Source: a virus
Virus record (IMG/VR): IMGVR_UViG_3300020445_000983
Location: 1 to 64,000 of that record
Length of the DNA: 64,000 nt
Direction: 5' to 3' (one strand)
Of the stretch, positions 1 to 64,000 are shown one piece after another. A program made the position numbers and the translations under genes. The notes beneath the pieces are model-generated. The model was not told where the DNA came from. It saw nothing but the letters and a program-made list of their open reading frames with translations, and did not search any database. Numbering within the stretch: the first letter of the stretch is position 1; the number at the start of each line of letters is the position of its first letter.

Positions 1-2163
1 ACCATTATCATAATCTACAGTAAACTTATCTACTCCAGCACCAGTCTGTATATTAAATGACTTATTATCTGCTTTTAATAGGAAGTTATTATTAATCTCG
101 GACTGTCCTGCAGTAGTAACAGTTCCACCAATATGAACATTCTCAGAGAAACCTGCACCACCTGTTACGACAAGAGTACCTGAAGTGGTGGACGTGGATC
201 CTGTGTTAGTGGTAAGCCTGAGGTTACCAGCGATAAGAGGAGAGTCTGTGCCAGCGAATACTTCAGAGGTGTTAGTGGCAGAGTCGATAAACCTATATCC
301 ACCAGTGCCAGACCATAAATTAGCGTCTGCATAGTCCTCATCCCATCCAAAGAAACCTATCTTAGCAGATCCATCATAGTATCTGAACTCAATACCACGG
401 TCTTTATTATCATCTGAACCTGGAGCAGTATCACCACCCAGTGTAAAGATAGGATCATCAATTGTTACAACAGTTGAATTGACTGTAGTTGTTGTACCAT
501 CTACCTGTAGATCTCCACGGACTTGGACTAGACCTGAGACAGCATCGTCATCATTAGGGTCTAATACTAGAGTAGCATTAGTACTACTTAAAGTATTATC
601 TTGGAATTGGAATCCTTCTACATTAACTCTATTACTTACATTAGTAGCAGAGATTGTAATGTCATTATCTGCAGTAATGTTTAAAGCTGCAGTACCACCA
701 CCAGCATTTGTGATAGCAATATCAAATGTACGTGCAGATCCAGAGTTCTGAGTTGACTGGAATGTTAAGTTACCATCTCCAGTCTTGTCTAGAGTTTGGT
801 TAACCCCTCCGTCGAGGGTAATGTCCGCATCACTGAAATAAAGTCTCGCGTTAATATCAACCTCTCCAGCACCACCATCACCCGTATTATTTGCCCCAAA
901 CAGTAGATTACCACTGGTGTCATTAACTTTAACATAATTAAGATAGTTGAAACCTCTGTAACCAGTACTAGCATCTAGTTCCTGGTCTAATTCAAAGTCT
1001 TCCTTGGTGTTACCATCTGCAAAGGAAACTCTATTGTTTTGAAGTTGAGTGTTATCAACACCCATTAATGCAATACCTACGTGTCCGTTAGCATCAACAT
1101 CAAAATCTTCTTGTGCAAAGGATGCTAATCCTTTCTGTTCTACAGCAACGTTATTGCAGAATCTCCAACTGCCTACGGTACCACTGGTATGAGATGGTTC
1201 TCCACCACCAGCAGCGATGTCAGCAATTGCTTGATATACTTTACCGTTTGCTTCTAATATATCATATCTATTATATGTCGTACCAGCACCATAAGTATCG
1301 TACTTAGAACCTTCTGTTGCTGTGGCAATAGGTACGTTAGTTGCTGTAGTAATTCTTCCGTATCTGTCTACACTAAACTTAGTAGCGTTAACAGTTTCTG
1401 TACCATATGGTTCACCGTTTGAACCACCTGCAGCTACAGATGTTAATGATTCTGTATTATAGTTACCAACAACAACTGCTGTGTCAGCAAGATCAATAAA
1501 TGGGTTTGATGTAGCACCGTCAGCATCAGTAAATATAACTCTACCAGCACCACCAGTTAGATTTCTAGTTACAATTTGACCTGCAGCTTGTCTAGCAAGA
1601 AGACCAAATGTGGTCATTCCAGCAAGAGAAGTTAGATCAGTATCTAATGGCTGTGCGTCAATAATACCATATTCAGATAATGTAGCAGCAAGAGATGCAC
1701 CAACTACCCTACCTCTTGAGTCAACCGTAACCATCGAATAGTTAGCAGTTGCATCAGGATCATTAGGATTATAATGAGGTAATGATGGTACCAGTTCTAA
1801 GTTAGTAGCAAGGTTTAAGTTAGCAGAACCATCAAACGATCCTGAACCTGTAATAGAACCAGTTAATTGAATTTGGCGAGCGTTGGCAAGACGTGTCGCA
1901 GTAGAGGCATTACCAATTAATGTAGCAGATATTGCACCAGCTTCGAAGTTACCGTCAGCGTCTCTCTTTACAAGTGTATTAGCAGCGTTTGATTCTGTCT
2001 CCAAAGGTCGCTCATATTTTAATGAGTTCCAAGGGGTTACTCCATCACCAATTTTGATACGTGACGTATCTATCTCAATTCCAAGTTCTCCTTGGGCTAG
2101 TATAGGGTTAATGTTTGCCCACTGCTGAGCACCATCACGCCTTAATTGAATTCTATTTGCCAT
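1..2163 (-). CDS. Tail fibre protein with Mtd_N-like N-terminus (C-terminus off window)
   Basis: The frame is open from an ATG at 2161-2163 to the left edge (721 codons), so the C-terminus lies outside the window. Residues 1-50 match the N-terminal domain of major tropism determinant-type fibres: an IQLRRD start, then ILAQGELGIE, then IKIGDGVTPWNSL. The rest is low-complexity, Thr/Asn/Gly/Ala-rich beta sequence typical of phage fibres, including a VDGTTTTVNSTVVTIDDPIF segment common in cyanophage fibres. An exact late promoter TATAAATA lies 44 bp upstream and an intrinsic terminator separates the gene from the preceding unit. Role: a virion fibre, probably host-contacting. No reverse transcriptase or template repeat is visible, so the Mtd-like domain is not evidence of a diversity-generating element. 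Confidence 0.85.
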   Translation of the reverse strand, partial: MANRIQLRRDGAQQWANINPILAQGELGIEIDTSRIKIGDGVTPWNSLKYERPLETESNAANTLVKRDADGNFEAGAISATLIGNASTATRLANARQIQLTGSITGSGSFDGSANLNLATNLELVPSLPHYNPNDPDATANYSMVTVDSRGRVVGASLAATLSEYGIIDAQPLDTDLTSLAGMTTFGLLARQAAGQIVTRNLTGGAGRVIFTDADGATSNPFIDLADTAVVVGNYNTESLTSVAAGGSNGEPYGTETVNATKFSVDRYGRITTATNVPIATATEGSKYDTYGAGTTYNRYDILEANGKVYQAIADIAAGGGEPSHTSGTVGSWRFCNNVAVEQKGLASFAQEDFDVDANGHVGIALMGVDNTQLQNNRVSFADGNTKEDFELDQELDASTGYRGFNYLNYVKVNDTSGNLLFGANNTGDGGAGEVDINARLYFSDADITLDGGVNQTLDKTGDGNLTFQSTQNSGSARTFDIAITNAGGGTAALNITADNDITISATNVSNRVNVEGFQFQDNTLSSTNATLVLDPNDDDAVSGLVQVRGDLQVDGTTTTVNSTVVTIDDPIFTLGGDTAPGSDDNKDRGIEFRYYDGSAKIGFFGWDEDYADANLWSGTGGYRFIDSATNTSEVFAGTDSPLIAGNLRLTTNTGSTSTTSGTLVVTGGAGFSENVHIGGTVTTAGQSEINNNFLLKADNKSFNIQTGAGVDKFTVDYDNG

Positions 2164-2206
2164 TGTTTATACTTTGAACCGTACGGATGGGTAGTAGCCT
2201 CTGAGA

Positions 2207-2214
2207 TATTTATA
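2207..2214 (-). promoter_or_regulatory. T4-type late promoter
   Basis: Minus strand reads TATAAATA, an exact match to the T4 late promoter. It sits 44 bp before the tail fibre start and just after a terminator, so it starts a new transcription unit. Confidence 0.8.
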
Positions 2215-2217
2215 ACC

Positions 2218-2248
2218 GTAAAAAAGGGACTTCGTAGAGTCCCCTTTG
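2218..2248 (-). terminator. Intrinsic terminator
   Basis: On the minus strand a GGGACT/AGTCCC stem extended by AAA/TTT pairs (one bulged G) is followed directly by a run of T. It lies right after the stop of the 72-aa gene and before the late promoter of the tail fibre gene. Confidence 0.8.
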
Positions 2249-2249
2249 A

Positions 2250-2468
2250 TTATTCTGTTGTTTCTTCTTGAGTTACAGGTTCAGGAGACTCTTTTTGCTT
2301 AAGATAATTTAAGGTCTCCATTGCACCTTGCAACTTTAACATCTGTTGTTCGTTTTCTCGAACCTTATTTGCAAGTTGACCATTCTCTTCTCGGAAGGCA
2401 TTAAACCTATCGGTGAAATCCTTCAATAAATCCTCTTGGGACATAAATTCACTATCGGTTGCTGGCAT
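2250..2468 (-). CDS. Small coiled-coil protein (72 aa)
   Basis: Not recognised. It is highly charged with a heptad-like stretch at residues 15-60 (ENGQLANKVRENEQQMLKLQ) and an acidic Glu/Thr/Pro tail, which suggests a coiled coil. The start at 2468 is supported by a GGAG ribosome-binding site seven bases upstream; it overlaps the preceding gene by 17 bp. It is the last of three small coiled-coil genes behind one late promoter, so it is probably a minor virion or assembly protein. An internal Met at 2444 is the alternative start. Confidence 0.75.
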   Translation of the reverse strand: MPATDSEFMSQEDLLKDFTDRFNAFREENGQLANKVRENEQQMLKLQGAMETLNYLKQKESPEPVTQEETTE

Positions 2469-2691
2469 AATTAGACTCCATCATTTGTTTTAGTAAAGAC
2501 TTGATCTCAGTCATTTCAGATTTTAGCACATCTAGATCACTTTTCATAGTGTCGATACGCATTTCCTTTTTAGCTCTCGCTTTTTTCAAGAGACCAGTTG
2601 GGCTGTCTTTAGTATTTAGTACCGCTTGAGAATGGGTATCCCGAACCCATTCGGGGTGCCCTTCAACAAACTGAAATTTAGGTTTCGTCAT
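2452..2691 (-). CDS. Small coiled-coil protein (79 aa), cyanophage-type hypothetical
   Basis: The N-terminus MTKPKFQFVEGHPEWVRD resembles small proteins seen in marine T4-like phages; function unknown. Residues 35-75 (a Lys-rich segment, then KSDLDVLKSEMTEIKSLLKQ) form a strong predicted coiled coil. The ATG at 2691 is preferred over an upstream TTG because it overlaps the end of the preceding small gene by 14 bp, as is usual in this cluster. It is transcribed with its two coiled-coil neighbours from the late promoter at 2894-2901. Confidence 0.75.
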   Translation of the reverse strand: MTKPKFQFVEGHPEWVRDTHSQAVLNTKDSPTGLLKKARAKKEMRIDTMKSDLDVLKSEMTEIKSLLKQMMESNYASNR

Positions 2692-2851
2692 ATTCAGGAG
2701 CAAGAAAGGATTTATAATCGAGCTGCTCAGTGAGGAAGGCTATTTCCTCCTTCAGCTCTTTCTTTTCTTTTTCTAAGGTGGAGATTTCTTCTTGGTAGAT
2801 GATAATCATATCTTGAAGTTTAGAATTTTCCAGCTCTAAGTCCCAGTCCAT
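2678..2851 (-). CDS. Small coiled-coil protein (57 aa)
   Basis: This frame runs from ATG 2849-2851 to TAA 2678-2680. The product begins MDWDLELENSKLQDM and continues as an almost uninterrupted Glu/Lys/Leu heptad pattern (EISTLEKEKKELKEEIAFL), a short coiled coil. It starts 43 bp after an exact late promoter and overlaps the next gene by 14 bp, which supports it being real. There is no clear Shine-Dalgarno sequence. Function unknown; probably a small structural or assembly protein. Confidence 0.65.
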   Translation of the reverse strand: MDWDLELENSKLQDMIIIYQEEISTLEKEKKELKEEIAFLTEQLDYKSFLAPEYDET

Positions 2852-2893
2852 AACGAGACGGAACCCCTTGCACTAAAAGGGTTAAGTCTCAAT

Positions 2894-2901
2894 TATTTAT
2901 A
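2894..2901 (-). promoter_or_regulatory. T4-type late promoter
   Basis: Minus strand TATAAATA, overlapping the last codon of the DUF4815 gene and lying 43 bp before the 57-aa coiled-coil gene. A short AACCC/GGGTT hairpin follows in the leader (2862-2883). Confidence 0.75.
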
Positions 2902-5900
2902 GATCGGAGAGTGCAATCACTCTCAAGTTCTTAACTATAGGAACGAAAGATTGGTTGGAAGAACTAAGTAAGATCTTAACCTGAGCTATTGTAAACTCTG
3001 GTGTATCTAAAGAATATTCGAAGTCTCTATATAAAAGATCTTCGGTCTTCTGTATACTCTTATCTTCTAAACCATTACCATTGAAGTATGTAAAACCTAT
3101 TTCATCTACAGAGAGTGTAGTTCCGATAGGTACTATCTTATACATTACACGAATCTCAGTAGCAGGATGCCTCCAAGCTTCGAAACGTACCTTCAATGAG
3201 TTTGCTGGATTGAGCAAGTTAATAAGTTTGGTAATGTAGACTGCATCAGTCTTATCACCAGTATTCTTCTCAGCATCATTCTCACCAATTCCAAGGTTAT
3301 TAACCCTGTTCATAGTGGTGATTAGAGAACAACGGTCTGTATCAATAACAGGAGAAATACTCTTGTTAGTGGTTGTTAAAAGCATCTGAACGTTCAGAGA
3401 CTTAGAACCAGACAGTCTAGCGTCCTCGTTTACTTGAGAGCATACCAATTTAGGAGAATCAAAATAATTATCCTCATTGGCAATCATATCATAATATACA
3501 CCATCATTAATAAATGATGCCTCGTCAAGATTAGATCCATTTCTAATTGAGGTACCACTAACAATATTAATTCTAGGATCAATAGTTGTTTCAGGATACA
3601 CTGTCATTTGAAGTTGTGGATACACCTGATCGATCTGTACGTTCTGTGTAGCAGTTACATTACTACCACCAGTTGTAATACCAGATGTAGATACAGATGT
3701 TACAGCTAATTTATAGGAGTCTATAGTTGGAGCTCCAATTGCAGTGTGCAATTTGTTAATCTCCGTTAATGGAATACCATCTAAGTTATAACATTCAATA
3801 ATACTAGATGAACTATGTGCCAAAGCAGCAGTTCCACCTAATCCTCTTGAACCTGAAGGTAGAGTTATGATCTTACCGTCAGCAGAGATAGCACTATACT
3901 CACAGATCTCCCAATGCTGTGTTGGAATCTCAGGATCCCTAATAATAATAAAACCTTTGTTTGATGATCCAATTACTTCACCATTAATAATGGTATGGAA
4001 AGCAGCTGCATCAGCAACGTGAAGGGAGAATGTACTAGACACACCATCCGTGGCAGTAATACCATTGGTATGATATGCAGAGTCAATTACTGTTGGTGAG
4101 ACTTCAGAAACAACTCCTTCTAACTTAACTGAGTTAGAAACATCGTGCATACAATGGTTTGCGTGACGTACTGTAATTTCTGTTGCCTTATTGTAGTAAG
4201 AAATTGGAGCAGAAGGATACCTATTAATATCATCGCCACCAGCAACAACACCACTGGAAGCGATGGTACCCGATGCAACGGTTACTGAATCTACAACTTG
4301 TGTGATTGGATCTGCGTCAGCGAATGTACCAGTTACAGACTTGATAGTTACCTTAGAGGTACCAGCATCCCAAGCAGTAACGGTACCAGATGCACCAGAT
4401 CCATTAGTAATTTGTTCAGCTAACTGGAATGTACCAGATACACCAGTTAACGTAATCTCAGCAGTTGATCTAGAAGATACCAAACGATAAATGTATGTTG
4501 AACCTGATGAAACACCTTGACGGAATGCTCCGACTAGATCATCAAGAATCAAATATGCATTAGATGAACCAGATACACCCTGTACAACCTCTCTGACAAT
4601 AGCAGATGGTGCAGGTGAAGTATCAGTCTGTGTAAGTTCAGCACCGATAGTGAAGTTAGCTAAGTGATTATCAAGGATAACCTTAACTTCTGGTTTAGTA
4701 GTCTCAACTGGATTGAGTCTTAATGGAGCAATACCACCATTACCAATTGCTAGTTCAGCATTATTGAACCACGCTGTACCAGTCTGGTTTGGTGTAAACT
4801 CCGCTTTATATAATATAAACTTAAGGTCTTCATACTGGTCAGCAGTCCAAGTAGATGCGTTCTGTGACTTGAATAGTACACCAGCATAAGGCTGTTCAGA
4901 TATGGTTCTATCACTGGTTACATCGTCTTCACCCATTCGAGAGATCCAAAGCTTATACTCGTTGGAGTCAGATAGAACAACAACGCAATAATCACGATTC
5001 TCTGTAGTATAAACTGGAGAAGGGAAGGTAAACTTCGTAGGAATTGTACCATTTTCTGATAGATTTATTTGGCTAGGAAGTAGAGTAACGTCAGAGAAAG
5101 CAAGAACTTTAGTGGTAGGATAACCATTAGCCATTTCCCTAACCTGTACCGAGACAGGAATTCTTTCATCTCTTGTTCTGAAGTAAAGGTCTACTGATGT
5201 TATGAATGCACCACCCTTAGATTCAACCAAGAATGATTGTGCAAGAGGGTCATACCAACCTGTGTCTCTAACACTGGTTGTTGTAGCATTAACAACTCTA
5301 TCCTGAGTTACTGTATCTCTTACAATATCTGCATTTCTAACTGCAAGGATGGTCTGTTGCTTGGTCTCGATAACTCCAGATGCAACATAATTGTGTTGTG
5401 CAGCAGAATCAACTTCACCAGGTACTCTAGAGTCAGTAGCAGAAGTGGTAATACGTACAACACGAGTACCAGTTGCAAATCTTGGGTTAGTAGATACAGC
5501 AGGATTAGGAATCCAGATAATACCATCAAGGTTACCATTAGTATCTGATATCAAACGCTTAGGTTTAACAACAGAACGAGCACCAGAGGTAGAACCAACT
5601 AGGATCTCACCCTCTAATGGGTTACCATAATATGCACCAGCAACTGTCTCAGACATTGTTTGTATATCAATGTTGAGTAATGGTGTAGTAGATGCATAAG
5701 ATGTTGGTAGATCTGAAGTATCGTATGGTGATTTACCATCATCAAATCCTGTCTCAGGACTGATCAACTTCAATCTACATCCAGATGTCTGTCCAACAAC
5801 TGTCTCTCCAACAACATAAGGAGTATCATTTGTTCTAATATCCTCGACAGTATTCTTAATAACCTCAATCAACTTAGGAGTTGTATAGAAGTTAATATTA

Positions 5901-8900
5901 ACGTTATCAATAAATGCGTAGAACCTAGTATTAGGCTTCAAACGCTGAATCTTATATGCAATATTTCTTGAACGTACAAATGGTACTACTGTTCTTTCAA
6001 TAGTTCTATCACCTAATGACTGTCTGTCAATACGTGGTGTAACACGAGTCCTTAAACCAGAACGTACTTGTGAACTTGTAGTTCTTGTAGTTGTAGTATG
6101 AATCCATCTGATTCCTGGTCCTCTAAAGAACTGAGAGTTAGTTGAAGATGTAGAAGCAGACCACTGTGTCCTCCAAGAGTTCCACTGTGTAGGAACAAGA
6201 CCTGTGTTAACATCTCCACCAAGACGTTGAATCTGTGCGTTGAAGTCACCTTCTATATTAACAACACGATCTCCTGCACGTCTTGTATCAATCCAGTCAT
6301 CTGATGATGGATATAAATCAAGTCTACCAATATAAGCAAACACGTTGAATGGGTTTACATTCTCAACACGTGATGCATATGGTTGTTTAATAAAGACAGT
6401 TTCAGTATATGGAAGTAATATTGTACCTGTTTCAGTTAAGGTTACACCAGAAGAACCAGCAGCATTATATTTTAAAGATACGTTAGTAGTATAATGAGAA
6501 GGACGTAGTGTACCTTCCTTAAAGTCTAATGCAGCAGAGAAATCTTCGTGTGTCTTTGCTGTAGAGTCGAAAGAAGTAAAGTTGTCAACTAAGAAACCAT
6601 TCTTAAATTTATCGAAACCATCAGCATCCTTAATAGGTAATGATGATGTTTCTAACTCAAGCATTGACAGTGAGGTATAGAACTCTAATTGGTCAACACG
6701 TTTTTCAATAGCACCGATATCACGCATAGTGAATCGTCTATTATTCTCTCTAGAAATAGCAACATCTTCAGGACCATATCCATATGGTTTGTGAACCATC
6801 GTTGCTAGTAACATAGCATTATCAATATTTGCTGGAAGTTCACCAGCTTCACCAGATATACCCTTAACGATCTTAAATGTTTGCTGATCAGTTAGGAATA
6901 GTTTATCTGTACGTCCAAGATAGAAATCATAGTCACAACGGAAGTCAGACTCTGGCTTAGGAATGTCAATAATAGTAGCGTTATTTGCAACACCACCTGA
7001 CGCAAATCCCCTATCTTTAAAGTCTAAGGATGCACAGTTAACAAAGTAAGGTGCTGTTACAGTACCTGAACCAGATAGTACAGGTGTTACAGCAGGTCTA
7101 AAGTCAAGAACATCTCTTAATTGCTTAGTCTCACCATCCTGTGTGAATGATGGGATCTTATCATAATCAATACCAATGTAAGATTCAGAAGCAAAGTAGT
7201 CACCAGTTGTTTCGTGAACGAATCTATCAAATACAATCATCAATTTCCTTAGAGGTTTGGTTGATGATGCATATCTAATTAGTTTACCAATATCATAATA
7301 GTGACCTTGCTGGTTAGAATCAAGGAAGAATGATGGAGTAATATTCTTACTACCATTAACAATAGATCCTTCAGCATCATTAACAATACCAGTTAATGTT
7401 GCATCGTTAGCATCAAAACCACGTACACTCTCACCTAAGAGGAAGAACTGATCGTTCTCATATACGTAATGACAGACATACGAAACAGGGTTAAAGTTGA
7501 TAACACGAGCTTTTGCTTTGGATGTAAGTCCCTCAATGATAGTTCCTTTTTTAAAGATTGTTGCGTCCTGGAATGTTGCATTAGGAATCTGTGCAGCATT
7601 ATCATCGAGTGACTCGTAGACGGCGTGTACTTTGTAGACATCAGTAGCTCCCAATGAAATTTCTTCGTCTTCAATACGGGTACCATAAAGTGAACCGTAT
7701 GACAGACCATATTTCTGAGCATCAGAAGAAATAGCGGTTCTCTCAACCTTCATTACTTCCATCTCAGTAGCATTCTTTAACTTCTTCTCTGCCTGGTTCT
7801 TGGAAACAGATGTATGTAAACGACAAGAAGTGATACCTGTCAAACCTGTAACCGTTAGAGAGGTTCTAGGTGTACCAGTAGTGTTAAATGTTAAGTTAGG
7901 TTCTATATCAATAGTTGTACCAGTAGCAACAGATCCTCCAAGAACTGTCAAACTATAATGATCCTTATCATATGAAAGGAACTGTTCATCTGCTGGTAGT
8001 GAGATCGTAAAGTCACTAGCACCAGTAACAGTTATATCATCAAAGGTACGTGCAATGATTGCTGATTCGTCAGCAATAGATTTAATAGACTCTTTAGGCA
8101 TCTCAATCAGCATATCTGCTGTTGCCTTATCATATATCTGTGCTCTCGTTCTAATAAGTGCAGGGAAATCTCCATTACCTACACCAGTGGCAGTACCAGA
8201 TGCTGTTAAAGCACTAGATACTTCACCCTGGATACTACCACCAGTAGTATCAATAGGGTTTATAGTGTATGTATTTGTACCATCAGGAGTTAAGATATCA
8301 CCAGGACGTAGGTCGATGGTGAAGTTTGACTTGGTACCAGTAAGTGTACCAGTATTAATATTGAATGATGTACCTGAAATAACTCTTACATCATCAAGTA
8401 CTAAGTCTCCAGAGAAGATGATTGCGTTAGTATCAGGATCTCTACCTGTTACACCTTTAGCATCAGTAAGCTGGAACTGGAAATGGTTGGTTAATGAACC
8501 TACTTCAACACCATCTCTCTCAATTATTTCACTATCACGGAATGTACCATAGACCTGGTACACCATAAAGATATCATTGTTAACAACATCATTAACAACA
8601 AATGCTTTTGCTTTTGATGTTCTTCCACGAATGACAGCACCCTGACTCATTGTGGCATTCTGATTCAAATGGAATGCTGTTAATGGTTGAATATCAAATA
8701 GATAAGTCTTATAGACACAATCTGCTGCAGTTACATTAGTACCACTATGATATTCAAATGCAGCAGTACGAGCATATCCAACGATCTGTCCTGAAGCATT
8801 CAAACCATTAGGTCTTACATCACGAAATTCAAGTACCTGATAGTTAGCAGTAATACTATCACCATTAAGAATAGGATTACCTTTAATATTATTCATCAAC

Positions 8901-10090
8901 ATATAGTTACCGAGTTCGAACGGTACTATAGAGTTCTGAAGTGCTTTAGTTTCTCTTGGTTTTTCTAAGTCTAGGTAGCTAGGAGTTAAAGTTTCAACTT
9001 CATATCCTCTTACATATGCTTTACCTGGACTTGCTTCTAGTGCATAGTAGGCAGAACTAGATGTGGTACCCTCTTTAGATACTTCACCTGGAAGATATAC
9101 ACCACCATTCAAACCATCATTCTGATGCTCTCTTACACGTACATCAAAATCTCTTACTGTATAATCACCAGACTCATCAAAAGTACGACGTGCTAATTCT
9201 TTAGCAAATTCATTATATGCAGTTCTGTCTACGAAACTTTCTATAGTTGCATTATTAATACGCAACAATTCTAAGAAGTTCTTATCAGTATCGTCATCGA
9301 TTACCTTCTTAGTTAAGGTAGCACGTACCCTAAAACGGTGTCCACCTGGAGCAGAGTAGTTAGATGTACCAGTCGCATTATCATTCAGACTAGGATCATC
9401 TTCAGGAGTTACAATAGATTCAAATACTTCTAAACCAATTCTATAAGATGGGTTGTTTGTATACTGATCAAGTATGATTGTTTGTTCTGCAATATCAACG
9501 AAATAACCACGAATGAAATAAACACCATTAGCTACTGTAGCAGTAGAACCAACTGCTGTTGCTTCTGTAGGAAGTAACTGTGCAAATGGAGTTCCGATCT
9601 CAATTAGTGTACTACCAAACGTTAATTCTGCATCGCAAACTAACTGTTCATTGTTTACGAACGTATTGGTATCACTATCGTCACCACCAGAAGTAATGTA
9701 CTTAAGATATAGTGTGATATAACCACGATCAGATGTAGTAGCTGATATAGAAGATATAATTTTTGCTTTAATTCCTGTAGTTAGACCAGTTATAATACGT
9801 CCATCTAACTGTTCACGATATAATTCAACACTTGTACCTAAGAAATTACCTTGTAGTAGAACTGCTTTAGCATCTAAGTCATAACCAACCTGACCAGGAA
9901 TGACCATTGCGCCATCCTTGAACATATGAGATCCCATCGACTCCAGCTGATTCTGCAGAAGGGATTGCATCGTAGTAAGTTCCCTAGCTTGGATAGGATA
10001 TCCAGGTCTATAGAGAACTTTATAGAAGTTACTTTCCTTATTGAAATCATCAAAATAAGGAGATATATTCAGATTGGTATTCTGTGGCAT
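2897..10090 (-). CDS. DUF4815-family baseplate/virion structural protein (2397 aa)
   Basis: The N-terminus (NLNISPYFDDFN, then YRPGYPIQARELTTMQSLLQ) is the hallmark of the DUF4815 family of large phage structural proteins. Features typical of the family recur to about residue 1100, including IGIDYDKIPSF and QLRDVLDFRPAV. The remainder is beta-rich with Thr/Ser/Gly repeats such as SGTFQLAEQI followed by GSGASGTVTAWD. T4 encodes gp9 and gp10 after gp8, so this protein, directly downstream of gp8, probably fills part of that baseplate-periphery or fibre-attachment role; that is inference from position. It starts 4 bp after the gp8 stop, so the two are probably cotranscribed. No transmembrane segment or signal peptide is apparent. 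Confidence 0.85.
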   Translation of the reverse strand: MPQNTNLNISPYFDDFNKESNFYKVLYRPGYPIQARELTTMQSLLQNQLESMGSHMFKDGAMVIPGQVGYDLDAKAVLLQGNFLGTSVELYREQLDGRIITGLTTGIKAKIISSISATTSDRGYITLYLKYITSGGDDSDTNTFVNNEQLVCDAELTFGSTLIEIGTPFAQLLPTEATAVGSTATVANGVYFIRGYFVDIAEQTIILDQYTNNPSYRIGLEVFESIVTPEDDPSLNDNATGTSNYSAPGGHRFRVRATLTKKVIDDDTDKNFLELLRINNATIESFVDRTAYNEFAKELARRTFDESGDYTVRDFDVRVREHQNDGLNGGVYLPGEVSKEGTTSSSAYYALEASPGKAYVRGYEVETLTPSYLDLEKPRETKALQNSIVPFELGNYMLMNNIKGNPILNGDSITANYQVLEFRDVRPNGLNASGQIVGYARTAAFEYHSGTNVTAADCVYKTYLFDIQPLTAFHLNQNATMSQGAVIRGRTSKAKAFVVNDVVNNDIFMVYQVYGTFRDSEIIERDGVEVGSLTNHFQFQLTDAKGVTGRDPDTNAIIFSGDLVLDDVRVISGTSFNINTGTLTGTKSNFTIDLRPGDILTPDGTNTYTINPIDTTGGSIQGEVSSALTASGTATGVGNGDFPALIRTRAQIYDKATADMLIEMPKESIKSIADESAIIARTFDDITVTGASDFTISLPADEQFLSYDKDHYSLTVLGGSVATGTTIDIEPNLTFNTTGTPRTSLTVTGLTGITSCRLHTSVSKNQAEKKLKNATEMEVMKVERTAISSDAQKYGLSYGSLYGTRIEDEEISLGATDVYKVHAVYESLDDNAAQIPNATFQDATIFKKGTIIEGLTSKAKARVINFNPVSYVCHYVYENDQFFLLGESVRGFDANDATLTGIVNDAEGSIVNGSKNITPSFFLDSNQQGHYYDIGKLIRYASSTKPLRKLMIVFDRFVHETTGDYFASESYIGIDYDKIPSFTQDGETKQLRDVLDFRPAVTPVLSGSGTVTAPYFVNCASLDFKDRGFASGGVANNATIIDIPKPESDFRCDYDFYLGRTDKLFLTDQQTFKIVKGISGEAGELPANIDNAMLLATMVHKPYGYGPEDVAISRENNRRFTMRDIGAIEKRVDQLEFYTSLSMLELETSSLPIKDADGFDKFKNGFLVDNFTSFDSTAKTHEDFSAALDFKEGTLRPSHYTTNVSLKYNAAGSSGVTLTETGTILLPYTETVFIKQPYASRVENVNPFNVFAYIGRLDLYPSSDDWIDTRRAGDRVVNIEGDFNAQIQRLGGDVNTGLVPTQWNSWRTQWSASTSSTNSQFFRGPGIRWIHTTTTRTTSSQVRSGLRTRVTPRIDRQSLGDRTIERTVVPFVRSRNIAYKIQRLKPNTRFYAFIDNVNINFYTTPKLIEVIKNTVEDIRTNDTPYVVGETVVGQTSGCRLKLISPETGFDDGKSPYDTSDLPTSYASTTPLLNIDIQTMSETVAGAYYGNPLEGEILVGSTSGARSVVKPKRLISDTNGNLDGIIWIPNPAVSTNPRFATGTRVVRITTSATDSRVPGEVDSAAQHNYVASGVIETKQQTILAVRNADIVRDTVTQDRVVNATTTSVRDTGWYDPLAQSFLVESKGGAFITSVDLYFRTRDERIPVSVQVREMANGYPTTKVLAFSDVTLLPSQINLSENGTIPTKFTFPSPVYTTENRDYCVVVLSDSNEYKLWISRMGEDDVTSDRTISEQPYAGVLFKSQNASTWTADQYEDLKFILYKAEFTPNQTGTAWFNNAELAIGNGGIAPLRLNPVETTKPEVKVILDNHLANFTIGAELTQTDTSPAPSAIVREVVQGVSGSSNAYLILDDLVGAFRQGVSSGSTYIYRLVSSRSTAEITLTGVSGTFQLAEQITNGSGASGTVTAWDAGTSKVTIKSVTGTFADADPITQVVDSVTVASGTIASSGVVAGGDDINRYPSAPISYYNKATEITVRHANHCMHDVSNSVKLEGVVSEVSPTVIDSAYHTNGITATDGVSSTFSLHVADAAAFHTIINGEVIGSSNKGFIIIRDPEIPTQHWEICEYSAISADGKIITLPSGSRGLGGTAALAHSSSSIIECYNLDGIPLTEINKLHTAIGAPTIDSYKLAVTSVSTSGITTGGSNVTATQNVQIDQVYPQLQMTVYPETTIDPRINIVSGTSIRNGSNLDEASFINDGVYYDMIANEDNYFDSPKLVCSQVNEDARLSGSKSLNVQMLLTTTNKSISPVIDTDRCSLITTMNRVNNLGIGENDAEKNTGDKTDAVYITKLINLLNPANSLKVRFEAWRHPATEIRVMYKIVPIGTTLSVDEIGFTYFNGNGLEDKSIQKTEDLLYRDFEYSLDTPEFTIAQVKILLSSSNQSFVPIVKNLRVIALSDL

Positions 10091-10094
10091 TGTT

Positions 10095-11630
10095 TTAGAA
10101 CTCTACTACGATCTTGATGTCTTCAATTTGGTCGCCAGCACGGGAGATTGCTCTCCTATTGTCTATGTAGATGACTTTTCCAGAGTCCTTTTTCACTTCA
10201 GGTTTGGCGTAACCAGAGGTGAATGACATACCGAGATCGTACTCAGTGTTATTAATAACACGAGTTGCTTCACCAGGTACCACAGGGAAGTTAATGTCTG
10301 GATCAACGGATGTACCAGATCCAGAACCTACAATGGTGTTACCACCAGAGAATTCCACTTTGTTACCTGTAATTTCAGGGAAGATACCATCAACCCTGTT
10401 TTGGAAATACTTTAGAACTTTAGTAACACTGTTCCAGGAAACAACTCGACCACGAGCAGTAACCTGTTGTCCACCAACAGTTCTTGTTTGTGTGATAATT
10501 TCATCAGTGTTAAATGTACCTGTAAAATCTGGGGAGAATATTACAGCATTTGTAACTGACAATGTAATAGCATCTGCTAATTCCTCAGTACCGTACTTGA
10601 ATGGATTAAGTGTTAATCCAATACGACGATAATCGTTATCAGTTGGGAAGTCACCTGAACCTTCAGAGTAGGTAAACTTCGTGTTAATCATTACACGAAA
10701 ACCACCCAGTTCGATTGAAGGGGATGATCCGTGTCCTCCCTTCGGAGCGATGATGACATCGATAGCACCGCCGCTACCAGTACCAGCACCAATACCATTG
10801 ACTTCATCAATAATTACCTTACCAAAGGAATAATTAGAACCACCAGAGGTTACAGTAGCACTAACAATGCGACCGCCGTCCACAACGATACTAATCCGAC
10901 CGCCCGTGCCATCTCCCTTGATCGTAATATTTTCGTATGTACCATTGTTGTAACCAGAACCAGATGATTGTATAACCACTGTATCTATCTCACCACCAAC
11001 GGCATCAGATTGTACAGCAGTGTCAACTAATACAGGCATATAATCGCCTGAGAAGAATTTCAGTACCTGACCAACAGGGATCGTAAACATATACTTCCAA
11101 CGGTAACCGTCAGCAGTTGTGATAATCGAAGTGGAGGTGCCAGTAGGCTCAACAGTACTAGGTTTACCATTAGGATCAGAAGGACTTGTCCCGTTGTAGA
11201 TACACTTGTAAACCTGATAAGACGAGTTAACAACATAGAAATCAGCATCATATAGTTTAGTAGCACCAGAAGAAGCAGTCTTACTGGAACTATAATCGTG
11301 ACGGTACATATCGTACACGTAACCCAAACCACCAGTGGTTTGTTCTGGGGGTATCCAGTCTATACGACGTATGACTTGAATAGAGTCATTAGCTAAGACT
11401 CTCTTCATAGAGATCATATCATCATATGAGTCTGAAAATTCTTGGAAAGAATCAATAGGAGTAGGAGGATTGTTCTCATTGTCCCACTCTTGCGGTCTAC
11501 CAATGAAAACATACAGACGATCACGATTTGCACCAGCAGCTATGTCGCTCTGAGTTTTATCGGGACCTTCCAGCGATTTGATGAATTTTTCTGCGGTGAA
11601 AATTCTAAATTGATCGGTAAGTAATGCCAT
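10095..11630 (-). CDS. gp8: Baseplate wedge subunit gp8
   Basis: This resembles T4 gp8 along its length. At residues 40-60 YVFIGRPQEWDNENNPPTP parallels the T4 ITFGRSEPW...PPYPTDS region; VIRRIDW parallels VIPRRDW; DADFYVVNSSYQVYKCI parallels the T4 segment ending VYRCL; TADGYRWKYMFTIP parallels GDGYVWEYLFEIP; and VIYIDNRRAI near the C-terminus parallels MIYMENRPPI. It is longer (511 aa against 334 in T4) because of a Gly/Thr-rich beta insertion at about residues 220-400 with GGSNYSFG-type repeats like those in its neighbours. Role: wedge subunit contacting gp6/gp7. An exact late promoter lies 22 bp upstream. Confidence 0.88.
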   Translation of the reverse strand: MALLTDQFRIFTAEKFIKSLEGPDKTQSDIAAGANRDRLYVFIGRPQEWDNENNPPTPIDSFQEFSDSYDDMISMKRVLANDSIQVIRRIDWIPPEQTTGGLGYVYDMYRHDYSSSKTASSGATKLYDADFYVVNSSYQVYKCIYNGTSPSDPNGKPSTVEPTGTSTSIITTADGYRWKYMFTIPVGQVLKFFSGDYMPVLVDTAVQSDAVGGEIDTVVIQSSGSGYNNGTYENITIKGDGTGGRISIVVDGGRIVSATVTSGGSNYSFGKVIIDEVNGIGAGTGSGGAIDVIIAPKGGHGSSPSIELGGFRVMINTKFTYSEGSGDFPTDNDYRRIGLTLNPFKYGTEELADAITLSVTNAVIFSPDFTGTFNTDEIITQTRTVGGQQVTARGRVVSWNSVTKVLKYFQNRVDGIFPEITGNKVEFSGGNTIVGSGSGTSVDPDINFPVVPGEATRVINNTEYDLGMSFTSGYAKPEVKKDSGKVIYIDNRRAISRAGDQIEDIKIVVEF

Positions 11631-11651
11631 TGCTAGCTTGTGCCTTCTTTT

Positions 11652-11659
11652 TATTTATA
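11652..11659 (-). promoter_or_regulatory. T4-type late promoter
   Basis: Minus strand TATAAATA in the 35-bp gap between the 624-aa gene and gp8; it would give a very short leader for gp8 and DUF4815. Confidence 0.78.
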
Positions 11660-11665
11660 CTGGGT

Positions 11666-13540
11666 TTAATCAGGCTCGTTTCGAACGGATGATGGATACT
11701 GAATTCCACTTAGAGTGCCTGACGCTCCAGAGGCTTGTCCATTGATAGATTCATTCTTATTCCAGAGGTAATTACCACCGTTAGCAACAGGGTCTTTACA
11801 CACTAGTACCTTATTTGATGAGTCCCAAGAGACTACAGTTGCCTGTACACCACTAAGACTACCAAGGACAGTTTCACCAATGCCAAAGTTATATGCATTT
11901 GCCATTGTCATAAATGTAAACTCAATAGTTGATAAATGCAATTCACCATCACCTAGAGCACCAGCAACAGAAACTGTTGGGGATCTAGAAGGTAAACTAG
12001 CATCACTCATCTGATCACCATTAGCAAACAGAGAAGTATTCTGTCCACCAAGGGTCTCTTCTAATCCATATAAAGATGTTGCAATACCACCATCTAGGTT
12101 AATTGCACCTTCAAAATCTGTACCCGTATTAATTAAGTCAGGTATACCATCACCAGCACCAGATAATTCATCATCATCTTCAAATGCCTTATCTTGTATG
12201 ATCTGTATAGGATCTGTTAACTGGTATATCTTTGAACCAATTTCATCAACTAGAACGTGTGGTTCGATACCAGTAGCACTAGATGCTGCAATACCAGCAG
12301 TAAAGTCAATAACCTGTGATGTTACCATTGATGACCCACCATCAATGAACGCTAGTTTATCAACCTCAAATACCAGGTACAATGCTTTCTCAGCAGGTAC
12401 CCAGTCATATACACGTGCAATCTTATTACTAGAACTCTCAGATGTTCTAATGACACGATCTCCTACATTAAATACGTAAGTTGAAATGCCAGTATTAGGA
12501 TCATCTGCTAATGCATCAAGAGTTATCTTTTGATCATACCTAAAGTTAACTGCTCTATCACATCCAGTAAATGATGTAGGTGTCTTACCTGTATATCTTA
12601 TTACTTCTCTTCCAATAAGGATTTTTCCAGATCCAGGAAACGGATCTGTAGTTTCAACATATATTGACTGGTCTGTAATTCCAACATCTGTAAGTAACCC
12701 TGTAAGGTTATAGATAGTCGAGTTAAACGCTTGTCTGTTGCGACTCTTTTTGATGAGATCAGTTTTTCTTGTAAATATAACTTGTGGTGCAACAGCATAA
12801 CCGCCCCCAGGGTCAAGTATGTCGATGCCCGTGATAGCACCCAAATTAACCGTCGCTTGAGCTCTGGCACCACCTCCACCACCTCCATTTAGCAAGATAA
12901 CAGGTGGAGTTTCAAAGAATTCACCAGCATTAGTTACATTAACCTGTTTGATAATACCAAACTGATCAACATCAGCAACACCAGTAGCACCTTGTCCACC
13001 ACCTCCAGAAACAATTAAATTTATATCTCCATTTTCATAGTTAGCACCAGCCTGTTCTAATGACAAACCAGTTACCAAACCTGTTACAGGACGTAGTTCA
13101 GCACCAGATCCACCACCACCCTTTATCTCAGCAGTAGTTTCACCTGTAAAAAAGTTGTCTCCATTAGACAACATTTGAATATAATTAATCGATCCAGCAG
13201 GTGCTAGTACATTTCCCTGTGTATCTATTTGATCTTCTGCCCAAAGGAATGCCTTTGCATTTGCACCATATCCTCCTCCATCATTATTAATATTAATTCT
13301 GAATGGATCATATCCTTCTCCAGGATGCAGTACCTTAACAGCAGCAATCTGACCATTAGTAATTATCGGCTCTAAAATAGCCTCAACAAGAGGCGTACCG
13401 CAATTTCCTATAGTTAATTTTGGTGGATCTGTGGCAACATATCCTGAACCACCATCTTCTACAAATACGTCCTTTACACCATACGTACTGTTAAAGACTG
13501 GTTCGATTACTGCACCTGACCCTGGGACTGTTCTTGTCAT
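11666..13540 (-). CDS. Gly-rich beta-repeat virion structural protein (624 aa)
   Basis: No recognised enzymatic family. Residues 1-250 contain repeated units of the form GGGGxGAxAxA...G.GY...P.V (for example GGSGYVATDPPKLTIG and GGGYAVAPQVIFTRK), the same unit found many times in the giant protein and in gp8. Residues 255-400 carry a more globular segment (IYVETTDPFPGSGKILIGREV). The start follows the stop of the 556-aa gene by 4 bp, so it is probably translated from the same late message. Probably a baseplate-associated or fibre-associated virion protein; the specific role is unknown. Confidence 0.75.
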   Translation of the reverse strand: MTRTVPGSGAVIEPVFNSTYGVKDVFVEDGGSGYVATDPPKLTIGNCGTPLVEAILEPIITNGQIAAVKVLHPGEGYDPFRININNDGGGYGANAKAFLWAEDQIDTQGNVLAPAGSINYIQMLSNGDNFFTGETTAEIKGGGGSGAELRPVTGLVTGLSLEQAGANYENGDINLIVSGGGGQGATGVADVDQFGIIKQVNVTNAGEFFETPPVILLNGGGGGGARAQATVNLGAITGIDILDPGGGYAVAPQVIFTRKTDLIKKSRNRQAFNSTIYNLTGLLTDVGITDQSIYVETTDPFPGSGKILIGREVIRYTGKTPTSFTGCDRAVNFRYDQKITLDALADDPNTGISTYVFNVGDRVIRTSESSSNKIARVYDWVPAEKALYLVFEVDKLAFIDGGSSMVTSQVIDFTAGIAASSATGIEPHVLVDEIGSKIYQLTDPIQIIQDKAFEDDDELSGAGDGIPDLINTGTDFEGAINLDGGIATSLYGLEETLGGQNTSLFANGDQMSDASLPSRSPTVSVAGALGDGELHLSTIEFTFMTMANAYNFGIGETVLGSLSGVQATVVSWDSSNKVLVCKDPVANGGNYLWNKNESINGQASGASGTLSGIQYPSSVRNEPD

Positions 13541-13544
13541 CTAG

Positions 13545-15215
13545 TTATCTAACATCAATTGAACCAGTCATATTAGTGTGCGCTGTGCACTGATAATATA
13601 AAGTAGTTGGTGCATCTAGAGGTACCGTGAATGTCTGTAGTGCTTCCTTATCACCACCAACACCTGTAGTGTATTCAGTACCAGATGTACCAGTTGTAGA
13701 CTGAATTCTTAATGGGTGTGCAGAACCTGCTTGATTGTCAAGGTCATATGTAAATCCTCTGTACATAATCAGAGTAACGTTATTAGTACCACCTGCAGGA
13801 AGTCCAGGTCCCTTAACGTTATAGTTATTCATATCAGGAGCAGTAAACCTATACAACGTTGTTGGAGAAGGTTTAAAGATGGTTGAGTTGTTATGTCCTT
13901 TAATAATGGATGCACCAGCAGGAGCATTACCAACCTGAGTCTGGAATCCACCACCAACTTCAGAGAAGTTAGTACCATCATTTGCAACATCAAGTGTACC
14001 GTTAGTACCAATCTTTAGTCTCTTAGTACCAATCTTGATCTCACCATCAGCAGCAAGTTCAAGGTTTCCACTAGCATCAACTTTAATTGTTCTACCAGCA
14101 GCACCGAAACGCAATTCAGCATCAGGTAACGTTAGGTTACCACTTGCATCCATACTAAGTTTATTGGCAGCAGTAGAACCAAACTGTATCTCAGTACCTT
14201 GAGCAAGTACTACATTGTCGTTACCATCAAAATCGATAGTCTTATTAGATCCAGTAGCACCAAATCTAATACCACCTGCAGATGGAAGTTCTAATATACC
14301 GTCACCATCAATTTCTAAAGACTTACCACCACCGAAATCAAGTTTCTGTCCAATATCAACCTTACCAGTTTCATCCTCACTTACAATTCTACTCTTAGAT
14401 GTAATGTGAATATCAGCTGCTGTTGAAATTGCTTGTGATTGGTTAGCACCAGCAGCAGTAACAGTAATGAAACCACGTGCACCACCATTCTCAGCAGTAA
14501 ATGCAGCAAACTCAACTTCTGCTTTAGCACCAAGAGAGTCTTCAACATCTAGCTTAGTACCAGCCTTCATATCAACGAAACGAAGACGGAACTTCTCTTC
14601 TTGTGTTGAGTTCTCAGATGCTAGTTTTGAACTTATAGTACGAGTAGCACCAGTGTCTATACTTTGTACAGTATGTACCTGCTTCTTCTTTCTTTGGAAT
14701 TCTTGTGTGGTCTCATCACTTGAGATAGCAGTATCACCAAGCCATAGAGAAGCATTGACTAAGTATGCATCCCTGAAACGTAGTGTACTAGAACCTAAGT
14801 CATAAGTATTGTCACTATTAGGAAGGAAGTTTGTAGAAATAACAACCTCATCACTACCATTGTTGGTAAGATTATTGATAGAAGAACCACCGCCGCCACC
14901 GCCTTGTAAGTCATCCCCTGGCTGAAAGCGTGAGTTAGCAGTATTCCACTTAAGTACTTGTCCGTTAGTTATACCTGAAATATCAACGTCTGTTAAATTC
15001 GCAGCAGCAAGTTGTCCCTCAGTAAATACTGAACCATTCCATTTAAGGACTTGATTGGTTGAAGGAGATCCTACTGAGATCTGGAGGTTCGTCTGGTCTC
15101 CAAGGTAATCATACAACTCATTAATAACATTATTGAGTTTGATAGCACCGTCTCGTAAGGTATCACCAGTTCCATCATTGGCACTTACACCAATGTTTAC
15201 ATTTTGCTTAGCCAT
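13545..15215 (-). CDS. Fibre-like structural protein with cupredoxin-like C-terminus (556 aa)
   Basis: The N-terminus (NIGVSANDGTGDTLRDGAIK) is typical of cyanophage fibre or baseplate-attachment proteins. It is followed by VLKWNGS/VLKWNTA repeats, a Gly stretch and beta repeats of the type LDFGGGKSLEIDGDG and ASGNLELAADGEI (residues 290-420). The last ~90 residues look like a cupredoxin: His500 in a GSAHPLRI strand and C543-x2-H546-x2-M549 in YYQCTAHTNMTGSI, the arrangement of a type I copper site although the His-to-Met spacing is shorter than in plastocyanin. Copper binding is inference. A CATAAATA late-promoter variant lies 25 bp upstream. Probably a tail-associated fibre. Confidence 0.75.
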   Translation of the reverse strand: MAKQNVNIGVSANDGTGDTLRDGAIKLNNVINELYDYLGDQTNLQISVGSPSTNQVLKWNGSVFTEGQLAAANLTDVDISGITNGQVLKWNTANSRFQPGDDLQGGGGGGSSINNLTNNGSDEVVISTNFLPNSDNTYDLGSSTLRFRDAYLVNASLWLGDTAISSDETTQEFQRKKKQVHTVQSIDTGATRTISSKLASENSTQEEKFRLRFVDMKAGTKLDVEDSLGAKAEVEFAAFTAENGGARGFITVTAAGANQSQAISTAADIHITSKSRIVSEDETGKVDIGQKLDFGGGKSLEIDGDGILELPSAGGIRFGATGSNKTIDFDGNDNVVLAQGTEIQFGSTAANKLSMDASGNLTLPDAELRFGAAGRTIKVDASGNLELAADGEIKIGTKRLKIGTNGTLDVANDGTNFSEVGGGFQTQVGNAPAGASIIKGHNNSTIFKPSPTTLYRFTAPDMNNYNVKGPGLPAGGTNNVTLIMYRGFTYDLDNQAGSAHPLRIQSTTGTSGTEYTTGVGGDKEALQTFTVPLDAPTTLYYQCTAHTNMTGSIDVR

Positions 15216-15239
15216 AATTGGGGACTATTTCTACAGGAG

Positions 15240-15247
15240 TATTTATG
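15240..15247 (-). promoter_or_regulatory. Late promoter variant CATAAATA
   Basis: Seven of eight bases match TATAAATA. It overlaps the stop of the 457-aa gene and is 25 bp before the 556-aa gene. Confidence 0.6.
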
Positions 15248-16616
15248 TCATATCAAAGTTTTCTGAGGTATTGTCAAATCTTACGTTATTTCTTGTAAAA
15301 TCAGGGTTGTTATTATCCCTTGATACATCAACTGGAGTCATATCAAATGTACCAACGTTACTATCCCATTTTTGGATAGAAGCATAATCAATTCCAGAAC
15401 CAGAACCTGTAACAGTAAGAATTGCCAAATTAGATGCAAGTGGTGAGTTGTCTGCAGGAGTTGCAGCACCAACTGGACCCGTCAATATGCATCTATAACG
15501 ATAACCTGTCATATAGGCTACCGCTAAAATAGTTAGTGTACTATTAGTATCACCACTAAGGTTTGACCACGCAAATCCACCATCAGTTGATACTTGCCAT
15601 TGATATGCAATAGTACCAGCTTCGGGTTGAATTTCTGCGACTACATTAAAGTTTTGTGTATTACCAGCAGCAACTGTTGCATTAACAGGCTGGTAAGTAA
15701 TAACAAGAGTTGGAGTTTGAGTACCTCCTCCTCCATCGTCACCACCACCTTGTTCAGGAGGGGCTGCATAGCCATCATTATCAGGTTTATCTAATGCTTG
15801 CTTCGAAGTAAACCCAACCATAAATGGAAAAATAGGATTACCACTTCCGTCCTCAGTGACGAAATATGCAAACGTACCACTTGGAAACTCAGGTGTCTTA
15901 CACCATCTACCATTATGTGTATCTAATGCACCAGCATTAGCACCTGTGTACTCCCAATCTTCTACAAAACAACCTGCAGGGTATGTTAGATCATACGCAG
16001 GTCTGCTAGGAGCTTCCTCTACTCTTATACTGTATCCACTTACCATCCTCTGTACAGCAGATGTATTGATATTAGGGTCTTGATAACCCCAAGGACCGTA
16101 AACTGGATATCCATCAAAACAAAAACCTATAATTTTTGAATGTCCATCAGGATGACGCATATTATCGCCATTGTATTGTGATGTACCATAATAATCATTG
16201 TAACCAGATATGATCTGATTATTTTTAAAGCATTCTATAAATCTACTATCATCATAAAAATACTGGTTATTGGTATTAGGTGTACCACCACAGGAGTCTT
16301 CTCCTAAGTTTATAGGAGCATTATTACCTGCTGCCACATAGTGAAATCCAGCAGGAGGAGAACCAGCATCACCCCCAGAAGGGTTGAAAATGACTACACC
16401 ATTAGAAGCAACACCAATGGCACCTATTTGTACCGTAGTTGCTCCTGAAGTATTCTCACCACCACGATATACAAAATCGTGGTTAAACGTATATGCTGCA
16501 ATAGTATTTGCGTTATTTCCATTAGGAAATGTACCAGCAGATACTGGGGTGGGCATACCATCCCCTGTAACTGTCAGCACTTTTGTCCCTGGATTGTAAG
16601 AACCTGTGGCTGCCAT
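15243..16616 (-). CDS. YHYH-domain and Ig-like virion protein (457 aa)
   Basis: Residues about 1-280 form a YHYH-type domain: FNHDFVYRGG, GFHYVAAG, IIGFCFDGYPVYGPWGY, then NGRWCKTPEFPSGTFAYFV. Residues about 300-400 form an Ig-like domain with the usual central Trp and Tyr-Cys strand (AYQWQVSTDGG ... GYRYRCIL). Both domains have close relatives in the giant protein immediately upstream, suggesting exchange or duplication. It begins 8 bp after the giant gene's stop, so it is probably cotranslated. Likely a surface-exposed adhesin or decorating protein of the baseplate or fibre; substrate unknown. Confidence 0.8.
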   Translation of the reverse strand: MAATGSYNPGTKVLTVTGDGMPTPVSAGTFPNGNNANTIAAYTFNHDFVYRGGENTSGATTVQIGAIGVASNGVVIFNPSGGDAGSPPAGFHYVAAGNNAPINLGEDSCGGTPNTNNQYFYDDSRFIECFKNNQIISGYNDYYGTSQYNGDNMRHPDGHSKIIGFCFDGYPVYGPWGYQDPNINTSAVQRMVSGYSIRVEEAPSRPAYDLTYPAGCFVEDWEYTGANAGALDTHNGRWCKTPEFPSGTFAYFVTEDGSGNPIFPFMVGFTSKQALDKPDNDGYAAPPEQGGGDDGGGGTQTPTLVITYQPVNATVAAGNTQNFNVVAEIQPEAGTIAYQWQVSTDGGFAWSNLSGDTNSTLTILAVAYMTGYRYRCILTGPVGAATPADNSPLASNLAILTVTGSGSGIDYASIQKWDSNVGTFDMTPVDVSRDNNNPDFTRNNVRFDNTSENFDMT

Positions 16617-16624
16617 ATGTTTAT

Positions 16625-19600
16625 TTAGTTGTCATCAAAGATTTGATCAGGTGTGAAGTTATCAACGGTTGATGCACCGACGTTAACTGTGAGGACTGCG
16701 GCAGTAGATAGAACTGGAATTGCGCCAGGTGATGTAATACCAACACGATATTCATCTCCACCATCACCCTGTTGAGTAGATGTAATACTGATTGAATCAG
16801 TTGTTGCTCCAGCAACGTTGAGCCAGCTATCGGTACCGTATTCCTTCTTCTGCCACTGGTAGGAGAGGGTAGAACCGTTAGAGGAAGTAGCAATTATTAC
16901 GAATGCAGCACTCTGACCTTGGTTAACTGTTACACTAACAGGTGGGGTACTAATGGTAATAAATTGCTCGTCAGGAGTTGAACCGCCCTCAGGATCTTGC
17001 CAGCCTGGATCGTAGATGTCTATACCACCGTTTAGAGCAGCACCTGTAGGTCCGAGGAAACTATCTTCAACAGTTGTTTCTACTTGAACGATTGGTTGTA
17101 CATAACCTTGACCTGCGTTCTTAACATCAATACGTGCGAGACCAACTAATGCTTTAATCTTAGCTCCGAATCCAGAGGAAGAAATAACATCAACGTTTGG
17201 ACGTGTACTATAACCATCACCAGATCCAGTAAGAACTGCCTTGGTAACACGACCCTTCTCTATAGTTGCGAGAGCGTCTGCGTTACGTCCCTTAACTGCA
17301 CCAGAGTATTCGAAGGTAATTAGTGAGTTAGAAGACTCAATTAGAGCAACAGTTCTGTTCTCTTCCTCACCCTCAATTATTAGATCGTCACCAGCTTCAA
17401 TTGGAGGTACGACTGTAGCAGCGATAACGTCAACGTCAGAACCAATGTAGGAGAATGCAACGAATGTTGAACCTGCACGAGGTACTTCAGAGAAGATTAT
17501 ACGTGAACCAACGATCTCAAAACCGATACCTGGTTCCTGTATAACACCGTTCAACTGACAAATAATGTTGTTCTCAGGTCTAATCGTGTTGGACTGTACA
17601 CCTTCAGTCAATGTTAGTGAGTAGAATACTCCACCTAACTTCAAGTTGAAGGAGTTACGTAATGAATCAAAGTCGAATCCAATATCATCTAACTGTCTTA
17701 ACTTACCAACGTATACACCGTGGAAACTAGATCCAGCAGCAGGTGCTTCAGTGAACTGAACGTTATCAGAGAATGCAGTGAAGGAGTAATCAGCGCCAGG
17801 TGGCTGCAAGATTCCGTTCACGAAGATCATCATATGACCTGCGGGATCTGGGAAGTATGGGGTACCGTTATTCTCAGTTAACTTGAAGTTCATCTGAGTT
17901 CCATCAAATCCTCTGAAGTATCTTCTAACACGACCACGTAAAGTTCTAGCAGCAGAACAAGCACCTTGGAATCCATTGTCACCAATGATTTGTGCGTTCT
18001 TCTGGAAGCTTCCCTCACTATCACCTAGGTGTAAGGTTGCCTTAGTACCTAACTGAGTAATCTTCTCGATTCTACCGTATGCTGTGGTAGAAGTAACCTG
18101 AGCAGCAGCAATAAGAGTCCAAACACTTGGGAAGTTAGAACCTTCAGGTAACTTACCTAAAGTGTACTGTGAGTTACTTGCGATATCAGAAACAGTAACA
18201 CCCTCAGGAGCGTTGGTACTATTACATACGAAGAGGTAATTATTGTCCTCATTCTTCTCAGTTATAGTAACTGTCCAGTTAGGAGATAGAACAGCACCAC
18301 CAGAGAAGACCTGACATACATCACCAACCTCAATACTATCTGTTACACCAGTATCAGTAATGAATGCAGAGTAAGTTAACCTTGTAATATCTCTTGCGTG
18401 TACATACTCACCGAAGTTTGGTAGAGAAGCGAACGCTTCAATCTCAATAATCTGATCAGTAACTGAACCGTAGATAACATCGTTAGGAGCAAACTCACCA
18501 GTAATTGTATCGATATCGAATGTAACACGACCTCTTTGGTTATCAAGTAGTGCACCATTGTTATTTCTAACGATCAATGCATTTGCCTTAGAACCAGAAT
18601 CAGCAGAGTAAATCTTATCATTAGCTAAGAACTCACCCTGACGGAAGTTAACTAGGATTCTACTATGTGTAGAAACTACAGTTGCGGTACCACCAGATGT
18701 TACACCTTCTAGTACGTCTGCTGCATTAAATGTACCTACAGGGTTAACAACCTTGATGTAAGTAGCATTATCTGTAGCAAGAACAGATGCAGTATTACCT
18801 GTTGCACCTTGTACAACAACTGCTTCACCATTCTCCAACTTAGGAGATGATGAGAAGGTGTTACACTCAATGTAAGTAACAACGTAGTAAATGTCTGCGT
18901 GATTATCTGCAATTCTTACAATCTCACCAGTTGCACCAGTGGTTGTACCGTAACATACGTCAGCGAGGTTAATACCACCGTTAATAGGAGTAGGAACATC
19001 ACGTGAACCGTAAGTTGTTGGTATTCTATCAATTCCATCAACCCTTGTTAACGCAAGACTATGAGTCTCACCAGTTTGACCAGGATTAATATAAACTGCT
19101 TCACCATCAATATACTCGCATAAGAATACTCTATCTGCAGTAGTATGTGGGTGTACATAATAGTTTTCTCTATCAAGTTCTGCTATCATTGCACCCAATG
19201 CAATATACTTGACTTGATCGTAAGCTTCAAACCTATGTCCAACAATATCAATACCACCGTTAGATACACTGTTACCAGGATCAAAAGTATGTGATACGTA
19301 AGTTGTTGGGTAAGTTGATCTGTTTAAAGCAACATCTATTAAGTGACATAACGAATGGAGTTTATCTACAGCAGTCTTTGAAACACGAAGTTCTTTGTCA
19401 GTATATGCAGGGGTATTCTCAAAAGCACCAGGATCTATAGCATCTTGCTCTAGAACATTGATCATATATCTCTTGATAGCTTCGAAGTGGAAGATAACAC
19501 GAGTTCTGAATAGTTCAGGGAATGCAATGAAGGTACCTTCAGAGTCAAACCAGCTACTTACTAATCCAAGTGTCTTAGCATTACCAGCAGTAATAAAGTC

Positions 19601-22600
19601 GTAAATGAATGCCTTAAGAATATCATCGGAGAATGTATTGACTCCAGCGTACCCAGGATAGGTACCTAAAGTCTCTGACATAGACTCATCTCTGATATAA
19701 ACATTGTTATACATCAACAGACGTGCTGCCTGTTTACCCATTTCAGTACCACCACCAAGTGTATCAAGGATGATATTGAATAATGTGTGTGATGCAGAGG
19801 TAACGTTATAGCAGGTACCACCAATATAATTTGTGTTGGTAGTAGTAGGAGCAGTTCTAGTTACAGTACTAAGATGACTTGAGTTACCTTGTGCTGCCTG
19901 ATCCACAGTGTTGATAACTATATCCCACAGGGTATTAACTGCAGATTGCTCTGTCTGGCAGAATGAAGTACCATCATAGGTTATTGATATGTCTCTACGT
20001 ACAGCACGATCACCAGTAGTAGGCCACTCACCTGGGATGGTCTTCGTAATACCAGCCATATAAGAGTTAGGATTAGAAGCACCAGAACCAAATAGATTGA
20101 TAGGAATACCCATCAATGTTGTAATACCAGAAGCTTCATTACTACATCTAGTACCACCAGCATTAGCATAAGTTGTAATAGAGTTGTTATTAGAACTAAT
20201 GAATGTGTGTGAATAATTACCACCAGTAATTACAGATGCCTTAGTTACACAATGTGCTTCAGCAGATATGAATGTATGTGCGTCTGTGTTTGTGGAAGGA
20301 GCAGATGCAAGAACCTGTACACTAATATTATCCTGATCAACAACAGTGATAGGCATAAATGAGTTGCTAGCTGGGTCAGTAGAACGAGGATATGACTTGT
20401 TAACCTGTCCTCCTCCACCAAATCCACAACTGAATACTAGTGAATTGTCAGCAATCTTAATATAATCACCAGCAACCATTCCGTGACCATTAATGGTCAA
20501 TGTCATTACACCTGTTGTTGGGTTATATGCAGCATCTCTAGGTGTCTTGGTTACATTTGCTTCAAACTCGTGTGAGTAAGCACCACCAGAACGTACTGGG
20601 AATTTCTCAGCTCTTATAAACTTATGAGTATAAGATCCACCAGCAATGATTGCATTAGCTGTTGCACTCTGCCAAGTATGTGGAGATACGTTAGAAGATG
20701 TACCAACGTTAATTTGTATAGTACCATCAGGTCTTGTAATACCACCAGAGGTAGCAGATACAAATGTATGAGGTGTCTTATCTAAGTTTGCACGACCAAC
20801 AAATACATCAAACTGATGAGTAGACACATTAGAAAGTGGTAACCACTCATTATGTGAAGGATCTGTTGCTCTTGGATATGCGTGATCTGTAGCATAATCA
20901 TCTTTACCACAACTGAATGTGATAGATCCGTCTGCCATCTTGATCTTATCATTTGCCTTCTCAATACCATCTGTTGTAGCAGATACGAATGTATGAGTTG
21001 TGGTATTAGAGATTGGACCTTGACCGAAGAAGTAACCTACATTGACATCAAATTCATCGGTACCATTCTGATTCATTACAGTCAACCACTTATTACTTGC
21101 AGGGTCGGTTGTACGTGGATAAGAATGATTACCACCTGCCTGTGTGCAAGTAAAGGTTAATCCATTATCAGCAATCTTAATCTTGTCACCATTAACGAAT
21201 CCGTGGTTATTGGTTGTCTTAATAGTAAGAATACCAGTAGTAGGATTGTAAGAGGTACCTGTAGTTGCAGTCTTCTTAGTAGTAGCACTGAATCCGTGAC
21301 TTGGGATGGTGAGAGTCATCACACCAGTCTCAGGTCTGTAGATAGCGTTAGTTAATGTGTGTGAACTAGTTCCAACATTAGTAATTCTTTGTCCTTTCTC
21401 GAAGGATGGGTCTCTCTTCTGCTTAACACAGTTAGTAGCAGCACCAACATAAGTGTGATTGTAAATACCACCACCCTTAATAGCTCCTCTACTAATACTA
21501 TGAGCAACACCAGATTTGAATGTGTGTACTGTCTGGTTGGTAGAAGGAATAACATCTAGGACGTTAATATCAAATCCACTGGATGTTACGTTCTGAACCT
21601 TAATCCAGTTACCACTAACAGGGTCGTGTGCTCTAGGATATGTGTGATCAGTCTGATGACCATCCTGTGCACAAGTAAATGTAAGTGCATCGTTATCAAT
21701 TCTAATATGATCTCCATTCTTAACCCAGTGGTTACCAACAGTCAGTGTCATAAATCCTGTTGTTGGATTGTACACTGCATTGGTTGGAGTCATCTTCTCA
21801 TATCCAGGTTGGAATGTATGAGTATAACCAGCACCACCAGCTACAACTGCACCAGATACAGCACTCTGGAATACGTGAGTTGTTACGTTTGAAGAAGGTG
21901 CTTCCTTCAGTACATTAATAACAATCTGATTATTAGTAGGAACATCAACAATAGGAATTGATGTATCGTACATTGAGTCACGCTTTTGCTTAATAGCGTT
22001 AGTTGCACCAGATATAAAGATGTGTGGAGTTGTATTAGACTGAGGTACAATCTTATTAACTACAACCTTAAAGGTGTCAGATGTTACATCAAATACCTGT
22101 ATCCACTTACCTGCAAATGGGTCAGAAGGACGTGGATAAGTATGGTTTGTTTGATGATTATCTTGAGCACAAGTAAATGTTAATGCATTGTTATCAAACT
22201 TAACCCAGTCTCCATTACCCATTGCGTGAGCAGCAGATGTCTTAATCTGTAGTACACCTGTCTGTGGGTTATGGTAAGTACCACCAGTGATTACTGCACC
22301 AGCATCAGCACTTGACCAAGTGTGAGTATAGTTACCACCAGTAATTACTGCACCAGCAGTTGCTGAAATAAAGTTGTGAGTTGTAAGGTCAGTAATAGGA
22401 CCTTGACCACCGTTAACATTAATAGTAATTGTAGTATCAGTTGCTGCAATAATTGGTAGAGCAGTTCTGTATGCGTAGTCTTCACCATCTCCAGTAGCAG
22501 CACCAGAAGCACGTGGATAAGTCTTCTGAGTCTGATAGTTATTCAACTGATAGTCACAAGTGAATGTCAATGAATCATCAGCAAGTCTAATACTATCTCT

Positions 22601-25600
22601 GTTAGCAGTTAAAGTATGAGCACCAATAGTAAGTACTAAATTACCACCTTGAGGATCGTAAACTGCATTAGAAACGTTGTAACTTACAATAGGTGAAGTA
22701 CCAACGAATACTGTTACTGTATTACCAGCCTTAGCAATAATTTCATACTCGTGACCGTAAGTTGGATCAGTAGAACGTGGATAAGACTTAATAGTACTAT
22801 TACCATCCATCTCACAAGTAAACTTGATAGCCTCTTCATTAATTCTGATCCTATCTCCAATTGCTAAGGAGTTAGATCCAATATCAAGTACCAAGTTACC
22901 AGTTGTGGCATCATAAGAACCATCAGTAGGAGTGAAGGAAGTACCAACAACTGCAGTATGTGAATCCTCTAAGTTTCTAGGATATGAGTGATCTGAATTC
23001 TGTCCATCCTCATCACAACGGAATGTCAATGCATTAGGAAGTAACTTAATGCTATCAACTTCCTTCATAATACCGTTAGTGAGACCACTTACGAATGTAT
23101 GGGCAGTAGTGTTAGTAGAAGGTATAGCAGGTAGAACTTGAACTTCAAAACTATTTGATAATACATTATGAACCTGCATCCACTCACCGTGTACCCTATC
23201 TGTAGGTCTTGGGTAAGCGTGATTGGTTTGATGACTGTCCTTAGCACAAGTAAATGTTACTGCATAATCATCCATTTTAATTCTGTCACCTGCAACCAAA
23301 CCGTGTGTAACTGCAGTTTGAATCTTCATTACACCTGTAGTTGGGTCGTAAGTAGTGCCAGAAGATGCTGTAATTCTTGTACCACCAACTAAACCGTGTA
23401 CACCACCAAGAGTAAGAGTCATATCACCCGTTGTAGGATCATATGCTGCATTAGTTACATCGTGTGAAACTGTAGGAGTTGACCCAACGTTCACAGTGAT
23501 CGTACTATCAGTCTTAGCAATGATAGGTACTCTTGTGTTATGAACAGGATCAGTAGGACGTGGATATGAGTGTACACTATAGTGATCATCCATTGAGCAA
23601 GTAAATGCTAAGGAATGATCTCCAATCCATACACTATCACCAACTTCCCAATCGTGAGCACCAATGGTCATTTCTAAGTAACCATTAGAGGGATTAAACG
23701 TAGCCGCTGACGGATCGAAAATTCTAGTAGGTGTTTTACCAACGAAGATATCGAATCCATTTGTACTTACATTCTGAATCTGAATCCATCTGTCTGCGAT
23801 AGGATCATCAGCACGAGGATAAGGATGGTTAGTAGCGTGACCGTCCATATCACAAGTAAATGTGATACATTCTTGGTTTAACTTAACCCAGTCACCTGTA
23901 CCCATTCCGTGATTGGTAATGTTAAGACTTAATATACCTGTCTCACCATCATAAGAAGCACCAGTTGGTGTATGAGTTAATAAAGCAGCACGAGGATAAG
24001 CGTGATCCGTTTGGTAGTTATCCATACCACAACGGAATACTAATGAATCAGGAGCAACTCTAATGTTGTCACCTTCATTTAACCAATGGTTACCAAGGGT
24101 TAACTGCATTACACCTGTGAGGGGAGTAAAGACTCCAGTGCTCGGAGTGTAATTTACTGTAGGAGTTGAACCAACGTTAACAGTTACAGTACCTGTCTGT
24201 CTCTTAAGTCCATTAGCTGCGAATGCCTGATATGTATGTGTTCCTGTGTAAGAAGATATACCAACATCAACAGTGAATGTATTTGTATCAGCAGCTGCAA
24301 CTTCTAACCATTCTCCAGAAGCAGGGTCAGTAGGACGAGGATATGTATGGTCACTACCGTAACTATCCTTAGCACATCTGAATGTTATAGCATTATCTTC
24401 GAATCTTACATAATCACCAGCAACAGTAATACCATTAGTGGTAGCACCATAGAATCTATGACTTGTAGTATTAGAAGATGTACCAACATTAACTTCAAAC
24501 TTATCTTGAGAAGCGTTAGTAACAACTAACCAGTTACCACTAGCAGGGTCTGATGCTCTTGGATATTGGTGATCGGTAGAGTACTGGTCTTGTGAACATC
24601 TGAATGTGATACCAGCATCTTGAATCTTAATACTTTGACCGTTCTGAAGACCGTGATTCTTAATGAAGATCTCCATTACACCACTAGTAGTGGTGAATCT
24701 TGCACCCTCAGGTGTCATATGAGACTTAGTTTTAAAGTCGTGTCCATTTAAGGTACAAACTAAGTGACCATTTGAAGGATTATATGTTGCATCAGTTATA
24801 CTATGCTGTGACTCAGATACATCTTTAATTACTAATGCTTCACCTGCAGATGGATCAGTAGCTCTAGGATAAGTATGCTCACTATTGTGATCATCCATAT
24901 CACAGGTATAGATCAATGAATCATTTGCAATCTTGAGGGTGGTACCTTCCTTAAGATGGTGAGTACCAACAGTTAATGTTAAATCACCTGTAGCAGCATC
25001 ATAAGTAGAATTTTGTACATTATAATGATTCTCTGGAGTAGTACCAACGTTGACAGTAACAGATCCGTTCTGTAGTTCTACACCGTGATCAGCAGCACTA
25101 ACAAATATATGATCATAATTACCACCAGTAATAACAGCACCTGGAGTTGCAGATACAAATGTATGCTGTGTCTCATTGGTAGATGGTATACGTCCTTCAG
25201 CAAGAACCTTAATACTAATAGTAGATAGTGTGGTACCGATTATTTCAAGAGGATAATCATATGCGATATCCTTCTTCCAAGTGATACCATTGGTAGATGA
25301 TGAAACATATGTATGATCGTAGTTACCACCAGCCTTAATAGCACCAGAGGTAGCAGAAACAAATATATGTGGTGTGATATTAGAAGCAATACCAACGTTA
25401 AGAGTTATTGTATTATCTTTTCTTATAATTCCGTTAGCTGTTCCAGAAACGAATGTATGAGCAGTTACGTTTGTGGAAGGAATGTTGTCTAGAACCTGAA
25501 CTTGGAATGTTGTGTTAGTTACATTAGATACCTGTATCCACTCACCGTTAATTGGGTCAGAAAGACGAGGATAAGAATGATTACCACCACCTTGAGTACA

Positions 25601-28600
25601 AGTAAAGGTTACTGAATCAGTTCTGAACTTGACGTAATCACCATCAACCATACCGTGATAACCACTGGTTGTAATGGACATAATACCTGTATTAGGATCA
25701 TATGTTGTACCAGATACAGCAGTTAATGGAGTACCTTCATAAACAACATCAACTGATTGATCGAATGCTCTATCTTGCTTAGAACTTAATGAACCAGCAA
25801 CAGCAGATACAAATGCGTGAGTATAGTCACCACCAGTCTGTACAGCGTTAGCAGTAGCAGAAACGAATGTATGAGCAGTAGTATTAGTAGAAGGAATCGA
25901 GTTAAGAACCTGTACACTGATTGTCGTTGCAGTTACAGCAGTGATTGGACAAGCAGTATCATAGAATGGGTCAGTAGCACGAGGATATGTATGGTTAGTC
26001 TGATGATCGTCCTCTGCACAAGTGAATGTTAATCCGTTTGCAGCAAACTTAATGCTATCACCAATAATATGGTTATGAGCACCAATGGTCATCTCCATAA
26101 TACCTGTAGTAGGATTATAGTTAATACCAGTTGGTTGATAGTTTACTATAGGTGAAGTACCTACATTTACATCAAATGTTGTAGAACCTACGTTAGAAAT
26201 CTCAAGATACTTACCACTAACAGGGTCAGTAGATCTTGGATATGTCTTATTAGCTGTACCACCATCCATCGTACAAGTCATTGTGATGGCACCATCAGCA
26301 AACTTGACGTAATCTCCTGCTAATAAGCTGTGAGCAGCAGTAGTTGTAACAGATAAGACACCAGTTGTTGCTGTATAGGAAGCAGTCTGAATATCGTGTG
26401 TATTAATCTGATTTCTAGGATATGGGTGTAGAGTCTGATGACTATCCTGATTACAAGTAAATGTTAATCCACCTTCCTCAATCTTAACGTTATCACCCTC
26501 TGTCAAATGGTGTGGTCCAATTGTAAGCTTCAATTCACCTGTTGTAGGCTCATAAGCAGCATCAGTTGGAGTAAATGGTACTATAGGTGAAGTACCAACA
26601 TTAACTTTAAACTGATCTGTACCCACCCAAGTAATTGGTAACCAAGCACCAGATGCAGGGTCAGATGATCTTGGATATGCGTGATCAGTTGCGTGACCAT
26701 CCATAGCACAAGAGAAGGTCATTGAGTTATCAGCGAACTTAACGTGATCGCCTTTAACGAATGTGTGACCAGGTACCCATACGGTCATTAGACCAGTAGC
26801 AGCATCATAGTCACCACCAGTAGCAGTATGTTGTGTTGTAGTAGTTCTAGGATAGGAGTGATTAGTTTGGTTATCGTCCTCTTCACAAGTAAATGTGACA
26901 GCGTTGGGTAGTAAACGAATCTTCGCTCCAGAATTTAAACTATGAGATCCTATAGTAAGAATCATAGTACCCGTAGTTGGGTTGTATGATGCATTACTTA
27001 CTGCATAGTTAGAGATAGGAGTTGATCCTACGTCAATAGTAAATGAATTATGAGTTACATTAGTAGCAGTTAACCAAGTACCAGATGCATCATCAGTTGA
27101 TCTTGGATAAGAATGTAAGGTATAGTTACTATCCATACCACAACTGAATACAAGAGAATTATCAATAAGTCTTACTTTGTCACCATTAGCGAATCCGTGA
27201 TCAGGAACAGTAACAGTCAAACGACCATTAACAGGATTATAATCAGCGTGAGTAGCTGTATGGGACGTAGCACCAATACTTACAATATCTAATGCTTGTT
27301 GTGAAGCAGGGTCAGTTGCTCTTGGATAAGAGTGAATAGTACGATAGTTATCTTGTGAACATCTGTATAGTAATGAATGATCTGAGATGTTTAGAGTTGT
27401 ACCTGTTTTCAACTTATGGGATCCAACATCTAATGTTAGAAGACCTGTAGCAGGATCATAGGTAGAATTAGAAACACTGAATGGTACTGTTTCAGTAGGT
27501 CCAACGTTAACCTTGAAGTTATTAGCATCAATTACCTGTGTAACTGGTAGTATTGCTGTAGATGCAGGGTCACTAGCACGAGGATATGCGTGAGTAGTTT
27601 GATGTTGGTCTTGACTACAAGTAAAGATTAATGAATTGGTAGCAATTCTAATAGTATCGTTAGTAGACAAGTTATGCTGAGGTACATTGATTATCAAATC
27701 ACCTGTAGCAGGATCATAGGTAGCACCACTAGGAGTATACTGTACACTAGCAGTTTGTTGATCGATAGTAATTGTCTGATCGTAATCAGCATCACCTTCT
27801 GTATAACCGTTCTTAGTAATAAGTAACTGTCTAACTACCTCAATAGCAATGTCTCTTGCTTGCTCAAAGATGTACTTAACCTCTGCAGATTGACCAGATA
27901 CGTGCTGTACAGCATTAGCATCGGTAACATAAAGTTCAGTTGCATATAAAGTCTTATTATTACCACCGTGCTTAAGGTTGAATGCCATTGCTTCAAGCAT
28001 ATCAACAACGTCATCAACACAAGACTGATAACCATATCCAGCAAATGCTAGTGAAGGATACTGTGAAACACCACGTCCAACAGCAGTGGTAGCAATGAAT
28101 CTTAGGTTATTAAGGATTTCATTACCAGCATCATAGAACTTGTTACCAGAAGCATTATCATAGTAATCAGGTCTGAATGTTTGCTGTCCTTGACCAGTTT
28201 GTCCCTCATCTTCGTAGGGTAGGAAACCAAATTTGTTCTTGACGGCGAGTTGTGACATATCTCTTGCTACCTTGAAGGCATAGAGAGTCTCAGCAGATTG
28301 GTCAGTAACGTGCTTCAAACCAGCAGTAGTATTAAGGTACAATGCAGAAGCATCCCACATTGAACTGTTACCACCAAAACGAAGGTCGTGAGCAATAGAT
28401 TCGAGCAAATCTACTATGTCATCTTCACAATTATGCTTACCACCTTTAACTCTAAAGTTATAATGCTGGAATGCACTAAGTTTTGTGGTTAGATCAACTG
28501 CTTCACCAGCAATTGCACGAGCATTTGTAACAAGAAGATCAGCAGCATCTAGTGCTTTATCAGTACCAGTGTATGCTTTAGGATCTTTAACGATCTGATC

Positions 28601-31600
28601 ATCACGATGAACTGCCTCATCAGACCACTGCATCTGATAATAATCAGAGAAATCAGCAGCAACATCAGCAGGGTTCTCGTTTCTAGAGATTAAGAGGTTA
28701 CTAATTGCCTTTTCAGCCAACATTCTGGCAAACTCGATAGCATCGAGCATAGGAAGTAACTCATCTTCAACGTGATTGATATTATCTTGATTATCAATAT
28801 AGTAATCAATCTGAGCATTTGTCTGATTGTTACCACCAGTTAGCAAGTCACCAGAAATAGCAGGTAAAATATGATCCCTAAGGTCTCTTACACACTTATT
28901 TCTATCAGGGATTTGTAGCTTCTGATCCTGACTGAATCCAACAGTAATGTTATATTTGTTTTCGATATGGTAAACTGCTTCATCAGCAATTACCTTTCTG
29001 TTAAAGTATATTAAATCAGCACCATCTCTGAATCTTTGTCCTGTAGGACCGAGAAGATCTAATAGATCAGAAATCAGATTATTAATAAAATCTTGTACAG
29101 GTTGTGATGCAGGAGTTGCGAAGTAGTTAGGAACACGTACTCTAGTCGAATATGTACCACTTAGAGTAGTCTCATCCTGTGTAATAACATCAATACAGAG
29201 TTTTGCAACCTCACCCCAAGTGTAAATTGATTGTAGAACTTCACCATTAATATGCTGTAGAGCACCAGATCCTGTTAGATATGCTCTTGCCTGTACAACA
29301 GTGTTATAGTTACCACCATCAATAAGGTCTTGAATAATAGCAGGAATAATATACTCTCTAGTATCACGTAAACATACGTTAGTACCATAATTAGATTGTC
29401 CACCATCACCAGGGATGATAAAGTCTGGATATCTAACCTTCAGACGACCAACTGCTTCTTCAGCAATCCAGTCACGGTTCTTATAGATGATATCGGCACA
29501 ATCTCTATATTCTGCTCTACCTAAGTCAACACCCTCACATTGTAATTCTTGTTCGAATAGTTCAACGTAATCAACGTCTGCACTAGAAATAGTAGTAGCA
29601 ACCCAGTTAGCATAGATAGCACCAACTTCTAAAGGCATTGGTGCGTCACCAAGAAGTGCCCAAGAGATAGTATTATCATTAGTAGGATAAACTACGGGGG
29701 CATTAAAGGTTCCAGAGTACTGGGCGATTCCTTTGCGGATAATGATACTATCAATGTTACCTGCGAAAGTATCACCAGCATTCCAAGAAGAACCTATTCT
29801 AATAGTACTATCAGTGTAATTATTAGTATCAGTGTAGTTAGCACCAACCTGAACACCACCAACGAACAGTTTAGTTACGCTGGAGGAACGAGATAGTGCA
29901 AAATGATACCAAGTATCAGCAGCACCTATTTGAGCAGAACTGATTTGATCGGTTCCTGCAATAGCAAGCTTGATACTAGTACCAGAAAGTAAAACTTGTA
30001 CCTTGGTATCAGAAGTAGATCCACGAAGATCTATTAAAGTCTGAGTACCAGCAATTGTTGAAGGTCTAAACCAACCTTCAATTGTATAATCACCTGTACC
30101 AAAAGCGACCTTATCACTTGATGGATATAGTAAATTGGTAGCAGTTCCACTAAATGCTAGTGATCCAGTACCAGTTCTAAAGATTAATGAGTCTGCTACA
30201 ACGTTAGAGTTGGTAATCTTAGAGTTAGTGATGTATTCATCAGCTTGGAAGACACCAGTAACATCCTTAGAGTAGATCCACTTGTTACCAGCATTAGATC
30301 CAATAACATCGAATGATGCACCAGATGTTACACCCTTAACGTTATCTTCAAATACGAAGAATCCACCAGATGACTTACCCTTATAAGCGTGCTTAGTACA
30401 ACGAATTGTCTCTTCTTGGAACGCATAAGGAGGTTCAACACGAGATACATTACCAATAGACCACTGATAAGTAGCAGGATCAGCGAATGTAGGATCTTGT
30501 AGAGTATCTGTAATTATGTTAATGAAACCTGTAATTGCAGATGACTGGTTCATACATCCATTTACATATCCAGTCTTAGCAGTAGATGGAACAGTATTTG
30601 TATAAGCAGCTTCAAATGTTGCAACGGTTCCAGGAGATGCAGTAGTACCAAGTCCAGCGATAATAATATCGCACAAAGTACCAATAGTTGATGCTACACC
30701 GTTACAAACAGGTGATCCAGTATCAACAGTGATTCCACTATCAGTTACCTGAACCCAACCGTGTGAAGCATCTGCTTTAGCAACAGCAACGTTCTTCATA
30801 ATATCGAGTGCCATAGCCTTCGCTTTAGTGTAAGCGTCAACCATAGTATCAATATCACCAGTTACAGTACCGTACTGTACAATCCTATGACCAGCTTCAT
30901 AGATGAAGTTATTACCACCGTGAGCAGTGTTATATGCTAATGCTTCAATAACATCTACTATGTCACTTAAACAATGAACATCACCACCAGTTACTGTATA
31001 ACCTGGGTTCTGCTGCTTGGCATAGTATAAAGATTCGTGAGCAATATACCACTTGTTAGCAAGAAGTAAAGATCTAGCATCAGCGTGACTATTATCTACA
31101 GGATCATACTCATTAGTAACAGTAGGATCTCTATATTGCTGTATTCCAGTGTATAGTGCAGTATGTACTTCATTACGGATACACTTAATCATTAGATCAC
31201 GTGCAGCATTCATTGTATAGACAACTTGAGGTACTTCACCATCAATATGGTAAATTACTCCACTTTGAACATACTTGTATGCAGTATCCCAAACTTCAGA
31301 GTTACCATCGTACTCTAACTGCCAAGCAATAACATTACAGATATCAACGATGTCATCGTGGCAATCTTTGTCGTGGTTTAGACCAGGAACGGTAAATGAA
31401 GGATAGTAATTCTTCATAATACCTACTGCTTCCTCAGCAATGAATAAAGCATTCTTACGTAGAAGAACAGCAGCATCATAGGAACGGTTATCGTGTACCG
31501 TTCTCATTGAAGAGTTAGCAAAGTAAAGCTTCTTATTTCTAATTGAGTCGCCAATAACGAACTGGGAACCCTGTAAGTTCTTATATCTGATTTCTTGGTT

Positions 31601-34600
31601 CCTTACTTCCTCAAAGTCAAGGAAATCTTGGTTATTTGCTGTATCACTGTATAGTTCAGTTGGATTAACAACAGTTTCAGAGATATTATCAAGAATCTTA
31701 TTAGGGAAGGTAATTGAAGGTACTCTCTGGAATACTAGACCAAAGAAGAATGATGGAGGTGATAAGTCAACAGTATCAATGATTTGCTGTGTATTATCAT
31801 CTTGATAAGGTGCAATAGTAGTAATTCTTGCACATATCTTAGAACGTGCAGAATATACAATGTCATTGAACTTAAGATCAAACTCACCAGTTTCAAACTC
31901 AGAAGTACCAGATGTACGAGAAACAACTAAGTCAGTAGTTACAGTACCATCTATTAGGTTAGTTTCTTCAATAACTGCGAAATCAGGGACAGTATCAAGG
32001 TTTGTGATTGTTTCACCCTGTTCAAAGATAGTATTGCTAGTAAGTGGAGTTACAGAAGCTAAAACACCATCAAAACCAGTTGCAGAAGATAAAACATTGT
32101 CATTTGTCAAGAATGAACCTGATATATCAACAACATCAATAGAATCTACAAGTGAGTCAATTACAATAGCTGTACCTTCATTCTGAAGACTACGTACAAT
32201 CTTACCTGCAGGAGGGAAGATACCACTAGTAGAACTAAAGGTAAAACGAGTAATATTAATCTGACTGAATCCTATTTCACGGAATTTGATCCTAGAAGGT
32301 GCTTTAGGTGGTTCATCAAATACAATACTAGGTCCAGAAGTAGTAAATGATACTCCAGGAGACTGTGCAATACCATTAATCAGAATCATCATCTGATCAT
32401 CAGTTGCTGTGATTGATTCACCCTCAACAGTTAGAGGGAACTGGGTTTTAATTCCATCAAAGTCATCAGAGATATTATCAAGTTTCTTAACGATAGAAGT
32501 TAAGATTTCCTCTGAGTTAGTCAGTCTCTTCTGTCTGAACAGTACCTCAGTATTGTTGAACTGAGTGTATATTGGTTGTGCGTTAGCAAAAGAGGTAATC
32601 TTATTAATATTAGTTGCACTAAAGATATTAACTTCCTTAACTAGGTCAGAAACGACCTTTCTTCCTGAAATATCCTTACCACCAGTAAGTGCTAGTTCAC
32701 CAAACATATTGAAACCAACTGGGTGGTTAGTTTCAAGGATTGACTTCCTCCAACTATTAATAGGTGTCTGAGACTTAATAACGTAAGAGAAGTTCTGATA
32801 GAAGTAAGAGTCTTGGATCTTCTGTACAATTTCAGATGGTTTACCAACGTCATCGATAAATTGACCAGTAGTTGTTGTTAAAGCATCAATATTCAGTGTA
32901 CCCTTAGCGATTGATAGATTATCAATCAAACCAGATGCACGAGATACCTCACCAGTTACCCTCTCACCAATAGTCCAATTACCTGTATAGTTCTCAAGTT
33001 TAAGAATTCTAGGTCCAATCTGCCATCCTTGGTTCTCAGAAACATATCCTACAGCAGATGCAGTTTCAATAAAACTTCCTTGATAAACCTTTTCACCTTG
33101 TAAGAAACGAGAAGTTTCTACAACAGCTGTTGCTTTACCACCGAATACCTCGGTTAGTAGTACCTGTCTACCATCACCCTGTGTTAAGAAGGTAATGAAG
33201 CTACCAGATTCAGCATCAACAGGGGTTAGTGCGATCCTTAACTGGTCTGGTTCAAGTGAATTTGCCTCACCAGCGATAGCATAATAAGTAGTGTTCTCAC
33301 TTAAACTGATCAAACCTGCAGAAGCTGGTTTTGGTAGGATACCAATTGTAGATCCAAGGTCTTCTGCACGTAAATTAACAGCAGCACCGTTTGTGATACC
33401 GTGTGGGAAGTTAAACTGTAAATATCCTAAGTCAATGTTAACAACGTAGTTAAATTCTGATTTAAGGGTAACTATTGGTTCAGAACTGTATCCTGAGCCT
33501 GGTTCCTTAACTTGAATCTCAGAAAGACGATTATTCTTAACAATCGCTAATGCTTCAGCACCTATACCTCCACCACCTTCAATTACAACACGAGGAACGC
33601 TAGTATATCCAGAACCTGGGTCAGTTATTTTAATTTCTGTTAGAATAGCGGTATTAAATAACTGAAGGTTCACAGGGAAAGTTATTTCAGGTCTCAACGT
33701 ATAGTCGTGAGAGTACCCGAAACCAAATTCGTTGTTCTTCAGTTTCTTAATCTTACCAATGCTTAGACCTTGTAAGAATACAGATGCACCTGATCCTTCA
33801 GCAGGAATGATAACATCTAATACTCCACCAGAACCTTGTAGTAAACTACCTAATATTCCAGGAATACCATCAATATCTACAGATGCAAAGGTATATCCCT
33901 TACCAGCAGATATAAGTTCTACTCCAGTAATAACACCTTCTAGGTCACCATCATCAGCAACTGTGATGTTACATAGAGCACCTTCACCGTCTCCATCGAT
34001 AGGAACGTTGAAATAGGTACCATTTACATACTCAGTACCACCAGAAGTTATCTTAATCTTCTCAATTTCTCTGTTTGAAGCAATATCAGTAACAATTGGT
34101 AGTTTCTGATAGAATCCACCTGGGTTTACCAGTTTAATAGATGAAATAGGACCAACTGCCTTAACAGAAGTGGTAGAGTATGATGATCTTGGAATACCAA
34201 CCTCAGTGTTACCTAATGGTGCAGTTGTATTCTCTGGCTCACGAAGTAATGGGAATTTAAACTCCTTATCGTCTGGTATACTAGAAATTGTAAATATACC
34301 CTTATATGGAGTCTGAACAACGTCAATAAAGGAATCTATACCAACTGGATTATCATTAGCACTTGTTCTTGAAGGGTCAAAGTAGTAAGAAATATTAGTT
34401 ACAGCGTCTGTAACCAAGAATTTAACCAATGGAGTAGGTGAACTCTCATCAGTCATACCTGGTGTACCTTCTCTAATGATGTTTGTGAATGGATATTCTA
34501 GTTTATACTGATTATCCTTAGAGAAACTCAAGAAATATCCTGCGTTTGAAGTGTCATCAAGGTCAAATACGTACTGATGACCTCTTACAAAGAGTAATTT

Positions 34601-37600
34601 AGGATGTTTTGCGTAAATATTGACACTAGCAATCACACCTTGACTGAATACAGGGTCTTGAATCGCTGTAGATCTCAATCTATAGGTAAATTGCCTTGAA
34701 TTGAACAGTTCTTCAACAAAGAATGAACCATTATACTCATTTGTGGAGAATCCTTCGACAAATATGATCTCATTTGTTTCAAAATTGTTCTTAGTAGTAG
34801 CATTAGCAAATACTAAGTCGGTATATGTTAGTGCACCTGTAGGAATAATGTCCTTATCAAGGTTAGCAGTCAGTTTAAACTCTTTAACACCAACTAAATT
34901 ACCAAATGTTGCTATATTTCCTGTCGCATCAACACTAAATGTTAGACCAACAGCATCAGCATCGATGATATCACCCTTGATATAGGAAGAATCTTCATAA
35001 ATCTCCTCAATCTTGATGATATAGTCAGATCCAGAGAAGGTTTTCCACCTAGCAAACTGATCTAATGTACCACCACTATAGGAAGTATTGACTAAATCAA
35101 CATCAAATGATCCAGCAACTCTGGTATATACCCAGTTTACGGTACCATCAGAGACAGTTCCTACATTATGTACAGGAGCAGTAGCACCAGAAGTACCAGC
35201 ACTAGATGCTGTATAGATCTTTCCAGCGTTATATACTTCATCACTGACAGCATATACAGTATTTGTAGTCCACTGAGGAATAGTGGTTGTTACTGTAAAG
35301 TCATATGCAATGACATTGATGTCATTTCCAGTAGATTTAATTAGTTTTGCAGTATCAAATGTACCAACAATATTACCAATCTTACAATTATTAGTTCCAG
35401 CTTCAACAATGGTACCGTATGCACTAATAACATCAGCTCCACCAATTACAGAATATTGTTGTAATCTATCACCTTTAGTGAAGGTAGCATTCTGATTGAA
35501 TGTAATAGTCTTAACAGCGTCAATAGTAGTATACTTGGCATCTCTTAGGTAGAACTTAGGAATAACTGTTGTTGACATCAACAGTTTCTTACCATTTGGA
35601 GTAGGAATGGTTGCTGTTCTAGTAGCATAAGGTTCATCAGTAGAAGTGAACGTATATGAACCTTCAACGTTGTTTGAGATAACATCAGCATAATCAAGGA
35701 TCTGAATACCAGCAGGACCCAATACCCAATCATTTGATGTGGTAGCAAGGGTATTAAAGGTGAAATCGTTGATGGCAGCGGCGTTTGTTACCTGAATACC
35801 TGTCTCTACGTCATTGAGAGTAAAGGTTCCAAGTTTTGTCTGATCCTTATCAATCTTGTAAGTAAATGCGTGAGTAATCTTTGTGCTACCAACTGCCTGA
35901 GCAGGAGTGAAGTTAGCATCATATTTGGTGACAGTAGATATTGAAAGGTTATCTAACCATCCACCAACAGATGTTGTTGTAGCAGGAGTCTCTAAACCAA
36001 GAACAATTGCTTTCTTAATAGCAGTGTTAACTGTTGTACTGGTATGAGAAATCTCTTCGTTACCGTTAATATACACTTTATAAGTGTAATTACCAACACC
36101 AATGTTCTGCTTAACGTATGCTACGTGTACAAATGCTTCTGCAGCAAATCTAGTCCAGTTAGTAGTTGTAGTGGAGAAATATGTACCTGATCCAACATCT
36201 ATACTTAACTTTCCAAAGTTAGGACTTGTAGAATCACCATCTACAGACAATACAGTTGCATCACCAGTATTAGGTGTAATTTTGAATAGAGTTGGTTTGG
36301 AAGACTGTGCATTGTACTGTGACTGTCCAATAGCAATATATCCTTCAATTGTCCAATCTGTACCTTGATCAGCAGCCCAATCAATCTCTAAAGCGTTGGC
36401 AGCAGCAGTTGTTGTAACTGAACTGTTACCAAACTTGGGTTTTGCATTATCAATTGCTTCACCTGTACCTTTCCAAGCAATAGTTGAAATATCGTTATAT
36501 GTGTCATCACCACTAACATCTGTATCAAAGTTTAGGATTGCAATCTCATTTGCTTCTACTTTGTTACCAACAACTATAGTATCAGCAGAACTATCATTAG
36601 TAATAGCAATAGGATGGAATCCAATACCAGAAGTCTCCTTAACAGAAGCTGCTGTTATAACATTATCGGTATTCCAAGAAACCTTCCAAGAAATAATACG
36701 GTTATCATTGAATGCATATCTAACATAAGCACCAACATCAATGTTACCAAAGATGTCAAATTTAACTCCAGTAGATTGAATTTCTTCAAATGCTGTATTT
36801 GGAGCAAATAATTTCTGTGCAGCAGGTGTTTGTAAGTTAGATGAAAGGAATTTCCAATATGCAACACCAGCAGTCTTACCAGTAGCTACAGTAGTAGCAG
36901 TAGCTGTAATGTATACAGTACCATAATCATCTACAGTTAATTTTGGATTAGAGTACCTATAGGCAGTATTGGAGAATTTACGAGTCCAATTAACCTCAAT
37001 AGTGGCACTATCATAGTATGTTTCACCAAATATGATATTACCAGAACCAGTAGGATCCTCAATACCAACAAACAATACCTTATTATTACCAATAAATTTA
37101 ATATCATTTAACTGCTCATCACCAGCAGCAGAAGCAATCTTACGTTTTTCTTCTAAAGCACCATCAGTATTCAACAAACCAATCCACATATCACTTGGAT
37201 TTGGAGAGTTTGTATCAGTAGTACCAGCAATATATAAGTATCCGTTAGAATCTAAATCAACTGAAGAAATATAGTCTCTACGAGTAGATCCAGATATACC
37301 AGCAAGTTCTCTCTGCCACTTAATTACAGCAGTTGGATTGTTGTTTGCATCAAATCCTGACTCAAACTTAGCAACAACAAGATCTGGGTTGTAAGCAAGG
37401 TTTGCTGTATGAGGAATAGTTTCACCAACAACGTATATTGTATGAGGATTAGTATTAGCAACGTGAATACTATTAAATACACACCTCTTATCACCTGCAG
37501 CAGGTTGAATAGGTAACATTGTACGTGTCCACAGCAATCTACCATCACTGTTAAACTTAGCAATCATACCTGCTGAATCACCAGTAGAATCATCTGCTTC

Positions 37601-40600
37601 ACCTACAACGTAGAAAGTACGATCATCAGCAATGGCGACATCTTTAATTTTTGTTACAGTGGTATTCTCTTTCAAGAATGACAGTGCATATGCAGCTTTC
37701 TTATACCTTTGTGGGTGACTGACGCGAATCTCTGGTGGAGAATCCTTATCATATGCAGAACCTGAGTTTATAATGTTAACCTTATTAACCGCACCAGACT
37801 CTTCTCTTACAATATTAAGTTTGAAATCTTGACCTTGACCACTAATAATCTCGTATGTAGGTGGAATATCCTCTGAATATCCTAATCCTTGCTGTAAAAC
37901 ATCAATTCTTTCAACACCAGCAACAACCTTTACCTTAAATGTCTTATTAGTTGAATCGATTTGAGGTATACTTTCAACAATAACCTCATCACCAGCTCTA
38001 AGATCGTGTTCTTCAGTAGTTGTTATTGTACCGAAAGATACGTCATTTTCTAATGTGGAACTGTAAGATAGGACATCTTGTCCCTTAACTGACTCAACTT
38101 TAGCAGAAGCACCATATCCACCAGTGTCTGTATTGTCAAAATATAGTTTATCAGTAACTTTATAAGAGGTACCTGGGTTCTCAACAACAAATCCACTAAC
38201 TTTAGCGTCTTCAAACTTGGTAGTAGTCTCAACTTCAATATCAACCTGTGATCTAGTAGAAACTTTAGGGTAGTAATCAAATAATTGCAGTACAGGTTCT
38301 TCCGAGATGTATGTTAAAGCAACCGCCTCTTCTGCATCTAAGATACCATCTTTGTTTAAATCTTCAAGTTCAAATACAAATTCTTCACCGAACTCAGTTA
38401 CAAGAGTATCAGTTGCCTTATTTGGTTGACGCTCAATATCAATGTCAACATCCTCATAAGGATCACGGAATCTAACAACACCTGAAGGAATATTAGTCTG
38501 TATAGCATCTTGACTATAGTTCCACTTATCAGGTACTGAGTATAGTTGAGGACCACAAACATAAGGGAATACAGGTAAACCTGCTTCAGATGCATCAATA
38601 GAAACGAAATAAGCATACACACCTTCTGGGTATTCAGGTGTCTTACAATATCTACCGTTATATTGGTCTAAATCACCATTTTGGAAGACATATTCATAGT
38701 CTTCAATGAATGTACCAGCAGCATACTCACTTAACAAAGGACCATCAGCACGAATTGGAGTTGGGTTCGTTGCTTCGTCATATATCAATGCTAATTTAAT
38801 TCTATAAGAAGATACAATCCTTTTAATACCAGAAGACTGATCATCTGCTTTAATGTACCCATAAGGACCGTAAATTGGGTTTCCATCAAATGACCAACCT
38901 ATAATTGGTGAGTGTGATAATCCAGCATCCAATTCTCTAAGATTGCCTGTAGCAGGATCTCTATAGACATTATCACCAAGAACAAATCTTAATTGTTTAG
39001 GATCGGATACGTGTGCGTATTCACCACCATACTGAGTGTTATATCCAGCAAATACGTATCCTCTAGCAGGGTCTAAGTTACCATATTGCTCTGTTTCTAA
39101 GTTCTTAGTCCACTCAAATACATTTGCAGTAAATGTGGCAAGTTCACCAACTGCTTCTAATCTAATAGTTGTTGTACCAGTATTATATCCAACACCACGG
39201 TTTTCAACGGAAACAGTAAGTACCTTACCTTTATCTTCTCCACTAGTACCAATAGTTGCTTTACCAACAGCACCATATCCTTCACCATTAATAATAACTT
39301 TTGGAGGTGAAGTATATCCATCACCAGAAGCAATAACAGCGATTGAAACAATACGACCGTTAATAACGATTGGTTGTGCAACAGCACCTTCACCAGAGTT
39401 CAGTTTGATTGTTGGTGAAGAAGTATATGATTGTCCTGCATTAGTGACTGCAATGCTCTTAATAGGACCACGTACAGCAGCACTTGCAGTTGCACCTGCT
39501 CCATCACCACCAGATATAGAAACTAGTGGTTCTGAAGTATACTCTTGACCAGGATCTCCGACAAGAATCTTAGTTACTACACCATTAGTAATAACAGCAG
39601 TAGCAGTAGCACCAAATCCACCACCACCTACAATACTAACAAGAGGACTAGAAGTGTACCCAGTACCACCTGAGGTGACATCAATTTCATATAGTGAACC
39701 ATTTACTACAACAGAAGCAGCAGCACCAGCTCCACCACCACCTGTAATTTCGATAGCAGGAGTCGCTGCAGCGTCATATCCTTTACCAACATTGGTAATA
39801 TCGATACCTGTAACACCACCATACTTAATCTTGCTCTCAGACTTATAAGACCAAGCAGCAACACCATTAACCCAGGTACCTATAGGTCCAAATTCAGTTA
39901 AGGGACGTTCTGATACAGTTTCTACTATTCTTGGAATTCTACTTAATTTTCTTTGGTTACCTGGAATTAGGGCAGATCCTATGAAAGGTCCAACCTTATA
40001 GTTTGGTATACCAGTCGTTGCAACATAAGAATAGTTGTCATTGAAGAAAACATTCTGTATATTGGTAGTAAAGTCTTTTATAGTACCACTAATACTCTCA
40101 ACATCAGACTTACCTCTGTTCAAGTCAACTGACATCAAGATATTACCCTGTGGAGGGTTCGGTGAAGGAGCCTCTATCTGATAGGAGAACGTAGTAGCAT
40201 TAATACGTGATGTTACTTCAAACGTACCATTGAAGATCGTTGGGTTAGCACCATAGATGGTTACAGCATCTCCAACTAACAAACCGTGATTATTAACGCT
40301 ATAAACGGTTGCAGTCTGATTATTCAGACCACCTGGCTCAATATTAGTAACTGAGATCAGTTTCTTGACGTTATAAAGCCAAGATGTTATCTTTTTATCA
40401 GTAGTAGAAGAACCAAGCGATGCAACGTTTAGTTTATCACCAGCCAAGTAATAAGAACCAGTGTCAGACAGAACGGTTCCAGTTGCTTCAGCAATACCCA
40501 AAATACGAAGTTTTACTTCAGTATCAAGCCCTCGATCAACATAACAGAAAATATCTGAGTAAATCGTCGTACCACTATCCCAATCCTCAACAATACCGTT

Positions 40601-43213
40601 CTTAGAACGTGTACACTCAATAAACTGGTTTAATGATTTCTCTTTGTACTGTACATACTCACTATCACCCATTATGATAAGACCATTTCTCTCTGGCCAA
40701 CCAATAGTAGAGTCAACAGTAATGATTGAATCTATTGTATCAATTGGTTCTACAAGAGTAGTTTTGTAGGGTATGGTGAATTTACCAAGTAAAGTTTCTT
40801 CAGATATGGATAATTCGTATATTGTACCTACACCAGTATTGATTGCAATTACGTTTTCAACCAAACAACTAGCATCTTTTACGCTAGTGTCTACAGCATC
40901 AGCAAATTGGAATAACTGAGAATCCTGGATATTTCTTGAATCACCACTAATAAGTTCAACACGAATAATTGTGTCTACACTCCAAGTAGCAGCAGATGGA
41001 GTAATTAACTCATTTTTAGGATAAGATACATCAACTGTCTCAGAAAATAGTATTTTAAAGAGATACTCTGTAGCAGTTTTGGTACCTTTTGAGATATAAA
41101 AGTCCTTGATCGTTTTAATGATCTGAGGAGCATTTACCTTAGTATAATCAATTGGAGCATTAGGTAAAAACTGATTTACAAAACGCTGATACAATTCCTT
41201 AGAGAATAAAGAATCTAAGTTAGTAATTGCAGTATCTTTAGTATGAGAAGACTGAGTACTATCAACTTCTTTAGTGAATATCTGATTTCCTCTCTGATCA
41301 AACTCAGTTACACCAGAAACCCCTCTCTTACAGTCTCTAAACTGAGATGGTTCGTATTCTTCACCTGGGTTATGAATAGTAAATCCTGTTACTTCACCAA
41401 ATCCAACATCACAAGATGCTGCAGCAGATTTTGGTTCAGCAATAACAACTGTTGGAGGCTCAGTAGATGAATATCCACTTCCAAAACTGGTTATATTAAT
41501 ATCAGTAATCTCACCATTAAAGATGGTAGCAACAGCAGTTGCACCTATACCACCTACAGGATTTCCAGAAAGATCCTTTCTATTATCAACAATATAAACA
41601 GAAGGAGGATCAGTGTACCCTCTACCACCAAATAATAATTCGATATCAACTAATTTACCACCACTTACTGATACATCAAGAATTTGAGCACCAACAGGGT
41701 CGATTATACGGCATCTAGGAGGAGTTGTATAACCTTTACCTGGAGCAACGATAGTTACACCATTTACCCTACCAACAGCGTCTAGAGTCGATATAGCAGA
41801 TGCCTGGATAGAGTTAACAGCAGTAGGAGCTTCAATCCAAACTGTAGGAGCAGTCTTATAATTTAAACCACCTTCATTTACAGTAATAGACCCAGGATTT
41901 ACTGATCCTTCAGCATCAATAGTTGCATCAGATATCTTTGCACCTGATGGGTTTGTAAATGAGATAGATGGAATAGTATCATATCCAGAACCTGAAGAAG
42001 TTACATTTATTGTAGATACTTGTCCAGTTTCAGAATCAACAACTACAGTTGCTTTTGCTAAAACTCCTGAACTGTCTGCAGGAGGGTCAAATATTACTAT
42101 AGGAGGGTTATCTGGTGTATAACCTTGTCCACCATCAATTAAACTAATATCCTTAATACCATTAACAAGTGCTTCAGCAGTTCCTAAAGTACCTTTTGTA
42201 CCAGCAGGAGATAGAATAGTCGTCTTTGGAGTGAAGTTTAACCTATATCCACTACCACCTTTCTTTACAATTATATCGTTTATCTTACCATCTTCAACTT
42301 TAGTGATTGCAGCAGCACCTTTACCGAATTCTGGAGCAATTAGTTCTACAGCACGTACTGTAATCTTATCTTCTAGATCTAATCCTGTATTGAAGATTAT
42401 TTGATCTTCATAAACAGTAAAATCAATAAATGGATTTTTTGGAACTCCATTTATAGCAACTAAACAAGAAACAGTAGAAAGTGGAGTATATTTTGATGTA
42501 TTCTCCTTTAAATGGAATATCTTCTGATATGCTGTATCTACTGTAATGGTATCCAGTACTATTACAGGTACACTGGTATAACCAATCAAGTATTCTATAG
42601 TAGTTGGAGCACTAGACCCTTGAGGGATGCTTGGAGCGGTGTCTCCTATGAACCGTATAGTAGCACCTTCTACCACATACTGTGTGGTAGGCTCATACTG
42701 AATACCATTAATAATTACACGAAGATATTCAGGAGCAGATGGCGATATTGGAGTACCAAGAAGATTCAGATTGAATTGTGTCTTTACACCATCAACTTGA
42801 GTTGCAATACTCTCAAGTAATTGAATCTTTCTATTAAATTCTAAGTTATTAACACCAGGAGTGAAAACTACCTCTGGTGACTTTGTTGTGGTCTCATAAT
42901 ATATGATCTCATCGTCAATCTTTATAGTACCATCTCTGTCTAAGAAATAGTCAACAGTTTCTACGGTTATATTGTTATCAGTCGGTGTTATATCCGATAA
43001 TACTACCGATGATGAAGATATGAAATTAGGATCATATTCATCGGAACTGATATCAGTATAACTGAGAATATTGTTCAGAACATCATAAGGTCTACCAGAC
43101 TTTTCTTGCGATTTGTAGTATTGAACCATCAAATCGACAAAAGCCTGATCCTCCTCCTTTATAAATGCAGGAATCTGATCCTGGAGTCTTTGGGAAACCT
43201 TAACTGCCTTCAT
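16625..43213 (-). CDS. Giant mosaic virion protein in the gp7 position (8862 aa)
   Basis: A single uninterrupted frame of 26.6 kb between gp6 and the gp8 group, where T4 has the 1032-aa wedge protein gp7. The N-terminus (LQDQIPAFIKEEDQAFVDLM) and the segment near residue 710 (FYISKGTKTATEYLFKILF) resemble cyanophage baseplate proteins. Approximate domain order: Gly-rich GxGYTSxP beta repeats 300-620, 1130-1350 and 3040-3255; YHYH domain 1405-1545; EF-hand loop 1618-1629; beta-propeller 1845-2200; LamG-like 2285-2430; six helical repeats 3905-5135 with a second LamG-like domain at 4374-4501; 24 Cys/His/YPR modules 5155-7690; a seventh helical repeat 7830-7925; Ig-like domain 8755-8845. No signal peptide is seen. 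Probably a baseplate scaffold carrying a very large adhesive or armoured region. The start follows the gp6 stop by 14 bp. Confidence 0.9.
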   Translation of the reverse strand: MKAVKVSQRLQDQIPAFIKEEDQAFVDLMVQYYKSQEKSGRPYDVLNNILSYTDISSDEYDPNFISSSSVVLSDITPTDNNITVETVDYFLDRDGTIKIDDEIIYYETTTKSPEVVFTPGVNNLEFNRKIQLLESIATQVDGVKTQFNLNLLGTPISPSAPEYLRVIINGIQYEPTTQYVVEGATIRFIGDTAPSIPQGSSAPTTIEYLIGYTSVPVIVLDTITVDTAYQKIFHLKENTSKYTPLSTVSCLVAINGVPKNPFIDFTVYEDQIIFNTGLDLEDKITVRAVELIAPEFGKGAAAITKVEDGKINDIIVKKGGSGYRLNFTPKTTILSPAGTKGTLGTAEALVNGIKDISLIDGGQGYTPDNPPIVIFDPPADSSGVLAKATVVVDSETGQVSTINVTSSGSGYDTIPSISFTNPSGAKISDATIDAEGSVNPGSITVNEGGLNYKTAPTVWIEAPTAVNSIQASAISTLDAVGRVNGVTIVAPGKGYTTPPRCRIIDPVGAQILDVSVSGGKLVDIELLFGGRGYTDPPSVYIVDNRKDLSGNPVGGIGATAVATIFNGEITDINITSFGSGYSSTEPPTVVIAEPKSAAASCDVGFGEVTGFTIHNPGEEYEPSQFRDCKRGVSGVTEFDQRGNQIFTKEVDSTQSSHTKDTAITNLDSLFSKELYQRFVNQFLPNAPIDYTKVNAPQIIKTIKDFYISKGTKTATEYLFKILFSETVDVSYPKNELITPSAATWSVDTIIRVELISGDSRNIQDSQLFQFADAVDTSVKDASCLVENVIAINTGVGTIYELSISEETLLGKFTIPYKTTLVEPIDTIDSIITVDSTIGWPERNGLIIMGDSEYVQYKEKSLNQFIECTRSKNGIVEDWDSGTTIYSDIFCYVDRGLDTEVKLRILGIAEATGTVLSDTGSYYLAGDKLNVASLGSSTTDKKITSWLYNVKKLISVTNIEPGGLNNQTATVYSVNNHGLLVGDAVTIYGANPTIFNGTFEVTSRINATTFSYQIEAPSPNPPQGNILMSVDLNRGKSDVESISGTIKDFTTNIQNVFFNDNYSYVATTGIPNYKVGPFIGSALIPGNQRKLSRIPRIVETVSERPLTEFGPIGTWVNGVAAWSYKSESKIKYGGVTGIDITNVGKGYDAAATPAIEITGGGGAGAAASVVVNGSLYEIDVTSGGTGYTSSPLVSIVGGGGFGATATAVITNGVVTKILVGDPGQEYTSEPLVSISGGDGAGATASAAVRGPIKSIAVTNAGQSYTSSPTIKLNSGEGAVAQPIVINGRIVSIAVIASGDGYTSPPKVIINGEGYGAVGKATIGTSGEDKGKVLTVSVENRGVGYNTGTTTIRLEAVGELATFTANVFEWTKNLETEQYGNLDPARGYVFAGYNTQYGGEYAHVSDPKQLRFVLGDNVYRDPATGNLRELDAGLSHSPIIGWSFDGNPIYGPYGYIKADDQSSGIKRIVSSYRIKLALIYDEATNPTPIRADGPLLSEYAAGTFIEDYEYVFQNGDLDQYNGRYCKTPEYPEGVYAYFVSIDASEAGLPVFPYVCGPQLYSVPDKWNYSQDAIQTNIPSGVVRFRDPYEDVDIDIERQPNKATDTLVTEFGEEFVFELEDLNKDGILDAEEAVALTYISEEPVLQLFDYYPKVSTRSQVDIEVETTTKFEDAKVSGFVVENPGTSYKVTDKLYFDNTDTGGYGASAKVESVKGQDVLSYSSTLENDVSFGTITTTEEHDLRAGDEVIVESIPQIDSTNKTFKVKVVAGVERIDVLQQGLGYSEDIPPTYEIISGQGQDFKLNIVREESGAVNKVNIINSGSAYDKDSPPEIRVSHPQRYKKAAYALSFLKENTTVTKIKDVAIADDRTFYVVGEADDSTGDSAGMIAKFNSDGRLLWTRTMLPIQPAAGDKRCVFNSIHVANTNPHTIYVVGETIPHTANLAYNPDLVVAKFESGFDANNNPTAVIKWQRELAGISGSTRRDYISSVDLDSNGYLYIAGTTDTNSPNPSDMWIGLLNTDGALEEKRKIASAAGDEQLNDIKFIGNNKVLFVGIEDPTGSGNIIFGETYYDSATIEVNWTRKFSNTAYRYSNPKLTVDDYGTVYITATATTVATGKTAGVAYWKFLSSNLQTPAAQKLFAPNTAFEEIQSTGVKFDIFGNIDVGAYVRYAFNDNRIISWKVSWNTDNVITAASVKETSGIGFHPIAITNDSSADTIVVGNKVEANEIAILNFDTDVSGDDTYNDISTIAWKGTGEAIDNAKPKFGNSSVTTTAAANALEIDWAADQGTDWTIEGYIAIGQSQYNAQSSKPTLFKITPNTGDATVLSVDGDSTSPNFGKLSIDVGSGTYFSTTTTNWTRFAAEAFVHVAYVKQNIGVGNYTYKVYINGNEEISHTSTTVNTAIKKAIVLGLETPATTTSVGGWLDNLSISTVTKYDANFTPAQAVGSTKITHAFTYKIDKDQTKLGTFTLNDVETGIQVTNAAAINDFTFNTLATTSNDWVLGPAGIQILDYADVISNNVEGSYTFTSTDEPYATRTATIPTPNGKKLLMSTTVIPKFYLRDAKYTTIDAVKTITFNQNATFTKGDRLQQYSVIGGADVISAYGTIVEAGTNNCKIGNIVGTFDTAKLIKSTGNDINVIAYDFTVTTTIPQWTTNTVYAVSDEVYNAGKIYTASSAGTSGATAPVHNVGTVSDGTVNWVYTRVAGSFDVDLVNTSYSGGTLDQFARWKTFSGSDYIIKIEEIYEDSSYIKGDIIDADAVGLTFSVDATGNIATFGNLVGVKEFKLTANLDKDIIPTGALTYTDLVFANATTKNNFETNEIIFVEGFSTNEYNGSFFVEELFNSRQFTYRLRSTAIQDPVFSQGVIASVNIYAKHPKLLFVRGHQYVFDLDDTSNAGYFLSFSKDNQYKLEYPFTNIIREGTPGMTDESSPTPLVKFLVTDAVTNISYYFDPSRTSANDNPVGIDSFIDVVQTPYKGIFTISSIPDDKEFKFPLLREPENTTAPLGNTEVGIPRSSYSTTSVKAVGPISSIKLVNPGGFYQKLPIVTDIASNREIEKIKITSGGTEYVNGTYFNVPIDGDGEGALCNITVADDGDLEGVITGVELISAGKGYTFASVDIDGIPGILGSLLQGSGGVLDVIIPAEGSGASVFLQGLSIGKIKKLKNNEFGFGYSHDYTLRPEITFPVNLQLFNTAILTEIKITDPGSGYTSVPRVVIEGGGGIGAEALAIVKNNRLSEIQVKEPGSGYSSEPIVTLKSEFNYVVNIDLGYLQFNFPHGITNGAAVNLRAEDLGSTIGILPKPASAGLISLSENTTYYAIAGEANSLEPDQLRIALTPVDAESGSFITFLTQGDGRQVLLTEVFGGKATAVVETSRFLQGEKVYQGSFIETASAVGYVSENQGWQIGPRILKLENYTGNWTIGERVTGEVSRASGLIDNLSIAKGTLNIDALTTTTGQFIDDVGKPSEIVQKIQDSYFYQNFSYVIKSQTPINSWRKSILETNHPVGFNMFGELALTGGKDISGRKVVSDLVKEVNIFSATNINKITSFANAQPIYTQFNNTEVLFRQKRLTNSEEILTSIVKKLDNISDDFDGIKTQFPLTVEGESITATDDQMMILINGIAQSPGVSFTTSGPSIVFDEPPKAPSRIKFREIGFSQINITRFTFSSTSGIFPPAGKIVRSLQNEGTAIVIDSLVDSIDVVDISGSFLTNDNVLSSATGFDGVLASVTPLTSNTIFEQGETITNLDTVPDFAVIEETNLIDGTVTTDLVVSRTSGTSEFETGEFDLKFNDIVYSARSKICARITTIAPYQDDNTQQIIDTVDLSPPSFFFGLVFQRVPSITFPNKILDNISETVVNPTELYSDTANNQDFLDFEEVRNQEIRYKNLQGSQFVIGDSIRNKKLYFANSSMRTVHDNRSYDAAVLLRKNALFIAEEAVGIMKNYYPSFTVPGLNHDKDCHDDIVDICNVIAWQLEYDGNSEVWDTAYKYVQSGVIYHIDGEVPQVVYTMNAARDLMIKCIRNEVHTALYTGIQQYRDPTVTNEYDPVDNSHADARSLLLANKWYIAHESLYYAKQQNPGYTVTGGDVHCLSDIVDVIEALAYNTAHGGNNFIYEAGHRIVQYGTVTGDIDTMVDAYTKAKAMALDIMKNVAVAKADASHGWVQVTDSGITVDTGSPVCNGVASTIGTLCDIIIAGLGTTASPGTVATFEAAYTNTVPSTAKTGYVNGCMNQSSAITGFINIITDTLQDPTFADPATYQWSIGNVSRVEPPYAFQEETIRCTKHAYKGKSSGGFFVFEDNVKGVTSGASFDVIGSNAGNKWIYSKDVTGVFQADEYITNSKITNSNVVADSLIFRTGTGSLAFSGTATNLLYPSSDKVAFGTGDYTIEGWFRPSTIAGTQTLIDLRGSTSDTKVQVLLSGTSIKLAIAGTDQISSAQIGAADTWYHFALSRSSSVTKLFVGGVQVGANYTDTNNYTDSTIRIGSSWNAGDTFAGNIDSIIIRKGIAQYSGTFNAPVVYPTNDNTISWALLGDAPMPLEVGAIYANWVATTISSADVDYVELFEQELQCEGVDLGRAEYRDCADIIYKNRDWIAEEAVGRLKVRYPDFIIPGDGGQSNYGTNVCLRDTREYIIPAIIQDLIDGGNYNTVVQARAYLTGSGALQHINGEVLQSIYTWGEVAKLCIDVITQDETTLSGTYSTRVRVPNYFATPASQPVQDFINNLISDLLDLLGPTGQRFRDGADLIYFNRKVIADEAVYHIENKYNITVGFSQDQKLQIPDRNKCVRDLRDHILPAISGDLLTGGNNQTNAQIDYYIDNQDNINHVEDELLPMLDAIEFARMLAEKAISNLLISRNENPADVAADFSDYYQMQWSDEAVHRDDQIVKDPKAYTGTDKALDAADLLVTNARAIAGEAVDLTTKLSAFQHYNFRVKGGKHNCEDDIVDLLESIAHDLRFGGNSSMWDASALYLNTTAGLKHVTDQSAETLYAFKVARDMSQLAVKNKFGFLPYEDEGQTGQGQQTFRPDYYDNASGNKFYDAGNEILNNLRFIATTAVGRGVSQYPSLAFAGYGYQSCVDDVVDMLEAMAFNLKHGGNNKTLYATELYVTDANAVQHVSGQSAEVKYIFEQARDIAIEVVRQLLITKNGYTEGDADYDQTITIDQQTASVQYTPSGATYDPATGDLIINVPQHNLSTNDTIRIATNSLIFTCSQDQHQTTHAYPRASDPASTAILPVTQVIDANNFKVNVGPTETVPFSVSNSTYDPATGLLTLDVGSHKLKTGTTLNISDHSLLYRCSQDNYRTIHSYPRATDPASQQALDIVSIGATSHTATHADYNPVNGRLTVTVPDHGFANGDKVRLIDNSLVFSCGMDSNYTLHSYPRSTDDASGTWLTATNVTHNSFTIDVGSTPISNYAVSNASYNPTTGTMILTIGSHSLNSGAKIRLLPNAVTFTCEEDDNQTNHSYPRTTTTQHTATGGDYDAATGLMTVWVPGHTFVKGDHVKFADNSMTFSCAMDGHATDHAYPRSSDPASGAWLPITWVGTDQFKVNVGTSPIVPFTPTDAAYEPTTGELKLTIGPHHLTEGDNVKIEEGGLTFTCNQDSHQTLHPYPRNQINTHDIQTASYTATTGVLSVTTTAAHSLLAGDYVKFADGAITMTCTMDGGTANKTYPRSTDPVSGKYLEISNVGSTTFDVNVGTSPIVNYQPTGINYNPTTGIMEMTIGAHNHIIGDSIKFAANGLTFTCAEDDHQTNHTYPRATDPFYDTACPITAVTATTISVQVLNSIPSTNTTAHTFVSATANAVQTGGDYTHAFVSAVAGSLSSKQDRAFDQSVDVVYEGTPLTAVSGTTYDPNTGIMSITTSGYHGMVDGDYVKFRTDSVTFTCTQGGGNHSYPRLSDPINGEWIQVSNVTNTTFQVQVLDNIPSTNVTAHTFVSGTANGIIRKDNTITLNVGIASNITPHIFVSATSGAIKAGGNYDHTYVSSSTNGITWKKDIAYDYPLEIIGTTLSTISIKVLAEGRIPSTNETQHTFVSATPGAVITGGNYDHIFVSAADHGVELQNGSVTVNVGTTPENHYNVQNSTYDAATGDLTLTVGTHHLKEGTTLKIANDSLIYTCDMDDHNSEHTYPRATDPSAGEALVIKDVSESQHSITDATYNPSNGHLVCTLNGHDFKTKSHMTPEGARFTTTSGVMEIFIKNHGLQNGQSIKIQDAGITFRCSQDQYSTDHQYPRASDPASGNWLVVTNASQDKFEVNVGTSSNTTSHRFYGATTNGITVAGDYVRFEDNAITFRCAKDSYGSDHTYPRPTDPASGEWLEVAAADTNTFTVDVGISSYTGTHTYQAFAANGLKRQTGTVTVNVGSTPTVNYTPSTGVFTPLTGVMQLTLGNHWLNEGDNIRVAPDSLVFRCGMDNYQTDHAYPRAALLTHTPTGASYDGETGILSLNITNHGMGTGDWVKLNQECITFTCDMDGHATNHPYPRADDPIADRWIQIQNVSTNGFDIFVGKTPTRIFDPSAATFNPSNGYLEMTIGAHDWEVGDSVWIGDHSLAFTCSMDDHYSVHSYPRPTDPVHNTRVPIIAKTDSTITVNVGSTPTVSHDVTNAAYDPTTGDMTLTLGGVHGLVGGTRITASSGTTYDPTTGVMKIQTAVTHGLVAGDRIKMDDYAVTFTCAKDSHQTNHAYPRPTDRVHGEWMQVHNVLSNSFEVQVLPAIPSTNTTAHTFVSGLTNGIMKEVDSIKLLPNALTFRCDEDGQNSDHSYPRNLEDSHTAVVGTSFTPTDGSYDATTGNLVLDIGSNSLAIGDRIRINEEAIKFTCEMDGNSTIKSYPRSTDPTYGHEYEIIAKAGNTVTVFVGTSPIVSYNVSNAVYDPQGGNLVLTIGAHTLTANRDSIRLADDSLTFTCDYQLNNYQTQKTYPRASGAATGDGEDYAYRTALPIIAATDTTITINVNGGQGPITDLTTHNFISATAGAVITGGNYTHTWSSADAGAVITGGTYHNPQTGVLQIKTSAAHAMGNGDWVKFDNNALTFTCAQDNHQTNHTYPRPSDPFAGKWIQVFDVTSDTFKVVVNKIVPQSNTTPHIFISGATNAIKQKRDSMYDTSIPIVDVPTNNQIVINVLKEAPSSNVTTHVFQSAVSGAVVAGGAGYTHTFQPGYEKMTPTNAVYNPTTGFMTLTVGNHWVKNGDHIRIDNDALTFTCAQDGHQTDHTYPRAHDPVSGNWIKVQNVTSSGFDINVLDVIPSTNQTVHTFKSGVAHSISRGAIKGGGIYNHTYVGAATNCVKQKRDPSFEKGQRITNVGTSSHTLTNAIYRPETGVMTLTIPSHGFSATTKKTATTGTSYNPTTGILTIKTTNNHGFVNGDKIKIADNGLTFTCTQAGGNHSYPRTTDPASNKWLTVMNQNGTDEFDVNVGYFFGQGPISNTTTHTFVSATTDGIEKANDKIKMADGSITFSCGKDDYATDHAYPRATDPSHNEWLPLSNVSTHQFDVFVGRANLDKTPHTFVSATSGGITRPDGTIQINVGTSSNVSPHTWQSATANAIIAGGSYTHKFIRAEKFPVRSGGAYSHEFEANVTKTPRDAAYNPTTGVMTLTINGHGMVAGDYIKIADNSLVFSCGFGGGGQVNKSYPRSTDPASNSFMPITVVDQDNISVQVLASAPSTNTDAHTFISAEAHCVTKASVITGGNYSHTFISSNNNSITTYANAGGTRCSNEASGITTLMGIPINLFGSGASNPNSYMAGITKTIPGEWPTTGDRAVRRDISITYDGTSFCQTEQSAVNTLWDIVINTVDQAAQGNSSHLSTVTRTAPTTTNTNYIGGTCYNVTSASHTLFNIILDTLGGGTEMGKQAARLLMYNNVYIRDESMSETLGTYPGYAGVNTFSDDILKAFIYDFITAGNAKTLGLVSSWFDSEGTFIAFPELFRTRVIFHFEAIKRYMINVLEQDAIDPGAFENTPAYTDKELRVSKTAVDKLHSLCHLIDVALNRSTYPTTYVSHTFDPGNSVSNGGIDIVGHRFEAYDQVKYIALGAMIAELDRENYYVHPHTTADRVFLCEYIDGEAVYINPGQTGETHSLALTRVDGIDRIPTTYGSRDVPTPINGGINLADVCYGTTTGATGEIVRIADNHADIYYVVTYIECNTFSSSPKLENGEAVVVQGATGNTASVLATDNATYIKVVNPVGTFNAADVLEGVTSGGTATVVSTHSRILVNFRQGEFLANDKIYSADSGSKANALIVRNNNGALLDNQRGRVTFDIDTITGEFAPNDVIYGSVTDQIIEIEAFASLPNFGEYVHARDITRLTYSAFITDTGVTDSIEVGDVCQVFSGGAVLSPNWTVTITEKNEDNNYLFVCNSTNAPEGVTVSDIASNSQYTLGKLPEGSNFPSVWTLIAAAQVTSTTAYGRIEKITQLGTKATLHLGDSEGSFQKNAQIIGDNGFQGACSAARTLRGRVRRYFRGFDGTQMNFKLTENNGTPYFPDPAGHMMIFVNGILQPPGADYSFTAFSDNVQFTEAPAAGSSFHGVYVGKLRQLDDIGFDFDSLRNSFNLKLGGVFYSLTLTEGVQSNTIRPENNIICQLNGVIQEPGIGFEIVGSRIIFSEVPRAGSTFVAFSYIGSDVDVIAATVVPPIEAGDDLIIEGEEENRTVALIESSNSLITFEYSGAVKGRNADALATIEKGRVTKAVLTGSGDGYSTRPNVDVISSSGFGAKIKALVGLARIDVKNAGQGYVQPIVQVETTVEDSFLGPTGAALNGGIDIYDPGWQDPEGGSTPDEQFITISTPPVSVTVNQGQSAAFVIIATSSNGSTLSYQWQKKEYGTDSWLNVAGATTDSISITSTQQGDGGDEYRVGITSPGAIPVLSTAAVLTVNVGASTVDNFTPDQIFDDN
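20170..27755 (-). repeat. 24-copy Cys-His-YPR protein module array (within giant CDS)
   Basis: Twenty-four copies of one module in the same frame, about 104 residues apart on average. The core is T-Y-(D/N)-P-x-T-G-x-(M/L), a G(D/T)-x-(I/V)-K segment, (L/I)-x-F-x-C-x-x-D-x4-(H/K)-x-Y-P-R, usually followed by (S/T)DP-x-(S/N/H)-G-x-(W/L), then a V-x-V-G-T-S strand. Between cores lies a second motif of the form HTFVSATxxAI. Copies have diverged at the DNA level. I do not recognise the family. Confidence 0.85.
27800..31495 (-). repeat. Six-copy helical repeat region with LamG insertion (within giant CDS)
   Basis: Six units of about 105 residues, each with an IAEEAV-like helix, a C-x2-D-(I/V)-(V/R)-(D/E) helix, a GGN(N/S) turn, an H(V/I)-x2-(E/Q) segment and an alpha-helical end with A-R-D or similar. 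A LamG-like domain (YTIEGWFRPS ... FAGNIDSIIIRKG) is inserted between units two and three. A seventh, weaker unit lies beyond the YPR array at about 19440-19720. Confidence 0.75.
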
Positions 43214-43227
43214 TTGTTGTTATCGTC

Positions 43228-45321
43228 TTAGAAGCAGGTATCGAAGTCTGGATATTCGAATACCGTGGTTGGATAATCAATGATATTTATCGAGGTTCCA
43301 TCGAAGTTAATTGCGGTAAAGTCGAATGGATCGAATGTTGGAATATTACTTCCATCAATTGTGTAATCAATAGTAATTACTTGTGGGTTAAAGATAGTAG
43401 GATCGACACCTGTACCGATGTTGACATTACCAGCAGAAAGAATTACTGTAATGGGAATACGATCTGTACCATCTGGAGTTTGCTGTACACTTATAGGACC
43501 CAAACAAACTTGTCCAGTCTTATAGTTAACTGTTCCAACCCCTTGCTTCAAAACAACTTCTGCCTCATCCAGTTTAGTAACCATAATCAAAGAACCTTTA
43601 CCGTCATCGCGAACGTTGACAGGTAAAAGTGCTGAAGTATCATTCTCAATGAATGTACTTGTACTTAAAACAGAATTGGTAGTAAGTTGTTGACTCTGTA
43701 CGGCAAGATTAAGTAAATTCTCCGTATATCCTGTAGAATAGAAAATACCTGATTTAACAGCCGAGAATTTGGGTTCACAGGTAGATCCTGTACCACCTGC
43801 ACCAGTAGTACCACCTGAAACATCACTAGGATTCAAAATTTCATTACCAAAGTCAACGCACTGAGTAAATGTTGACCCAAATGGGAACCCAGTAACGTTC
43901 ATACCCAATGTCATCGTAGTAGTATTACCACTGATAGCATTATCAGAAGAATCAACCATAGTCTGAAATGCAGAACCATCGATTCTTCCATTAAATCTAT
44001 TCGCTGACCCTTGAGAATTGTATTGATCTATAGCACCCAGTACCTTCGTAGCAACTTCGTTATTGGATTGTGCTGTCTTAGTTCCGTCAAAGAAGACATA
44101 AGACTTAGGACGAATGTACAATGTTGTAGGATCAATGATGACTGGCTCAATAGCAGCCATTGAATACTTCAAAAGATCTGTTTTTATGCGCTTCTTGGTA
44201 GTTTCGTTTAAATTTGCACCGCTCTTAGTTCTTATGGCAATGTAAACCTTCCCATATACGGGTGGATATACACGCTCACCACCATATGCCGTTACAGACT
44301 TTGCTGATGGATAAACGTTTTTAGTGATATATTCGTAGTCAGACTCTGTGACTGCCCTATTCTGGGATGAATATGCCCTTGGAGCGTTATACTTGATGCT
44401 TATAATATCTTCTCCTTCTTCACCAGACTGTGACGCATCTACAGTTGCCAATGATATGTTACCAGCTGGTACTAAGCGTCCTGTATTGTCAACTACGCGC
44501 CCAATAAAGTTAAATTTCTTACATCCGTTTGCTGCTGAACCATCTGTGCGTACATAGCGCATCTTAATGACTTCACCTGCAATCAGTTCGCGGCAAATAA
44601 TACCATCTCCGAAAATAACCTGATATCTAAGGTCATCAGTTTCCTCAAGGAAGTAACCACGAGTAGTTCCATCGACATTAACAATGTTGGTAACACGATT
44701 ATAAGTGTCGATCTCCTCTGACTGTGCGTTAGGTGAGATAGAAACATACAGTAACTCTGTATCAACATTATCAACAGGAATCTCATACTTACGTTGTTTT
44801 ACATCAGTTACGGTATACTTGTATTCTAATAGGTTACCTTGATATATTACTGTCTTCTTGAAATTAGCAATACCACTAGATTGATCTACAGCAGCACTAA
44901 TATCATTAGGTACAGTAAAGATGTATGATTGACCATCTACCGCAGACATAAAGACATCTCCTTTAGGGAGTGTACACTGTGCGGGATATATGGCACTATC
45001 ACCAACAAATGTTGTTTGTACAGAGAAATTGATACACGCTTTAGATGCTTTAATAGATCTTGGTGTGTAATTTAACTGCTTTGCTATCTTAACTACGTTA
45101 TCACGAATAGTGGCAGACTCAAGGAATGCCTCGTTCATACTCATATTCGCGTTAAACGAAGAGTAGTATGTGTTATATGCTAAAACATCTAATAGGTATG
45201 AAGCGGCTGAACCATCAAAGTCGTAATCGGTAAACTCTGTTCTAGTTCGAAGGTACGACCTAATAGACTCTTTAATTTCACTAAAGTCTAGGGATGTTAA
45301 ATTGGATGGTATCGCAGCCAT
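43228..45321 (-). CDS. gp6: Baseplate wedge subunit gp6
   Basis: T4 gp6 / baseplate J-like protein, 697 aa against 660 in T4. The N-terminal segment, with DFSEIKESIRSYLRT, FDGSAASYLLDVLAYNTYY and MNEAFLESATIRDNVVKIAK, is the conserved family core, followed by LNYTPRSIKAS. The middle carries VTESDYEYITKNVYPSAKSV and GKVYIAIRTKSG, again typical of the J-like fold. Role: forms the inner ring of the baseplate by joining wedges and takes part in sheath contraction. It is directly followed by the giant gene and preceded 4 bp upstream by gp25, the T4 order. Confidence 0.93.
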   Translation of the reverse strand: MAAIPSNLTSLDFSEIKESIRSYLRTRTEFTDYDFDGSAASYLLDVLAYNTYYSSFNANMSMNEAFLESATIRDNVVKIAKQLNYTPRSIKASKACINFSVQTTFVGDSAIYPAQCTLPKGDVFMSAVDGQSYIFTVPNDISAAVDQSSGIANFKKTVIYQGNLLEYKYTVTDVKQRKYEIPVDNVDTELLYVSISPNAQSEEIDTYNRVTNIVNVDGTTRGYFLEETDDLRYQVIFGDGIICRELIAGEVIKMRYVRTDGSAANGCKKFNFIGRVVDNTGRLVPAGNISLATVDASQSGEEGEDIISIKYNAPRAYSSQNRAVTESDYEYITKNVYPSAKSVTAYGGERVYPPVYGKVYIAIRTKSGANLNETTKKRIKTDLLKYSMAAIEPVIIDPTTLYIRPKSYVFFDGTKTAQSNNEVATKVLGAIDQYNSQGSANRFNGRIDGSAFQTMVDSSDNAISGNTTTMTLGMNVTGFPFGSTFTQCVDFGNEILNPSDVSGGTTGAGGTGSTCEPKFSAVKSGIFYSTGYTENLLNLAVQSQQLTTNSVLSTSTFIENDTSALLPVNVRDDGKGSLIMVTKLDEAEVVLKQGVGTVNYKTGQVCLGPISVQQTPDGTDRIPITVILSAGNVNIGTGVDPTIFNPQVITIDYTIDGSNIPTFDPFDFTAINFDGTSINIIDYPTTVFEYPDFDTCF
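43284..43291 (-). promoter_or_regulatory. Late promoter variant GATAAATA
   Basis: ATAAATA core inside the 3' end of gp6, 71 bp before the giant gene; a possible separate late promoter for it. Confidence 0.45.
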
Positions 45322-45324
45322 TGA

Positions 45325-45738
45325 TTATGCACGTTCTAGTAGGAATTCAACAGATTGTACGAGAGTTTCACCTATAATTGTATAATCAATCTCTATATGT
45401 AGTGTGTTTTCGTCTGACTTGTCTGGAAATAGTCTGACCTGATTTAAACCTACTCTTGGTTCGAATCTAGTGACAACGTTCTTGATTTCCTCTTTAATTT
45501 CTTCAGCTACGAAGACATCAAAGGGTTCAAACAACATTTCTCTTAGACGAGAACCTTTCTTAGGTTGAAAAGGTCTTTCTGTATATCCTGTACTGACAAG
45601 ATTACGAATAGACTGTTTTATGGCATTCTCGTTTTTCACCATAGAGAAGTCTTCGGTATTAGGGTTTGGTTTGAAACCAATGCTAAAATCCCGAAATGCT
45701 CTGCTGAGAGATCTATCTGCCCTAAAGCGATATGCCAT
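45325..45738 (-). CDS. gp25: Baseplate wedge subunit gp25
   Basis: GPW/gp25 family, 137 aa (132 in T4). FSMVKNENAIKQSIRNLVST followed by GYTERPFQPKKGSRLREMLF is the family core (the GERPF-like motif), with the usual ending LHIEIDYTII. Role: wedge component resembling the sheath-initiating end of contractile systems. The start is adjacent to the stop of the 54-aa gene (TAAATG), and a GATAAATA late-promoter variant lies 26 bp upstream inside that gene. Confidence 0.93.
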   Translation of the reverse strand: MAYRFRADRSLSRAFRDFSIGFKPNPNTEDFSMVKNENAIKQSIRNLVSTGYTERPFQPKKGSRLREMLFEPFDVFVAEEIKEEIKNVVTRFEPRVGLNQVRLFPDKSDENTLHIEIDYTIIGETLVQSVEFLLERA

Positions 45739-45903
45739 TTAGTCTTTGTTATGTTTTTGCAGATATTTATCTGATCTTGGATCAGTTATTAGATACTTGC
45801 AATGTTCCCACCCATTCTCCTTGAATTCCTCACTCATATCGACAGGTCGCCTTACGGGACCTTTTGTCCATTCTGGAGGTACTTCTGGTTTAGAATTCGT
45901 CAT
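45739..45903 (-). CDS. Small Pro-rich hypothetical protein (54 aa)
   Basis: Starts at ATG 45901-45903 (MTNSKPEVPPEWTKGPVRRP) and ends directly before gp25. It is charged and proline-rich with no membrane segment. A longer frame begins with an upstream TTG or ATG-like codon but lacks support. Position between the plus-strand gene and gp25 suggests a virion-assembly role; nothing more can be said. Confidence 0.65.
   Translation of the reverse strand: MTNSKPEVPPEWTKGPVRRPVDMSEEFKENGWEHCKYLITDPRSDKYLQKHNKD
45764..45771 (-). promoter_or_regulatory. Late promoter variant GATAAATA
   Basis: ATAAATA core 26 bp upstream of gp25, the spacing seen for the exact late promoters in this window. Confidence 0.6.
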
Positions 45904-45967
45904 AATTACCACACTCCACACTATTTAGCGAGTTCTGTGCTATAGTACCTATAGTTAGTTAGAGAAA

Positions 45968-46120
45968 ATGCCAGTTAAGTCAAAAGCAGGATCTTGGGGT
46001 TCAAACATTTACATTGATCCACCAGCCAAAAAGACCAGACAAGGAAATAGCAAAAATACAAAATATGCTGCTACTAGCCGAAATAGTGCTAGAAAAGCAT
46101 ATAAAGGGCAGGGACATTAA
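45968..46120 (+). CDS. Small basic protein, only plus-strand gene (50 aa)
   Basis: ATG at 45968 to TAA at 46118-46120. The product is basic (about a quarter Lys/Arg): MPVKSKAGSWGSNIYIDPP, then KKTRQGNSKNTKYAATSRN and ARKAYKGQGH. It resembles small basic proteins seen at this locus in cyanophages, which is the main reason to call it. A purine-rich AGTTAGAGAAA leader precedes the ATG. Its stop overlaps that of the convergent PAAR-like gene by 3 bases. It may bind nucleic acid; that is inference. It would be transcribed against the late operon around it. Confidence 0.7.
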   Translation: MPVKSKAGSWGSNIYIDPPAKKTRQGNSKNTKYAATSRNSARKAYKGQGH

Positions 46121-46650
46121 CCTGCCAGTACTGTAGCAGAGCCAAAAGCAACTACAGAACTACAAGGCCAACTCAATTTAGGTTTACCTGCTCCCAGAGG
46201 GTCGATTATTCGTATCACACGCCTCTTTAAGGCGAATACGGTAAAAGTAGTCGATTCAGCTACTCGGACGTGTCCTACGCCTCCCATATCCTCCATTGTG
46301 AGCAATCCACATAGTATAGGTGTTGGAATGATACAAGTTAACTTACCACAAGGACACAGATAGTTAATAATATTAGTTGTAACCGAAATGTGAGGTGTAA
46401 ACGTATCCATTTCGAGCATAATCGGTAGTCTATGGACTAAAACCGTTGCTCGGAGTGGATTCATTGCTTCTAGAGGTATTAGTGGTTGTGGTGGCCACCA
46501 ACAAGTCTTATCTTTTATCGTAATACTATATGGAATCGGTGGAGATCCACAAGGTTGTGTACTATGAATAGTCGCAGGAATAGGTATCCCGTGTCCCGAA
46601 CACGGAAGTCCATTATGAAATGAAACTGGTCGTAAAACTCCTAATGCCAT
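46117..46650 (-). CDS. Cys/His-rich PAAR-like spike-tip candidate (177 aa)
   Basis: The N-terminus (FHNGLPCSGHGIPIP, then STQPCGSPPI) and repeated His/Cys-containing short beta segments (NYLCPCGKLTCIIPTPILC) resemble PAAR-repeat proteins that cap phage and type VI spikes and bind a metal through His and Cys. It ends with a GSATVLAG strand of PAAR style. Its place between a large hub-region protein and gp25 fits a spike-tip role (T4 gp5.4 is the PAAR protein). The gene starts by TAATG overlap with the 1258-aa gene. The assignment is tentative: no canonical PAAR tripeptide is seen. Confidence 0.5.
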   Translation of the reverse strand: MALGVLRPVSFHNGLPCSGHGIPIPATIHSTQPCGSPPIPYSITIKDKTCWWPPQPLIPLEAMNPLRATVLVHRLPIMLEMDTFTPHISVTTNIINYLCPCGKLTCIIPTPILCGLLTMEDMGGVGHVRVAESTTFTVFALKRRVIRIIDPLGAGKPKLSWPCSSVVAFGSATVLAG

Positions 46651-49600
46651 TACTTAACGTCAAATGTTAAATCGCACTCATCAAAATATGGGTTACCAAA
46701 AGTATTTAGTGAATCGTCTAATAATGTTGCACCTGCGCCGCCCCAGTTCCTATAGTTGAGAGACCCCTCATAAGGTCCCATTTCCATATGGTTCTCTGCA
46801 TTAACCAATTTAGGGGGAACAGCAATTGCAGCGTGTGTAACCTCTTCTAGTGCCTTTCCACAAGGTGATGCTACAACAGGTGGTGAAGAACAAGGATTAT
46901 CTGCTGCTATTGCATTACCATCGCTATCATAACCTGCATTTACATCCAAAACACCATCTACAACAAAATTGTGCCAGCACGGATTAGGGAATTTACCACC
47001 AGAACAACTTGATAAGGTTACACTATTGTAGGTTACAGTGTTAGTTTGTCCTGTAGGTTGACCGTTACCATCAACTTGTTGCTGTACTATAGTCTGTGTA
47101 GCCCATCCAGTGTAATTTCCAGCACCAGCCCACGTTTCAAACTGCTCAAGTTCGGTCATATTTGAAAGTCCGTAATCATATGTCTGCTCATCCCCTCCAA
47201 TTGGAGCAAAAGTGTACTGTCCTGGAGAAGATTCGTAACATCTTCCCTTTGCTTGACCATTACTACAAGGGTGTGAGTTCTTAATATCACCTGAAATCTC
47301 GGTAACACGTGGTCTTAATGTGGCAGGATCACCCATACTCTTCAAGAAATTGAGAAATTCCGTGTTTGCAGTTGCTCCAGCACCAGAGACATCACCTTCA
47401 AATTGTATACTAACTCGAATTCTTGCCATTTCTCGCTTAGAACCGCAATATTTAAAGGGCATATACCCAAATACCTTCTCAACTCCGTTTTCATCTAATG
47501 AAGTATACGGACAAGGTATGTCAAAAAAGCGTCTAACCTGATACATTTTAGGTTGTCCCACCTCTACACATCCGCTAGGGTAGATTCCTGCCATCCCAGA
47601 AGACATTTTTTTCTCTACGGTACCTGAAACTGGTGCAGATTGCTTCCAAGTATTGCTAATCCACTCATTATTGGTGTTCCAATCTGGCGCAAGTGTCCTT
47701 AGTTGTCCAAAAACTGCCTCTTCATCCCAATTTCTAGCCCAATCTGTCCAACCTACACCTGAATCTGGCTGAAAACAGTTATTTGGAATAACTTCACCAC
47801 AGAATTTCGTCTTTTCTTCTGTATCAACATCCGTCATTGTCAAATATCCACGCTTTACACTCGTTTCTTTGTTCTTATTGTACTCTTCGAACATACCTTG
47901 CATATCTTTTCTGTTCGATTCTAGTTTTTGGTTGGCTTCAGGAGCATCTCCACCAAATTTTTCAGTAGATTTAGCAAATTCGTTCTCATATGGTAGGTTT
48001 CCTTCACCCACAAAGGTATCAACACGAGTATCTGACTCTCTATCAACCACAACAATACGAGGTACAAAGTTGGGAGGGTACCCATCACCAGCATCCGTAA
48101 TTATAACTTGATCAATACAACCTAATTCATCCACTGTTGCTCTAACTTTAGCTTGTTTTAGCACTCCAGTGAAGTCTGACTCAGTAGTGTACTGTTGATT
48201 ACTAATATCTGCAGCAGTTTGACGGAAATTATCTTCAGAACGTCCGTAATCAAGTGTATTAGTCATCTCTAACTGCACTTCTGTCGAAGTATCGCTAGTA
48301 AAAGACTCATTTACGTTTTTTGCGGGATCTATGAACCCCTGATCACGTAAAACTTCGGGAATTTCAATAGAAATCTCTGGAGACTTGTATCCAGACCCCG
48401 CATTAATGATTTGTATACTCGCTAACTTACCCTGAGCATTTGTAATTCCGTGCATTTCTGCTACATCAATAGATCTTTGAGGAATTAGTGCATCTGGGTC
48501 AACATTGACTCTAGTATATGCTACTTTCTTCGGAAATTCATATACACCAAATACTGCACCTTTATCTTGTATACCAAAACCAGCTAGCGCAATAATAGTA
48601 CCACTATTTTGTGAGGTATACGTATTATTGTACACAAATGCGCCACCATTGCCTTCTGCTTGTAATTGTGTCAATTCCATATACCCACAATTCATCTCAT
48701 CACCAAAATATCGCACTGCAGTAATCATCCATCCGTTAATACGCTCTCCTATAGCAAAGAATCCCGTAGATGAAGTATATCTGAAGAATAAACGATGATC
48801 ATCAGTACCAGCAGTCCAAAATGACTCTGCTCCACCTGGAGTTTGGTCGGGAACGTCCACAAATAGCCTTGTTTTCTTCGTTACCCACGCAGATTCCTTA
48901 ATTTGGTAATTATATGAGTGAAAATCACGTGTTACTGTACAAGGATCGTTTTGATAGTCTTGTTGGCAACAATTTGCATCAGAAGTAACCATATTAATGC
49001 CATATATGGGTCCATTCCACGGATATGACGCATCATAGAGGTAATATACGAATTGACCCTCAAAAGCGTCGTGAAAACCGAGGAATTTGGGCACAGCTGC
49101 CTTAACTGCCCCATTTTTGCCATAAAACCACTCAAAATGGGCAGAATCGGTCAATATTTCGGCATTATCGGGGTCTCCCCACCCTTTTACGCAAGGAACG
49201 TCCCCTTTTTCGAGCAAATAGTCGTCTGTAGTGAAGGTTCCGTTCTGTTGGTAGTCCCAATCGTACCATCCACTCCTATCAACTTCACCAGTGTCGTGTG
49301 GTTTTCCAACTTCTATGATTCTTGCACTCTTTCTTGGTCCAGTTGAAGTCATCACATAACCCACTATCCCAACATATTGGTACTCTTCATTCATAGGGTC
49401 TTTGGGGTCAGGGAGACCAGGAACACCTGTCTGAAGGTTAACCTCGAATTGTGGTCTTAGAGTATAGAGGTGATCTGGTCCTTTGTAGTTGGCAGGAGCA
49501 AGGTACTCTAGTAATGGTAGGACTTGTTCTCCTGGTACCAGTGTCCCAGATGCTACTGCTGCTGCTTCAGATGTGAAAATATATCCTAGTAGTTCTTGTC

Positions 49601-50426
49601 CTGATCCTGTGGTCATATATGTGTCATTGCCTGTACTATTCCAATTATTGTATAACGGTGTAGTACCGCCTATTGGTTCATCCTCTACAGTAAAATAGAA
49701 TTTACTCTTTTGTCTGGGTTCTCTATTGTATGATCTCCACTCGTGTTTGACCTCTCTTACCTCCTTCTCCTTATAGTATGCGTGATCTCTTAGCAATCCA
49801 CTGTAGTAACGGTATATTACTGTACGCTCTGTACCACACGTGTTACCAACACCTACGATCATTACTCGCGCATTACAATCAGTGCCGTGGTTATCTTTGA
49901 AGCATAATTTCTTATTACTGTCCTGCACCAGAAGACCACCATAGCCTGTACCACCAGTTATAGTAGCATTGTATGTTGTACCACCTACTACGTTCATAGT
50001 AGCCGAAGCAGAACCAGAGTAGTTACTGCCTTGGGTAAATGTTATATCTCCGACTTGATACGTACCTAAAGCGGTACCTGCTGTATTTGGGTTATCACTC
50101 CACGCGAAATCCAGTTGTATTGTACTATTACCAGTACCACCACATACAAGATTACCACTAGCATCAAATGTAGCGGTAACGTTAGTAGCATTATTACCAG
50201 GTAAGGGTAAGCATATCTCTTCCTTCTCTCCAATATAAAACACTTCATCTTTACCTAGGCGATATCCTCCCTCACCTTCTCCATCAAAGGTAATCTTATA
50301 ATTTGCGGGTACGTTCTTTAATCCGTCATTAGGACCACCGCCACCATCATTATAGGTGACTTTATAGTCCTGTGAATCAATCGGGTTCTTGAAGCTCCTG
50401 CCCGTCTCTAGGATGTACGCTGGCAA
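46650..50426 (-). CDS. Large virion structural protein, baseplate hub region (1258 aa)
   Basis: Not assigned to a T4 gene. Residues about 255-370 resemble the DUF5648 pattern (TPLYNNWNSTGNDTYMTT ... GPDHLYTLRPQFE ... YQYVGIVGYVM). Residues about 660-800 hold GSGYKSPEISIEIPEVLR and GDGYPPNFVPRIVVVDRES units related to the Gly-Tyr repeats of the giant protein. The C-terminal part is Cys-rich (GYDSDGNAIAADNPC, PCGKALEEVTHAAI). It lies immediately before the PAAR-like gene and after a coiled-coil gene it overlaps by 50 bp. Probably a component of the spike or hub in place of, or alongside, T4 gp5/gp27; inference from position. Confidence 0.75.
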   Translation of the reverse strand: MPAYILETGRSFKNPIDSQDYKVTYNDGGGGPNDGLKNVPANYKITFDGEGEGGYRLGKDEVFYIGEKEEICLPLPGNNATNVTATFDASGNLVCGGTGNSTIQLDFAWSDNPNTAGTALGTYQVGDITFTQGSNYSGSASATMNVVGGTTYNATITGGTGYGGLLVQDSNKKLCFKDNHGTDCNARVMIVGVGNTCGTERTVIYRYYSGLLRDHAYYKEKEVREVKHEWRSYNREPRQKSKFYFTVEDEPIGGTTPLYNNWNSTGNDTYMTTGSGQELLGYIFTSEAAAVASGTLVPGEQVLPLLEYLAPANYKGPDHLYTLRPQFEVNLQTGVPGLPDPKDPMNEEYQYVGIVGYVMTSTGPRKSARIIEVGKPHDTGEVDRSGWYDWDYQQNGTFTTDDYLLEKGDVPCVKGWGDPDNAEILTDSAHFEWFYGKNGAVKAAVPKFLGFHDAFEGQFVYYLYDASYPWNGPIYGINMVTSDANCCQQDYQNDPCTVTRDFHSYNYQIKESAWVTKKTRLFVDVPDQTPGGAESFWTAGTDDHRLFFRYTSSTGFFAIGERINGWMITAVRYFGDEMNCGYMELTQLQAEGNGGAFVYNNTYTSQNSGTIIALAGFGIQDKGAVFGVYEFPKKVAYTRVNVDPDALIPQRSIDVAEMHGITNAQGKLASIQIINAGSGYKSPEISIEIPEVLRDQGFIDPAKNVNESFTSDTSTEVQLEMTNTLDYGRSEDNFRQTAADISNQQYTTESDFTGVLKQAKVRATVDELGCIDQVIITDAGDGYPPNFVPRIVVVDRESDTRVDTFVGEGNLPYENEFAKSTEKFGGDAPEANQKLESNRKDMQGMFEEYNKNKETSVKRGYLTMTDVDTEEKTKFCGEVIPNNCFQPDSGVGWTDWARNWDEEAVFGQLRTLAPDWNTNNEWISNTWKQSAPVSGTVEKKMSSGMAGIYPSGCVEVGQPKMYQVRRFFDIPCPYTSLDENGVEKVFGYMPFKYCGSKREMARIRVSIQFEGDVSGAGATANTEFLNFLKSMGDPATLRPRVTEISGDIKNSHPCSNGQAKGRCYESSPGQYTFAPIGGDEQTYDYGLSNMTELEQFETWAGAGNYTGWATQTIVQQQVDGNGQPTGQTNTVTYNSVTLSSCSGGKFPNPCWHNFVVDGVLDVNAGYDSDGNAIAADNPCSSPPVVASPCGKALEEVTHAAIAVPPKLVNAENHMEMGPYEGSLNYRNWGGAGATLLDDSLNTFGNPYFDECDLTFDVK

Positions 50427-50721
50427 GTTGGTCTATACGCTGTTCAAGAGTATTTAGTCTGTCGAATAGAGTATCAAATAACTGAGTTAGGTTACTATGT
50501 TTATCATCTCCAGGTATCTTATACTGTATCATATCTGCACCACGTCCTAACATCTGCTCCATACCTGCTATACGTTCAGCTAGGTTAGTTGCAGTCTTTG
50601 CTATCATCTCAAATCTCCATTCGTTCTCTTCCTCTATATTAGCGAACTCAGGGATCTGTACCTGTGGTTTACCAGGTTGTTGGTAGTTTGGTTGTTGATC
50701 ACTAGGATACTTTATGTCCAT
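50377..50721 (-). CDS. Coiled-coil protein (114 aa), baseplate region
   Basis: A Gln/Pro-rich N-terminus (residues 5-25) is followed by helical segments with heptad character (NEWRFEMIAKTATNLAERIA; LFDTLFDRLNTLEQRIDQL). Function unknown. The start overlaps the stop of the 2OG oxygenase gene by one base, and its 3' end overlaps the 1258-aa gene by 50 bp, an unusually long overlap that implies coupled translation. Probably an assembly or structural accessory protein. Confidence 0.75.
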   Translation of the reverse strand: MDIKYPSDQQPNYQQPGKPQVQIPEFANIEEENEWRFEMIAKTATNLAERIAGMEQMLGRGADMIQYKIPGDDKHSNLTQLFDTLFDRLNTLEQRIDQLASVHPRDGQELQEPD

Positions 50722-51293
50722 TAGAAATAATTAATGTTGAGTACAACACGGAATTTCTCATCCGTGCAAGATGTTCCAGCGTGCGGAGTACCTACGGGGA
50801 ACTTAATCACCCTATTAGCAACCGACTCTACCTTGGGACCATCCTGGAAGAATGTATATCCGTTATTATCATTTAGGTAGAAGACTGCTGTTGTGGCACC
50901 ATTAAACTGGTCCTCACCATACTCTCCACAGTCAGTATGATAATCATATTCTATCAGATTATCGGTATGGTGGTTTAGGTTTGCTTTTATTCTTATCAGT
51001 GCTCTGGGCTTCAATGCTTTAATTATAGGTAACAGGTATTCGTAGAACTCGTTCTGGGGTTGTCCTCCTGCATACAGATAGTTTACCATCTGCCAATTAT
51101 AGATCTCCTTCGCTTGTAACTCAGGGTCTACCATACGTGCTACGTGCATCACCTTCGCTTGGTTCACAAACCACGGAAAGTCCTGCCCACAGAAGCACGC
51201 TTGCATCTTAAGAAAGTCTTCCGTCTTAAGGAAGTTATCTTTCTTCAGGATAATATTATCCTTTACTATATCAACAGTTTCGAAAATTTCCAT
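50721..51293 (-). CDS. 2OG-Fe(II) oxygenase (190 aa)
   Basis: Double-stranded beta-helix 2-oxoglutarate/Fe(II)-dependent dioxygenase fold. The iron-binding triad is visible as H119-x-D121 (YDYHTDCGEYG) and H171 (FPVGTPHAGT), with R182 (EKFRVVLNINYF) as the 2OG-binding Arg and AVFYLNDNNGYTFF as the core strand. Length is normal for the family. The ATG at 51293 is preferred over a non-ATG extension to 51320. Substrate unknown: candidates are a virion protein, a nucleic acid or a host protein. It sits between the small-gene cluster and the baseplate genes. Confidence 0.85.
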   Translation of the reverse strand: MEIFETVDIVKDNIILKKDNFLKTEDFLKMQACFCGQDFPWFVNQAKVMHVARMVDPELQAKEIYNWQMVNYLYAGGQPQNEFYEYLLPIIKALKPRALIRIKANLNHHTDNLIEYDYHTDCGEYGEDQFNGATTAVFYLNDNNGYTFFQDGPKVESVANRVIKFPVGTPHAGTSCTDEKFRVVLNINYF

Positions 51294-51336
51294 AATAGTT
51301 ACGACGCTCGCGGGGTACACTTCAAAGGGTATTAGT

Positions 51337-51522
51337 TTATTCTAAGAAATCATCGCCAGCCTCCAATTTCTCTCGTATACTTCTCCACGTTGCTTGTACC
51401 TTTCTAAGGGGGTTTCCACCACAAACTTCAGCCTTATACAATAGACACCACTTGCCTGAATTGCAAATAAGCTGACGTTCTTCCTTTGTAAAAGTGGCTG
51501 TCCACTCAGTCTGGTCGGGCAT
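51337..51522 (-). CDS. Hypothetical protein (61 aa)
   Basis: Starts MPDQTEWTATFTKEERQLIC; contains three Cys, two Trp-containing segments (SGKWCLLY, ATWRSIREKL) and an acidic end. Function unknown. It is the first gene after a good sigma70-type promoter at 51544-51572. Confidence 0.7.
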   Translation of the reverse strand: MPDQTEWTATFTKEERQLICNSGKWCLLYKAEVCGGNPLRKVQATWRSIREKLEAGDDFLE

Positions 51523-51543
51523 CCTTTAAACAATCACAGAATC

Positions 51544-51572
51544 ATTATAACACATAATTGAGTGTTAGTCAG
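51544..51572 (-). promoter_or_regulatory. Sigma70-type promoter
   Basis: Minus strand CTGACT, 17 bp, TATAAT, with a TG one base before the -10 (extended -10). The -35 overlaps the stop codon of the AbrB-like gene. It would serve the 61-aa gene 22 bp downstream. Confidence 0.65.
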
Positions 51573-51729
51573 TATCTTTGACAAATTTGGCAGTACTGTC
51601 ATCAATCTCATATGTGAGGACATCAGATGGTAACCATCCCAAATCTTCGGTTAAGTCATCTGGTAGAATGATGTACAATTCGCCTGTGTGATCGTTTTCT
51701 TGGATTGTAGTAGTAAATCTTCTAGACAT
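51565..51729 (-). CDS. Small AbrB/SpoVT-like protein (54 aa)
   Basis: ATG 51727-51729 to TAA 51565-51567. Residues 18-42 (LYIILPDDLTEDLGWLPSDV, then LTYEID) follow the AbrB/MazE pattern of a beta strand, LPxxLxxxLGW-P-GDVL and a final strand. The length of one swapped-hairpin domain fits a dimeric DNA-binding transition-state or antitoxin-type regulator. No toxin gene is visible next to it. It overlaps the NlpC/P60-like gene by 8 bp. Regulatory function is inference. Confidence 0.65.
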   Translation of the reverse strand: MSRRFTTTIQENDHTGELYIILPDDLTEDLGWLPSDVLTYEIDDSTAKFVKDTD

Positions 51730-52141
51730 TCTTTTTTCGTATTACATACCTGATCAAAGGTATATAGGTATCTATCTTTTCAACTTTACTGATATCATAT
51801 GCTTTATGGTGTATCATATACCTGTCTCCGATATACGCTGCACCGTGTGAAACTCTTTTTCCTGTGAAGTCCATTAGCAACAAATCTAAGACGTTGAGAG
51901 AAGATACGTCTAGGGTATCCTTCGAACTGTCATAGGTACACTCCCAGTCTTCGCCTTCCCACAACTCCTTCATAAAACTTCTAGCGGTGAAAGAGTAGTC
52001 TTCTTTACATTCGTGGTATCCGAGGTCTACACCCATATCGTACAATAGCGTGAAGCATCCCCCACCCTTCTGTTTCTTCCAAGGGCGACCAAGGTACTTC
52101 GAGTACTGCTCCTCATATTTTTTGATTAACTTATCTGACAT
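51722..52141 (-). CDS. NlpC/P60-like cysteine peptidase (139 aa)
   Basis: Candidate catalytic Cys29 in KGGGCFTLLYDMGVDLG, where the family normally has DCSxLV, followed by His99 in RVSHGAAYIGDRYMIHH with a further His at 111-112; this is the NlpC/P60 Cys-His-polar layout at about the right spacing. Such phage proteins cut peptidoglycan cross-bridges or act in tail assembly. There is no signal peptide. Its start follows a long AT-rich leader and an AGGG-like ribosome-binding site. The substitution of DCS by GGC lowers certainty. Confidence 0.6.
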   Translation of the reverse strand: MSDKLIKKYEEQYSKYLGRPWKKQKGGGCFTLLYDMGVDLGYHECKEDYSFTARSFMKELWEGEDWECTYDSSKDTLDVSSLNVLDLLLMDFTGKRVSHGAAYIGDRYMIHHKAYDISKVEKIDTYIPLIRYVIRKKNV

Positions 52142-52257
52142 TTTTTACCCTGGGAAATTTTTTTGTATATAGGGGGACCCTAATCGCGATTTCGATAATA
52201 TACTCGTCCCTATACTTTTGTAGGTTACACTAATGCAACTTTTTTAATATGTCAAAA

Positions 52258-52295
52258 TGTTACTTAGTGCCTACACGAGTTTGTGTTACTTAGTG
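52258..52295. repeat. 12-bp direct repeat, two copies
   Basis: TGTTACTTAGTG occurs at 52258-52269 and 52284-52295, 26 bp apart, in the 177-bp gap between the NlpC/P60-like gene and the 67-aa gene. No promoter matching consensus was seen in this gap. Confidence 0.7.
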
Positions 52296-52318
52296 GGTGC
52301 AATCCTACTCCATTTGTG

Positions 52319-52522
52319 TTACTCTGCCTCATCATATTGCACATCATAACATAACCCTTCCGCTATGAAATAATCACACAGTTGTTGATACTGAAGGAGT
52401 TCATTATGTAGGTCACAATCTATTAAGAACTGTGCACACTCTATTTGTTCATCAGGTGGCAAATTACCCTCATCAAGTAACTCTAACCACACTGCAATCT
52501 TACTGGGAATGTGTGTAGTCAA
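52319..52522 (-). CDS. Cyanophage-type hypothetical protein (67 aa)
   Basis: Starts MTTHIPSKIAVWLELLDEGN followed by LPPDEQIECAQFLIDCDL, a pattern I associate with small conserved T4-like cyanophage proteins. Acidic and mostly helical. Function unknown. Its start overlaps the preceding 48-aa gene by 23 bp. Confidence 0.75.
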   Translation of the reverse strand: MTTHIPSKIAVWLELLDEGNLPPDEQIECAQFLIDCDLHNELLQYQQLCDYFIAEGLCYDVQYDEAE

Positions 52523-52646
52523 GGTCTAAATCTCCATAGGATTGATCTTCATATTCTATCATAGATTGTCCATCTTCGCTATCATCTTCATCTAACATAT
52601 TGTCGATCCAATCTTTACTATTAATAAGGCGTAATTTGTCATCCAT
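52500..52646 (-). CDS. Small acidic protein (48 aa)
   Basis: Start at ATG 52644-52646 (MDDKLRLINSKDWIDNML), followed by a strongly acidic region (DEDDSEDGQS) ending DLDLDYTHSQ. The longer frame to 52703 has a non-ATG start and overlaps the upstream gene more. Translation is probably coupled to the preceding basic gene (8-bp overlap). An acidic protein following a basic one could be a DNA mimic or partner; this is speculation. Confidence 0.65.
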   Translation of the reverse strand: MDDKLRLINSKDWIDNMLDEDDSEDGQSMIEYEDQSYGDLDLDYTHSQ

Positions 52647-52824
52647 TTGTGTTACCCTCAGTGTTGTAATTAGTGTTTGATTGTTGATACTCACTGCTCT
52701 CATAATGCGTGGAGTTTGTGTTAGTAACTCGACCCTTATTACGGTTCGAATTGTTTCTCTTTTCCCTCAAAGATTTAGGTCTATTTGACTTATACGTGTC
52801 GTTACGTTTGTAAGTCCTTCCCAT
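52639..52824 (-). CDS. Small basic Asn/Arg-rich protein (61 aa)
   Basis: ATG at 52822-52824 (MGRTYKRNDTYKSNRPKSLR); a GTG at 52839 would add five residues. The first 35 residues are very basic (KSLREKRNNSNRNKGR), the rest Asn/Thr/Ser-rich. Function unknown; nucleic-acid binding is possible. It is the first gene after a strong sigma70-type promoter at 52867-52895. Confidence 0.7.
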   Translation of the reverse strand: MGRTYKRNDTYKSNRPKSLREKRNNSNRNKGRVTNTNSTHYESSEYQQSNTNYNTEGNTNG

Positions 52825-52866
52825 TGGAAATTGTGCCACTATGTGACATTGTAGTGTACAACGCTA

Positions 52867-52895
52867 ATTATACAGAATTAAAGGCATATTGTAAA
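52867..52895 (-). promoter_or_regulatory. Strong sigma70-type promoter
   Basis: Minus strand TTTACA, 17 bp, TATAAT: a perfect -10 and five of six -35 bases with ideal spacing. Transcription would start near 52860 and read the basic, acidic and downstream small genes. Probably an early promoter used by host polymerase. Confidence 0.8.
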
Positions 52896-53042
52896 CCCTT
52901 TTGTGTCATTTTGTGTACATCCCCTATGTGTTGACAACTCGTGCGTTACTAGATAGACTCCTTAGGTTGCTAATCCTCCGCTAGTTTATAACATTTAGTA
53001 TGACCTTATTGTAGTGCTTATTATATACTTAATAGTACATAG

Positions 53043-53086
53043 TTTTCCACATTAAAGTAATACTTTTCCACACATATTGTGGAAGA
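53043..53086. promoter_or_regulatory. Cluster of three cyanobacterial-type DnaA boxes
   Basis: TTTTCCACA at 53043-53051 and 53064-53072 (exact, 21 bp apart, about two helical turns) and TGTGGAAGA at 53078-53086, the inverse form with one mismatch. TTTTCCACA is the form of the DnaA box reported for cyanobacteria. Flanked by AT-rich DNA. Confidence 0.55.
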
Positions 53087-53162
53087 GATAAAATAACATA
53101 GTATATTTAATTTACCATTTATTTATTATAGCGGGGATACTAATCTATGGGTCTATTTGATA

Positions 53163-53495
53163 CTAACTCCACTTGAGATTGTTATAATTATCATTCAATT
53201 TATCACCGTCTATATGTAAAACATTCCTGCAATCGTTCGTAGTTGGTATAAATGCGGAAGCACATAATCGGGCAATTCTTCTTACTACGGTCTTACCATT
53301 TTGCCTTAATGTAACACGTCTATATCCATTTTCATTTAAATGTGTCTTTAATTGCCTCCATTTTCCATACTTAGCAGAATAAACTGTACCATCGCTATCT
53401 ATAAAATAGTCCTCGTAATCTGGTATCTGTTTGTATACATTACCATCAGCATCTTTGTAGGTGTTGTTATCAACTTTAGTGAATAAGTAAGTCAT
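53163..53495 (-). CDS. NUMOD4-HNH endonuclease, short form (110 aa)
   Basis: Residues about 22-50 form a NUMOD4 DNA-binding motif (IPDYEDYFIDSDGTVYSAK); residues about 55-85 the linking beta hairpin (NGYRRVTLRQNGKT); residues 92-109 the HNH core (VLHIDGDKLNDNYNNLKW). These are free-standing homing endonucleases common in phages. The protein stops two residues after the NLKW motif, whereas family members normally continue with a segment ending E-N-x-x-H-A; it may be truncated. It lies between the 2OG oxygenase gene and the gene-free region, as expected for an inserted mobile gene. Confidence 0.8.
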   Translation of the reverse strand: MTYLFTKVDNNTYKDADGNVYKQIPDYEDYFIDSDGTVYSAKYGKWRQLKTHLNENGYRRVTLRQNGKTVVRRIARLCASAFIPTTNDCRNVLHIDGDKLNDNYNNLKWS

Positions 53496-53512
53496 TTAAT
53501 TAATACCTCATT

Positions 53513-54151
53513 TCAAAAAGGGGCGACGTTAAATGTTAACGAAATACGATTAGGATGCCCATTTCCTTCATATCCGTGTTGCATATTTGGGGGGTGAATG
53601 ATAACATCTCCCTCGTTATATGGTACAGTACAATCTAATTGATTGAACGCATTTTGTGCTGTGTTGTTAACAACAACTACAGGGTAATGTGTGCTGCTAC
53701 AATGTCTACGAAATTTCATCATTGCGTGCTTAGATGGATCGAAGTTCACGAAATATGTGCCACTATATAACACATTGCTGTGCTCGTGTGGTGCATACAT
53801 AGACCCCTCATTACCCAATTCTAAGTATGAATCAGTGAGTTTAATTGTATCGCCTAAATCATATGCTAGTGCGTCCTTATTAGTCTTACTAATTGCCTCT
53901 AATATCATTTCCTTGATATCACTTAGTTCAGGCAATTCTAGGACATTGTTAACACCTAACTGCGATACTTTATGACTGATAGCATATCTTTTATTATCGC
54001 TAATTTCAGTTAATGATGATATGTAATCCAGGATGATTTGCTTATGTTCAGTATGATTTTGATTGGTAAATCGTCCCACTGGTTGCATAAACAATCCATA
54101 GACAGTTGGGTTCGCTATTTGTTCTAAACTGTCACTTAATTCTTCGCTCAT
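53513..54151 (-). CDS. 2OG-Fe(II) oxygenase, 2OG-FeII_Oxy_5-like (212 aa)
   Basis: Residues 115-212 match the putative 2OG-Fe(II) oxygenase family PF13759: H122-x-H124 at the start (APHEHSNVLYSGTYFVNF), then EGDVIIHPPNMQHGYEGNG with H192, then PNRISLTFNV with R202. The first position normally HxD is here HEH. Residues 1-110 form an alpha-helical N-terminal region. Substrate unknown. It has its own strong promoter (54205-54234), whose -10 abuts a terminator. Confidence 0.85.
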   Translation of the reverse strand: MSEELSDSLEQIANPTVYGLFMQPVGRFTNQNHTEHKQIILDYISSLTEISDNKRYAISHKVSQLGVNNVLELPELSDIKEMILEAISKTNKDALAYDLGDTIKLTDSYLELGNEGSMYAPHEHSNVLYSGTYFVNFDPSKHAMMKFRRHCSSTHYPVVVVNNTAQNAFNQLDCTVPYNEGDVIIHPPNMQHGYEGNGHPNRISLTFNVAPF

Positions 54152-54180
54152 TGTTGTTAATTATAAAAGGACAATAAAAA

Positions 54181-54204
54181 AGAGGGAAATATTTAATTCC
54201 CTCT
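54181..54204 (-). terminator. Intrinsic terminator
   Basis: Perfect 8-bp stem AGAGGGAA/TTCCCTCT with an 8-base loop, followed on the minus strand by a T-rich run. It ends the transcript of the 47-aa gene and lies immediately downstream of the -10 of the next promoter. Confidence 0.85.
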
Positions 54205-54234
54205 ATTATATAGTACTGATTGATACCTTGTCAA
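54205..54234 (-). promoter_or_regulatory. Consensus sigma70 promoter
   Basis: Minus strand TTGACA, 18 bp, TATAAT: both hexamers perfect. The expected start (about 54198) lies inside the upstream arm of the adjacent terminator, so transcripts begun here should not form the full hairpin. Drives the 212-aa 2OG oxygenase gene. Confidence 0.85.
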
Positions 54235-54241
54235 CTGTAAT

Positions 54242-54385
54242 TTAATCAACAATAATGTTAGTTACCAATTCAAATACTTCAGGTTGAATATTTGCTTGCC
54301 TAGAAAGTGCATCTAGGAAAATGTTAGTAACTGTATCTAATTCGTCACCAGTTAGTGATTCATAGATGTCGAAAGTTTGTGCCAT
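54242..54385 (-). CDS. Small hypothetical protein (47 aa)
   Basis: ATG 54383-54385 to TAA 54242-54244. Starts MAQTFDIYESLTGDELDTVT; all-helical and acidic. Function unknown. It is followed by an intrinsic terminator and preceded 26 bp upstream by the 107-aa gene, so it is probably the last gene of that unit. Confidence 0.65.
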   Translation of the reverse strand: MAQTFDIYESLTGDELDTVTNIFLDALSRQANIQPEVFELVTNIIVD

Positions 54386-54410
54386 TTGATTAATAACGAA
54401 GGTTTGCAAT

Positions 54411-54734
54411 TTAGTCTAGTAACATACCACTAACAAATGGGATTGATGTCTTATCTGATAGTCTGAAGTACCAAGTCCAGTCTTTCTGATATACACCTTC
54501 ACCCCATTTTCCGACCGCTTCGATAATAGCGTTAAGGCGGGATTTAGTGGTGTTTGATTGCCAACCTCCGTCAAATAGGCGGAAATCGATTCTACTTACC
54601 TCAGCAATTTTGTTGCCGTGTAAGTATACACTAGCGTTGTTAGTCTCAGGATCAATTTGTACACTTGTGTTGGAAGATTGCCAGTTAGTTCTGTTAAGAA
54701 TTGCTTGGTTCATTTGGGATTCAATCTTTCTCAT
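54411..54734 (-). CDS. Conserved phage hypothetical protein (107 aa)
   Basis: Starts at ATG 54732-54734 (MRKIESQMNQAILNRTNW). Motifs VYLHGNKIAEV, FRLFDGGWQSNTTKSRLNAI and FVSGMLLD belong to a small protein found in many phages and plasmids; function unknown. An in-frame extension to 54833 exists but translates the 45-bp promoter-like element, so it is not protein. Position 28 bp after that element's -10 fits regulated expression. Confidence 0.8.
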   Translation of the reverse strand: MRKIESQMNQAILNRTNWQSSNTSVQIDPETNNASVYLHGNKIAEVSRIDFRLFDGGWQSNTTKSRLNAIIEAVGKWGEGVYQKDWTWYFRLSDKTSIPFVSGMLLD

Positions 54735-54761
54735 AAGTGTTTTAATTGCGTTGTTATTATT

Positions 54762-54806
54762 ATAATAGGCGATCAGAGGGGTAAATGGGGGAAATGTGTG
54801 TAGGTT
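54762..54806 (-). promoter_or_regulatory. 45-bp promoter-like element, copy 1
   Basis: Minus strand: invariant AACCTACACACA box (54795-54806), CCATTT segment, TTTACC, exactly 12 bp, TATTAT (54762-54767). 28 bp before the 107-aa gene. See copies at 55886, 57188 and 58393. Confidence 0.75.
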
Positions 54807-54829
54807 ATCTAATTGGCACACTTCCCAGG

Positions 54830-55153
54830 TCAAATGGTGTCATCCTCTGCTAATTTCTTAAATGCCTGATCCATATGAAATGTTGGGTTCATTGAATCAA
54901 CCAAATGATCCACACATTCTCTATAATCAGTGCCATTTGTTATGCACTTCTGTACATCATTAGCAGTGTAATTACCCTCGTAATTATCACAAACTGATTC
55001 TAATGCTGAGAAGATGTTATCAACATCAAGAGAGAAATTGCCTCCTTGATTGTAATCATCATTGCCATCAATGTATCCTTCTAAACAGTAAAGAATTGTA
55101 GAGATTTCGTTACCTGTTAGTGTAACATTGTGGACTGAATCTTCAAAACTCAT
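54830..55153 (-). CDS. Hypothetical protein (107 aa)
   Basis: Acidic, with no recognised domain; starts MSFEDSVHNVTLTGNEISTI followed by LYCLEGYIDGNDD. Three Cys residues lie in the second half. The ATG overlaps the previous gene's stop by one base (TAATG), so translation is probably coupled. Confidence 0.75.
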   Translation of the reverse strand: MSFEDSVHNVTLTGNEISTILYCLEGYIDGNDDYNQGGNFSLDVDNIFSALESVCDNYEGNYTANDVQKCITNGTDYRECVDHLVDSMNPTFHMDQAFKKLAEDDTI

Positions 55154-55371
55154 TAATACTCCTCCTGTGCAATAAATGGGGTAATGTTATCATTAGTGAC
55201 CTTATATCCTGTCACCTCAGCATTAACGTAATCCTGGGAATCATCATCCCTAATTGAATGATTGGAGTTCAAATAGCATTGAATTTCTTCTGCTAAGTGT
55301 ACAGGATTGAGGGCATCTTCACTATCATATACTATACGAAATGTGAAGTCTTTAACTAATACTTTAGTCAT
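55153..55371 (-). CDS. Hypothetical protein (72 aa)
   Basis: Starts MTKVLVKDFTFRIVYDSEDA; mixed alpha/beta character (strand, a helix at HLAEEIQCYL, then strands VNAEVTGYKV). Function unknown. Overlaps the upstream gene by 8 bp and the downstream one by 1 bp. Confidence 0.75.
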   Translation of the reverse strand: MTKVLVKDFTFRIVYDSEDALNPVHLAEEIQCYLNSNHSIRDDDSQDYVNAEVTGYKVTNDNITPFIAQEEY

Positions 55372-55573
55372 CTAATTCCTCCTCTAATTGTGTTAAGTCG
55401 TTGAGGAATAACCACTCGTACTTATCACTTGGATCTTTGCCATCTACAACATATTCTGAATAGATAGCGTCCGCATCTTCGTACATATCGAAGTCAACAA
55501 AGGTGCGTAATTTGCACAAGTAATTATCTTCTAAGAGACGAATACTTGCTTCTCTGTGTGTTACCACGTCCAT
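55364..55573 (-). CDS. Hypothetical acidic protein (69 aa)
   Basis: Start chosen at ATG 55571-55573 (MDVVTHREASIRLLEDNYLC) because an AGGAG ribosome-binding site lies nine bases upstream; the in-frame ATG at 55582 would sit directly on it. Helical and acidic with a run of acidic residues at the C-terminus (TQLEEELDD). Function unknown. Confidence 0.75.
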   Translation of the reverse strand: MDVVTHREASIRLLEDNYLCKLRTFVDFDMYEDADAIYSEYVVDGKDPSDKYEWLFLNDLTQLEEELDD

Positions 55574-55586
55574 TGAATTCATCTCC

Positions 55587-55859
55587 TTAATAGTTAGAAA
55601 GTGTACGATAGGGTTTGTGTACATATTGTACACAATTAGGGAATAGAGATAACATCATATCTCTTACTCTTTCACGGTCTACACTATCACCACCTCCCCA
55701 AGTATAGCGAGGATGGTTAATCTTAGCAGCACTGATTAGAGTCTTACGATATTGCCCATAAGCAGCAAATAAGCGTTCTTTAGTACATCCAGCGATAGGA
55801 TATAACCCATCATCAGTGTTATAAAAAGAATAGCAATAATCAATGAATTCTTGGATCAT
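55587..55859 (-). CDS. Hypothetical protein (90 aa)
   Basis: Starts MIQEFIDYCYSFYNTDDGLY; the middle contains a Gly-rich turn (YTWGGGDSVDRERVRDMM) and a C-terminal Cys. No family recognised. It is the first gene after the second 45-bp element (27 bp from its -10) and is followed 14 bp later by the 69-aa gene. Confidence 0.75.
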   Translation of the reverse strand: MIQEFIDYCYSFYNTDDGLYPIAGCTKERLFAAYGQYRKTLISAAKINHPRYTWGGGDSVDRERVRDMMLSLFPNCVQYVHKPYRTLSNY

Positions 55860-55885
55860 AAGGTTTGAATTTCGTTGTTATGTAT

Positions 55886-55930
55886 ACAATAGAGCATTTG
55901 ATAGGCAAATGGGGAAAATGTGTGTAGGTT
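55886..55930 (-). promoter_or_regulatory. 45-bp promoter-like element, copy 2
   Basis: Minus strand AACCTACACACA (55919-55930), CCATTT, TTTGCC, 12 bp, TATTGT (55886-55891). The AACC box overlaps the stop codon of the zinc-ribbon gene. 27 bp before the 90-aa gene. Confidence 0.75.
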
Positions 55931-56096
55931 AGTGTACTGTCACACCCCACTCGTATTTGTCTATACTTTTGTGGCAGACTTGACAGGTTAATGCACACCA
56001 AGCAAAATGAAATACCCTTGCATTGTTATTACAATGTGGGCATACTATTTGTTTGCCGTTAACACCTGCACGAGTGAATCTGTTAACTAAGTTCAT
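55929..56096 (-). CDS. Zinc-ribbon protein (55 aa)
   Basis: ATG 56094-56096 to TAA 55929-55931. C19-x2-C22 (IVCPHCNN) and C38-x2-C41 (TCQVCHK) form a two-knuckle zinc ribbon; the start MNLVNRFTRAGVNGKQIV is familiar from small cyanophage proteins. Probably a nucleic-acid-binding or protein-interaction factor; target unknown. It starts by ATGA overlap with the 45-aa gene, and its stop lies in the second 45-bp element. Confidence 0.8.
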   Translation of the reverse strand: MNLVNRFTRAGVNGKQIVCPHCNNNARVFHFAWCALTCQVCHKSIDKYEWGVTVH

Positions 56097-56230
56097 AGAA
56101 TTAATGCAAGTTTACGTTTGATAGTGTTCCAAAATTCATTCTCATTATCATCAATGAGATCAATTTGTTCGAGATTGATTAATACATTGAGTGCATCAAT
56201 CTCTTCAGTTGTTAGTATATTATCAGGCAT
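56093..56230 (-). CDS. Small hypothetical protein (45 aa)
   Basis: Start at ATG 56228-56230 (MPDNILTTEEIDALNVLINL), set by a TAATG overlap with the upstream gene. Helical and acidic, ending KRKLALIL. Function unknown. A longer reading with non-ATG start to 56287 lies wholly inside the neighbour and is discounted. Confidence 0.7.
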   Translation of the reverse strand: MPDNILTTEEIDALNVLINLEQIDLIDDNENEFWNTIKRKLALIL

Positions 56231-56460
56231 TATAGACCATCCTTGATTGTTAATGAGTTTGCGTGATTCCAGAGGTTGTTTAAACAAAATGAATGAATTG
56301 CGAAGAGATCATTCATATTAACCCCACTCAAATCGTCCCACTCTGAAACATAATCTTGATTGTCAAAATCACCTGTTCCATTATCATATTGTGGGCAAGA
56401 TCTGAAATCTTGGTTATCATCAACCCAGAATAGTCTTCCGAAAGATTTACTGTGAAACAT
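56230..56460 (-). CDS. Hypothetical protein (76 aa)
   Basis: Starts MFHSKSFGRLFWVDDNQDFR with an AAGGAG ribosome-binding site eight bases upstream. Rich in Asp/Asn and aromatic residues; no domain recognised. Overlaps the next gene by one base. Confidence 0.75.
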   Translation of the reverse strand: MFHSKSFGRLFWVDDNQDFRSCPQYDNGTGDFDNQDYVSEWDDLSGVNMNDLFAIHSFCLNNLWNHANSLTIKDGL

Positions 56461-56482
56461 TGCTAATTCTCCTTAATAGTGT

Positions 56483-56644
56483 TTACTGATCTGCAATTAT
56501 ATCCCATACTGAGATATAATTTAATAACCAAGTTCTTTGGTCATTTGTGACATTTTGAGTGTACAATATGTCATCCGCAGATTGTAACTCAAGAGAGTTC
56601 AATTTGCAGTAGTCATATAATACATCTGAGAGGAAATTTAGCAT
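56483..56644 (-). CDS. Cyanophage-type hypothetical protein (53 aa)
   Basis: Start chosen at ATG 56642-56644 (MLNFLSDVLYDYCKLNSLEL); the longer frame to 56683 would translate the terminator hairpin. Helical, with NDQRTWLLNYISVWD near the end; similar to small conserved cyanophage proteins. Function unknown. Confidence 0.7.
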   Translation of the reverse strand: MLNFLSDVLYDYCKLNSLELQSADDILYTQNVTNDQRTWLLNYISVWDIIADQ

Positions 56645-56661
56645 AATAAAAGTTATATAAA

Positions 56662-56683
56662 ATGGGGTGCAAAAGCACCCCAT
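56662..56683 (-). terminator. Intrinsic terminator
   Basis: Perfect 9-bp stem ATGGGGTGC/GCACCCCAT with a 4-base loop, followed on the minus strand by TTTATATAACTTTT. Ends the unit containing the 34-aa gene. Confidence 0.85.
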
Positions 56684-56691
56684 AAGTGTAA

Positions 56692-56796
56692 TTAAACCTC
56701 GGTTTGTAGATACTCAAGATAACGATCAATTACTTGGAGTAATTCGTTACCATTTGAGGCATCTTCGAGTTGTGCAAAAAGTGATGGATTTGCCAT
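56692..56796 (-). CDS. Very small protein (34 aa)
   Basis: ATG 56794-56796 to TAA 56692-56694; product MANPSLFAQLEDASNGNELL, then QVIDRYLEYLQTEV. Amphipathic helix; placed directly before a strong terminator. Function unknown; called on coding-like composition and position only. Confidence 0.5.
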   Translation of the reverse strand: MANPSLFAQLEDASNGNELLQVIDRYLEYLQTEV

Positions 56797-56948
56797 TTTA
56801 AATGAGCGAGGTTAACAGTTGAAAGAAGGACTTACACTCAATGATTGATGTTAGCACTCACACTAACCCATTGGATGCCTTTATTGTTGGGACTTACACG
56901 AATTGGCGTTTAGCAACTAAATGCTTGCGAGATCAATGCCCAACGAGA
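56797..56948. other. Gene-free gap with short repeat
   Basis: No open frame with coding character. GTGTAAGTCC occurs twice on the minus strand (around 56831-56840 and 56891-56900), with a weaker GTGTGAGTGC between. Could be leader or regulatory RNA sequence; nothing firmer can be said. Confidence 0.4.
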
Positions 56949-57011
56949 TCAGAGAGGATAGTGTTTGATGTACTCTAGGATCTCATCATAGTCAAATTCA
57001 AGTTGCATCAT
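56949..57011 (-). CDS. Possible 20-aa microprotein
   Basis: ATGATG start overlapping the stop of the 50-aa gene, product MMQLEFDYDEILEYIKHYPL. Coupled start and regular amphipathic composition are the only support. Confidence 0.3.
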   Translation of the reverse strand: MMQLEFDYDEILEYIKHYPL

Positions 57012-57160
57012 CTGGAATAGTATAGGGTGAACTCGGTGAGGATCTTGGGTGAAGGTCGGAAGATGACTGGTTGGAGTCGTTGAGCGATCCGATCAAAGAA
57101 GATATAGGAACGATCTTCCCATTTCTTGTAAGATCCCCATTTCTTGTCTTTGAAGGTCAT
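57008..57160 (-). CDS. Small basic protein (50 aa)
   Basis: ATG 57158-57160 to TGA 57008-57010. Starts MTFKDKKWGSYKKWEDRSY; basic and aromatic, middle FDRIAQRLQPVIFRPSP. Function unknown. It is the first gene after the third 45-bp promoter-like element, 28 bp from its -10, the same spacing as copies 1 and 2, which supports the call. Confidence 0.6.
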   Translation of the reverse strand: MTFKDKKWGSYKKWEDRSYIFFDRIAQRLQPVIFRPSPKILTEFTLYYSR

Positions 57161-57187
57161 TTGGGTTGTTCCCTTGTTGACTTCTTA

Positions 57188-57232
57188 ATAATAGGCGATC
57201 AGGTGGGTAAATGGTGAAACTGTGTGTAGGTT
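57188..57232 (-). promoter_or_regulatory. 45-bp promoter-like element, copy 3
   Basis: Minus strand AACCTACACACA (57221-57232), CCATTT, TTTACC, 12 bp, TATTAT (57188-57193). Shares TGATCGCCTATTAT with copy 1. 28 bp before the 50-aa gene. Confidence 0.75.
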
Positions 57233-57234
57233 GT

Positions 57235-57498
57235 TCAACCGTCACAGTCTGGACAATCTCCAGAATCTTCTACAGTACCATCATTACATCCTATGCAACG
57301 ATTTTTATGTAGAATCCTCTGCTGCTCTAGTATCACTGACTCGTGATAATCGAACAGTCTTTCGATCTTATCCTGTATGCTCCTGAATAGGTCAGTATCC
57401 TCTTTATTGTCTGATACTGCTATGGCATCACTCAACAGTTGATCTATGGTCACATAGTCCTCGTCCGAGAACTCCACGAAATCTCTATAGGTCTTCAT
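57235..57498 (-). CDS. Hypothetical protein with C-terminal zinc knuckle (87 aa)
   Basis: Starts MKTYRDFVEFSDEDYVTIDQ; helical and acidic to residue 65, then a four-Cys tail (RCIGCNDGT ... GDCPDCDG) resembling half of a DnaJ-type zinc-binding motif. Its start overlaps the nuclease-like gene by 4 bp (ATGA). Function unknown; zinc binding is likely from the CxxC pairs. Confidence 0.75.
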   Translation of the reverse strand: MKTYRDFVEFSDEDYVTIDQLLSDAIAVSDNKEDTDLFRSIQDKIERLFDYHESVILEQQRILHKNRCIGCNDGTVEDSGDCPDCDG

Positions 57499-58016
57499 AG
57501 CACTTGAACTCCGTACTGTCTGATTAGTTTGTTAGGGATAGTGTACCCTAGGCGAGGATCTTTTCTGTTGCTGGTGCTCTCAAATTGTCTCTTGAGATTT
57601 GGCACAAGGATATCAAGCACTTGTTGTGCGGTCATCCTGTACACTTCAACAACCTTGCCGAGGTGATAGCGTGCGAAGAAATGGTGATGATATTTACCAA
57701 TTTTCTCCTCACGTAGGTATTTAACCTGCTTTTCCCAGGTCTCCTGTACACTGATACCATTATAGGTCGCTGTAAGTTTCTTGCCTATGGTTGACTTGTA
57801 CTCTACAGGTCTATCATTCTCATCATAGGCATCTGCACCAGAATAGTCATCTGCTACGCTATGACCTAGCAGACCAGCAAGGTGTATTTCTCTACTGCGT
57901 GCATAACTGAAGGGATCACCCCAGTTCTGAGCATCACAGAGTTCATACATCTGCTCAAAGAGTTCTTGGTATTGTTGCTCTGGTGTGGTCACTGGAATTG
58001 TGAAAGAAGGGGACAT
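57495..58016 (-). CDS. PD-(D/E)XK nuclease-like protein (173 aa)
   Basis: Start at ATG 58014-58016 (MSPSFTIPVTTPEQQYQELF). The catalytic signature of PD-(D/E)XK nucleases is visible: E43 (REIHLAGLLG), D62 (DDYSGADAYDENDRP) and E72-x-K74 (PVEYKST), on the expected helix, hairpin and strand. The second half is helical and basic (NLKRQFESTSNRKDPR) and could bind DNA. It may be a restriction-type or host-DNA-degrading endonuclease. A DNA methyltransferase gene lies 3.5 kb upstream. A longer frame to 58199 would overlap the neighbouring gene and is rejected. Confidence 0.65.
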   Translation of the reverse strand: MSPSFTIPVTTPEQQYQELFEQMYELCDAQNWGDPFSYARSREIHLAGLLGHSVADDYSGADAYDENDRPVEYKSTIGKKLTATYNGISVQETWEKQVKYLREEKIGKYHHHFFARYHLGKVVEVYRMTAQQVLDILVPNLKRQFESTSNRKDPRLGYTIPNKLIRQYGVQVL

Positions 58017-58044
58017 AATAAAATGTAGTAAAAAAGACCTGTGC

Positions 58045-58227
58045 CTACTGGCAGAGATCTTCAAATCGTTGTTGTGCTTCTTGGATGATGCACTCAAGTG
58101 TACCTGATTTGTTTCTCCAGCAAAGTTCGTTGAGTTGATCTTCGGTGAGTTCATTAGCGATTCTGAACTCTTCCCAGACTTCATCGTGAAGTTGCTCAAG
58201 AATCATTTCATTCTGAAGGACTGACAT
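58045..58227 (-). CDS. Hypothetical protein (60 aa)
   Basis: Starts MSVLQNEMILEQLHDEVWEE; helical and acidic with two Cys (NELCWRNKSGTLECI). Directly abuts the stop of the 52-aa gene (TAAATG). Function unknown. Confidence 0.75.
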   Translation of the reverse strand: MSVLQNEMILEQLHDEVWEEFRIANELTEDQLNELCWRNKSGTLECIIQEAQQRFEDLCQ

Positions 58228-58386
58228 TTAAGCAACCTCCTTAGCGTCAAGAACTGCGTCCCATAGTTTGTCGAACTGGTCGCAGTGCTCGCTGGTCTCC
58301 TGAAGGTCAAGGTCAGCGATAGTTGAAAAGAGATCAGTGAGTAGTTCGTGCTGATCTTGAGAGAGTTGTAGTGTAACGTTGTTCAT
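58228..58386 (-). CDS. Hypothetical protein (52 aa), possibly leaderless
   Basis: Start at ATG 58384-58386 (MNNVTLQLSQDQHELLTDLF); helical and acidic. The fourth 45-bp element ends only 6 bp upstream, so transcription would begin almost at the A of the ATG. No other in-frame ATG or ribosome-binding site exists. An extension to 58461 only translates the element. Confidence 0.7.
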   Translation of the reverse strand: MNNVTLQLSQDQHELLTDLFSTIADLDLQETSEHCDQFDKLWDAVLDAKEVA

Positions 58387-58392
58387 ATTGTT

Positions 58393-58437
58393 AATATAGT
58401 CGATTTTAGGGTCAAATGGTAAAAGTGTGTGTAGGTT
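58393..58437 (-). promoter_or_regulatory. 45-bp promoter-like element, copy 4
   Basis: Minus strand AACCTACACACA (58426-58437), CCATTT, TTTGAC, 12 bp, TATATT (58393-58398). Lies 7 bp before the 52-aa gene. Confidence 0.75.
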
Positions 58438-58450
58438 AGTCAACTGGCAC

Positions 58451-58612
58451 CTACTGACCATTGGTGTATGATCCCATCAAGCAAGCACCATATCTTACCT
58501 CAGCATATCCATACTCTTCGGATAGGTCTAGGCAAAGACCCCAACAATCGTCAAGGTCAACAAATGAGGAATTCTCATAAGGTGCGGATGGGCAGTGAAC
58601 TGAATATCTCAT
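58451..58612 (-). CDS. Hypothetical protein (53 aa)
   Basis: ATG 58610-58612 to TAG 58451-58453. Starts MRYSVHCPSAPYENSSFVDL; contains CWGLCLDLSEEYGYAEVRYG. Alpha/beta, four Cys, function unknown; a type seen in cyanophages. It follows the terminator of the next upstream gene. Confidence 0.65.
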   Translation of the reverse strand: MRYSVHCPSAPYENSSFVDLDDCWGLCLDLSEEYGYAEVRYGACLMGSYTNGQ

Positions 58613-58652
58613 AGTTTTAATTTCGTTTGTATAATACCATTATTGCATAAAA

Positions 58653-58672
58653 AAATGCCCTTGTGGGCATTT
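58653..58672 (-). terminator. Intrinsic terminator
   Basis: Perfect stem AAATGCCC/GGGCATTT with 4-base loop and a T run on the minus strand. It ends the single late gene at 58699-59109. Confidence 0.88.
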
Positions 58673-58698
58673 AGTGGTCGATTTCTTTTTTGGCACAG

Positions 58699-59109
58699 TT
58701 ACCAGTGGGTTCCTAGGTGAGTCATTGTATTTTTGAATGAGTCCTTAGTGCTGGTATTGGTTAGGTCAATAGTTGGTGTTACACTGGTGTCTTTTGCTAT
58801 CTTGCCATCCTTGTCAATGTATCCCCAAGTTTTGCTATACCCTCCACGATCACTAGGTGCTACTGCTGTTATGAGTAGACCGTCATTAACGTCAGTTGTA
58901 TTAAATGCCCAGACTGTACTAGCGTTATCTCCAGAGATTTTCGCTTTCTTCGCTTCCAGTAGGTAGTTCGCACCATTGGTGCCACCTGCTGTCGTCTTTG
59001 CTGCTGCAATGCGTGCATTGATAGCGTTCAAGCGGTAAGTCTTCGCCTTTGCCACTAACGCATCACATATCTCTGTGCCTAGAGATGTAACTGTGCTACT
59101 AACTGCCAT
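58699..59109 (-). CDS. Late-expressed hypothetical protein (136 aa)
   Basis: Starts MAVSSTVTSLGTEICDALVA; helical, Ala-rich first half (AKTYRLNAINARIAAAKTTA), then Thr/Asp-rich strands (YIDKDGKIAKD). No family recognised. It stands alone between an exact late promoter and a strong terminator in a region of small non-structural genes, so it is probably a virion or late-acting protein. Confidence 0.75.
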   Translation of the reverse strand: MAVSSTVTSLGTEICDALVAKAKTYRLNAINARIAAAKTTAGGTNGANYLLEAKKAKISGDNASTVWAFNTTDVNDGLLITAVAPSDRGGYSKTWGYIDKDGKIAKDTSVTPTIDLTNTSTKDSFKNTMTHLGTHW

Positions 59110-59134
59110 TATCCTTAAAGTAACTTGTCCATAT

Positions 59135-59142
59135 CTATTTAT
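59135..59142 (-). promoter_or_regulatory. T4-type late promoter
   Basis: Minus strand TATAAATA, 26 bp before the 136-aa gene and just after the end of the helicase gene. Confidence 0.8.
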
Positions 59143-59143
59143 A

Positions 59144-60385
59144 CTATCTACGAACTACTCTAGGTGGGATACCATCAACAAAGATATTGTCAATTACTTT
59201 CTGCAACCTATTAATAGTTCTTGTACCATATTCTTTATGAATTGGTACAGTAACATAACCAGTAGGTTTGGCATAGAATTTCATCTCACCTGCTTTTATC
59301 CTTCCCTCATTGATACTTTGCCTATCTCTTTTATCCATACGAATAACACGACCTACAGTCTGTGCCATTTCAACTAGATTTAAGGTGCGTAATAATATGC
59401 AGTGAGTAAGACCTGGGACAGAGATACCCTCACTAAGTATACTATAATGAAAGACAATAAACTTGCGGTTAATGTCACTACCATAGTCTCTAAGTGTGTT
59501 GAAAAATATATCTCTCTTAACTTTCTTATCATTGACATAAGCACCGAACTTACTGGTAATATGTAGTACATCATACCCTCTACTTCTTAACTCATTGAGT
59601 ATAGTAGTATGACCGAGGATATTACTTAGCACCTTAGAAGATGGTACACTAACTAACACCTTACCAGACTTATCTTTAGGTAGGTTGTTAAGTATATCTT
59701 GAATAGTAATGCTATGATGTATATGCTGTCTTTCTTTTACAAAATGTAAATCAGTCTCAAAAGGTACAATAGTAGGTGATACTATGCTACCGTTGTTAAT
59801 TAACTCTTTTGCCTGTACATTCTCTAATACATTACCATAAACTAAACTGTTATTCATCCCCCTATTATTACCAGAAGAAAGAACAGGAGTAGCAGTAAAG
59901 TAATAGGATTGAACAGCAACATCAGACATAGAAGCAACACTAGGAAAGAAATTGCGTTTCGTAGAGTTATGTGCCTCGTCAAAATAGCAGCAATCAATAT
60001 TAATATTAGCAGATAGAATACGTCCAAGTGAGTGATATGTAGCGAAGATCAATTTAGGTCTCTTCCAGTTATTAACAGCAAAGTCATATATCTCAGTTGA
60101 GTTAGTAGTTTGCTGGTGTTTTGTATCTCCTGAGTGTACGTGAAGCACACCAGAATATGTCTTAATAACTGATAAGAATTCCTCACATAGTTGTTGTGCT
60201 AATAATATTCTAGGTGCAACAACTACAATAGTTCTAGTATTATCGTGCTCTAGTAATTGCTTGGCGTGCTGTATCATAATCATAGTCTTTCCACCACCAG
60301 TGGGAACTATGACCTGACCCTTGTCAGCGTCAAACATACTATTTAAAGCACGTTGTTGATGTGGACGTAAGACGATCAATTTCAA
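59144..60385 (-). CDS. uvsW: UvsW-like SF2 DNA helicase (413 aa)
   Basis: Motifs in order: Q-like LRPHQQRAL (6-14), Walker A PTGGGKT (28-34), Ia VVAPRILLAQQL, DEAH box DEAH (136-139), motif III TATP (164-167), motif V-like ILSEGISVPG, motif VI QTVGRVIR (342-349). T4 UvsW is an ATP-dependent helicase/annealase that unwinds R-loops and branched DNA and switches replication from origin- to recombination-dependent; the same role is likely. The start appears to be TTG at 60385, since the nearby ATG (60392) is out of frame. An inverted repeat lies upstream. It could equally be called a generic DEAD/DEAH phage helicase. Confidence 0.8.
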   Translation of the reverse strand: MKLIVLRPHQQRALNSMFDADKGQVIVPTGGGKTMIMIQHAKQLLEHDNTRTIVVVAPRILLAQQLCEEFLSVIKTYSGVLHVHSGDTKHQQTTNSTEIYDFAVNNWKRPKLIFATYHSLGRILSANINIDCCYFDEAHNSTKRNFFPSVASMSDVAVQSYYFTATPVLSSGNNRGMNNSLVYGNVLENVQAKELINNGSIVSPTIVPFETDLHFVKERQHIHHSITIQDILNNLPKDKSGKVLVSVPSSKVLSNILGHTTILNELRSRGYDVLHITSKFGAYVNDKKVKRDIFFNTLRDYGSDINRKFIVFHYSILSEGISVPGLTHCILLRTLNLVEMAQTVGRVIRMDKRDRQSINEGRIKAGEMKFYAKPTGYVTVPIHKEYGTRTINRLQKVIDNIFVDGIPPRVVRR

Positions 60386-60404
60386 ATCTCATTAATATAA
60401 GTAC

Positions 60405-60426
60405 AATAGTCTATTTTAAGACTATT
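60405..60426. repeat. Inverted repeat upstream of the helicase gene
   Basis: Perfect 8-bp arms AATAGTCT and AGACTATT around six bases, 20 bp before the helicase start. No T run follows, so it fits an operator or mRNA structure better than a terminator. Confidence 0.6.
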
Positions 60427-60445
60427 TCACGATTTGATGTGACAG

Positions 60446-60511
60446 TTAGTCGATTGTCTTCCTTCTCAGGTGGTACCGCATCAACAACTCATATATTTTA
60501 TCAAGGATCAT
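60446..60511 (-). CDS. Possible 21-aa microprotein
   Basis: ATG overlapping the stop of the 46-aa gene (ATGA); product MILDKIYELLMRYHLRRKTI plus Asp. Basic amphipathic helix. Supported only by the coupled start. Confidence 0.35.
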   Translation of the reverse strand: MILDKIYELLMRYHLRRKTID

Positions 60512-60648
60512 AGTTTTGCTGTTACTCCAACAACTTGAGCATTTGGGTTGCGTGCTAGTGCTACCTCTCTTGCCTCTTGATAGTTGCGTGCTATGACATT
60601 CTCACAGAATACCTTACCAGCAACATAGAGTTTTACTTCAATGTTCAA
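60508..60648 (-). CDS. Cyanophage-type small protein with TTG start (46 aa)
   Basis: Product (M)NIEVKLYVAGKVFCENVIA, then RNYQEAREVALARNPNAQVV and GVTAKL. The pattern of strand, ARxYQEAR helix and ARNPxAxVVGV is familiar from T4-like cyanophages; function unknown. The start must be TTG 60646-60648: a GGAGG site lies seven bases upstream and no in-frame ATG exists. Confidence 0.75.
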   Translation of the reverse strand: MNIEVKLYVAGKVFCENVIARNYQEAREVALARNPNAQVVGVTAKL

Positions 60649-60651
60649 TGG

Positions 60652-60852
60652 TCATCCTCCATATAGGTTGGGTTCATTATAGTCTACTATAATCTTCTCA
60701 ATGTCCTTCTGTGATAAATTGTTAAACATTGCCCACCTAGGGTCGTCATCATCCCAACTCATTGCAAAAGATCCATCCTCATTCTGCTTAATGGTTAGAC
60801 CATCATCAGGATCAGATTCAGGATCAACTGGTTTAATAGTGCGTTCATTCAT
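60652..60852 (-). CDS. Acidic hypothetical protein (66 aa)
   Basis: Start at ATG 60850-60852 (MNERTIKPVDPESDPDDGLT), chosen by its ATGA overlap with the upstream stop; a longer version begins at 60870. Acidic with a WDDDDPRWAMFNNLSQKDIE segment. Function unknown. Confidence 0.75.
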   Translation of the reverse strand: MNERTIKPVDPESDPDDGLTIKQNEDGSFAMSWDDDDPRWAMFNNLSQKDIEKIIVDYNEPNLYGG

Positions 60853-61055
60853 AGTTCTAGTATTCTCCAATGCTGGTCATCTGGTGGATCAACCCAAAAC
60901 CAAAAATCGGGTTGTGATTGAGAAGATAGGAAAACTCTTCCATCCTCTCTCTTATTCTCTATTCTAGCATACGGGTTGTTATTCATATACCAAGCGAGTT
61001 TTTGCTTTGCTGCCTCACTCTGCGGTACTACCTTAACAAAATCTTTCAATGACAT
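60849..61055 (-). CDS. Hypothetical protein (68 aa)
   Basis: Starts MSLKDFVKVVPQSEAAKQKL; the second half is rich in Trp and Phe (PDFWFWVDPPDDQHW). No family recognised. A late-promoter-like AATAAATA lies 26 bp upstream, merged with the terminator of the preceding gene. Confidence 0.75.
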   Translation of the reverse strand: MSLKDFVKVVPQSEAAKQKLAWYMNNNPYARIENKREDGRVFLSSQSQPDFWFWVDPPDDQHWRILEL

Positions 61056-61061
61056 AAAAAA

Positions 61062-61081
61062 AGAGGGTCGTGTGACCCTCT
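61062..61081 (-). terminator. Intrinsic terminator
   Basis: Perfect 8-bp stem AGAGGGTC/GACCCTCT with a 4-base loop and a seven-base T run on the minus strand. Ends the 107-aa gene. Confidence 0.87.
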
Positions 61082-61088
61082 ATTTATT
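61081..61088 (-). promoter_or_regulatory. Possible late promoter AATAAATA abutting terminator
   Basis: ATAAATA core with the usual spacing (26 bp) to the 68-aa gene; it overlaps the stop of the upstream gene and touches the terminator stem. Confidence 0.4.
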
Positions 61089-61411
61089 TAATTAGCAGCA
61101 AATGCTCGATTGTAAGATTCTTTGACGTATTCGTAAGCAACCGTTGAGTGCTTGACTACGAACTGATAAGCGACCTTGAGATCTTTACCTAGTTCTTGTA
61201 TCTCGTACTCGTGGATGCTCCAGCGAATTTTTGCGTCTTCACGATAGTCTTTAAGACTGAGGTGAGTAGATTCTGGTCGAGTCTTTGCCTTAATTTCTTC
61301 AGTCATAGTCATTGCAACAGGTTTTGTGTATTTAGCAGTGGTGACCTTAGAAGTTGTCTTGCGTGCTCTCCTCTTGCGTGGTGCCTTTGGAGTAGTAGCA
61401 GCAGTTGGCAT
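61088..61411 (-). CDS. Hypothetical protein with basic N-terminal tail (107 aa)
   Basis: Residues 1-30 are Lys/Arg/Thr/Pro-rich (TPKAPRKRRARKTTSKV), like a histone-type DNA-binding tail; residues 40-107 form helices (IHEYEIQELGKDLKVAYQFV). Function unknown; DNA binding is inference from charge. It has its own terminator. Confidence 0.75.
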   Translation of the reverse strand: MPTAATTPKAPRKRRARKTTSKVTTAKYTKPVAMTMTEEIKAKTRPESTHLSLKDYREDAKIRWSIHEYEIQELGKDLKVAYQFVVKHSTVAYEYVKESYNRAFAAN

Positions 61412-61502
61412 AATGTCGTGAATCTTTTGGACTCCTCCATAATAATGGTGAGGTACTCAATTCCCAGGTGAAATGTAACAAATGTTAACTAAAAAGGACA
61501 GT

Positions 61503-62441
61503 TTATCCACTGGCATAACTGAGCACTCCAAGTCTCTTTTGAATCAGGTTACCATAATTCTCGTGCAACTCACAACCCAGATAATGCCTATTCAACTCCT
61601 TAGCAACCAGTGCAGTGGTGCCTGATCCTATAAATGGATCTAGTACCACGTCATCTTCACGTGATCCTGCCAGTATGCAAGGTTTAACCAAATCAGGTGG
61701 GAACGTAGCAAAGTGTGCACCCTTGTAAGGTCTATTTGTTATCTTCCATACACTACGTTTGTTCCTCTTATCATACACCATTTTACGTGGTCTAGTTAAC
61801 CCTGAGAAGGTGTTATTAGTGTCTTTAGTGTTATCCATATTGATGGGGTTATTGCCTCCCCAACGCTCTCCTACTGCCTTCTCCTTGATACTCTCGTGGT
61901 CATAATAATAGTTCTTATTCTTACTTAAGAGGAACAAATACTCGTGAGATTTAGTGCACCTATCTTTGACACTTTCAGGCATAGGGTTAGGTTTGTGCCA
62001 TATTATATCCTGACGTAAATACCAACCATCTGCACGTAGTGCAAATGCTAACATCCAAGGGATGCCAATTAGATCCTTTTCTTTATATCCTTCTAACTTA
62101 TTACCTCTCTTATTTGTATACTCTGGTAAGTCTTGGTTATTACTAGCAATAGTTTGTTGAGGATATGTTCTACTGCCTTTCCCAGGTCTATAATTATAGT
62201 AACTATCACCAATATTCAACCATAATGTGCCATCATCAGTAAGACAATCTCTCACTAATCTAAATGTTTTTACCATCTCTTGAATATACTCTTCTGGAGT
62301 AGATTCCTGTCCTATTTGTGATGCTTCGCCACCATAATCTCTTAGACCATAATAAGGTGGAGAAGTCACACACATTTGACATTTAGTGGTGATATTCTTC
62401 AATGATTCTCTACAATCACCATAGAGAATTGTGTCTTTCAT
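61503..62441 (-). CDS. DNA methyltransferase, N4/N6-type (312 aa)
   Basis: Catalytic motif SPPY at 27-30 (VTSPPYYGLRDYG) precedes the SAM-binding motif DPFIGSGTT at 268-276, with HYLGCELHENY after it: the beta-class order. The SPPY form is commonest among N4-cytosine enzymes but occurs in N6-adenine enzymes too. The middle (residues 85-230) is the target-recognition region. It may protect phage DNA from restriction or from the phage's own nuclease. No adjacent restriction gene is seen; a PD-(D/E)XK-like gene lies 3.5 kb downstream. Confidence 0.88.
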   Translation of the reverse strand: MKDTILYGDCRESLKNITTKCQMCVTSPPYYGLRDYGGEASQIGQESTPEEYIQEMVKTFRLVRDCLTDDGTLWLNIGDSYYNYRPGKGSRTYPQQTIASNNQDLPEYTNKRGNKLEGYKEKDLIGIPWMLAFALRADGWYLRQDIIWHKPNPMPESVKDRCTKSHEYLFLLSKNKNYYYDHESIKEKAVGERWGGNNPINMDNTKDTNNTFSGLTRPRKMVYDKRNKRSVWKITNRPYKGAHFATFPPDLVKPCILAGSREDDVVLDPFIGSGTTALVAKELNRHYLGCELHENYGNLIQKRLGVLSYASG

Positions 62442-62446
62442 AATAA

Positions 62447-62776
62447 TTAGCGTTCATCAATAGGTGGTAACATATCATTACCAGGATGTTCAACTATCTT
62501 GCCGTGATAGTTTCTGACGTTGCGAGGATAAAGAGATTCATCTATCTCAATATCTAACCAGTCACTTGCATATATTAGCACATTACAGAACGTTTTGCCG
62601 TGTAATGCTTCAGGTGCATCAGTTTCGTGGGTGCAAATAGTAATATAATCATCACCAACAAATGATATGTATCCAGTGTGATCTTGGAATTTAATGTATG
62701 TACCAAGTTCGAGAGATTTAAGGATGTTTCTCATTTCTATTTGGATAGCGTTGGCAAGGAAAAGATTAATCGTCAC
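62447..62776 (-). CDS. Hypothetical protein (109 aa, GTG start)
   Basis: GTG start overlaps the preceding stop (GTGA), indicating coupling; an ATG at 62734 (MRNILKSLELGTYIKF) is the alternative. Residues 25-75 look like a small beta barrel (YIKFQDHTGYISFVGDDYIT), followed by CNVLIYASDWLDIEI. Function unknown. Confidence 0.7.
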   Translation of the reverse strand: MTINLFLANAIQIEMRNILKSLELGTYIKFQDHTGYISFVGDDYITICTHETDAPEALHGKTFCNVLIYASDWLDIEIDESLYPRNVRNYHGKIVEHPGNDMLPPIDER

Positions 62777-63345
62777 AACACATAGAATTGTAGCATATAA
62801 CCATCCTGCTCACAATTATTATTACTTAATGAACAATTAATTGTTGATGGATAGATCATAAATGACCCTTCTTCTGGTTGATAACTAAACTTATTAGAAT
62901 TAAGAGGATTATCAGATAAAAACTTCCATTTAGGTGACACTGAGTGCCAACTATTCCAAGGTGTTTCAAATGTTATTGTACAATCAGGTTTGTGCATAAA
63001 ATATAAACCAGTCAACAGAGTATGAGATATATTCTGTTGAAAATCAATAGTTTGATTAGGTTTAACTTTACGACAATAATTATGTCCTAATTTATACTCA
63101 AACGCATCAATATCACAAGCAAGAAAATTAGATAAAAAATATTCTAGTTGTTGATGTATTAATACGTGCCAAGCACGATATATTTCAGCAACATCACGTT
63201 GAATAGTCTTACCAGTTTCACTATCATAAACTAATGTCCTACAGTGTTGTTTAAAACCATTTGAAACTTCGCTGTTAGTTATATACAACGGAGTGGCAAA
63301 TGCTGGTACTATATCAATAGCATTAAATTGGATTCGGTTTGTCAT
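62773..63345 (-). CDS. Degenerate 2OG-oxygenase-like protein (190 aa)
   Basis: The C-terminal half has the PF13759-like strand pattern (HTLLTGLYFMHKPDCTITFE ... EEGSFMIYPSTINCSLS ... GYMLQFYVL), but the distal iron-binding His is replaced (INCS) and the terminal Arg is absent; H108 is the only ligand-like residue. It is therefore probably not an active dioxygenase. It overlaps its upstream neighbour by 23 bp. It could be a cupin-fold binding protein. Confidence 0.65.
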   Translation of the reverse strand: MTNRIQFNAIDIVPAFATPLYITNSEVSNGFKQHCRTLVYDSETGKTIQRDVAEIYRAWHVLIHQQLEYFLSNFLACDIDAFEYKLGHNYCRKVKPNQTIDFQQNISHTLLTGLYFMHKPDCTITFETPWNSWHSVSPKWKFLSDNPLNSNKFSYQPEEGSFMIYPSTINCSLSNNNCEQDGYMLQFYVL

Positions 63346-63571
63346 AATGATGTTGTCTTAGGTGAAGTTCATCTACTATCTCATCAATAATGTGTAGTTT
63401 CTCGTGTAATTCATTATCATCTATTCTGTTATCGCTATTTTGTTGATACAAACTACCGATATACATTGTAACTGCTTTACGCAAGATTGCGATCTGTTCG
63501 TTGTTAAGAATACGAGACCTAATACCGTGCATTTGGGGTGCTACTGCGGGATGAATTGATAAGGGAGACAT
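63323..63571 (-). CDS. Hypothetical protein (82 aa)
   Basis: Starts MSPLSIHPAVAPQMHGIRSR; helical with a His-rich end (ELHLRQHHYDKPN). An internal Met (MHGIRSRILNNEQIAILRKA) could be the true start. No family recognised. A TATAAT sequence lies at 63610-63615 but without a convincing -35. Confidence 0.7.
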   Translation of the reverse strand: MSPLSIHPAVAPQMHGIRSRILNNEQIAILRKAVTMYIGSLYQQNSDNRIDDNELHEKLHIIDEIVDELHLRQHHYDKPNPI

Positions 63572-63617
63572 TGCAAATTACCTGACCTGATAATGTATTT
63601 AGTACTCAAATTATACC

Positions 63618-64000
63618 CTAAAGTAGAGGAATAAGCGAGAATTGGTCATCTGGGAGTGTAGGTTCTGTTAGAATATCAAAACCCAATGTTATCCTAGGTG
63701 AATCATCATAGTCTTCATTAACAACAACTCTGTGCATCCTTTCCCATCCTGGTCCAAAATATATGTTACCAACTACGTTCTCTATGTTATATTTAAGAGA
63801 CCCTTGTTTGAATTCTGTTGTACTATTTTTAGGATCAATACTTACATATCCGTGATAAGGAAAATGATGATCGTGCCATTTCAATACTTCATTTTGCTTA
63901 TGAAAGTTCATCCAACATTGCATCCACAATGGTTGATTGTTGCCTAAAGTATCACGAACTACTTGTTTTATATTCTTAAATAAGAACCAATATAATGGTG
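63618..64000 (-). CDS. 2OG-Fe(II) oxygenase-like protein (N-terminus off window)
   Basis: The frame is open to the right edge with no stop, so the N-terminus is missing. The visible 126 residues carry an HxH-type ligand pair (LKWHDHHFPYHGYVSID), a distal His (GWERMHRVVVNE) and the closing Arg strand (SPRITLGFDI), the layout of a 2OG-Fe(II) dioxygenase. Substrate unknown. Confidence 0.75.
   Translation of the reverse strand, partial: PLYWFLFKNIKQVVRDTLGNNQPLWMQCWMNFHKQNEVLKWHDHHFPYHGYVSIDPKNSTTEFKQGSLKYNIENVVGNIYFGPGWERMHRVVVNEDYDDSPRITLGFDILTEPTLPDDQFSLIPLL

Follow-up and report, generated by a model that had tools for sequence, protein, structure and literature searches.

Operator-like inverted repeats at candidate early promoters of a T4-like cyanophage resemble host Yfr2 small-RNA promoters

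Background

Doron et al. (2016, ISME J 10:1437) reportedly described an early-gene regulatory element in the T4-like cyanophages Syn9 and P-TIM40, which is said to lie before small genes of the flexible region and to be general among T4-like cyanophages. Promoter-terminator cassettes of T4-like phages, known as PeSL, are reportedly the subject of Arbiol 2010 and Comeau 2014. Cyanophage infection is known to depend on light. On the host side, the GntR-family regulator PMM1637 of Prochlorococcus MED4, which is present in all cyanobacteria, binds yfr2 promoters bearing the CGRE1 motif (PMC6778093, 2019, citing Lambrecht 2018); Yfr2 increases under high light and nitrogen limitation, and its induction is described as PMM1637-mediated (PMC6778093). 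The Synechocystis homologue, Sll1961, is a dimer that is reduced by thioredoxin (PMC5923263), and the same paper reports no Sll1961 binding site.

Here we analyse a window of 64,000 nucleotides (positions 1 to 64,000 of IMG/VR record IMGVR_UViG_3300020445_000983, which measures 84,879 bases) containing four repeats that are almost certainly promoters, of an apparently early class, of a virus infecting marine cyanobacteria. The reading that we favour, with a probability of roughly 0.7, is that they are early promoters of a T4-like cyanophage that recruit a host GntR-family regulator.

Methods

The scoring matrix was trained only on cultured T4-like cyanophages, with this record left out, and matches were compared with those in dinucleotide-shuffled or reversed sequences. 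In the search of host genomes, only the version combining the palindrome with a spaced -10 was clearly informative.

Results and discussion

Exact copies of a 12-mer are found on the minus strand at 54795-54806, 55919-55930, 57221-57232, and 58426-58437, and a search of the whole record allowing up to one mismatch revealed no others. This sequence, AACCTACACACA, makes up only the right half of a longer, 22-bp inverted repeat; the left half, GTG(A/C)C.., immediately precedes it, and the family consensus is GTG(A/C)CAGTT-N4-AACTG(G/T)CAC. The repeats, their -10 hexamers, and the genes that follow them are listed below.

54798..54819, minus strand: copy 1, operator-like inverted repeat GTGCCAATT-AGAT-AACCTACAC (23.2 bits including the -10, matrix from other phages)
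54762..54767, minus strand: copy 1, -10 hexamer TATTAT, 30 bp past the repeat
54411..54734, minus strand: copy 1, gene of the Kyano_Gp96 family (PF23790, phrog_554), 107 aa
55922..55943, minus strand: copy 2, inverted repeat GTGACAGTA-CACT-AACCTACAC (18.3 bits)
55886..55891, minus strand: copy 2, -10 hexamer TATTGT
55587..55859, minus strand: first gene past copy 2, 90 aa, phrog_7799, function not known, heading a run of small ORFs that reaches 54830
57224..57245, minus strand: copy 3, inverted repeat GTGACGGTT-GAAC-AACCTACAC (19.8 bits)
57188..57193, minus strand: copy 3, -10 hexamer TATTAT
57008..57160, minus strand: gene past copy 3, 50 aa, without a family match
58429..58450, minus strand: copy 4, inverted repeat GTGCCAGTT-GACT-AACCTACAC, the closest of the four to the family (26.0 bits)
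58393..58398, minus strand: copy 4, -10 hexamer TATATT
58228..58386, minus strand: first gene past copy 4, 52 aa, without a family match, heading a run of small ORFs that reaches 57235
60439..60460, minus strand: fifth element, AAGACAATC-GACT-AACTGTCAC, with a right half-site of the family type (21.9 bits)
60403..60408, minus strand: fifth element, -10 hexamer TATTGT, 30 bp past the repeat
59144..60385, minus strand: DNA helicase gene (phrog_16), downstream of the fifth element

The rigid layout proposed in the first-pass annotation is borne out, as each of the four copies spans 45 bp when counted from the initial A of the 12-mer through the end of the -10. The ATG follows the -10 by 27, 26, 27, and 6 bp in copies 1 to 4, respectively, so that the earlier statement that a start codon lies 27-28 bp beyond three of the copies was right to about 1 base. 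Each copy is intergenic, on the minus strand and before a start codon, and a test for random occurrence within genes did not reveal such a pattern. The extent of the element, by contrast, had been captured in part: the 12-mer stands, but as one half of an inverted repeat within an 83-nt family along which the copies align at 66-75% identity. CCATTT, originally counted as a component, is indeed present in these four copies and in some relatives and is not general to the element; we therefore rejected both the 12-mer and CCATTT as its core in favour of the inverted repeat. Likewise, the number of four holds for the exact 12-mer and misses the element at 60439-60460, which has a different right half-site.

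A TATAAT-like -10 lies exactly 30 bp after the repeat at all five sites of the record (the four copies and the fifth element), which places the repeat approximately 42-63 bp upstream of the predicted transcript start, with its centre near -52. The four copies depart from the consensus repeat at 3-4 of 18 positions, scoring 15.5-18.7 bits with a matrix trained without them, and their right half-site, AACCTACAC, deviates from perfect symmetry. Promoter architecture, with no -35 and a position ahead of start codons as originally suggested, is very well supported.

When the complete 85-kb record was scanned, the matrix found five sites above 18 bits, namely the four copies and 60439-60460, against 0.2 on average in dinucleotide-shuffled sequence, and the sites are thus not attributable to chance. 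The repeat was found in 11 of 11 cultured cyanomyoviruses scanned (2-25 per phage; 0-3 in the reversed-sequence control) and is absent from T4 and Ma-LMM01 (0 each). Distances between repeat and -10 peak at 30 bp (45 sites) and 31 bp (14 sites) over a background of about 1-4 per offset, and the intervening spacer carries almost no information and no fixed -35. Across five close relatives the half-sites and -10s are invariant, and the spacer varies without indels. A region of the marine virus AG-345-O18 that is similar by BLAST lacks the element. Searching viral contigs with a looser pattern, AACCTACACA-N8-CATTT, returned 78 stretches, which were judged to be mostly chance matches because the left half-site is ignored, and these were not used.

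The results support the earlier proposal that the element marks a phage regulon, mostly of small genes; its description as phage-specific does not hold, given that it occurs in all T4-like cyanophages scanned and in host Yfr2 promoters. Both Syn9 and P-TIM40 carry it ahead of small flexible-region genes, and in Syn9 it occupies the same position before a helicase gene as it does before the helicase at 59144..60385. It is probably the element of Doron et al., a match based on the reported placement and distribution rather than on motif letters or spacing; the window copies differ in having a variant right half-site. Early expression of the downstream genes is suggested by the type of gene, by position, and by reported work on Syn9.

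The first-pass annotation had likened the layout to that of T4 middle promoters and their MotA box, which also lack a -35 and place an upstream box at a constant distance from the -10. The T4 middle promoter, however, has a single box at about -30, separated from the -10 by 12-13 bp, whereas here a 22-bp palindrome ends 30 bp ahead of the -10, and this palindromic box centred near -52 is lacking in T4 itself. MotA (PF09114) was absent from this record, which is a fragment, and from six cyanophages, although it was detected in the T4 positive control, and T4-like cyanophages are described as being without T4-like middle promoters and motA/asiA (PMC5780444). MotA in the strict sense is refuted by the missing protein and the different geometry, and a middle-type promoter with a MotA-like activator is extremely improbable.

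The locus also resembles PeSL cassettes in having repeated intergenic early promoters amid small variable genes, with terminator-like hairpins in some family members, which raises the alternative that the units act chiefly as promoter-terminator cassettes for recombination and that the repeat is a hairpin at transcript ends. Stems of at least 5 bp occur in 10 of 73 family spacers (1.8 in shuffles), several with T-runs; the likeness of the four copies extends beyond the promoter, suggesting duplication; and for copies 1 and 3 the folding surpasses that of shuffled sequences. Copies 2 and 4, however, fold no better than shuffles, the spacers of the window contain no stems of at least 5 bp, and no covariation links the two halves of the repeat, which indicates that DNA, not RNA, is read. 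An Rfam scan of the window gave no match and, together with the folding and covariation results, led us to reject the repeat as an RNA hairpin or terminator. Unlike in PeSL, the conserved part here is an operator-like palindrome, and the hairpin is optional, lying between operator and -10, and missing in the window copies. Since cassettes would also leave the exact spacing of repeat and -10 unexplained, we regard this alternative as highly unlikely, while a secondary role in shuffling is possible.

Comparison with known operators by eye revealed no match of the repeat to the cyanobacterial Pho box or to the NtcA site (GTAN8TAC). The repeat followed at 30-31 bp by a -10 occurs at 12 places among 386 cyanobacterial genomes and at none in reversed sequence. 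Among such loci or earlier palindrome matches, Rfam placed a Cyano-1 RNA 41-45 bp downstream in four cases, and in small genomes the repeat ends 35-42 bp upstream of 26 of 29 Cyano-1 genes; some Cyano-1 genes of large genomes have no repeat. The exact palindrome, searched for by itself, was found in 31 stretches of genome contigs, many of them non-cyanobacterial and lacking a spaced -10. Upstream of host Cyano-1/Yfr2 genes, then, the same repeat stands at a distance from the start of transcription that matches the phage arrangement, with the half-site GTGACAGTT and the spacing in common. Phage and host differ in that the phage copies precede protein genes and are more symmetric than the host repeats, whose right half-sites are often degenerate. 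Judged by the position of the host repeat upstream of yfr2, rather than by a comparison of letters, the repeat may correspond to CGRE1.

Under the favoured reading, the virus would be a T4-like cyanophage akin to P-SSM2 in which the four copies and 60439-60460 initiate transcription of a helicase gene and of groups of small early genes. In each, a spacer without fixed sequence, 30 bp long (31 bp in some relatives), separates an operator-like 22-bp repeat centred near -52 from a TATAAT-like -10, and no fixed -35 is present. As a putative operator, the repeat would be bound by the GntR-family regulator of the host (PMM1637; Sll1961 in Synechocystis), a protein that also acts at host Yfr2 (Cyano-1) small-RNA promoters; a palindrome needs a dimer, and dimeric Sll1961 fits this. 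The bound dimer could recruit or stabilise host sigma-70-type RNA polymerase at the -10 without a good -35, and early genes would then fire without any phage transcription factor. Judged from sequence, GntR binding and activation at the phage copies are plausible.

Alternatively, the architecture might be the same but the reader of the repeat a protein that the phage encodes or delivers with its virion, with the host Yfr2 likeness due to convergence or to another host reader. Phages with injected factors exist, the element is far commoner in phages than in hosts, and a phage regulator could be overlooked in a fragmentary record. Against this, no GntR domain was found in any phage tested, and the host Yfr2 promoter, for which a binding protein is known (PMC6778093), has the half-site GTGACAGTT as well as the spacing of the phage element. 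We consider this explanation unlikely, albeit the most credible of the alternatives. Repression by host GntR, relieved upon infection, would accord with the fact that most GntR-family proteins are repressors, which also counts against activation. The repeat, however, lies clear of the -10 at a single fixed distance with no -35, a geometry typical of activators, and PMM1637 is described as mediating the induction of Yfr2 (PMC6778093), so we give repression very little weight.

We lean slightly towards the more specific proposal that the first phage genes are driven from operators of the redox- and light-linked PMM1637/Sll1961 with Yfr2-promoter geometry. If so, the start of infection would be coupled to the light, thioredoxin, and nitrogen status of the host, so that photosynthetic redox state would bear directly on the opening step of infection, and the many phage operators could titrate GntR off yfr2. 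The matrix can be used to find such promoters in metagenomic cyanophages and to reveal mis-annotated start codons; the true start of the gene behind copy 1 is probably the ATG at 54734.

Architecture and extent of the repeated element

In the whole 84,879-base record, whose first 64 kb form the window, the 12-mer AACCTACACACA has just four exact copies, always on the minus strand, with no further copy when one mismatch is allowed; the first-pass annotation had listed the same four copies. Distances within the copies had also been given correctly to about one base. Of the 45-bp element proposed there, the spacing stands and the full extent does not, since a repeat search united copies 1-4 in an 83-nt family of 66-75% identity, so that the conserved stretch exceeds 45 bp. 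The sites concerned are:

54795-54806 (-), 12-mer of copy 1
55919-55930 (-), 12-mer of copy 2
57221-57232 (-), 12-mer of copy 3
58426-58437 (-), 12-mer of copy 4
60439-60460 (-), repeat of a fifth element, with a -10 (TATTGT) at 60403-60408, a 30-bp gap and the family-type right half-site AACTGTCAC

Directly upstream of AACCTACACACA, GTG(A/C)C.. mirrors the end of the 12-mer, which thus forms the right half of an inverted repeat of 22 bp, best seen in copy 3 (TGTGACGGTTG-AA-CAACCTACACA). Copies 1-4 are intergenic and hold a rigid 30-bp spacer to the -10; their right half departs from the consensus (AACCTACAC), a variant widespread among viral-contig sites.

The window copies belong to the cyanophage element family. 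A matrix trained on cultured phages only, with the gap set to 30 or 31 bp, returned five sites above 18 bits in the record (copies 1-4 and 60439-60460), against a mean of 0.2 in shuffled sequence. The fifth element lies directly upstream of a DNA helicase gene that starts with TTG at 60385; Syn9 likewise has an element, at 49079, directly upstream of helicase gene gp75 (start 49158). Half-sites and -10s are invariant among five close relatives, and the repeat-proximal half of the spacer varies at 7 of 60 positions at constant length.

Conservation among cyanophages

Searched without the -10, the repeat pattern matched 111 stretches in viral contigs, most of which align as repeat, fixed distance, -10 and then ATG. 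A TAnnnT hexamer lies 29-31 bp from the repeat in 45 of 79 distinct sites, and many of the others carry a CATACT- or CATATT-like hexamer at the same place, as read by eye from the listing. The consensus in cultured phages, GTG(A/C)CAGTT-N4-AACTG(G/T)CAC, occurs 2-25 times per genome (up to 3 mismatches) in all 11 cultured cyanomyoviruses scanned and is absent at that threshold from T4 and Microcystis phage Ma-LMM01; the reversed-pattern control gave 0-3 matches. In eight cyanophage genomes, one of them this record, the -10 follows the repeat at distances that form a single sharp peak, with 45 cases at 30 bp and 14 at 31 bp, other offsets mostly numbering 0-4. Orthologous and duplicated copies in such counts are not independent. 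Among 73 unique elements, information is carried by the repeat and the -10, no spacer position except the first base reaches 0.5 bit, and an ATG mostly lies 27-33 bp past the first base of the -10. Some family members have TTGA(C/T) at the -35 place.

Annotated starts of Syn9 gp61 (44804), gp73 (48608) and gp183 (148771) fall upstream of the predicted -10 (Syn9 loci L015 and L202); the real starts are more likely the in-frame ATGs at 44855, 48641 and 148822, respectively, at the usual distance downstream. The freshwater cyanophage S-CRM01 (genome W09) has the most copies, with 25 palindromes; a variant -10 context, TATGCTAGCTAAG, recurs there (e.g. 127442, 128836, 134498, 149102), and the copy at 130594 directly follows a tRNA-Gly gene.

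In 2016 Doron and colleagues reportedly described a new regulatory element that governs the early genes of Syn9 and P-TIM40 and is conserved among T4-like cyanophages. The palindrome element is very probably the same one.

Recognition as DNA or RNA

The repeat could fold as RNA, but covariation between its halves is absent across 72 distinct repeats (on average 6.46 complementary positions vs 6.52 with halves shuffled among sequences), and for two of the four copies in the window the folding does not beat that of shuffled sequence. Together these results favour a symmetric protein that reads the repeat as DNA.

Perfect stems of 5 bp or longer are present in 10 of 73 spacers, several followed by a T-run, compared with 1.8 after shuffling; none occurs among the window copies. 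Some members thus nest a terminator-like hairpin between operator and -10 with spacing unchanged, resembling PeSLs, the promoter-terminator cassettes of other T4-like phages.

Host Cyano-1/Yfr2 promoters

Repeat, N30-31 and TATNNT together matched 12 places in 386 cyanobacterial genomes, and the reversed pattern matched none. Seven loci among these places and earlier palindrome matches share a downstream GTG(T/A)GTGAGGAG motif, and in the four of them submitted to Rfam a Cyano-1 RNA starts 41-45 bp past the repeat. We take Cyano-1 to be the Yfr2 family, given its GUGUGAGGAG motif. Where the repeat ends 41-42 bp ahead of the RNA, the distance breaks down as 30 + 6 + 5 or 6, which puts the RNA start at the normal distance past a -10.

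With Cyano-1 genes as the point of departure, in genomes below 3 Mb, presumed by size to be picocyanobacteria, the best repeat match ends 35-42 bp upstream of the RNA in 26 of 29 genes (related copies among them are not independent), its left half GTGACAGTT often perfect and its right half degenerate; above 3 Mb, only some Cyano-1 genes have the repeat. At loci L309, L310, L319, L322-L324 and L327 (Cyano-1/Yfr2 genes) it is kept in differing gene neighbourhoods, several adjoining purH, and thus belongs to the small-RNA gene rather than its neighbour. Perfect palindromes lacking a spaced -10 also lie near other genes in filamentous cyanobacteria (L286 at 3108 and 5192, Mojavia; L287 and L297, Nostoc), possibly as further host GntR sites.

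Candidate regulator and proposed mechanism

The layout had been likened to that of T4 MotA boxes, a comparison that was not supported: MotA is absent from this record, itself a fragment, and from six cyanophages, with T4 positive. No GntR domain was found in any phage tested. PMM1637, a GntR-family regulator shared by all cyanobacteria, binds yfr2-homologue promoter regions with the CGRE1 motif, and Yfr2 induction in high light and nitrogen starvation is described as PMM1637-mediated (PMC6778093). Its Synechocystis homologue Sll1961 is dimeric, with a disulfide that thioredoxin M reduces (PMC5923263).

Sequence comparison establishes an operator-like repeat, a rigid 30-bp spacer, a -10, an intergenic site, conservation throughout the family and a layout shared with host Yfr2 genes. 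We infer that host GntR dimers bind the phage repeat near -52, where they would help a sigma-70-type polymerase open promoters without a -35; early genes would be transcribed immediately, with no phage factor needed. Beyond this, since GntR is tied to redox in Synechocystis and Yfr2 is responsive to light and nitrogen, the phage may sense the state of its host by way of GntR, and the many operators that it carries could titrate the protein.

Phage identity and neighbouring genes

Judging from the surrounding genes, the virus is a T4-like cyanophage. Neighbours encode baseplate wedge proteins (phrog_438, phrog_219), a PAAR-type protein, a DNA helicase, a DNA methyltransferase, endonuclease V and 2OG-Fe(II) oxygenases; P-SSM2 has the same order as the window, gp7-gp6-gp25 and then a small-ORF block, and the phages in the collection that match at the DNA level are cyanophages and marine viruses. 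Three further features were observed:

16625-43213 (-), unusually long ORF of 8,862 aa at the gp7-like baseplate protein position; counterparts have ~5,195 aa (P-SSM2), 6,076 aa (Syn9) and 7,351 aa (P-TIM40)
54170-54240 (-), textbook sigma-70 promoter (TTGACA, 18 bp, TATAAT) with a terminator-like hairpin (GAGGGAATTAAATATTTCCCTC) plus T-run directly behind it, upstream of the 2OG-Fe(II) oxygenase gene; another promoter type than the palindrome element
53163-53495 (-), 110-aa ORF, a putative HNH/NUMOD-type homing endonuclease by the look of its sequence
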